From a virus, in IMG/VR virus record IMGVR_UViG_3300028925_002769, positions 1-26,869 of that record: a stretch of 26,869 nt of DNA; one strand, written 5' to 3'. The stretch's first letter is position 1. Every line of letters starts with the position of its first letter. The notes below the pieces were generated by a model, which saw only the letters and a program-made list of their open reading frames with translations, searched no databases and had not been told where the DNA came from. Position numbers and translations under genes: made by a program. Of the stretch, positions 1-26,869 are shown piece after piece.

Positions 1-69
1 CGCAGTTCTGACGATCTGTTTGACAACGAAACATGGGGGGAGAGAGAGCATGATCAAGCTCAATCGTAA
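1..69 (+). CDS. C-terminal end of an upstream gene (partial)
   Basis: Frame 1 is open from the left edge to a TAA at 67-69 and would encode about 22 acidic residues including SSDDLFDNETW. It would overlap the next gene by 20 bases, in keeping with the short overlaps elsewhere. The frame of the next gene is also open to the edge, so this is only the more likely of two readings. No function can be given from so short a piece. Confidence 0.35.
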   Translation, partial: RSSDDLFDNETWGEREHDQAQS

Positions 70-214
70 TCACAGAAGAGCGGCGGCGAAGGGGAATAAA
101 ACACCCAAACCGACTTTTAAAATAACTCCTCGTAAAACAGTTAAAAGAGGAGGGGGTTCACAAAGACACAAAGACACCAATTTATTTCAACGAAAGAAAG
201 AAGGAGATAAGTAA
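50..214 (+). CDS. Small, very basic phage protein (54 aa)
   Basis: I chose the ATG at 50 because a purine-rich GGGGGGAGAGAGAG lies just upstream; an in-frame TTG at 20 would extend the protein by ten residues but has no good ribosome binding site. The product is rich in Lys, Arg and Asn with a GGG turn in the middle and has almost no acidic residues, so nucleic-acid binding is possible. I do not recognise the family. Its TAA shares a base with the next ATG (TAATG), implying translational coupling. Confidence 0.6.
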   Translation: MIKLNRNHRRAAAKGNKTPKPTFKITPRKTVKRGGGSQRHKDTNLFQRKKEGDK

Positions 215-426
215 TGGATGAAGTAATGACGGGCCATGGCGGTCCTAGGGATAGAGGTGGCGCGGATTATTATTATCACCGTCCACCGGTGCCGCATTAC
301 TGGGCGCAGGGTACGGGTCACGGTCTTAAGACCGTTGCGGCTCAGATGAATGCGTCTGAGATTGCGGCATACAACGAGGGCTATCTTGCGGCTGAAGATT
401 ACGGCGTCCAGAAAGATTGGGGATAA
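214..426 (+). CDS. Small conserved-type phage protein with GGPRDRGGADYYY motif (70 aa)
   Basis: The start is fixed by a strong AAGGAG at 201-206 and the TAATG junction with the previous gene. The N-terminal half is rich in Gly, Arg, Tyr and Pro (GGPRDRGGADYYYHRPPVPH). The C-terminal half looks helical and contains the segment SEIAAYNEGYLAAED. Short proteins that begin with a GPRDRG-type segment and continue with an EIxAYxxGY-type segment recur, from memory, in early regions of marine podoviruses and roseophages, but no function is known to me. It contains no cysteines and no membrane segment. It is probably co-expressed with the other small early genes around it. Confidence 0.75.
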   Translation: MDEVMTGHGGPRDRGGADYYYHRPPVPHYWAQGTGHGLKTVAAQMNASEIAAYNEGYLAAEDYGVQKDWG

Positions 427-428
427 AC

Positions 429-698
429 ATGGGAATTACATCAATGGTGGACAGAGCAACCGCTCAGGTCGAAATTGTAACTACTGATCGGGGCGATACG
501 TTTGACATGACCGACCCGCAACGTGACCAGAGTCCTCACCGCGTCATAGCACTCGCCACCTTTTATTGGGAGGCTGACGAGGATTGGACAGAGTTTGCCA
601 GACGGGTGGCCTCGGTTGGTGATCGTATGTTTATGGAGTTTGATGACGGTCACAGTGTTACGCAATACATTCAGTTTAAAACGGGGGGAGAATTATAA
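429..698 (+). CDS. Hypothetical protein (89 aa)
   Basis: I place the start at ATG 429, two bases after the previous stop, with a weak GGGGAT ribosome binding site; an upstream in-frame TTG at 417 is less likely. The protein is acidic, with a central aromatic segment (ATFYWEADEDWTEFARRV) and a predicted mixed strand/helix fold. I recognise no domain. It ends with TAATG shared with the next gene. The spacing and overlaps place it firmly in the left-end early operon, where such short genes often encode host take-over factors; that role is inferred from position only. Confidence 0.65.
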   Translation: MGITSMVDRATAQVEIVTTDRGDTFDMTDPQRDQSPHRVIALATFYWEADEDWTEFARRVASVGDRMFMEFDDGHSVTQYIQFKTGGEL

Positions 699-1162
699 TG
701 GGACTAGATGCATATTTAATTGCGGAGCGTAACAACACTACGCTGAGTAATGGTAAGGACAATTTCATCCCGATGGAGCGGCCAACGGAGGCCGTTTATG
801 TTCGGAATGAACACGGGGGGGTGTCACGCGCAGAGGTATGCTGGCCTATCAAGACTGTTGTGTTGGAGATCCAGTACTGGCGCAAGCACTGGGATTTGCA
901 TGACTACATCAACAGTACACACGCATCGCCTGACGAGTACAACAACAACCCTATGAGGGTTGATTTATCCCCCGAGATGTTGCGGGATATTGCGTACAAA
1001 ATTCGCGGGTTTTCTAGCAGCGGTGATTTGATTGAAGATCCTGACCCCCGCTACCGTCACCACACAGAGAGGGAGGAGTACGCTAAGAAGTTTGAGTTAG
1101 CTGCGGATTGGATTTTGTTCGATCCATGGGACAGGAATGTTTATTATCAGGGGGATTACTAG
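698..1162 (+). CDS. MGLDAYL-type phage protein (154 aa)
   Basis: The start follows GGGGGGAG at 683-690 and sits on a TAATG junction. The protein opens with MGLDAYLIAER and carries EIQYWRKHWDLHDYI at about residues 57-71. This pairing of an N-terminal MGLDxYL with a central YWRKxxxLH segment marks a family common in phages and some bacteria, usually left without a function. The C-terminal third is helical and charged (HHTEREEYAKKFELAADW). The conserved Asp, His and Trp residues could form a ligand or metal site, but that is speculation. A +1-frame ORF inside this gene looks like a shadow. Confidence 0.75.
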   Translation: MGLDAYLIAERNNTTLSNGKDNFIPMERPTEAVYVRNEHGGVSRAEVCWPIKTVVLEIQYWRKHWDLHDYINSTHASPDEYNNNPMRVDLSPEMLRDIAYKIRGFSSSGDLIEDPDPRYRHHTEREEYAKKFELAADWILFDPWDRNVYYQGDY

Positions 1163-1165
1163 AAC

Positions 1166-1327
1166 ATGGTGGCGGTTAACAAGAATAAGCCAGTGGGAAA
1201 GAAGTCGGACGATCAGCAGCGCAAGGAGAATATGAGAAACAAGCAGTCTTGTTCGATGCGCTACCGCCAAGATGTAAAGGTGAGTTTAGCTGACGAGCCA
1301 TGGGACGAGGACAAGGGAGAGTCATGA
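1166..1327 (+). CDS. Small charged protein (53 aa)
   Basis: The ORF begins at ATG 1166, three bases after the previous stop, and ends with an ATGA overlap onto the next gene's ATG at 1324. The product is Lys/Asn/Gln-rich at the N-terminus (MVAVNKNKPVGKK) and turns acidic at the C-terminus (LADEPWDEDKGES). A GGGGG run at 1151 gives a weak ribosome binding site about ten bases upstream. It fills the only gap between its neighbours, so it is probably real. No family is recognised. Confidence 0.55.
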   Translation: MVAVNKNKPVGKKSDDQQRKENMRNKQSCSMRYRQDVKVSLADEPWDEDKGES

Positions 1328-1593
1328 GTTTATCTGAAGAGTACATTGCTATGGCTGCGGCTGAGAACAAGTTGTTTAAGAAGAGTCTTGGCGGTCGCAG
1401 TTCCAACTATGGATTTAAGCCTGACAACGGCTGGCACAACGGCAATCGGGGCAGGCCCAAGCATGAGAAGTCTATTCAGCTACGCGCACTCGCAGAGTTG
1501 GGCGCCAGTAAAACCGAGATTGCATTCAAGCTGGACATGACGGTGAAGAACGTATCTCGCACGGCGCGCAGGCATGGGATTGTTTTTAAATAA
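1324..1593 (+). CDS. Small helix-turn-helix DNA-binding protein (89 aa)
   Basis: The ATG at 1324 is preceded by AAGGGAGAG (1312-1320) and overlaps the previous stop as ATGA; an upstream in-frame GTG at 1300 is less likely. The C-terminal segment at about residues 54-85 (LAELGASKTEIAFKLDMTV, then NVSRTARRHGI) has the spacing of a homeodomain-like helix-turn-helix: a helix, the SKTEIAFKL turn region, and a recognition helix around VKNVSRTARRHG. The middle (NGWHNGNRGRPKHEK) is a basic, AT-hook-like GRP linker. The likely role is a phage transcription regulator or an accessory protein for DNA transactions. A 14-bp inverted repeat follows directly after its stop and could be its target. Confidence 0.7.
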   Translation: MSLSEEYIAMAAAENKLFKKSLGGRSSNYGFKPDNGWHNGNRGRPKHEKSIQLRALAELGASKTEIAFKLDMTVKNVSRTARRHGIVFK

Positions 1594-1596
1594 TGG

Positions 1597-1663
1597 TGAG
1601 GGCTACTGGAACGCAAGACGTTGAGGCTCTTGTGTGAAAATGAAAGAGATCCAGTAGCCCTCA
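1597..1663. repeat. 14-bp perfect inverted repeat with nested stem
   Basis: Arms TGAGGGCTACTGGA (1597-1610) and TCCAGTAGCCCTCA (1650-1663) are exact reverse complements separated by 39 bases. A second shorter stem, ACGCAAG (1611-1617) against CTTGTGT (1629-1635), can form inside with one G-U pair. No U-tract follows, so this is not a standard intrinsic terminator. It could be a structured RNA, a protein binding site or the remnant of a small mobile element. Confidence 0.7.
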
Positions 1664-1699
1664 TGTATAATATACCAATAAACGAGGAGCATGTATAAT
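1662..1699 (+). promoter_or_regulatory. Candidate promoter -10 with repeated CATGTATAAT
   Basis: A perfect TATAAT lies at 1666-1671, 27 bases before the ATG at 1698. No acceptable -35 is seen at 16-18 bases upstream, where the right arm of the inverted repeat lies. The decamer CATGTATAAT occurs at 1662-1671 and again at 1690-1699, running into the start codon. A promoter needing an activator, or a binding site for a small regulator, are both possible. Confidence 0.35.
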
Positions 1700-1880
1700 G
1701 AAAAATATAACACCAGCGCAAGAGGCAGAATTAAAACATCTGAAACGCATGGTTGATAACAACGAACAGGCAGGCAATAGAGTAGATGCAGCACCTGATG
1801 CGCGGAACAATTTGCACCAGGCGAGACGAGAATTAAAAGACTTTGTAAGTAAATTAAGACGAGAAGGATATCTAATATGA
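1698..1880 (+). CDS. Small helical protein (60 aa)
   Basis: GAGGAG at 1684-1689 sits eight bases before the ATG. The product is almost entirely predicted helix with heptad-like hydrophobic spacing (EAELKHLKRMV and LHQARRELKDFVSKLRREG), suggesting a short helical hairpin or dimer. It ends with an ATGA overlap onto the next gene. Nothing identifies a family. It is the first gene after the inverted-repeat region and so may start a separate transcript with the 153-residue protein downstream. Confidence 0.6.
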   Translation: MKNITPAQEAELKHLKRMVDNNEQAGNRVDAAPDARNNLHQARRELKDFVSKLRREGYLI

Positions 1881-2338
1881 CTATCGAAACCAAGATTGTA
1901 TTGATTGAGGAACTAACTTATTCGGGGAGTGCCTTTGGGGTATTGCCCGAGAATGGTGAGGGTGTGTTTATTAATCAGCGCATTGTTGAGAAGATGAATC
2001 TGGAGCCTGACACTGAGGTTTATGCCTCGGTACTTCCTAATTATTCTGACAAGCGATCTACTATTCCTTGGCGTGTGGTCAATGTTGTTGCGACCGACCC
2101 CAATCCCACTGAAGAGAACGGTCCAACGGATGCTCAGATTGAGGACATGGAGATCGATGCTCGTATTGAGGACGAGGAGGAGATTGATGCGTTGGTCTTG
2201 GATTTGCTGGGCCAGAAGCCGCAAACGATCAAGGATATTTATGATTCCCTGGACTGGTCCCTGCCTCAGATCAGATCTTCGCTGCAACGTCAGAAAGAAT
2301 TGGTTCGCAAGGTCGAGGTTTACCGGCTAGCCGACTGA
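1877..2338 (+). CDS. Candidate OB-like plus winged-helix regulator (153 aa)
   Basis: Residues 12-70 (with GEGVFINQRIVEKMNLEPD, then TEVYASVLPN and TIPWRVVNV) have the strand pattern of a small beta-barrel, similar to short OB/cold-shock-like domains. Residues 75-105 are a strongly acidic linker (EDMEIDARIEDEEEIDA). Residues 106-153 (LLGQKPQTIKDIYDSLDWSL, then a second helix and KVEVYRLAD) look like a winged helix. Together this suggests a nucleic-acid-binding regulator. The domain assignments come from reading the sequence pattern, not from a search. The gene is translationally coupled (ATGA) to the 60-residue gene before it, with AGAAGGA as ribosome binding site. Confidence 0.6.
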   Translation: MTIETKIVLIEELTYSGSAFGVLPENGEGVFINQRIVEKMNLEPDTEVYASVLPNYSDKRSTIPWRVVNVVATDPNPTEENGPTDAQIEDMEIDARIEDEEEIDALVLDLLGQKPQTIKDIYDSLDWSLPQIRSSLQRQKELVRKVEVYRLAD

Positions 2339-2342
2339 CTAC

Positions 2343-2381
2343 TTGTGGGCTGCACATAAGCATAGTATATGTGGCCCACAA
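2343..2381. promoter_or_regulatory. Bulged hairpin / possible operator-promoter before the RHH gene
   Basis: TTGTGGGC (2343-2350) pairs perfectly with GCCCACAA (2374-2381), and inside it CACATA (2353-2358) pairs with TATGTG (2368-2373), leaving a two-base bulge and a nine-base loop. On the same bases a weak -35-like TTGTGG (2343-2348) and -10-like TATATG (2366-2371) are 17 bases apart. A small DNA-binding protein starts 16 bases downstream, so autoregulation is a natural idea. There is no U-tract, which argues against a terminator. Confidence 0.5.
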
Positions 2382-2396
2382 CAAGAGGATAACACC

Positions 2397-2612
2397 ATGA
2401 AGAACAAACAAGTTACTCGCAAGCCAGCCACAACTCCAGGGCGCGGCAAGCAACGACAGGAATCCACCGGCCAACCTTTTAAGAATGTTGCGGTGTTTAC
2501 GGACGTTCACAAACTGCTAAAGGAATTGGCGGACGCTGATGACCGTACCATGGCACGGCAGCTATCTGTATTGATCCGCAGGGAGCATCAAAAAGTTTTT
2601 GTAGATGGCTAA
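2397..2612 (+). CDS. Ribbon-helix-helix-like DNA-binding protein (71 aa)
   Basis: The start at 2397 follows AAGAGGA (2383-2389) by seven bases; the longer frame upstream runs through the hairpin and is not used. Residues 1-28 form a basic, disordered-looking tail (QVTRKPATTPGRGKQ). Residues 29-65 (KNVAVFTDVHKLLKELADA, then DDRTMARQLSVLIRREHQ) match the Arc/CopG pattern of one strand followed by two helices. Such proteins act as dimers on palindromic operators. The imperfect palindrome directly upstream is a candidate self-operator. The assignment rests on pattern only. Confidence 0.65.
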   Translation: MKNKQVTRKPATTPGRGKQRQESTGQPFKNVAVFTDVHKLLKELADADDRTMARQLSVLIRREHQKVFVDG

Positions 2613-2796
2613 ATGGGACTTTGAAAAGATGATTAACAGGGAAGAATACAACCGTGTGCTGGCTGAGGTCAAACGATTGGAGGAAGAGAACAAAACATTG
2701 AAGGCGCTTTTGGTTTTGGCTAAGGAAAATGAAGTTAGGCAAGATGATATGATCGATATACTAAAAGTGGGCATGGCTGCTAGCGTTTATGAGTGA
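2605..2796 (+). CDS. Short coiled-coil protein (63 aa)
   Basis: The ATG at 2605 overlaps the end of the previous gene by eight bases. Residues 14-45 form a clear heptad pattern (EYNRVLAEVKRLEEENKTLK, then ALLVLAKEN), typical of a leucine-zipper-like dimer. There is no strong ribosome binding site close to 2605; an internal ATG at 2629 is an alternative. It is the last + strand gene of the left block and lies nine bases from the end of the convergent HNH gene. Function is unknown; scaffolding or regulation by dimerisation is conceivable. Confidence 0.55.
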   Translation: MAKWDFEKMINREEYNRVLAEVKRLEEENKTLKALLVLAKENEVRQDDMIDILKVGMAASVYE

Positions 2797-2805
2797 GGGG
2801 GATTT

Positions 2806-3396
2806 TTAGTTTAAAGAAGTGACTTTCTCTGCTTTTTTTCTAGCGGCGGTTGCTTCTTGAAGCGTGACGAAGGTTCCTAGGTTTGTTTTTTTACCATCGA
2901 TATTCATCGAGGCTCTCCACTTTCCTTTATCTTTTAGAAAGCTGACGCCTTTCACCCCAGACGTATTGGACTTACTTATTCCCGTGTTCGCGGACTGTTG
3001 TCTTGCTGTTACTTCTCGCAGGTTTACTAACCTGTTGTCGCACCCATCCCGATTGATATGATCGATTGAGTTGGGCCATTGCGGATAGTATCCATGATGC
3101 AGGAAGAATGCCACTCGATGCGCGAACAGTTTCTTTTGTACTCCCAAGTAAGAAGGTGTTCCGTTTAGGTAGTAGCAGGTAGATCTTGTGGGCTTGACTC
3201 TGCAATTAAATGCCAAGTCTCCTGCCCGTTCAAGATTGTACTTAGCCGCTGCGCCCTCGGCACTCATAAAAGAGCTACCCTCTCCTGTATGATAAAAGTC
3301 TTTTGGAAGGCGCTCTTTGGAATATATCATTCCAGACGTTGGAAGATACCGAAACAATCTTCGCATTAGTTCTAAGTCTTCCCACCATTTTTCCAT
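2806..3396 (-). CDS. HNH endonuclease with AP2-type DNA-binding domain (196 aa)
   Basis: The HNH core is at about residues 90-140: AHRVAFFLHHGYYP, SIDHINRDGCDNRLVNLREV and ARQQSANTG, matching the iDHinrd..DNR..NLR signature of phage and homing HNH nucleases. Residues about 144-190 (SGVKGVSFLKDKGKWRASMN, then KTNLGTFVTLQEATAARKKA) form an AP2-like DNA-binding domain, a common partner of these nucleases. The gene is more AT-rich than the SNF2 gene upstream. It overlaps the preceding gene by 25 bases and has an AGAAAGAGAT ribosome binding site. It probably makes site-specific nicks or breaks, as free-standing homing endonucleases do, but it may have been recruited for a phage function. Confidence 0.92.
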   Translation of the reverse strand: MEKWWEDLELMRRLFRYLPTSGMIYSKERLPKDFYHTGEGSSFMSAEGAAAKYNLERAGDLAFNCRVKPTRSTCYYLNGTPSYLGVQKKLFAHRVAFFLHHGYYPQWPNSIDHINRDGCDNRLVNLREVTARQQSANTGISKSNTSGVKGVSFLKDKGKWRASMNIDGKKTNLGTFVTLQEATAARKKAEKVTSLN

Positions 3397-3602
3397 ATTA
3401 TCTCTTTCTTCTGTTTTCTAATCAATTTTCTTTGCCGTTCAAGTTCATAAAACTGATTCCAAGCATCTCGCTCTTGATCCTGCAAAAGCTCTTCCCATTT
3501 CCAATAGTCTAAGTCCAATTGCGTTATATCATTTAGAACATCAAAGTCGACGACCCCCCACTGGGGCCATGGACCTTGGATGACGTTATCTTTTGGGTTC
3601 AT
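3372..3602 (-). CDS. Hypothetical Trp-rich helical protein (76 aa)
   Basis: I place the start at the ATG at 3602 (MNPKDNVIQGPWPQWG); a TTG four codons earlier also fits the frame. The N-terminal part has a GPWPQWG loop. The rest is a long charged helix with many Trp, Gln and Arg residues (DAWNQFYELERQRKLIRKQK) ending in a basic tail. It overlaps the gene before it by 17 bases and the HNH gene after it by 25 bases. No family is recognised. The two flanking overlaps and sensible composition support a real gene. Confidence 0.55.
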   Translation of the reverse strand: MNPKDNVIQGPWPQWGVVDFDVLNDITQLDLDYWKWEELLQDQERDAWNQFYELERQRKLIRKQKKEIIWKNGGKT

Positions 3603-3840
3603 TGGACTTGCCAATCTTAGACTGTCTCAGATGCTCCGGTTCTTTTGAGTAGCCTCTGATCTGGGTGACGTTGTCTTTGTTCATAGATTTAAGCAATGCT
3701 TCAGCGATGTCTGGACTTAGCCCGGTGCTTTCCGACAATGCTTTCGTCCCTGTTTTAAGACTCCGCAAACCTCGTTTATAATCCACCATGTCTTCGATTG
3801 CTTGGCGGTGTTGTATTTCTTCTAGGTAAGTTTTAGCCAT
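3586..3840 (-). CDS. Hypothetical protein (84 aa)
   Basis: The ATG at 3840 lies inside the last codons of the helicase gene, about 14 bases after an AGGAGAGA. The protein is helical: residues 1-45 contain EEIQHRQAIEDMVDYKRGLR and residues 36-55 (LSESTGLSPDIAEALLKSM) resemble a short UBA- or HTH-like helical bundle. The C-terminus is basic. It overlaps the helicase by 19 bases and the next gene by 17, so translation is likely coupled. A helicase partner protein is a reasonable guess from position alone. Confidence 0.6.
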   Translation of the reverse strand: MAKTYLEEIQHRQAIEDMVDYKRGLRSLKTGTKALSESTGLSPDIAEALLKSMNKDNVTQIRGYSKEPEHLRQSKIGKSNEPKR

Positions 3841-5276
3841 TCTCTTGCTTTCTCTCCTAATACTAATGCGCCTATGTTAATTTTATTGCGAAGTGATTCC
3901 ACGATACGCTCATCGATTGTGCCATCAGATATCAAATCAATATAGGTCACTGGGTTTTTTTGACCGATGCGGTGCGCCCTGTCCTCGCTTTGGATTCTAG
4001 TCTCCAAGTTGAAGTCATTGGCATAGTATACCACAAGGTTGGCCTCGGTCAAAGTTAAGCCATATCCTGCGGTAGCTGGGTTACCCACAAAGTATTTCAG
4101 TGGGTGGTTGGGGTTCTGGAAGTTCTGAACGATAGCCAGACGTTCGTCATCTTTGGTATCTCCAAAGTACGCCGCAGCGGAACCGGCTCCGAACTCTTTG
4201 TTCAGCATCGAGGTGATTGATTTAATATCATGACGGAACCGCGACCAGATGATTGCCTTGCCATCATGTTCGTCCATGATTTCTTTAAGTGCGTCTGTTC
4301 TTTTGGTTGGAAAGTATTGCACATCACCCTCGTCGGTCTTGATATGACCGGACAGGATTTGTTGTAGGCGCAAAAGCTGTGTAATTACTGCGGGTGCGCT
4401 GACCAGTTCACCGTTGTCCAGTAAGAGCATTGCTTGTCGTGATATGTCGTTGTACATTTTTCTTTGTTCGGGGGTCAGGTTCACATATCTAACGGTGTAT
4501 GTTTTTTCTGGCAGATCCAAGCATTCTTTTTTCAGTACGCGATAGCTGAATGTTGCAATTCTTTCGGTCAACTCATCGAGGTATCGGTATCCAACCACTT
4601 GTGTGAACGACCTGGCGCCCATCTTCTGTTGTTTGGTGATGGCATACCGGCCTTGGAACGCCCAGTATGATTCGCCTAGCATCCCTCGACGGAGGAACTC
4701 TGCTTGAGCATAGATATCCAGGGGGGACTTGGTGATTGGTGATCCGGTTAGTAGTCTCTTGTATGAGAACCCATCTGCTATCTCCATCAAGGACTTTGTT
4801 CTCTTTGCCTTGGGGTTTTTGATGGTGGTGCTTTCATCGATGGCAATCATGCCATACTGACCAAGGTGTTTAGCCATCCACTTGCCGGCGTTTTGTCCTT
4901 TGGCCGTGGAGAATGCTTCAACATTCATAACGAATATTGTGAGGCCAGCGAATCCTTTAGTAATTGATTTCAATTCTTCTGTTTGTTTCTTGTTTGGGTT
5001 TGCCACCCACCGTATGATCCGAATCGGCACATCATCTGACATATGCTGCGGTATTTCCTTGGCTACCCAGTTTCGATACACGCCTTTCGGTGCGATGATT
5101 AACGCGAAGTTAATCTTACCTTCCAAGAATAGCTGGCCCATGTTATCTATGAGGACTTTCGACTTGCCGGTCCCCATTTCCATAAAGAAACCAAAGGATC
5201 CGCGAGATCCAGCAGCGTCCAGTGCTGTCCGTTGATGATCAAATGGTTTAGTTTTAAATTTATAGTTGACTGTCAT
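3822..5276 (-). CDS. SNF2-family (SF2) DNA helicase/translocase (484 aa)
   Basis: I chose the ATG at 5276 (MTVNYKFKTKPFDHQ) because GGGAG lies seven bases upstream, rather than the in-frame ATG at 5318, which would run through the promoter region. Motif I is MEMGTGKS near residues 32-39. Motif II is AIDEST near 145-150, with DEST in place of the classic DEAH, as seen in many phage SNF2 proteins. Motif III is LLTGSP near 175-180. The C-terminal RecA domain carries QSEDRAHRIGQKNPV, the SNF2 motif VI. The enzyme should hydrolyse ATP and move along double-stranded DNA, in replication, recombination or stripping of bound proteins. It heads a leftward operon and is transcribed from the divergent regulatory region shared with the replication operon. 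Confidence 0.95.
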   Translation of the reverse strand: MTVNYKFKTKPFDHQRTALDAAGSRGSFGFFMEMGTGKSKVLIDNMGQLFLEGKINFALIIAPKGVYRNWVAKEIPQHMSDDVPIRIIRWVANPNKKQTEELKSITKGFAGLTIFVMNVEAFSTAKGQNAGKWMAKHLGQYGMIAIDESTTIKNPKAKRTKSLMEIADGFSYKRLLTGSPITKSPLDIYAQAEFLRRGMLGESYWAFQGRYAITKQQKMGARSFTQVVGYRYLDELTERIATFSYRVLKKECLDLPEKTYTVRYVNLTPEQRKMYNDISRQAMLLLDNGELVSAPAVITQLLRLQQILSGHIKTDEGDVQYFPTKRTDALKEIMDEHDGKAIIWSRFRHDIKSITSMLNKEFGAGSAAAYFGDTKDDERLAIVQNFQNPNHPLKYFVGNPATAGYGLTLTEANLVVYYANDFNLETRIQSEDRAHRIGQKNPVTYIDLISDGTIDERIVESLRNKINIGALVLGEKAREWLKLT

Positions 5277-5295
5277 GTGTTTTCTCCCATATACT
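5266..5295 (+). promoter_or_regulatory. Sigma70-like promoter for the replication operon
   Basis: TTGACT (5266-5271) and TATACT (5290-5295) are separated by 18 bases and point right, with an expected transcript start near 5302. This is 50 bases before the ATG at 5354. The -35 box overlaps the first codons of the divergent SNF2 gene. Both boxes differ from consensus at one base each. Confidence 0.65.
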
Positions 5296-5297
5296 CT

Positions 5298-5326
5298 CAA
5301 ATACGGCACAATACACATTGTGTCAA
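5298..5326 (-). promoter_or_regulatory. Sigma70-like promoter for the SNF2 operon
   Basis: On the minus strand a perfect TTGACA (5326-5321) is followed after 17 bases by TATTTG (5303-5298), a weak -10. The expected start is near 5291, about 15 bases before the ATG at 5276, leaving just enough room for the GGGAG ribosome binding site. The 16-bp palindrome fills nearly all of the spacer. Confidence 0.5.
5307..5322. promoter_or_regulatory. Perfect palindrome, candidate operator for both divergent promoters
   Basis: CACAATACACATTGTG consists of six-base perfect inverted arms (CACAAT/ATTGTG) around a four-base centre. It lies between the -10 and -35 of the leftward promoter and just after the predicted start of the rightward one. 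A dimeric repressor bound here could block both directions. The binding protein is unknown; the small HTH, RHH and AlpA-like proteins in this window are candidates. Confidence 0.6.
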
Positions 5327-5353
5327 CATTAACCCTGAAGAGGATGTACTTTT

Positions 5354-5914
5354 ATGGAAGACATATTCGATGACATGTTCGACACAAGCCAAGCGTTGGC
5401 CGGTGTGGACACAGAAACCGGGATAACTTTATCCGGTATGGTAAGGCAGGTCACGGCTCTCGACAAAGACATTGAGGCCGCGGAGGTCCACCTCAAGATC
5501 TTGAAGGAAGCGCGGAGAACCATCACGCACGACCGTATCCCAAGCCTTATGGATGAAATGGGTGTGGAGAAGTTGGAAGTTGAGGGCGCATCGGTCGCTT
5601 GTAAACCTCTGGTACACGCATCTATTCCTGTAGCGCGAAGAGATGAGGCGTATAACTGGCTTCGTCAGAACGGACTTGATGACATTATAAAGAACGATGT
5701 TGTTATTACGTTCGGCAAGGGCGAGGACAATGTTGCGGGTAATCTTGTAGGCTTACTACAGGAGAAGGGCTTTGATCCAAAGACCAAGACTCACATTCAT
5801 GCGTCTACTCTTAAGGCATTTGTTAAGGAGCGGGTAGCTAACGGTAGGCCCATCGACCTTGATATGTTCGGGGCGTTTGTATCAACAGCAGCAGAAGTAA
5901 AGAGGAAAGCATAA
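5354..5914 (+). CDS. Conserved-type replication-operon protein, function unknown (186 aa)
   Basis: AGGA at 5341-5344 precedes the ATG by nine bases. The N-terminus is acidic (MEDIFDDMFD). Residues 24-60 look like a helix or short coiled coil (MVRQVTALDKDIEAAEVHLK). Residues 61-90 appear as strands (GVEKLEVEGASVACKPLVHA), and the C-terminal half contains the segments EAYNWLRQNG and KTHIHASTLKAFVKERVANG, the latter resembling a small DNA-binding or helical domain. It is the first gene of the replication operon and is coupled by TAATG to the SSB-like gene. That position suggests a partner of the ssDNA-binding protein or a nuclease inhibitor, but neither can be shown here. Confidence 0.7.
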   Translation: MEDIFDDMFDTSQALAGVDTETGITLSGMVRQVTALDKDIEAAEVHLKILKEARRTITHDRIPSLMDEMGVEKLEVEGASVACKPLVHASIPVARRDEAYNWLRQNGLDDIIKNDVVITFGKGEDNVAGNLVGLLQEKGFDPKTKTHIHASTLKAFVKERVANGRPIDLDMFGAFVSTAAEVKRKA

Positions 5915-6732
5915 TGGGTAACGCAGTAGCTAATAAAAAAAGTGCAGAGTTAAGCACAGATATTCTCGACGATATCTTTGAAACCGCTGGTGAAGGCGCG
6001 TCATTTAGTAGTGACGAGATGCAGATCCCGTTTGTCCGTCTGTTACAGGCCATGAGCCCTCAGATTAACAAGCGCAATGCCGAGTTCATTGCCGGCGCCG
6101 AGCAAGGAGATGCGTATAACAACGTGACTAACCAGTACTGGTCTGGCGAAAAGGGAATAAATATTATCCCTTGCTTCCAGTGTACAGAATACTTGGAGTT
6201 TGTACCTCGCGACTTGGGTGGTGGGTTCAAAGGCAAGATCCCAGCGAGTGATCCGTTGATCAATAAAACAAGACGAGAGGGTGGCAAAGAAATTCTACCC
6301 AACGGCAACGAACTGGTTAAGTCTGACCAGCACTTCTGCCTGATCTTGGATGATGAGGGATCATACCAACCGGCTGTCATTGACATGAAGTCTTCTGGGT
6401 TGAAGGTTAGCCGCCGTTGGAAGACCAACATCTCTATGCTTAGAGTTAAGAACCCAAAGTCAGGTGAGTTAGTTCAGCCGGCTTTGTTTGCAACGATCTG
6501 GCGTATGTATTCGGTTGAGGAAAGCAATGACCAAGGCACTTGGAATAACTGGGCTGTTGAACATGTTCGGTTAGTCACGCCTGAAGATCGTCCTTTAATG
6601 CTGGCAGCTAAATCATTCCGCGATTCAATTCTTGCGGGTGAAGCCAAAGCTGCGGCGGAACCTACCGTAGTTAGCGGTGGTTCTGGAGATTCCACAGCAG
6701 CCCCAATGAGAGATGACGAAATTCCGTTCTAA
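5914..6732 (+). CDS. Phage ssDNA-binding protein-like (272 aa)
   Basis: The protein has an acidic N-terminus (STDILDDIFETAGEGASF), then a domain from about residue 35 to 235 with segments IPFVRLLQAMSPQ, GDAYNNVTNQYWSGEKGINI and EFVPRDLGGGFKGK. These resemble a group of phage proteins annotated as ssDNA-binding or recombination-associated. The last 35 residues are a flexible Gly/Ser/Ala linker ending in RDDEIPF. Bacterial SSB proteins end in a very similar acidic tip (E. coli SSB ends DDDIPF) that recruits partner enzymes. The architecture of domain, linker and acidic tip therefore supports an SSB role at the replication fork. An intrinsic terminator follows its stop. The family assignment is from memory of the pattern. 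Confidence 0.65.
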   Translation: MGNAVANKKSAELSTDILDDIFETAGEGASFSSDEMQIPFVRLLQAMSPQINKRNAEFIAGAEQGDAYNNVTNQYWSGEKGINIIPCFQCTEYLEFVPRDLGGGFKGKIPASDPLINKTRREGGKEILPNGNELVKSDQHFCLILDDEGSYQPAVIDMKSSGLKVSRRWKTNISMLRVKNPKSGELVQPALFATIWRMYSVEESNDQGTWNNWAVEHVRLVTPEDRPLMLAAKSFRDSILAGEAKAAAEPTVVSGGSGDSTAAPMRDDEIPF

Positions 6733-6746
6733 AAACATAAACAAAG

Positions 6747-6780
6747 ATTCACGCTAACGGCGTTAGCGTGAATGTTTTTT
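6747..6780 (+). terminator. Intrinsic terminator inside the replication operon
   Basis: ATTCACGCTAACG (6747-6759) is the exact reverse complement of CGTTAGCGTGAAT (6761-6773), followed by G and six T (6775-6780). This is a textbook rho-independent hairpin. The T-tract runs directly into AGGAG (6781-6785), the ribosome binding site of the primase gene at 6792, with no separate promoter visible between them. Read-through is therefore needed for the downstream genes. Confidence 0.9.
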
Positions 6781-6791
6781 AGGAGCGGATT

Positions 6792-8324
6792 ATGTCCCAA
6801 GCTAAAATGTTAATGGGAGCGTTTGATGGTTCAATCGCTGCCCATGGTACAACGTCTGTTGGGCGTGTTGGTCGGAACGGCAAGGCTGAAGCAACCAGTA
6901 AGATCGTGCGCGGCCCACTGACCGAGGAACTTGTACAGTCTCACATCGAGGGTAAGCAGGGGGTTGGATCAATACCAATCACTCAGGAAAACCTGTGCCG
7001 ATTCGGGGCTCTGGATATTGATACCTATGATCTTAACTTGGTGGAGTTGAATACAAAGATCCACCAGATGAACATGCCTTTGATCTTGTGCCGTTCCAAG
7101 TCGGGCGGCGCCCACCTCTATTTGTTTCTGCAAGAATGGGAGCCGGCGGCACTGGTTCGTGAATACCTGACCGAGATGTCTGTAGCACTGGGGTTCTCTG
7201 GGTGTGAGATATTCCCCAAGCAGGACACTATCCTGGCGGAGCGCGGAGATGTTGGTAACTTCATTAACATGCCGTACTTTGGCGGTGACATCACCACCCG
7301 CTATGCCTTGGATAAAAAGGGCGAGTCCATGGAGATGCAGGACTTCTTCGCTGCGGTTGACGCTGTCCGGATATCTATTTCGGAACTGAATGAACTGAAG
7401 TTCGGGGGAGATAGAAAGCACTTTACCGATGGACCGTATTGCTTGGAGGTTATTACTGGGCAGGGCGCGGTTACAGAACACCGGAACACGTTCATGTTTA
7501 ATGTGGGTGTGTACTGCCGGCTGAAGTGGCCCGACGATTGGAAGAAGCATCACGAAGAATACAACAGGACTTTATGCAGCCCTGCCCTTGAGGCAACTGA
7601 GATCGTTGCGTTGCAGAAGTCGCTCATGAAGAAGGACTACTTCCTGCAATGTAGTTCCTGCCCGTTAAAGGATTACTGTGATGTGCAGATCTGCAAGACA
7701 AGGCAGTTTGGTGTGGGTAACTCGGCTCCAGACAAGGCTAACATTGGCGGCTTGACTGTCATGCTATCAGAGCCGCGTCATTACTTCATGGATGTGGATG
7801 GTAACCGGTTGCAGCTAACGGTGGAGCAATTACAGAACCAAGGTCTTTGGCAACGGGCGTGTATGGAGCAACTTAATTTCATGCCGCCTCAAGTTAAGCC
7901 ACAAGATTGGCAGGTTGCAATCAACACGCTGATGAAGAGTTCTGTCACCATTGATGTTCCTCCGGAGCTTACGATCAGGGGCCAGTTCCAAGAGTTGCTG
8001 AAGACGTTTTGCACAAGTCGGATACGGGCGCTGTCTCCCGAGGAGATGGAGTTAGGCAAGCCCTGGACTGAGGATGGTATGACGTACTTCACTATGGTTG
8101 GTTTGGAACTGTTTCTAAAGAACAGGCAGTTCACACATTACAAAGCGGTTCACATACAGGAACAGTTGAAGACGCTGAACGATGGGCAACCCTGTCACAA
8201 AGAGAAATATATAAAAAAAGAAAACGGAAAGTCTAAAAAGTTACGTGTCTGGCATGTGCCGGCATTTGAAGATGAAGAAATAGAACTGGAACCAAAGGAG
8301 TTTAGTGATGACATCCCCTTCTGA
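6792..8324 (+). CDS. AEP-superfamily (TOTE/PrimPol-like) DNA primase (510 aa)
   Basis: The N-terminal half shows the archaeo-eukaryotic primase signatures: FGALDIDTYD with catalytic D75 and D77, CRSKSGGAHLYLF with H108 (residues 100-112), EIFPKQD with K143, and GNFINMPYFGG. A central cluster C287, C290, C296, C301 (CSSCPLKDYC, CDVQICKTRQFG) probably binds zinc or an iron-sulfur cluster, as in related phage primases. The C-terminal part looks like a helical accessory domain followed by an acidic stretch ending SDDIPF, which resembles the acidic tip of SSB proteins. It should prime or extend on single-stranded DNA. Its ribosome binding site touches the upstream terminator, so its expression probably depends on read-through. 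No helicase domain is fused; separate SNF2 and UvrD helicases lie nearby. Confidence 0.88.
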   Translation: MSQAKMLMGAFDGSIAAHGTTSVGRVGRNGKAEATSKIVRGPLTEELVQSHIEGKQGVGSIPITQENLCRFGALDIDTYDLNLVELNTKIHQMNMPLILCRSKSGGAHLYLFLQEWEPAALVREYLTEMSVALGFSGCEIFPKQDTILAERGDVGNFINMPYFGGDITTRYALDKKGESMEMQDFFAAVDAVRISISELNELKFGGDRKHFTDGPYCLEVITGQGAVTEHRNTFMFNVGVYCRLKWPDDWKKHHEEYNRTLCSPALEATEIVALQKSLMKKDYFLQCSSCPLKDYCDVQICKTRQFGVGNSAPDKANIGGLTVMLSEPRHYFMDVDGNRLQLTVEQLQNQGLWQRACMEQLNFMPPQVKPQDWQVAINTLMKSSVTIDVPPELTIRGQFQELLKTFCTSRIRALSPEEMELGKPWTEDGMTYFTMVGLELFLKNRQFTHYKAVHIQEQLKTLNDGQPCHKEKYIKKENGKSKKLRVWHVPAFEDEEIELEPKEFSDDIPF

Positions 8325-8532
8325 AGAAAGGCTGTTAAAAATTGCAGAGTTAACGGAGTGGTTGGGGATCTCCCATTCAACCATTTACAAGTGGGTAAAC
8401 GATGGCAGCTTTCCAAAGCCGCTAGTGCTTGGTGATACGGGGGCCAAGAACAGTTCTACCCGTTGGATTGAAGCCGAGATCGTTGAGTGGCTAGCTACCC
8501 GTCCGCGTAGCAAGGTTACACCCAATGTCTGA
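8308..8532 (+). CDS. AlpA/excisionase-like MerR-type HTH protein (74 aa)
   Basis: I choose the ATG at 8308, seven bases after AAGGAG (8295-8300), over the GTG at 8305. The sequence around residues 8-32 (LKIAELTEWLGISHSTIYKW) followed by VNDGSFPKPLVLG and RWIEAEIVEWLATR is the typical winged-HTH pattern of AlpA and Xis-like proteins. These bind DNA as small regulators or architectural factors. The start lies inside the last codons of the primase gene and the end overlaps the helicase gene by eight bases. No integrase is present in the window, so an excision role is not supported; transcription control of the phage operons is more likely. Confidence 0.85.
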   Translation: MTSPSEERLLKIAELTEWLGISHSTIYKWVNDGSFPKPLVLGDTGAKNSSTRWIEAEIVEWLATRPRSKVTPNV

Positions 8533-10045
8533 ACTCATGCTGTTGGGACCACCAGGGTGTGGTAAAACATACAACCTCATTCAACGTGTTGAGGACGCAT
8601 TGAATGAGGGAGTCCAACCCGAACAGATCGGGTTCATGTCCTTTACCAAGAAGGCCGTTCAAGAAGCAGTGGAGAGAGCGTGTAGCAAGTTCGGGTTTGA
8701 GGAAAAGCGTCTGCCTTTCTTCCGCACCCTACACTCCATTGCCTTTCGGGGCTTGGGCATTGTGTCTGGGGACATGCTTTCCAAGGAGGATTGGCAGAAG
8801 ATGGGCCGCGGTCTGGGCGTTGTGTTTGAAAATGCAGAGGGCGCGGTTCCTGACGATGGCATTATCATCCCTGCCATTGGAGGTGACGGGGGTAAATACA
8901 TCCAACTTATTGATCGGGCTCGTTACCGTTTGATTGGTTTAGATAAGGAGTTTAACGAGGCCGAGGATTGGTCGTTGTCTTTTGCCAAGATGAAACAAAT
9001 ATCAGAAACAACACAACAGTATAAAAGCACCTTTGCCAAACTGGACTTTGTAGATCTTATTGAACAGTACCTGTTTGTGGAACCGCCGTTCTTAAAGCTG
9101 CTGATTGTGGACGAGGCACAAGACCTTACTCCATTGCAGTGGAAGATGGTTAATCACATGAAGTCCAATGCTGAGAACGTAGTATATGCGGGTGACGATG
9201 ACCAAGCTATCCACCGATGGACGGGCGTTGAGGTTGCAGAGTTTATTAACGCAACCGAAAACAAGATCATTCTAAGCCAGTCGTACCGGTTGCCCCGCAC
9301 TGTATGGGCCTTGTCCCAGAAGATCGTAAAGCGGATCGACGATAGGGTTGAGAAGAAGTTCATGCCCACAGCAGAGGAGGGCGCGGTTTGTTTTCACCTG
9401 AGTCGGGACACCATTCCTTACTACCAAGGTTCGTGGACAATCATGGCTAGAACCAACGGGTACGTTCGTGATTTTGCAGATAAGCTGCGGGAAGACGGAT
9501 TTATGTACAGCGTTAAGGGTCGGCCCTCGATTAATCCGAAAGACGCTGATGCGATCATGGCGTGGCGCGATCTGCAAGCCGGCCGGTCTTTGTACTTGGG
9601 GCGGGTTAAGACGATGTACGCTCTGGCACCCAAGCAGGGGGACGGGGCTGTTGTAAAGCGCGGCTCGTCTAGATTACTTGAAGATGCGGATCCGGAATTG
9701 CAGTTGGACTACGATACATTGGTGCGTGACTTTGGTTTGATTGCGCCTTTGGACACAGATGCGATGGACATTGTGCGGTTTGGTTATCACCAGAAGCTAT
9801 ACGTCCGTTCGCTAGAGCGAAGAGGTGAGGACATCACCCAGCCACCGCGGATTAAACTATCTACGTTTCACGCAATGAAGGGAGGGGAGGACGATTACTG
9901 TGTGGTTTATTTAGGCACGACGAGAGCGTGTCTTGAAAGCAGATATCCAGATGATGAACACCGTGCATTCTATGTGGGCGTTACAAGAGCCCGGAAGGAA
10001 CTGCACATATTGGATACAGAAAAAAGGTATAGGTACGAGATATGA
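8525..10045 (+). CDS. UvrD/Rep-like superfamily 1 DNA helicase (506 aa)
   Basis: SF1A motifs are in order: GPPGCGKT at residues 8-15 (motif I), FMSFTKKAVQEAVER (Ia), RTLHSIAFR, VDEAQD at 195-200 (II), AGDDDQAIHRWTG at 222-234 (III), SQSYRLPRTVW (IV), KLSTFHAMKGGEDDYCVVY near the C-terminus (V) and FYVGVTRARKEL (VI). The protein is shorter than E. coli UvrD (720 aa), mainly in the accessory subdomains. It should unwind DNA 3' to 5' using ATP. With no DnaB- or T7 gp4-type helicase in the window, this or the SNF2 enzyme may supply fork unwinding for the phage polymerase. The ATGA overlap couples it to the methyltransferase gene. Confidence 0.95.
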   Translation: MSELMLLGPPGCGKTYNLIQRVEDALNEGVQPEQIGFMSFTKKAVQEAVERACSKFGFEEKRLPFFRTLHSIAFRGLGIVSGDMLSKEDWQKMGRGLGVVFENAEGAVPDDGIIIPAIGGDGGKYIQLIDRARYRLIGLDKEFNEAEDWSLSFAKMKQISETTQQYKSTFAKLDFVDLIEQYLFVEPPFLKLLIVDEAQDLTPLQWKMVNHMKSNAENVVYAGDDDQAIHRWTGVEVAEFINATENKIILSQSYRLPRTVWALSQKIVKRIDDRVEKKFMPTAEEGAVCFHLSRDTIPYYQGSWTIMARTNGYVRDFADKLREDGFMYSVKGRPSINPKDADAIMAWRDLQAGRSLYLGRVKTMYALAPKQGDGAVVKRGSSRLLEDADPELQLDYDTLVRDFGLIAPLDTDAMDIVRFGYHQKLYVRSLERRGEDITQPPRIKLSTFHAMKGGEDDYCVVYLGTTRACLESRYPDDEHRAFYVGVTRARKELHILDTEKRYRYEI

Positions 10046-10596
10046 ACGTTAAGTCTGGACAGAAAATCATTGGGTTTAATAGTCGTGGGGACAGACAAAA
10101 AGATGATTATTATGCGACCCCTCCAGAAGCTACCGATGCCCTGTTGTCTGTTGAATCTTTTGAGGGCGGTGTTTTTGAGCCTTGTTGTGGAGAAGGTCAT
10201 ATTAGTAAGCGTTTGGTTCAACGAGGTTACACCGTTGAAAGTAGCGATTTAATAGATCGAGGTTATGGAACTCCCCATAGGGACTTTCTGTTTGAGAGAG
10301 AGCAACGAGATAATATTATAACCAATCCACCTTATGCAAAGATGTCTTTGCAAATGGCGGAACACGCCCAATCAATATCCAAGCACAAGACAGCGTTTCT
10401 TTTGAAGATAACTTTTCTTGAAGGTATCGCCAGAAAAGAATTTTTTAAACGGCACCCACCCTCGAGAGTATGGGTGTTTTCAAAACGAATGTCTTTGTTC
10501 AAAGACGGCCAGTCTTACAAGGGAGGAATGATGTGTCTTGCTTGGTTTGTTTGGGAAACAGGATCAACAAAACCACCACAAATTGGATGGATATAG
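10042..10596 (+). CDS. Adenine-type DNA methyltransferase (184 aa)
   Basis: The SAM-binding motif I is FEPCCGEGHIS (about residues 45-55), motif II is near ESSDLIDRG (D69) and the catalytic motif IV is NIITNPPYAK (NPPY at 95-98), the signature of N6-adenine or N4-cytosine amino-methyltransferases. An upstream DDYYATPPEATDALL segment (21-35) is the motif X-like region. The product is short and has no evident target-recognition domain, and no restriction enzyme lies beside it. It may protect phage DNA from host enzymes or act as an orphan modification enzyme. Some related phage proteins are annotated as methyltransferases without proof of activity. Its start overlaps the helicase stop as ATGA. 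Confidence 0.82.
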   Translation: MNVKSGQKIIGFNSRGDRQKDDYYATPPEATDALLSVESFEGGVFEPCCGEGHISKRLVQRGYTVESSDLIDRGYGTPHRDFLFEREQRDNIITNPPYAKMSLQMAEHAQSISKHKTAFLLKITFLEGIARKEFFKRHPPSRVWVFSKRMSLFKDGQSYKGGMMCLAWFVWETGSTKPPQIGWI

Positions 10597-10610
10597 AGGA
10601 GAATAAATAG

Positions 10611-11243
10611 ATGAATAGAGATGATTTAATAGACGATGCCTTGAGAAAGATCAACGGGGCTCGGCAAGAAGAATACGGCGATGTATATGACAGTTTCACC
10701 ACCATATCTTTGGGATGGGACATAATTACGAAGAACGCTCTCGCCACACATGGGTGTGTAAGCCCGATGCATGTTGGCCTGATGATGGATTGGCTGAAGA
10801 CGAGCCGACTGTTGGTGGACATAAGCCATGAAGATTCGTGGGTCGATAAGGTTGGGTACGCCGCCCTCTCAGCAGAGGTTGCAGAACGGTATTATAAAAC
10901 CGGGGGAGTTTCCCCCGATGCTCAACCAGAAGAAGATAAAAATGGTAATAACGCCGTTATTACCCAGAATATTCAACCTAAAGAAGAAAGTAAGACCATT
11001 TCCCGCGCACAGTTAGCCGCGGAACTGGAGCCTGGGCTCAATGCTTTGTTCGGTATGGAGTATGATCCATACGTTGAGCCGAAGACATGCCAGAAGATCG
11101 ATGGTCGCACCAGAAAGCCTTGTGGGCTCCCGTTAGTTGGCAGACAAAAGAAGTTCTGTAGTAAGCACGTTCCAAATAATACCAAGGCAGCAAGGAAATA
11201 TTATGGCAAGAGATCGAAAAGACAAGTCAACAATCAGCTTTAA
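10611..11243 (+). CDS. DUF6378/MazG-like protein with C-terminal Cys/His cluster (210 aa)
   Basis: GAGGAG lies just upstream of the ATG. Residues 1-95 (GARQEEYGDVYDSF, MMDWLKTSRLL, SWVDKVGYAALSAEVAERYY) match the small all-helical phage family that resembles MazG nucleotide pyrophosphohydrolases. Residues 96-155 are a Glu/Asn-rich linker. Residues 160-186 carry C160, C171, C183 and H186 (KTCQKIDGRTRKPCGLPL, FCSKH), a probable zinc finger, followed by a strongly basic tail. A role in cleaning or reshaping the nucleotide pool next to DNA polymerase is plausible; the zinc finger could tether it to DNA or RNA. The end overlaps the polymerase start by 41 bases. Confidence 0.7.
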   Translation: MNRDDLIDDALRKINGARQEEYGDVYDSFTTISLGWDIITKNALATHGCVSPMHVGLMMDWLKTSRLLVDISHEDSWVDKVGYAALSAEVAERYYKTGGVSPDAQPEEDKNGNNAVITQNIQPKEESKTISRAQLAAELEPGLNALFGMEYDPYVEPKTCQKIDGRTRKPCGLPLVGRQKKFCSKHVPNNTKAARKYYGKRSKRQVNNQL

Positions 11244-13125
11244 TAACCGGATGGAACTCGACAGGCTAGATCCCAACTGGATTATTCCAACAGGGTATCC
11301 TGACCTGACAGGTTACAAAGAAATCGCGGTTGATCTTGAGACGTGTGATCCAAACCTTACTACCCGTGGCCCTGGTTGGGCCACGAAGGACGGGTTCATT
11401 GCAGGAATTGCCGTAGCTGCTGGGGATTACAAAGCCTACTTCCCTATGCGCCACCAGAACGGACACAACCTAGATCCCAAGATGACCATGCGTTGGTTCA
11501 AGCAACAGATGGATACGCCTAGGATTGATAAGATCATGCACAATGCAACCTACGATGCCGGTTGGCTACAGGCCGAGGGCATAGAGGTGAAGGGCAGGAT
11601 CATTGACACCATGGTGACCGGCGCGATTGTGGACGAGAACCGGTTTTCCTACAGCCTGAATAACTTGGGCCGTGATTACATTGATATGCGTAAGGACGAG
11701 AAGGCACTTCGCGCTGCGGCCAGAGACTGGGGATTTGATCCCAAGTCAGAGATGTGGCGTATGCTGCCAATGGATGTGGGGGCGTATGCTGAACAGGATG
11801 CCCTGATGACACTGAAGCTATGGCAGCGGTTAAAGATAGAGCTAGACAAGCAGGAACTGTGGTCGATCTGGGAATTGGAAACCAGCCTCATACCCCTCAT
11901 GATTAAGATGAGACAGGCTGGGGTTCCCGTTGATGTATCAAAGGCCGAGCAAGCTAGGGAAGGACTGACCAAAAGGGTTGCTCAGATCAAGGAATCTATT
12001 AAGAAGCAAACCGGTGTGGACATCGAGCCGTGGGCCGCGACCTCTGTTCAGAAGGTCTTTGATAAGCTGAATCTGGAATACAAGAAGACGGAATCGGGAC
12101 AGGCGTCTTTCACTAAGCAGTTCCTTAATCTGCACCCCCACCCCATGGCTAAAGAGATCGTTAGGCTGCGAGAGTTAGACAAGGCCAACACAACATTCAT
12201 CGACACCATCCTGCGCCACGAACACAAGGGCCGCATTCATTGCGAGTTCCACCAGTTGCGGAGCGATGATGGGGGCACGGTTACGGGCCGGTTCTCCTCG
12301 TCCAACCCCAATCTTCAGCAGATTCCTGCGCGGGATCCGGAAATCAAGAAGCTCATACGGGGTCTGTTTGTACCGGAGCAAGGATGCAAGTGGGGATCGT
12401 TTGATTACTCCAGCCAAGAGCCACGGTTGCTGGTACACTTTGCTGCGGGTCTGAGCGATGATCACAAAGATCCTATGGTGGATGAGATCGTTAAGGAGTG
12501 GCAGATCCGCGATGTTGATCTGCACCAGATGGTTGCTGATTTCGCGAACATCACCCGCAAGGAAGCCAAGACCGTGAACCTTGGCATTATGTACGGCATG
12601 GGCAAGGCCAAGCTAGCCGACCAGTTGGACATTTCGTTGCAGGAAGCATCGGATTTGCTGAACACACACCAGACTAAAGTTCCGTTTGTTAAAGGCCTTG
12701 CAGGTATGGCGTCCAATACAGCCGCTAGAAGGGGCTCCATACGCACTATACTGGGCCGTAGGTGCCGGTTTGACATGTGGGAGCCAGTAGGGTGGGAATA
12801 TAACAAACCTCTGCCTCTAAAGGAAGCACAGGAGCAATACTGCAGTGTGATGGGAAAGCAGATCAGGAGGGCATTCACCTACAAGGCGCTCAATAAACTG
12901 ATACAAGGATCCGCAGCGGACCAAACCAAGAAGGCGATGGCCGATTGCTATGCCGAGGGATTGATTCCTATGCTCACAGTTCACGATGAACTATGCTTTT
13001 CGATAGAAAGCCAAGAGCAAGCATCTCGGATTACGGAGATCATGGAGACAGGTATGTCACACTTGTTAAAGGTTCCGTCGAAGGTTGATGAGGAGCTAAA
13101 GGATAATTGGGGAGAGATCGAATGA
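11203..13125 (+). CDS. polA: DNA polymerase, family A, with 3'-5' exonuclease (640 aa)
   Basis: The start is the ATG at 11203 (MARDRKDKST), preceded by AAGGA at 11192-11196; the frame is open further upstream but inside the previous gene. The exonuclease domain has D44/E46 (AVDLETCDP), N114/D118 (MHNATYDAGW) and Y195/D199 (YAEQDA). The polymerase domain has motif A at D401 (FDYSSQEPRLLVHFA), motif B at 452-465 (RKEAKTVNLGIMYG) and motif C at 594-596 (LTVHDELCF). There is no 5'-3' exonuclease domain. The position equivalent to E. coli Phe762 and T7 Tyr526 is Leu460. In marine phages this residue has been linked to polymerase speed, fidelity and lifestyle. It is the replicative polymerase of this phage. 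Confidence 0.97.
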   Translation: MARDRKDKSTISFNNRMELDRLDPNWIIPTGYPDLTGYKEIAVDLETCDPNLTTRGPGWATKDGFIAGIAVAAGDYKAYFPMRHQNGHNLDPKMTMRWFKQQMDTPRIDKIMHNATYDAGWLQAEGIEVKGRIIDTMVTGAIVDENRFSYSLNNLGRDYIDMRKDEKALRAAARDWGFDPKSEMWRMLPMDVGAYAEQDALMTLKLWQRLKIELDKQELWSIWELETSLIPLMIKMRQAGVPVDVSKAEQAREGLTKRVAQIKESIKKQTGVDIEPWAATSVQKVFDKLNLEYKKTESGQASFTKQFLNLHPHPMAKEIVRLRELDKANTTFIDTILRHEHKGRIHCEFHQLRSDDGGTVTGRFSSSNPNLQQIPARDPEIKKLIRGLFVPEQGCKWGSFDYSSQEPRLLVHFAAGLSDDHKDPMVDEIVKEWQIRDVDLHQMVADFANITRKEAKTVNLGIMYGMGKAKLADQLDISLQEASDLLNTHQTKVPFVKGLAGMASNTAARRGSIRTILGRRCRFDMWEPVGWEYNKPLPLKEAQEQYCSVMGKQIRRAFTYKALNKLIQGSAADQTKKAMADCYAEGLIPMLTVHDELCFSIESQEQASRITEIMETGMSHLLKVPSKVDEELKDNWGEIE

Positions 13126-13328
13126 TCGAGAAGAACTTAAAGACGGTCGGGTTTGATGACATGCACAACATGCAGGTCCAGGCGTTGCTGGAAGTTGTAG
13201 AGAACGCCATGCGCTTGGCCGTCATGACCGATGATGATGACATCATAGAGGAGGTAACCCACCATGTTAATAACATGGTGCAGTTGTTCGGTGGGCTCGG
13301 CGTTAAGGTAGATTGCTTAGAGGACTAG
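13122..13328 (+). CDS. Small acidic helical protein (68 aa)
   Basis: The ATG at 13122 overlaps the polymerase stop as ATGA and has GGGGAGAG just upstream; an in-frame ATG at 13107 is less likely. The product is helical and acidic (MQVQALLEVVENAMRLAV, then TDDDDIIEEVTHHVNNMVQ). Its placement directly behind the polymerase suggests a replication accessory role, but there is no sequence proof. Its TAG stop lies on the same CTAG as the TAG of the convergent 1394-residue gene. Confidence 0.65.
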   Translation: MIEKNLKTVGFDDMHNMQVQALLEVVENAMRLAVMTDDDDIIEEVTHHVNNMVQLFGGLGVKVDCLED

Positions 13329-16300
13329 GGATTAAGCCGGCGCTGTATCTCTTGGTCCTGCGGGTTAGGTAATAACGTGGGGCTTGGGGGCAGTGTTGGT
13401 AAGTTAAGAAACGGATTACGGGAACTTGGAATGTCTAAACTATCAAAGGGGTTAACCGTAGAAGGCAGTGTCGAAGGCGCTTGTGTTAAACTAGGGACAA
13501 CTTCTGGGTTCTTATCCAAGAGTGGAACGTAAGTACTTTCTACCGGATCAGGCGCAAGCTCTAACCCTTTCCCCTCCTTAAACATTTGTTTAAAAAAGGG
13601 TATAGCCTGTTTAAACTCTTCTTTGTTCCCCGCCCTAAATGCTTTTTTCCCAGACTCTGGGCTTACCTTAAACGGTTCAAATTTTCCTTTTAGTATTCCA
13701 CCAACACCACCTACTTTGTTCTCTTTAAATATTTTTTTAATTTGTTTGTTAGTCATACCAAGCATCTTAGCGTCTTCTAAGATTTGATAATATTCTTTAT
13801 CGACCCTCATTTTCGCATCGTTTGCTTTAGCGTATGCGTTTAAATAAGTACTGGTGTCTGCGTTGGCATCATCCGTAACCGTGTTAAAGATACGTTTAGC
13901 ATCTGTTTGTTCCCTCTTCTTCCGAGTTACTGCAAACTTTAAACTTCTCTCTGGATCAAACTCTGAAACAGCGAACCCAGTTAATCTTATAATCTCATCC
14001 TCAACTTTTCTTTCTCTTCCCAGTTTATCTTTTTGATCAATAACTCCAAGCGGCCCTAAAACAGCACGGGCAAACCGACTTGGTTCAAACTCACCTGAAG
14101 TAACTTGAACGGGTAGTCCCGAAGGAATTACTGTTTCAAACAAATGTTTAAATGACTTTACTCGTTGTTCCCATAGAGGGTCTTGTGGGTTGTAAACTTC
14201 AGACCCTGTTGATGTTTTTCCATTACGCTGAGTGACATCAACTAATGCCTCGGTGATCATAGCAGGAGAGAGGAATGGATCAAAGAACTCTCCAAGGCTT
14301 GCTTCTACTGCGTTCAACATAACTTCATCAGGAGACTTATCTAGCTTACCGTCCGTTCCAATTGAGTTGTTAGCTGCGGTGACCATGCTAAACAAAGTGT
14401 CGTAAGGGTTGGACGTACTTAAATTAATATATGTTATACGTCCGTCTTCTTCCCGTCTCACGGGAATCAACATCGCATTTTTTTCCCACTCGGAGCCAAA
14501 GGATCTTTGGTATGCTTTCATTTCGTCTCGACTGATCCCACTAACTGCGTATGCCGCCATGGCTGTTGCTTGAGGAACTACTATGGTTGCACTCATGAGT
14601 CCCATCAATCGACGTTGCCCGATGGCCCTGATGGTGCCAACGCCTGAGTTCATCTCGTCCAAGGATTGTTTAAGTGTGTTTGCTCCCGTGCGGTATACCT
14701 CGTATGGAAATGTTATAAAGTTACCAAGGGGCAATCGTCTTGCGGCGCGTAATAGTAAAGGCGCTTTGTTGTAGTTTGGCACGGTGTCTCTAACAATTTG
14801 CCCAGCACGATCTTTGATTAACTCATCAACCAAGTCTAGATCATCAATTGTTCCGTTTTTGTTAGCAACTCTTCCTTTTAGCGGCATACCGTTTTGTATT
14901 GCAGTGGCCTTATCTATCTCAATGTCCGTCATGTTTTTGGTTAGGTATTTGATCTTGTCTGCTTCGCTCACACCATTGAGTGCATTGCGTAGTTTGTTTG
15001 TTTCAAACTTAAAATTATATGCTTTCCAAACATCGTCCGAACCTTGGTATAACTTTTCTAAACCTTTTAAAGCCTTTCCCCCACCTCGCGCCAACTTATT
15101 GTCCGTTACTTTTTGGCTAAGGTTCTTTCCAAGTAGAGCCTCCGCGGCACTTTTAGGTTGAGAGGATGTCTCTAACAGATCACCCTTCCGGATTAAGTCT
15201 TGAATTTCCCTAAGTTCAGTGTTCGTACCAAGAACACCTCGCATCGTCATGTCATCTATGTCTTTAGCAAATTGATCGGCGCCCGAACCGGTGGCGTCAT
15301 CAAAGACTAGCTTCATTGAGTCATACAGGTTGGCACCGCGACCAATGTTGCCTTGAGACAAAGCAAACATGGAGGATGTGGTAAAGTTCCGGAGTTGGGT
15401 AACAGGGGATAAAACTGTTTTGGAATATTGAGATATGCCTTTAGCTTTTAAGAACCCTCCGTAAAGAGTTCTCGCGGCACTGACAAATGCATTGTCATCT
15501 GAAACAACTAGGTTAGACAAGTCTTTGTGTATTCTACTAGGGACAATCATCCCGTTTAAACTTCCCCAGCCAGAACGATCCAATGCTTCCGTACCCGCTT
15601 GAGACTCAATAGAGCCGCGCAATGTGCTTGGTGCTTTAGCCCCGCCCAGTTCAACAAATTCACCACTGTCCAACATGTTTCTAAGTTGAGATGCGGAGTA
15701 CTTTGTAGTTGTCTTTGGATCTATGAAGAACCGTCCAACACCTTTTTCATCTAATGCCATTTTCTTTACAGAACCAAAGAAGTTATCTGTGGCTTTAAAC
15801 TGAGCAAGGTCTGATATGGTTCCTAGATAAGCCTCTTGGGGGTCATTAACTTCCCCCAACAAGGATCGTAATGTTTTGTCTAAGCTACGTCTTTCAACAA
15901 ACATTCCTGTTTGCAAACGATCTTTAGCAACAAACCCACCCTTGATGCTTCCTTTTTTCCGAGCTTTTAATTGGTATCTTTTTAGGAAAGACTCTTGAGC
16001 CAGTTCCGCAGCCTCATCTGAGAAGGTCGGAGATCTAACTTTTTGAGCGAACATCTTAACTTTGTTTCCGCTCATCTCTGCCCCTATTCTCTTTAAGGTG
16101 GCATCGTCTAATAGATCGGGGTCGTACTCTCTTAATTTAGTAAGCTCAGACTCTATGTTTCTTTTATCCGTCTTAAAGAACTTTTTTGCTGCGTCTATCT
16201 CGGCCTGCCCAGGCGTAAACTTGGAGTCCTCAAACACACGGTAACGGCGCCGCAAGTAACCTCCAATGTTTTCTTCAATAACGTCTGTTATTTTACGTTG

Positions 16301-17509
16301 GGTCTTGGCGTCTATGTAATCAACGTCTTTAAGAAAGTTACTACTTAGTACAGAATCAGTTAGCTCATCAACGTGAACGCGCATCCCCTTAACCTCTCCA
16401 CGAATGGCTGTTGGCAAAAGGCTTAACAAACGTTCTTTCTCTTTTACTTTAGTAGGATCAATGGCTTTCCCTGTCTTAATGGGAGCCGTGATATATTCAT
16501 TGATTGAGTTCATTAAGAACTTGCGTTCTTGAACTCCTTCATCCCCAGTCTTTTTGAGGATGCTATCCATACCTAGATTAAGTCTCTTCAAGGAACGTTC
16601 TGCACGTTTAAGATCTGGTTGCGTTCTACTAGAAATTAAATTCTGTTGGTTGGCAACTTCTTCTGGAAGAAAAGACCGGTAACGTAATCCTGCAAAGGTT
16701 TCGGCTACTGCTTTCTCGACCCCCGACAACTCGGCAGAGGTTCCCCCAGCAAAGATGCGCCGAGATTCTAGCTCGTCTAACTTCTGCCCTGGTTTCTTCA
16801 ATGCTTCTAAAGTTGCCTTGCCAGGAGCCGTGCCCATCGCAAATTTGCCCCCAGCACTGGCACCTTTTAAAACTCCGGTTGCAACTCCGCCAAATGCGAC
16901 TGCTTCCGCGGCAACTTTTAACCGGTTGTTAAACCGACGAGCCGCTTCTTCTCTTCCGGAAAGTCCCATCGTTTGATCAGTCTGGGTGTACCCCCCATCG
17001 AAGAAGTCAGCCACAGTATTCATACCGTTGTTTGTTACAATAGCGTCTACGGCCCCCGCCGCGGCTAGTTCTTTTGTTAATGAGCCAAATTTCTCAACAT
17101 TAGTCATCGGGACTGCGGCCAGACCGCGCTGCGCCCTTGCTGCCTTTGCAGCCATGTTCACAACTTTAGCGGCCCCCAAGCCGGGCACAACAAACTGTGT
17201 TACAAGTTCCGTACCTTTTCCAATAATTCCTGCGGGATCAAGCCCCAAGGAATCTCTAAGGTCTTCAGCGATTTCGGTAACCGCGCTGGATGTATCCGTG
17301 TCAGCCACGGCATCTATTGCCATGCCAGCAAGCTCTCCGACCCCTTGACCAATTCCTATTACACCGGATAACAGACCCTCTCCAAACTCTTGAAAACCAC
17401 CTTCGTACTCTGGGTCTTCTTGTTCTTCCGCTTTATTATCTGGGAGATTAAGAAACGGATTGGAGCTAACGTTTTCTGTAGGGAGATTAAGAAACGGGTT
17501 CTCCGCCAT
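13325..17509 (-). CDS. Giant virion protein, candidate internal/ejection protein (1394 aa)
   Basis: The start shares a base with the previous stop (TAATG at 17511-17507). The N-terminus has two NPFLNLP motifs (residues 4-10 and 17-23), followed by an acidic stretch and two Gly/Ala-rich hydrophobic helices (about 41-68 and 93-125). The central part is long, charged and helical. A segment near residue 690 (SQYSKTVLSPVTQLRNFTTS) and one near 970 (SATIVVPQATAMAAYAVSG) resemble parts of long internal proteins in marine podoviruses. The C-terminus is Pro-rich with NPFDSLDIP and a third NPFLNLP at 1365-1371. Length, composition and late-operon position suit a protein packed in the capsid and ejected with DNA. 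I see no lytic transglycosylase motif. A role as a large polyvalent protein is an alternative. Confidence 0.75.
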   Translation of the reverse strand: MAENPFLNLPTENVSSNPFLNLPDNKAEEQEDPEYEGGFQEFGEGLLSGVIGIGQGVGELAGMAIDAVADTDTSSAVTEIAEDLRDSLGLDPAGIIGKGTELVTQFVVPGLGAAKVVNMAAKAARAQRGLAAVPMTNVEKFGSLTKELAAAGAVDAIVTNNGMNTVADFFDGGYTQTDQTMGLSGREEAARRFNNRLKVAAEAVAFGGVATGVLKGASAGGKFAMGTAPGKATLEALKKPGQKLDELESRRIFAGGTSAELSGVEKAVAETFAGLRYRSFLPEEVANQQNLISSRTQPDLKRAERSLKRLNLGMDSILKKTGDEGVQERKFLMNSINEYITAPIKTGKAIDPTKVKEKERLLSLLPTAIRGEVKGMRVHVDELTDSVLSSNFLKDVDYIDAKTQRKITDVIEENIGGYLRRRYRVFEDSKFTPGQAEIDAAKKFFKTDKRNIESELTKLREYDPDLLDDATLKRIGAEMSGNKVKMFAQKVRSPTFSDEAAELAQESFLKRYQLKARKKGSIKGGFVAKDRLQTGMFVERRSLDKTLRSLLGEVNDPQEAYLGTISDLAQFKATDNFFGSVKKMALDEKGVGRFFIDPKTTTKYSASQLRNMLDSGEFVELGGAKAPSTLRGSIESQAGTEALDRSGWGSLNGMIVPSRIHKDLSNLVVSDDNAFVSAARTLYGGFLKAKGISQYSKTVLSPVTQLRNFTTSSMFALSQGNIGRGANLYDSMKLVFDDATGSGADQFAKDIDDMTMRGVLGTNTELREIQDLIRKGDLLETSSQPKSAAEALLGKNLSQKVTDNKLARGGGKALKGLEKLYQGSDDVWKAYNFKFETNKLRNALNGVSEADKIKYLTKNMTDIEIDKATAIQNGMPLKGRVANKNGTIDDLDLVDELIKDRAGQIVRDTVPNYNKAPLLLRAARRLPLGNFITFPYEVYRTGANTLKQSLDEMNSGVGTIRAIGQRRLMGLMSATIVVPQATAMAAYAVSGISRDEMKAYQRSFGSEWEKNAMLIPVRREEDGRITYINLSTSNPYDTLFSMVTAANNSIGTDGKLDKSPDEVMLNAVEASLGEFFDPFLSPAMITEALVDVTQRNGKTSTGSEVYNPQDPLWEQRVKSFKHLFETVIPSGLPVQVTSGEFEPSRFARAVLGPLGVIDQKDKLGRERKVEDEIIRLTGFAVSEFDPERSLKFAVTRKKREQTDAKRIFNTVTDDANADTSTYLNAYAKANDAKMRVDKEYYQILEDAKMLGMTNKQIKKIFKENKVGGVGGILKGKFEPFKVSPESGKKAFRAGNKEEFKQAIPFFKQMFKEGKGLELAPDPVESTYVPLLDKNPEVVPSLTQAPSTLPSTVNPFDSLDIPSSRNPFLNLPTLPPSPTLLPNPQDQEIQRRLNP
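17442..17497. repeat. Direct repeats encoding the N-terminal NPFLNLP motifs
   Basis: GGGAGATTAAGAAACGG occurs at 17442-17458 and 17481-17497. The 14-mer TTAAGAAACGGATT occurs at 17448-17461 and again 4 kb away at 13404-13417, where it encodes the C-terminal NPFLNLP. Identity extends to the DNA level, suggesting duplication or gene conversion between the two ends of the gene. Confidence 0.8.
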
Positions 17510-18798
17510 TATTCAATACCTTCTGTAGACACACCGCGTCTTTTAAGTTCGTTTACAATAGCGTCTTTTTTACTAGGATCGTCTTTTATTGCATCTTGTG
17601 CTTGCGCTAGCAATCCTTCCGGTGTGGTTGCAAACCCACCGCCACCGCCACCGCCACCGCCACCGCCATCGTCACCGCCATCGTCACCGCCTACTAACGC
17701 CATTTCATACGCTGTTTTCCCAGCATCCTGCGCGTATTCTTCCGCAGTAGTAAAGCCCTCCGGAAGAGTAAAGTACATATCACGGGTTGCTTCCATCGCA
17801 AGTTGATAAGCACGACCTCTTGCCTCAGTTGGGCGCATAGACTTTCTGTAAAGAGAACTACCCGCAGTAGCAGGCGTCAACGATGCCTTCAGTCTCAACA
17901 GGCGTTCTGTTTCAGCGTTGGCCGCAGCGGTCTTCTGGGCATCCACCTCAAGAGCAAGGGTCTGATCGGCCAGACCTTTTCCTGCTTCCGCAACGGCACC
18001 AGAGAACCTTGGGTTCTTACTCGCGGCTAATGCAAAGCCCGCCGATGATTCCAAGTTGCTTTGTATATTCTTTAACATCTTAGAAAAGGATTGCTTGGTG
18101 TTTAGCTTGGGCATTCCTAGCTTCCTGTTTACCCTATCAGCCTCTGCTTTTAAGTCTTTAGCCGTGGGGTCACCCTCAGCAATAGCAATCACAGACCTCA
18201 TCTGGTTCTGGGGGGAAACATCGGGATCATCTATAACGTCATTTACTTCTTGTAACTTTTGCTCAACGGTCCCCGCCTCATCAGTTATGTCAATGTCACT
18301 CTCATCTATGGCCTTGCTCAAAGGACTAAAGGGACGAGTTGTAGTAATGTATTTTTCCATACCCTTGTTGAAGCCAGTGTTTAGTTGAGAAAAGAATCCC
18401 GGCTCTTCAGGCGTTGTCTCTCCACCACCCGCCATGGCCTTAACACCAGGCTGCATTGGATTGAGGCTAGGGGCTTCCGCCATCTGTGGTGCAGGGGCAG
18501 GGGCAGCAACCGGCGGCGGTGCAAGTAGATCCGTATTACCCGCAGGCATAGGCATAGCACCCGCCGGCTGCATAGGATCACTCATGCTGGGCGCTCTAGT
18601 AGCGTTCATACCCATGGCGATATCCATGGGAATAGCAGAAGTCTCGGGACGACGAACCGCGCTCATCGCCTCATTAATCAAAGGTTGGCTGGATGCAACA
18701 ATGCCGCTGATCTCTGGGCTTACCCCACCCATTCCGCGCAACGTGTTCCGAGCTTCTTTTGTCTGAAACAACTTCCGATTAAAGACCGAGTTCTGCAT
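17509..18798 (-). CDS. Low-complexity late protein, probable virion component (429 aa)
   Basis: AAAGGA stands eight bases before the ATG. Residues 1-65 are helical and charged; 66-125 are rich in Pro, Ala and Met (PAGAMPMPAGNTDLLAPPPV). The centre (about 200-330) is a long Ala-rich helical region (SSAGFALAASKNPRFSG, EVDAQKTAAANAETERLLRL). Near residue 380 is a run of GGDD units leading into eleven glycines, then a short helical tail. Such mixtures of disorder and Ala-rich helix are usual in small internal virion proteins of podoviruses. Its neighbours, all read in the same direction, support a structural role. Exact function is unknown. Confidence 0.65.
   Translation of the reverse strand: MQNSVFNRKLFQTKEARNTLRGMGGVSPEISGIVASSQPLINEAMSAVRRPETSAIPMDIAMGMNATRAPSMSDPMQPAGAMPMPAGNTDLLAPPPVAAPAPAPQMAEAPSLNPMQPGVKAMAGGGETTPEEPGFFSQLNTGFNKGMEKYITTTRPFSPLSKAIDESDIDITDEAGTVEQKLQEVNDVIDDPDVSPQNQMRSVIAIAEGDPTAKDLKAEADRVNRKLGMPKLNTKQSFSKMLKNIQSNLESSAGFALAASKNPRFSGAVAEAGKGLADQTLALEVDAQKTAAANAETERLLRLKASLTPATAGSSLYRKSMRPTEARGRAYQLAMEATRDMYFTLPEGFTTAEEYAQDAGKTAYEMALVGGDDGGDDGGGGGGGGGGGFATTPEGLLAQAQDAIKDDPSKKDAIVNELKRRGVSTEGIE
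17635..17691. repeat. Short tandem repeat encoding poly-Gly/Asp
   Basis: Units of CCACCG and CCATCGTCACCG repeat about nine times. On the coding (minus) strand they give GGDDGGDD followed by eleven glycines. This kind of repeat can lengthen or shorten by replication slippage in steps of two residues without breaking the frame. Confidence 0.85.
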
Positions 18799-18810
18799 GG
18801 TTCAATCCTT

Positions 18811-19944
18811 TTAACTATAACCGGAGAAGTTCTGGTACGATCCAAGCCCTTGAGCATTACCAACAATCGAGTTCATCGGACTAGGGGATGGAACGTTTAC
18901 GCCGCCAAGGCTGGTGCTAGTTGATGGAACACCGCGGAACATGTCCGACATGAAACCAAAACGCTTAAACGGTTCATACGCCATTTCCATTTGGTTCTGG
19001 CGCTGCACATCATACTCTCGTTGCTGCTGTTGCTGTTCCAAGGAACCAATGTTGTAGAGAGAGTTTACGTCAGTGGCTGCATTCTTCTGAGCCATATCGC
19101 CCAGTGCTGCCTGCTTGGCACCAATGCCGGCAATGCCCTCGCCCAGTTGACCAAAGATCTGGCTGGCCTGTTGTCCGCGGTTCATTTGGTTTTCAAATGC
19201 ACTCATGCCCTTGTTCGCCAGATCACTGCCCATGTTTACAATACCTGTAGCAGCGGCCCCCCTACGGGCTTGCAGTTGCTCAAAGGCACTCTGCGCCCGT
19301 CCTGCGGCGCTCTCAAAACCAGCCTGCCTCATTCCAGCCGCGGTCCTGCCTTGCTGACCCAAGATGTCTCTACTCAACATGCCAGATTCAATGGCCTGTC
19401 GGGATCCACCCAAGGCACCAGCCGCACCAGCCGAGGCGCCAAGACCAACACGGCGCTCCTCGCCAGCCAGACCAATGTCAGCCATAGCTTGCTGTACCGC
19501 AGCGTCTTCATAAGGATTCATGTACGCAGAAACAGACTCCGGATCGAAGGCTTCTGTTGTTCCACGCAATCCCTCTTGGCCCTCTCTGACATCGCCAGCG
19601 TAGCCACTTAAATCAAAGCCGCCCATCGTTCCGCCCAACGCAGAAAGACCAGAGCCGAGTGCCCCCGAGGCATCTCCAAAGGACGCCTCTGCCTGACGCA
19701 TCATAGGTTCATATGCGCCAATGCCTGCCCGTGCCATGCGAATGGCCTCAAGCTGGTTCGGTGTAAAGTCCATCGTGTCGGCTTCCGCGACACCCCCAAG
19801 AGGAGATGTTGCTGCAATACCGGTGGCGTTGCCGTCTGCATCTGTTGAGTAGACGTTAGCCAGCAAGTCCTTAAGGTACTTTTCCTGATACCCTGGAAGG
19901 AACGTCCCTTGGTAGTTTACGTTCTCTTGGTCATATGAAGCCAT
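18811..19944 (-). CDS. Ala/Gly/Gln-rich late protein, probable internal virion protein (377 aa)
   Basis: The start is preceded by AAGGGG. The N-terminus (YQGTFLPGYQEKYLKDLL) is followed by a Gly/Ala-rich helical body. Residues about 150-260 show amphipathic helices with small residues (GEERRVGLGASAGAAGALGG, AAGMRQAGFESAAGRAQSAF). The C-terminal part has a Gln-rich stretch (SLEQQQQQREYDVQ) and a Pro/Ser tail. Similar proteins sit beside the long internal protein in marine podoviruses and are thought to be packed in the capsid or form a conduit for DNA. That function is inferred from position and composition. The gap to the next gene is 12 bases. Confidence 0.65.
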   Translation of the reverse strand: MASYDQENVNYQGTFLPGYQEKYLKDLLANVYSTDADGNATGIAATSPLGGVAEADTMDFTPNQLEAIRMARAGIGAYEPMMRQAEASFGDASGALGSGLSALGGTMGGFDLSGYAGDVREGQEGLRGTTEAFDPESVSAYMNPYEDAAVQQAMADIGLAGEERRVGLGASAGAAGALGGSRQAIESGMLSRDILGQQGRTAAGMRQAGFESAAGRAQSAFEQLQARRGAAATGIVNMGSDLANKGMSAFENQMNRGQQASQIFGQLGEGIAGIGAKQAALGDMAQKNAATDVNSLYNIGSLEQQQQQREYDVQRQNQMEMAYEPFKRFGFMSDMFRGVPSTSTSLGGVNVPSPSPMNSIVGNAQGLGSYQNFSGYS

Positions 19945-19946
19945 AA

Positions 19947-20741
19947 CTATGCCGCCCCTTTGTCAAACTCACGTTGCAAAGCGTATAGCCTAGCCGCGCC
20001 TTTTTCTCGATCACCATCTCCAACAGCCTGAACGTCCTTCTCCCGAAGAACAAACTCACCATCAGATAAAGCAGCCTCTTGAACAGGGCTTCCGTTTTGA
20101 TAAATCGTCGCTGGAATGGAATCACTGGTTCCGGTCCCTGGTCCCTCAATAAGTCCGCCCTTTGCAGCGTATCTAATCTGCGGGGCCATGGTTCCCTTAT
20201 AGTCGGGCAACCGCTCTCCGGTATCAATCTGTCGTTGTTGCAAAGGAGTTAGTATTTTCACGCCATCAGGGTATCTGTTCTCGTCGTATGCCGCCATCAT
20301 TAAAGATGTGACCAGAGGGTTCTGTCTCATGGTGTTCATGATTCCGCCGCCGCCGCCGCCCATCATGTTGCCGCCGCCGCCCATCATCTGAGCCATGTTA
20401 AAGTTGCCTTGACCTTGGCCCATTGGCATCATGTTGCCACCGCCGCCAGACATACGTCCTATTAAGTTACCGATTCCTTGGTTGCCGCCTTGTGCGCCAC
20501 CTTGTGAGACACCACTAAACATGGACGCAAGAGACCCTTGACCGCCTGAAAAGCCCGACCCCGCGGCAGCTATTCCTTGGTTTAGTAAGTTACCACCCAG
20601 AAAGCCTTTGGCGCCAGACGATAGTATGTCCTTTAAACTGCCACCTTCAGCGCCTTTGCCTAGGCCCGCACCAATCGCGGCCCCCGCAGGACCGCCCATT
20701 GCCAAGCCAACCAAACCACCGATAGAACTTAAAAGACCCAT
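19947..20741 (-). CDS. Gly/Met-rich virion protein with GPGTGTSDSIPA domain (264 aa)
   Basis: Residues 1-30 are a Gly/Ala-rich hydrophobic helix (LLSSIGGLVGLAMGGPAGAA). Residues 65-140 are an extended Gly/Met/Asn/Gln region with several GGGGNMM units. Residues about 190-245 (AAKGGLIEGPGTGTSDSIPA, AALSDGEFVLREKDVQAVG) match a small domain found in many phage virion proteins, including tape-measure and internal proteins. The N-terminal hydrophobic helix could interact with the host membrane during DNA entry. GGGAT precedes the ATG. The gap to the downstream 377-residue gene is two bases, so the two are likely co-translated. Confidence 0.72.
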   Translation of the reverse strand: MGLLSSIGGLVGLAMGGPAGAAIGAGLGKGAEGGSLKDILSSGAKGFLGGNLLNQGIAAAGSGFSGGQGSLASMFSGVSQGGAQGGNQGIGNLIGRMSGGGGNMMPMGQGQGNFNMAQMMGGGGNMMGGGGGGIMNTMRQNPLVTSLMMAAYDENRYPDGVKILTPLQQRQIDTGERLPDYKGTMAPQIRYAAKGGLIEGPGTGTSDSIPATIYQNGSPVQEAALSDGEFVLREKDVQAVGDGDREKGAARLYALQREFDKGAA

Positions 20742-20804
20742 AGTATTAATCCCTTTGTAAACATCCTATCAGAATGGTTGTTACTTTTCCATGCCTGTTT
20801 CATG

Positions 20805-21125
20805 TTAGGTTACCTCTAGAATACTAGCAACAACATGCAACCGGTTTGCTGTAGCTGCTGTAACCTTCAGTATTTCCGCAGCCTGTATAACAAGAGGCTC
20901 TGTTAATAACTCAACGGTCCCATTTGCGCCGACCGCTTTGACCTTGAACAAACTAAATACTGCGGATCCAACAGTCACCGTCACCGTAATAGTATCAGCG
21001 TTGCCACTGTCCTCGGATACCAAGATAGACTTAATCAACGCAGTGGTGGATGCCGCACAGGTATATAAAACAGTAGCGTTGGTTGTGGTTAAATCTAGCT
21101 TTGCATTAACATACGTGTTTGCCAT
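20805..21125 (-). CDS. Small beta-rich late protein (106 aa)
   Basis: I use the ATG at 21125 (MANTYVNAKLDLTTTNATVL), which shares a base with the stop of the 57-residue gene (TAATG), rather than the in-frame ATG at 21140. The product has alternating hydrophobic and Thr/Val residues (ADTITVTVTVGSAVFSLFKV), suggesting a beta sandwich. It has no obvious enzymatic motif. Comparable small beta proteins are found near tail or head genes of many phages as decoration or adaptor proteins. A 63-base gap without a clear signal follows before the next gene. Confidence 0.7.
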   Translation of the reverse strand: MANTYVNAKLDLTTTNATVLYTCAASTTALIKSILVSEDSGNADTITVTVTVGSAVFSLFKVKAVGANGTVELLTEPLVIQAAEILKVTAATANRLHVVASILEVT

Positions 21126-21298
21126 TAGCCTATGAACCACCCTATCGCTTCGCTTGTGTCCAGATCAGTGCCATCCTGCAACGAGTTATTGTACTGGTTT
21201 AAGAACACAGAGAATGACCGGATTATCTCGGCCATGTATGCTTGACTATACTCTTTAGGGGGCAGAGGAAAGAAGGGAAGGGACACGTTGCTGGGCAT
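21125..21298 (-). CDS. Short late protein with LPPKEYSQAYM motif (57 aa)
   Basis: The ORF runs from ATG 21298 to TAA 21125 and is joined to both neighbours by TAATG junctions. The sequence FPLPPKEYSQAYMAEIIRSF, then VFLNQYNN, resembles very short proteins found next to tail genes in many podoviruses. The composition and double coupling make it a credible gene despite its size. The role is unknown; a structural or assembly factor is possible. Confidence 0.75.
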   Translation of the reverse strand: MPSNVSLPFFPLPPKEYSQAYMAEIIRSFSVFLNQYNNSLQDGTDLDTSEAIGWFIG

Positions 21299-23439
21299 TA
21301 GCGTTTACCGTCCATTCTTAAGTCCACTCTCGGAGTGCCCAACCGCCAACCAACGCCAGTATCGGTGGACTCTAGCTTTAATGAAAACGCCCTGCCCCTC
21401 AATCTGAGATTGATCTGCTGAGTCCATTGCTCAATAGGAATCGTGGATGTGCGTGTTACCGCCTTGGCTTGATTCTGAAGATACAAACCGCCAGGGAAGT
21501 TTCTAGCCTGCAAGGTCATCGTGGCCGAAGGAAAGTCCGCTGTTGAATCTCGGAACGTAATGTCCGGTATCATGCGGCTCATAAATACGAAGTCATCGCC
21601 CTCACCCATATCAATCTGGCTGCTTTCAATGCGGGCAGAAATAGCCGAAGCCGGTTCTGTACTGCCGTCATCAAACCCTGTTTCGTGGGCATACAAGTAG
21701 TGGTCAGGGGCCGCGGCAATCGGATCGGCATTAATGCCTCGATCTAACCACACCGTTCGATCCAATGTTCCGTAATACCAGATGTTCTGCTGGTAGTTAA
21801 ACACAACGTACCGGTCGTTCTCGGAACTGCTAGCAGACGGATAGAACCACCACACTTCTGAAAATGCAGTATTGGAGGACGCTGTAACCTTGTCTAACTG
21901 AAATACATTAAAGTCAGAGAACACATAGTCCCGAACTGTGCAGGGCAAACGATTGACCGTGCCTGCATAACTATAGAACTCTTCCTGACCCATCCAGAAC
22001 ACAGTGTCTTCCACCGCAACAACGGCCAACGGGCTAGCAATGGTCAGGTTGTTTGAAAGCATACTAAGACCAAAGGTAAACGGCGGTCCTAGAAATTGTA
22101 ACGAGTGCAGCGACACATCCGTAAACACCAGGATCTGTTGCCGAGTTTCGATTGCCGTAACAATCTTTGAGCCCGTACTAATCTGTAAATCACCCGCCGT
22201 ATTAACAGTGCTAGGAAACCAATCAACAGGGTTTTCCTGACTACTAAACCTAATCAACAACGGGTTTTGTACCGTATCCCCACCCGTGGCCGAAGACGTG
22301 CCAAGGCCGTCACAGCCAAACGCAATCACATGACGGTCCCTATCAGACATTATGATCTTGGTGGCAATGGTTGGAACCGAGGTTCGTGTTCCGATGCTTA
22401 AATCATCCGCAAGGTTCTTAGCGCGAACGCCCGTACCATCGCTTTTATCCCAGTAAAACACACCGCCATCGCGGTCATTAATAATTAAGTCTTCGCCAAA
22501 GTTATCATGGCTCCAGAGCCGAAGGTGCTGTCCCGACACTGATAAATCAGTGGCCGAGTTCCACGTTCCACGGCCCCAAGTTCCTGCATTCCAGCCATTA
22601 CCTACAATGGTTGTGTCCAAACCCGTATTGATTTGATACGCCGCTACCGTAGCAGTGCCCCCACTCCCAGTGTCAGAAGTGTTTGCAAACACAAACGTGG
22701 CGTTTAAACCCTCCGTAGTGGTTATTGAACCAATGCTTGAAACAGTTCGAGCCTCGATTTGATACGCATTAGCACTCACGATTGAGGTGATCTGATACTC
22801 TTGGTCTAAAACAGCGGCGGTAATTACACCGCCTAACGTTGCTGAATCAGCGAAGGTTACGAAATCATCAGCCAACGCGCCGTGGCCGTTTTCCGTCACA
22901 GTAATAGTGCAACAACCAACCGCCGCTCCATCGTCATGTGCCGCGGCGGTCGTGCCGTTCTGGCCTCTAGCGCAACCAAGCAAGGTCACACTGGAAATAG
23001 ATGCGTAGGTTATTTCTTCCGAGCCTATCTTAATGCGGCCCGAAGCGGCGAACCCAGTGGCACTATCAATCACAATAGATTCTGCGGTGGCATCAATGGC
23101 CCCGTCAAGAGTATCGGCGCCGCCTGCAAAGGTGGCATCACCCGCACTGGTGGTTAACCGGATTGGGGTAATGTCATAGTATTGTGTGCCTTCAAGTATA
23201 TAATACTTGAGGTGTGTGCCAACACCAATATAGCTGGTGCCGTCTAGCGCAGACCAAGGATGCAAAGCGCGACAGGTTCCCAGAAAAGCCTCGCCGGTAT
23301 ATTTAGTCCAACCGCCTATCTTTTCTGGATACCCAAATCTAAACCTGACCTTATCCACATCAAACCATCCCCCCTCATTAGTGTATGAGGTGGTTTCTCG
23401 ATTAACACCGGGCTTGAATTGGAGCTTGGTCAGGGGCAT
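21298..23439 (-). CDS. Tail/stabilisation protein, KPGVNRETT type (713 aa)
   Basis: AGGATA precedes the ATG. The N-terminus KFKPGVNRETTSYTNEGGWF-type pattern (here residues 6-26: KLQFKPGVNRETT, NEGGWFDVDKVRFRFG, KIGGW) is characteristic of a large group of podovirus virion proteins. Some are compared with P22 gp10 or T7 gp12, which form the lower part of the short tail and close the DNA channel. The rest is rich in beta strands, Gly and Thr, in line with a beta-propeller or barrel fold. Residues about 115-260 look like inserted beta domains. It is the largest protein of this tail gene group and is coupled to the 57-residue gene downstream. Confidence 0.75.
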   Translation of the reverse strand: MPLTKLQFKPGVNRETTSYTNEGGWFDVDKVRFRFGYPEKIGGWTKYTGEAFLGTCRALHPWSALDGTSYIGVGTHLKYYILEGTQYYDITPIRLTTSAGDATFAGGADTLDGAIDATAESIVIDSATGFAASGRIKIGSEEITYASISSVTLLGCARGQNGTTAAAHDDGAAVGCCTITVTENGHGALADDFVTFADSATLGGVITAAVLDQEYQITSIVSANAYQIEARTVSSIGSITTTEGLNATFVFANTSDTGSGGTATVAAYQINTGLDTTIVGNGWNAGTWGRGTWNSATDLSVSGQHLRLWSHDNFGEDLIINDRDGGVFYWDKSDGTGVRAKNLADDLSIGTRTSVPTIATKIIMSDRDRHVIAFGCDGLGTSSATGGDTVQNPLLIRFSSQENPVDWFPSTVNTAGDLQISTGSKIVTAIETRQQILVFTDVSLHSLQFLGPPFTFGLSMLSNNLTIASPLAVVAVEDTVFWMGQEEFYSYAGTVNRLPCTVRDYVFSDFNVFQLDKVTASSNTAFSEVWWFYPSASSSENDRYVVFNYQQNIWYYGTLDRTVWLDRGINADPIAAAPDHYLYAHETGFDDGSTEPASAISARIESSQIDMGEGDDFVFMSRMIPDITFRDSTADFPSATMTLQARNFPGGLYLQNQAKAVTRTSTIPIEQWTQQINLRLRGRAFSLKLESTDTGVGWRLGTPRVDLRMDGKR

Positions 23440-23443
23440 AGCT

Positions 23444-23716
23444 TTATCCTGTAAAGTTGTCTGCTGCCGTTATTGCTGCATTGATAGCAGTAAAGCTCTT
23501 ACTTCCCCAGTCACTATATGTATCTTTTTGATATTTGAGATAGCCTACGCTACGAGATACACGGGCTTTCTTTTCGTCGTGCGTTAGGTCATGTGCAAAG
23601 TCTGCATCTGTTGCGCCAGCGCCTTTGCCATGTGTGGCGATTACGGAAGTTACTGTTCCTGCACCATCAATACAAGCTTGGTGTGCTTGTGTGATTTCTT
23701 CTGCGGTACGTGTCAT
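23444..23716 (-). CDS. Small hypothetical late protein (90 aa)
   Basis: The ATG directly follows the TAA of the oxygenase-like gene, with GAGGAT seven bases upstream. The protein is helical at the N-terminus (AEEITQAHQACIDGAGTVTS), has a Gly/Ala/His-rich middle and ends in an Ala-rich helix (AINAAITAADNFTG). I recognise no domain. It lies between the oxygenase-like gene and the tail protein and probably belongs to the virion operon. Confidence 0.65.
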   Translation of the reverse strand: MTRTAEEITQAHQACIDGAGTVTSVIATHGKGAGATDADFAHDLTHDEKKARVSRSVGYLKYQKDTYSDWGSKSFTAINAAITAADNFTG

Positions 23717-24352
23717 TTATTTATCCTCTATTGTTATGTTGCCTGAGATGGATATTCTTTCTCCATCGTTTTCATAAAACGGAAAGACTTGGTGAAGCAT
23801 TTGTGACGGGAACATAACCATGTATCCTTCTGCTTCCTTTTCCATATTGTATGCAAAGGTGGATACCTTGCCTAGTGTGTTTGTGTAACTGAATGCAAAG
23901 TTGGATATGTGGTTATCCGCATTTGAATCAACGCAGATCGGCAGTTTCTTTTGCTCTGCGTAGGACGTGGGTATTTGCATCCATATTACAAAGCTAAACA
24001 CACCGCTGTGATCGTGCGGAGGATTAAACTCATGTTGCCTTTGGAAATTAACCCACAGGCTTTCTAAGCTAAATCCTTGGCCCTCTTTCATTACAGCCCT
24101 CCAAGGCGCGCCATAGTTTTGTATATGGTTGTCCATAAAGGAGGGCAGTATTTCACCGACAAACTGTTCTAGCAAGGGAGAGCTAGAGTCTAGCCTAATA
24201 GACGAACTGATGTTGCCAGCCAGTTCAGACTTCATGTCCTCTGGCTGATCCCGTGCTTCTTTGATTACTGTCCATATGTTTTCAGTCACGTCTTCTGGTA
24301 GTTGTCCCTCAACTACGCCTACGTTTGGAAAGTGTCGTGGTATCAGTTCCAT
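23717..24352 (-). CDS. 2OG-Fe(II) oxygenase-like protein (211 aa)
   Basis: AGAAGGG precedes the ATG, two bases after the fibre stop. The likely iron and co-substrate residues are H113/H115 (FNPPHDHSGVFSFVIWMQIP), H187 (FPSQMLHQVFPFY) and R199 (ERISISGNI). This matches the double-stranded beta-helix family annotated as putative 2OG-Fe(II) oxygenase and common in marine phages. Members are expected to hydroxylate an unknown substrate. Here the gene sits between the fibre and the tail protein, which hints at modification of a virion protein or a host surface molecule. The HDH arrangement in place of the usual HxD should be noted. Activity is not proven. Confidence 0.8.
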   Translation of the reverse strand: MELIPRHFPNVGVVEGQLPEDVTENIWTVIKEARDQPEDMKSELAGNISSSIRLDSSSPLLEQFVGEILPSFMDNHIQNYGAPWRAVMKEGQGFSLESLWVNFQRQHEFNPPHDHSGVFSFVIWMQIPTSYAEQKKLPICVDSNADNHISNFAFSYTNTLGKVSTFAYNMEKEAEGYMVMFPSQMLHQVFPFYENDGERISISGNITIEDK

Positions 24353-24354
24353 GT

Positions 24355-26869
24355 TTACCCTTCTAAGACCGCTATACGTGCTGTTAAAGCATCGTTCTTT
24401 GCGGAGAGTTCTTGTAATGCTTTGACTAGAATTGGTACAAACTTACTGTACTGTAGACCCATCTGCTTGCCATCACCTGTGTGGCTAGAGACTAGGTTAG
24501 TCTTATTGCTCTTGTTGTATCCTGCCGCTATTTCTAGGGCTTCTACTTCTTGAGCCTTAAAGCCAATGTCTAGCCAGTCTTCTTTGTGCGTACCGTCTGG
24601 AGACTGTGCGTTAAGATCATAGTCCTCATTATTTTTATCGCCGTAATTAGAACGCTTATCCCACTTATATGTTACTGGGGCTAGTGCATTAACGAAGTCT
24701 AGGCCAAGGTCTAATGCAGTAAAGTCCGTCTTATCACGTTGGTCTGAGGCTGCTGTTATATCTACTTGAGCGTTTATAGAGGTTATATTTTCATCCCCTA
24801 TGAAGGCTCTGTTGTTACCTGTGGTTTGATTACCACCGGGGCTACCTGTACGTCCTGCGTCGTTACCTAAAAGCAGATTATTACCGCCAGAGGTAAGGGC
24901 AGCCCCTGCATCACCTCCTAAAGCAGTATTATTTGTTCCTGTACAAACATTTAAAGCACCAAGTCCAACAGCAACATTATCATTACCACAGTTAGCACTT
25001 AATGCTAAATGACCAACGGCAACATTATTATTACCATCAGTAGAACCATCTCCTGCTAGACCACCTATAAAGGTGTTCTGTATGCCTGTTGTGACTGTAC
25101 TACCTGCTAACGTACCAACGGCAGTATTGTAAGAATCAGTAGCTGTAGTAAATCTTTGAACAGATAAAGCACTTCTGCCAATAGCAACATTTCTACTGCC
25201 TAGCTGATCGTTGCCTAAAGCGTCAAAGCCTACTGCCGTGTTAAGATCTGCATCCGTTAAAGCATCACCAGCATTAGCACCTATCAGGGCGTTCTGTACG
25301 CCTGTGGTGACTGCAGCACCTGCAAGAAACCCTATCGCTACGTTGAGAGAATCTGTAGCAGTTGTAAAGTTTTGAGCAGTTAAAGCAGATTGGCCTATAG
25401 CTACACTATTACCGCCTTTTGTATCAGCAGATAAAGAAGACCTACCCAGTGCTACATTAAAACTGCCCGTTGTTAAAGCATCACCAGCACTTCCACCAAA
25501 AATACAATTACTAACTCCAGTAGTAATTGCCAATCCAGCTTGATAGCCAACAGCCGTATTCAAATTAGTGTCATCTTTATTCTGTGTTGATAAAGCCTGA
25601 TAACCTATTGCTACATTTTGTCTGCCGGTATCTTCTGTGCTTAAAGATTCAAAACCTACAGCAACATTAGTACCACCAGTTGTAAGTGCATCTCCAGCTA
25701 GACCACCTATGATGGTGTTCTGTACGCCTGTTGTGACAAGCCTTCCTGCGTCATACCCAACGGCTGTGTTAAAAGCATCCGTAGCTGTAGTAAAGTTTTG
25801 AGTCAGTAATGCAAATGCACCAACTGCAACAGACCGACCACCTAACGTATCAGCACTCAATGCACTAATCCCAATCGCAACATTATGATCCGCATCAGTT
25901 AAAGCATCACCTGCAAGACCACCTATGAGGGTGTTTTCTATGCCAGTGGTGACTGCTGATCCTGCGTTATATCCAACTGCTACATTGAAAGTATCTGTAG
26001 CAGTCGTAAAGTTTTGTGTGTTTAATGCAAAACTACCGATTGCAATACTGTTTGAGCCTTTGGTATCAGAGGTTAATGCTTGCATTCCCATAGCTGTATT
26101 ATGATGACCTACTGTTAATGCATCACCTGATAATGCCCCTACAAAAGTATTTACAGTACCCGTGGTGACTGCTCCACCTGCGTTATAACCAATCGCTGTG
26201 TTGTTAGAATCTGTAGCTGATGTAAAGTTTTGGGTTTGAAGAGCAAAGTAACCAACCGCAGTAGAACGACTACCTAACGTATCTGTTGTTAATGCTTGAT
26301 GACCAACCGCTATGTTAAAATCAGCATCAGTAAGCGCATCACCTGCTAAACTACCAATCAGAGTGTTTGCTACACCCGTTGTAACTAATACTCCTGCATC
26401 AGCACCCACAGCAACATTGTAAGCATCTGCCCCTGCGTTCTGAGTTTTTAAAGCCCTGTGTCCAACAGCAACATTAAAACCATGAGCATCTTCAGTTTTA
26501 AGAGCCTCAAAACCTACAGCCACATTATTATCACCCGTGGTCAAAGCAGTACCAGCCTCATCGCCCAAGACCACGTTGTAGTTACCGCCAGAGGCTATTG
26601 AGTTACCTGCGTTTACACCAATTCTAACATTGTTGTCACCTGCTGAAGCAGTGATAATATCTGCGCCGTCTGCAAAGGTTACGTCAGCCGCAAAGTTAGC
26701 TGCACCGTCTACGTCAATTACGTCTAGGTTAGTTGTACCGTCTACGTCTAGGTCTCCATTGAAGTCTACGTTTCCTGCAACAGCAAGAGTTGTAGCCATG
26801 TCAACTGCACCATCAATGTCTACAATGTCTAAGTTAGTAGTTCCATCTATATCAATATCACCAGAGATG
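24355..26869 (-). CDS. Tail fibre with YadA-like repeats and S74 chaperone domain (5' end outside window)
   Basis: The frame is open to the right edge; the ATG at 26799 lies inside a repeated DGTTNLDxxDxDGA stretch and is not the true start. Residues are numbered from that ATG. From about residue 57 to 665 there are over thirty units of a 17-21 residue motif (NxAVGxxALxxxTTGxx), as in trimeric YadA/Hep_Hag beta-rolls. Residues 685-814 form the peptidase S74 intramolecular chaperone: SDQRDK holds the Ser685-Lys690 pair, followed by LAPVTYKWDKR and DIGFKAQEVEAL, and it ends in a coiled coil (LVKALQELSAKNDALTARIA). S74 domains help trimers fold and then cleave themselves off just before the Ser. 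The protein should be a host-binding fibre. Confidence 0.92.
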   Translation of the reverse strand, partial: ISGDIDIDGTTNLDIVDIDGAVDMATTLAVAGNVDFNGDLDVDGTTNLDVIDVDGAANFAADVTFADGADIITASAGDNNVRIGVNAGNSIASGGNYNVVLGDEAGTALTTGDNNVAVGFEALKTEDAHGFNVAVGHRALKTQNAGADAYNVAVGADAGVLVTTGVANTLIGSLAGDALTDADFNIAVGHQALTTDTLGSRSTAVGYFALQTQNFTSATDSNNTAIGYNAGGAVTTGTVNTFVGALSGDALTVGHHNTAMGMQALTSDTKGSNSIAIGSFALNTQNFTTATDTFNVAVGYNAGSAVTTGIENTLIGGLAGDALTDADHNVAIGISALSADTLGGRSVAVGAFALLTQNFTTATDAFNTAVGYDAGRLVTTGVQNTIIGGLAGDALTTGGTNVAVGFESLSTEDTGRQNVAIGYQALSTQNKDDTNLNTAVGYQAGLAITTGVSNCIFGGSAGDALTTGSFNVALGRSSLSADTKGGNSVAIGQSALTAQNFTTATDSLNVAIGFLAGAAVTTGVQNALIGANAGDALTDADLNTAVGFDALGNDQLGSRNVAIGRSALSVQRFTTATDSYNTAVGTLAGSTVTTGIQNTFIGGLAGDGSTDGNNNVAVGHLALSANCGNDNVAVGLGALNVCTGTNNTALGGDAGAALTSGGNNLLLGNDAGRTGSPGGNQTTGNNRAFIGDENITSINAQVDITAASDQRDKTDFTALDLGLDFVNALAPVTYKWDKRSNYGDKNNEDYDLNAQSPDGTHKEDWLDIGFKAQEVEALEIAAGYNKSNKTNLVSSHTGDGKQMGLQYSKFVPILVKALQELSAKNDALTARIAVLEG
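24805..26631 (-). repeat. Seven copies of a 72-residue (about 216-bp) fibre super-repeat
   Basis: Within the fibre gene the short units fall into groups of four in fixed order: xVGxxALxxDTxGSx, AVGxxALxTQNFTTATDxx, NTAVGYxAGxxVTTGxx and NTxIGGLAGDALTDADx. Seven such groups can be laid out end to end, with irregular units at both ends. The boundaries given are approximate. The DNA copies differ at many third positions, so they are not recent duplications in full. Confidence 0.85.

Follow-up and report, generated by a model that had tools for sequence, protein, structure and literature searches.

In phage T7, the SSB (gp2.5) ends in DGDF and the primase-helicase (gp4) ends in NDTDF, and cyanophage Syn5 carries the pair SYDF (SSB) and SYDDF (primase). 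The T7 gp4 tails bind basic patches on the polymerase gp5 (PMC12593628), and the gp2.5 tail contacts both the polymerase and the primase-helicase (PMC5686142). In phage HK620, the SSB tip NDYPPF is needed for the phage partner Sak4 (PMC5928155). The idea of a docking peptide is therefore already known from SSB tips and T7 tails. The literature that we searched contained no SSB-like tip on a phage primase and no co-evolving tip on an AEP primase and a member of the gp34 family. Here we describe such a pair of proteins, the tips of which co-vary beyond shared ancestry.

Two neighbouring replication proteins with similar tips

The window, which is the whole 26,869-nt stretch of DNA analysed, is a virus fragment (IMG/VR record IMGVR_UViG_3300028925_002769). 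It contains a replication block in which every gene lies on the plus strand except the first, which encodes an SNF2 helicase. The relevant features are listed by position.

3822–5318, minus strand: SNF2-type helicase (PF00176/PF00271), a conserved part of the module (148 of 148 long loci); candidate receptor
5354–5914, plus strand: DUF7307 protein (Pam3 gp33-like; PF23984), found without exception just upstream of gp34; a candidate partner or receptor
5914–6732, plus strand: Pam3_gp34-family protein of 272 aa (gp34; PF23977, phrog_2402), a putative phage ssDNA-binding protein
6709–6729 (stop codon 6730–6732), plus strand: gp34 C-terminal tip RDDEIPF, at the ORF end ...APMRDDEIPF
6747–6780, plus strand: terminator-like hairpin and T-run between gp34 and the primase, recognized by MFE and z-score
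6792–8324, plus strand: archaeo-eukaryotic-type (AEP-TOTE) primase of 510 aa (PF22548; phrog_21866, 'primase'; fold match)
8262–8321, plus strand: acidic tail of the primase, residues 491–510, predicted as coil without secondary structure (pLDDT 67–79)
8304–8321 (stop codon 8322–8324), plus strand: primase C-terminal tip SDDIPF, at the ORF end ...EPKEFSDDIPF
8308–8532, plus strand: AlpA-like HTH ORF (PF05930, E = 9.8e-13), the ATG of which shares nucleotides with the two Asp codons (D-D) in the tip of the primase
8525–10045, plus strand: UvrD-like helicase (PF00580), found in 145 of 148 long loci; candidate receptor
Between the UvrD-like helicase and PolA, plus strand: methyltransferase-like protein, then DUF6378 protein, both in the replication block
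11197–13125, plus strand: family A DNA polymerase (PolA; PF00476), a candidate receptor by analogy with T7 gp5

The ORF translations confirm the two tips named in the original prediction, RDDEIPF on the SSB-like protein and SDDIPF on the primase. Among loci with enough flanking sequence, DUF7307 lies directly 5′ of gp34 in 345 of 345, including that of Pseudomonas phage PB1, and the two genes form an obligate pair. The neighbours of the primase are gp34, DUF7307, UvrD, SNF2 and PolA; compared with the TOTE conflict operon of primase, nuclease and helicase, this neighbourhood looks like a replication module, judging from its gene content. Elsewhere in the window, an 814-aa protein (24355–26799, minus strand) has repeated NVAVG-type units that were recognized by eye, and its C-terminal part resembles, also by eye, the intramolecular chaperone of tail spikes.

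The protein gp34 belongs to PF23977 (Pam3_Gp34; E = 1.2e-61, 209 bits against a cut-off of 27), a family matched in profile searches by 69 of 69 gp34 relatives, and to PHROG phrog_2402 (E = 2.1e-61), which is labelled as of unknown function. It matches no Pfam SSB family, PF00436 included, and carries no SSB annotation in Pfam or PHROGs. Its AlphaFold model (pLDDT 88.6) has a beta-rich core spanning approximately residues 10–250 and a low-confidence, disordered tail from about residue 250. Confident Foldseek matches of this model are almost only uncharacterized phage proteins. A fold search returned nothing significant in the PDB, with bacterial SSB, Rim1 and CST entries recurring among the weak matches, and neither this search nor the profile search established gp34 as a recognizable OB-fold SSB. 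The description of the protein as SSB-like finds no counterpart in its annotation. In the window clade, the gp34 tip conforms to an SSB-Ct-type pattern, with conserved acidic residues and a hydrophobic-P-F end that has a free carboxylate, on a flexible tail. We infer, reasonably in our judgement, that gp34 is an SSB.

The gap between gp34 and the primase has an MFE of −18.6 kcal/mol for positions 6733–6791 (z = −4.6), and of 85 genomes examined, 18 (the window among them) have terminator-like hairpins of differing sequence at this position. The hairpin would possibly allow the putative SSB to be made in larger amounts than the primase, which would suit an SSB.

The primase scores 53.6 bits against PF22548 (AEP-TOTE primase domain; cut-off 27) and comprises an AEP-TOTE or CAPP-like catalytic domain, a Cys-rich middle part, a C-terminal domain and the acidic tail. 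Its model (pLDDT 92) has an N terminus matching the CAPP Prim-Pol structures 7nqd and 7nqf (E = 6e-10) and a coil at the C-terminal end. The putative catalytic DxD motif of AEP enzymes and the His that follows it further downstream appear as D75, D77 and H108, which are invariant among 72–84 homologues. Against the CAPP model NF040561, the primase scores 37 bits, below the equivalog cut-off of 200. Within the window clade, its tail has partly conserved acidic positions as well as E at −8 and L at −12, and its tip on the predicted coil likewise follows the SSB-Ct-type pattern.

Conservation of the tips

We collected 460 loci from annotated phage records and from scans of viral contigs in which both proteins and distant relatives served as queries. 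The last residue of the primase is F or Y in 139 of 159 clusters (90% identity) and that of gp34 in 123 of 148 clusters, as against 4.2% of the 3,379 other ORFs of at least 150 aa in the same loci, a difference that chance does not explain. The first two scans yielded 106 distinct primases, nearly all of which end in P-F preceded by at least one acidic or Asn residue. An unconserved primase tip would have refuted the original prediction; the tip is strongly conserved: in the window clade, P at −2 and F at −1 are invariant in 25 of 25 non-redundant primases and stand beside variable positions. The IPF of gp34 is similarly invariant (24 of 24) beside variable positions.

In the scanned window-clade contigs (up to 57 kb), the pattern [DE]IPF-stop occurs only at the ends of gp34 and the primase, to which matches were assigned by their 1.6-kb spacing, and gives two matches when both tips are intact. 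The reversed pattern gave none in the same contigs. The codons of the tips vary synonymously (CCC, CCA, CCG and CCT; ATC, ATT and ATA), which identifies the peptide as the conserved entity. A recent copying of tip DNA between the two genes was considered and rejected, because codon choice differs between them; the likeness of the tips is therefore not that of a recent copy.

Co-evolution of the two tips

Across the family, the last two residues of gp34 and the primase form pairs such as PF/PF, PY/PY, NY/NY, EF/EF, EL/DL and II/II. The DSL-LC04 clade has the tips -APF (gp34) and -SPF (primase), without acidic residues; the 023Pt clade has -TPY and -ENF; and the Acinetobacter/Providencia-type clade has -EY/-EF or -EF/-EF. 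In Acinetobacter phage JeffCo, a cultured relative, the tips are SDEY and KSEF. Locus L172 carries PEL and PDL, and SAR11 phages carry PY/PY and II/II. When proteins were clustered at 70% identity, the last two residues were identical in 32 of 87 pairs, compared with 12.8 in shuffled pairs (maximum 21 in 5,000 shuffles). The identical pairs include II/II, NY/NY and three cases of PY/PY.

Because clades inflate such counts of matching pairs, we fitted Pagel's models of dependent and of independent change to a phylogeny built from the two proteins, concatenated after their tails had been trimmed off. For a penultimate P, the likelihood-ratio statistic (LRT) was 28.0 in 151 genomes, a value reached by none of 200 parametric bootstraps, and 26.7 in a set of 141 genomes that includes cellular assemblies (0 of 120 bootstraps). 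For a last residue other than F, it was 22.9 in the latter set (0 of 120). A penultimate acidic residue gave no significant co-variation (LRT 6.4, with 6 of 120 simulations as large); this trait was significant by a plain Fisher test and was rejected after phylogenetic correction. Overall tail acidity was likewise not significant in the Pagel models. Parsimony places 11–14 changes of the penultimate P on each side, and the co-evolution signal is thus real and rests on a modest number of events.

In locus L399 and its relatives (L398–L402), the gp34 tail and the hydrophobic end of the primase have been lost together (...SFAGK and ...QKES, respectively).

A proposed docking site shared by both tips

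Co-variation of this kind is expected for two ligands of a single pocket, and it suggests that both tips use one docking site, encoded by the phage. We infer a shared phage-encoded receptor for which the tips compete, and we assign a probability of roughly 0.6 to the reading that both tips dock at one phage-encoded site. In the mechanism that we propose, gp34 and the primase would each present a flexible C-terminal tail that terminates in a hydrophobic carboxylate tip, in most cases P-F, and the two tips would dock at one site on a phage-encoded replication protein, in a T7-like manner. Lagging-strand DNA coated by gp34 would concentrate the receptor. The primase, carrying an identical plug, would then be recruited to the complex or, at priming, would take over the receptor in a hand-off by competition. 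By linkage, the candidate receptors are DUF7307, the SNF2 helicase and the UvrD-like helicase; PolA, by analogy, and the core of gp34 itself are further candidates.

The tip of gp34 is kept in phages whose primase lacks one (Pelagibacter phage HTVC023P and Nanhaivirus Pan1/R26L). Phage PB1 keeps SNF2, DUF7307 and gp34 (tip ...EEF), and the stretch read near its gp34 contains no AEP primase. This persistence without a primase tip or AEP primase, which counts against the shared-site model, indicates that the tip of gp34 also works by itself; that of the primase may be the addition.

If the receptor is the gp34 core, the ssDNA groove of gp34 would be covered by its own tail, in the way suggested for T7 gp2.5. 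The tail of the primase would bind this groove too, thereby reaching or displacing gp34. Such an arrangement accounts for the co-evolution of the tips and for phages in which gp34 has a tip and the primase has none. The human PrimPol tail and RPA offer a comparison. In a crystal of the Enc34 SSB, moreover, the acidic tail reaches into the groove of an adjacent molecule (PMC5686142). Non-acidic tips such as RSPF would, however, be poor mimics of ssDNA, and we regard the gp34 core as an unlikely receptor. This reading, being one particular form of the shared-site model, overlaps with the preferred explanation.

Phage tips and host SSB tips

The original prediction held that the primase tip could compete for host SSB partners or be recruited by the same proteins. 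A broader form of this idea is that both tips mimic the host SSB end DDDIPF and so recruit or sequester DnaG, Pol III chi, PriA, RecO, RecG and others. The pockets that receive the host SSB tip have been described in detail (PMC10164576, PMC5872125), and the window-clade tips DDEIPF and SDDIPF fit the host motif. Most tips in the family, however, are unlike those of the host, being often non-acidic (RSPF, GPAPF) or ending in II, EL or EY. In 13 cellular assemblies with such phages or elements, host SSB ORFs (PF00436) end in DD[DE]IPF; these ends were read by the pattern, and each ORF agrees in length with its PF00436 match. A further assembly, that of L475, yielded no host SSB ORF ending in DD[DE]IPF. 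In two SAR11 single-cell genomes among the 13 assemblies, the phage pairs are QPY/APY and APY/TPY, and the host SSB is still DD[DE]IPF.

A third phage protein of about 90 aa ends in DDIPF where gp34 and the primase end in EY and EF (L403:14134–14460 and about 30 related loci, L349–L396). Two PHROGs named single-strand DNA-binding protein match it, and no Pfam family does. These genomes therefore carry two tip codes each.

The phage tips are independent of the host SSB tip, and follow each other rather than the host. Because the family tips leave DDIPF while host SSBs keep DD[DE]IPF, host SSB partners are disfavoured as the general receptor, and we consider host mimicry by both tips quite unlikely. 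As a general role, competition for host SSB partners is not supported, given that the tips drift jointly to GSPF, PY, ENF, EF/EY, EL and II while host SSBs stay fixed. The companion suggestion, recruitment by the same proteins, gains indirect support from the co-variation of the tips. In the window's own clade, the tips are host-like in sequence, so mimicry of, or docking to, host proteins is possible there.

A separate observation concerns large AEP primases of 780–930 aa in Mesorhizobium and Rhodospirillales assemblies (L505:4899–7247, L518:2201–4954 and L519:4902–7685), which end in DEDIPF or DEDLPF and seem to be fusions with an ATPase or helicase-like part. No gp34 was found near these genes. 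Judged by their ends, they may represent another, distinct instance of a primase with an SSB-type tip, written in the host's own code.

Coincidence and coding constraint

The tips could also match without any shared receptor, if hydrophobic-ended acidic tails are generic to replication proteins and the match is a coincidence at the level of clades. The clades are few, and within groups of 50% identity the excess of matching is weaker (P about 0.01–0.03). Nevertheless, for two traits the dependence survives phylogenetic correction and the accompanying simulations, and among 102 ORF families in the 460 loci such a tip occurs only on the primase, gp34 and one small SSB family. Coincidence is therefore distinctly improbable.

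The start of the AlpA-like ORF overlaps the primase end in 61 of 62 clade members, usually with its ATG in primase codons −5/−4 or −4/−3, between which the start shifts. This overlap may constrain residues there, and could be a partial cause of the conserved acidic or Asn residues at −5/−4 and −4/−3, including an effect on D/N at −5/−4 that is possible in part. That the primase tip as a whole is kept because its codons overlap the next gene is scarcely credible, since its P-F codons lie outside the AlpA-like ATG and vary synonymously, the hydrophobic primase end persists without overlap in L164 (next CDS 124 bases downstream), and the gp34 tip overlaps no following gene; the overlap was thus rejected as the cause of P-F conservation.

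Implications

A shared phage-encoded docking site would be part of a larger picture, to which we give somewhat less than an even chance: a previously undescribed wiring code of the replisome across a broad set of phages that have AEP primases, in which a co-evolving gp34/primase plug fits one phage hub, the T7 arrangement was invented independently, and repeated drift away from the host DDIPF insulates the replisome from the host SSB interactome. The tip-sharing group is a large one of mostly marine phages. If the model is correct, it provides a first mechanistic handle on a very widespread and experimentally almost untouched module (SNF2 helicase, DUF7307, gp34, AEP primase and UvrD), assigns a putative SSB role to a family that has had no function, and leads one to expect a hub protein whose single pocket accepts both ligands. 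The natural tip variants (IPF, SPF, PY, EF, EL and II) would be ready-made tests of specificity, and shared SSB and primase tails would not be peculiar to T7.

Comparison with known systems

The primase shares its catalytic fold with the CAPP and TOTE AEP primases (7nqd/7nqf, E = 6e-10; PF22548), but unlike CAPP it falls below the NCBIfam cut-off (37 versus 200 bits) and is located in a phage replication module. In HK620, a phage SSB tip is read by the phage-encoded partner Sak4, as we propose here; there, however, the tip was reported on the SSB only, and the process is recombination rather than priming. The peptide logic is the same as that of the bacterial SSB tip DDDIPF, to which the window-clade tips are practically identical. 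Unlike in bacteria, the tip is also present on the primase, the wider family departs from DDIPF jointly with gp34, and gp34 has no PF00436 match.

Differences from T7 include the apparently unrelated proteins, an AEP primase without a fused helicase, and a gp34-family protein in place of gp2.5. The tip is P-F here and D-F in T7, where the receptor is the phage polymerase, whereas the proteins named above are candidates. With gp34 taken as the SSB, the likeness to T7 lies in the arrangement itself: neighbouring SSB and primase genes whose products end in matching acidic or hydrophobic tails.
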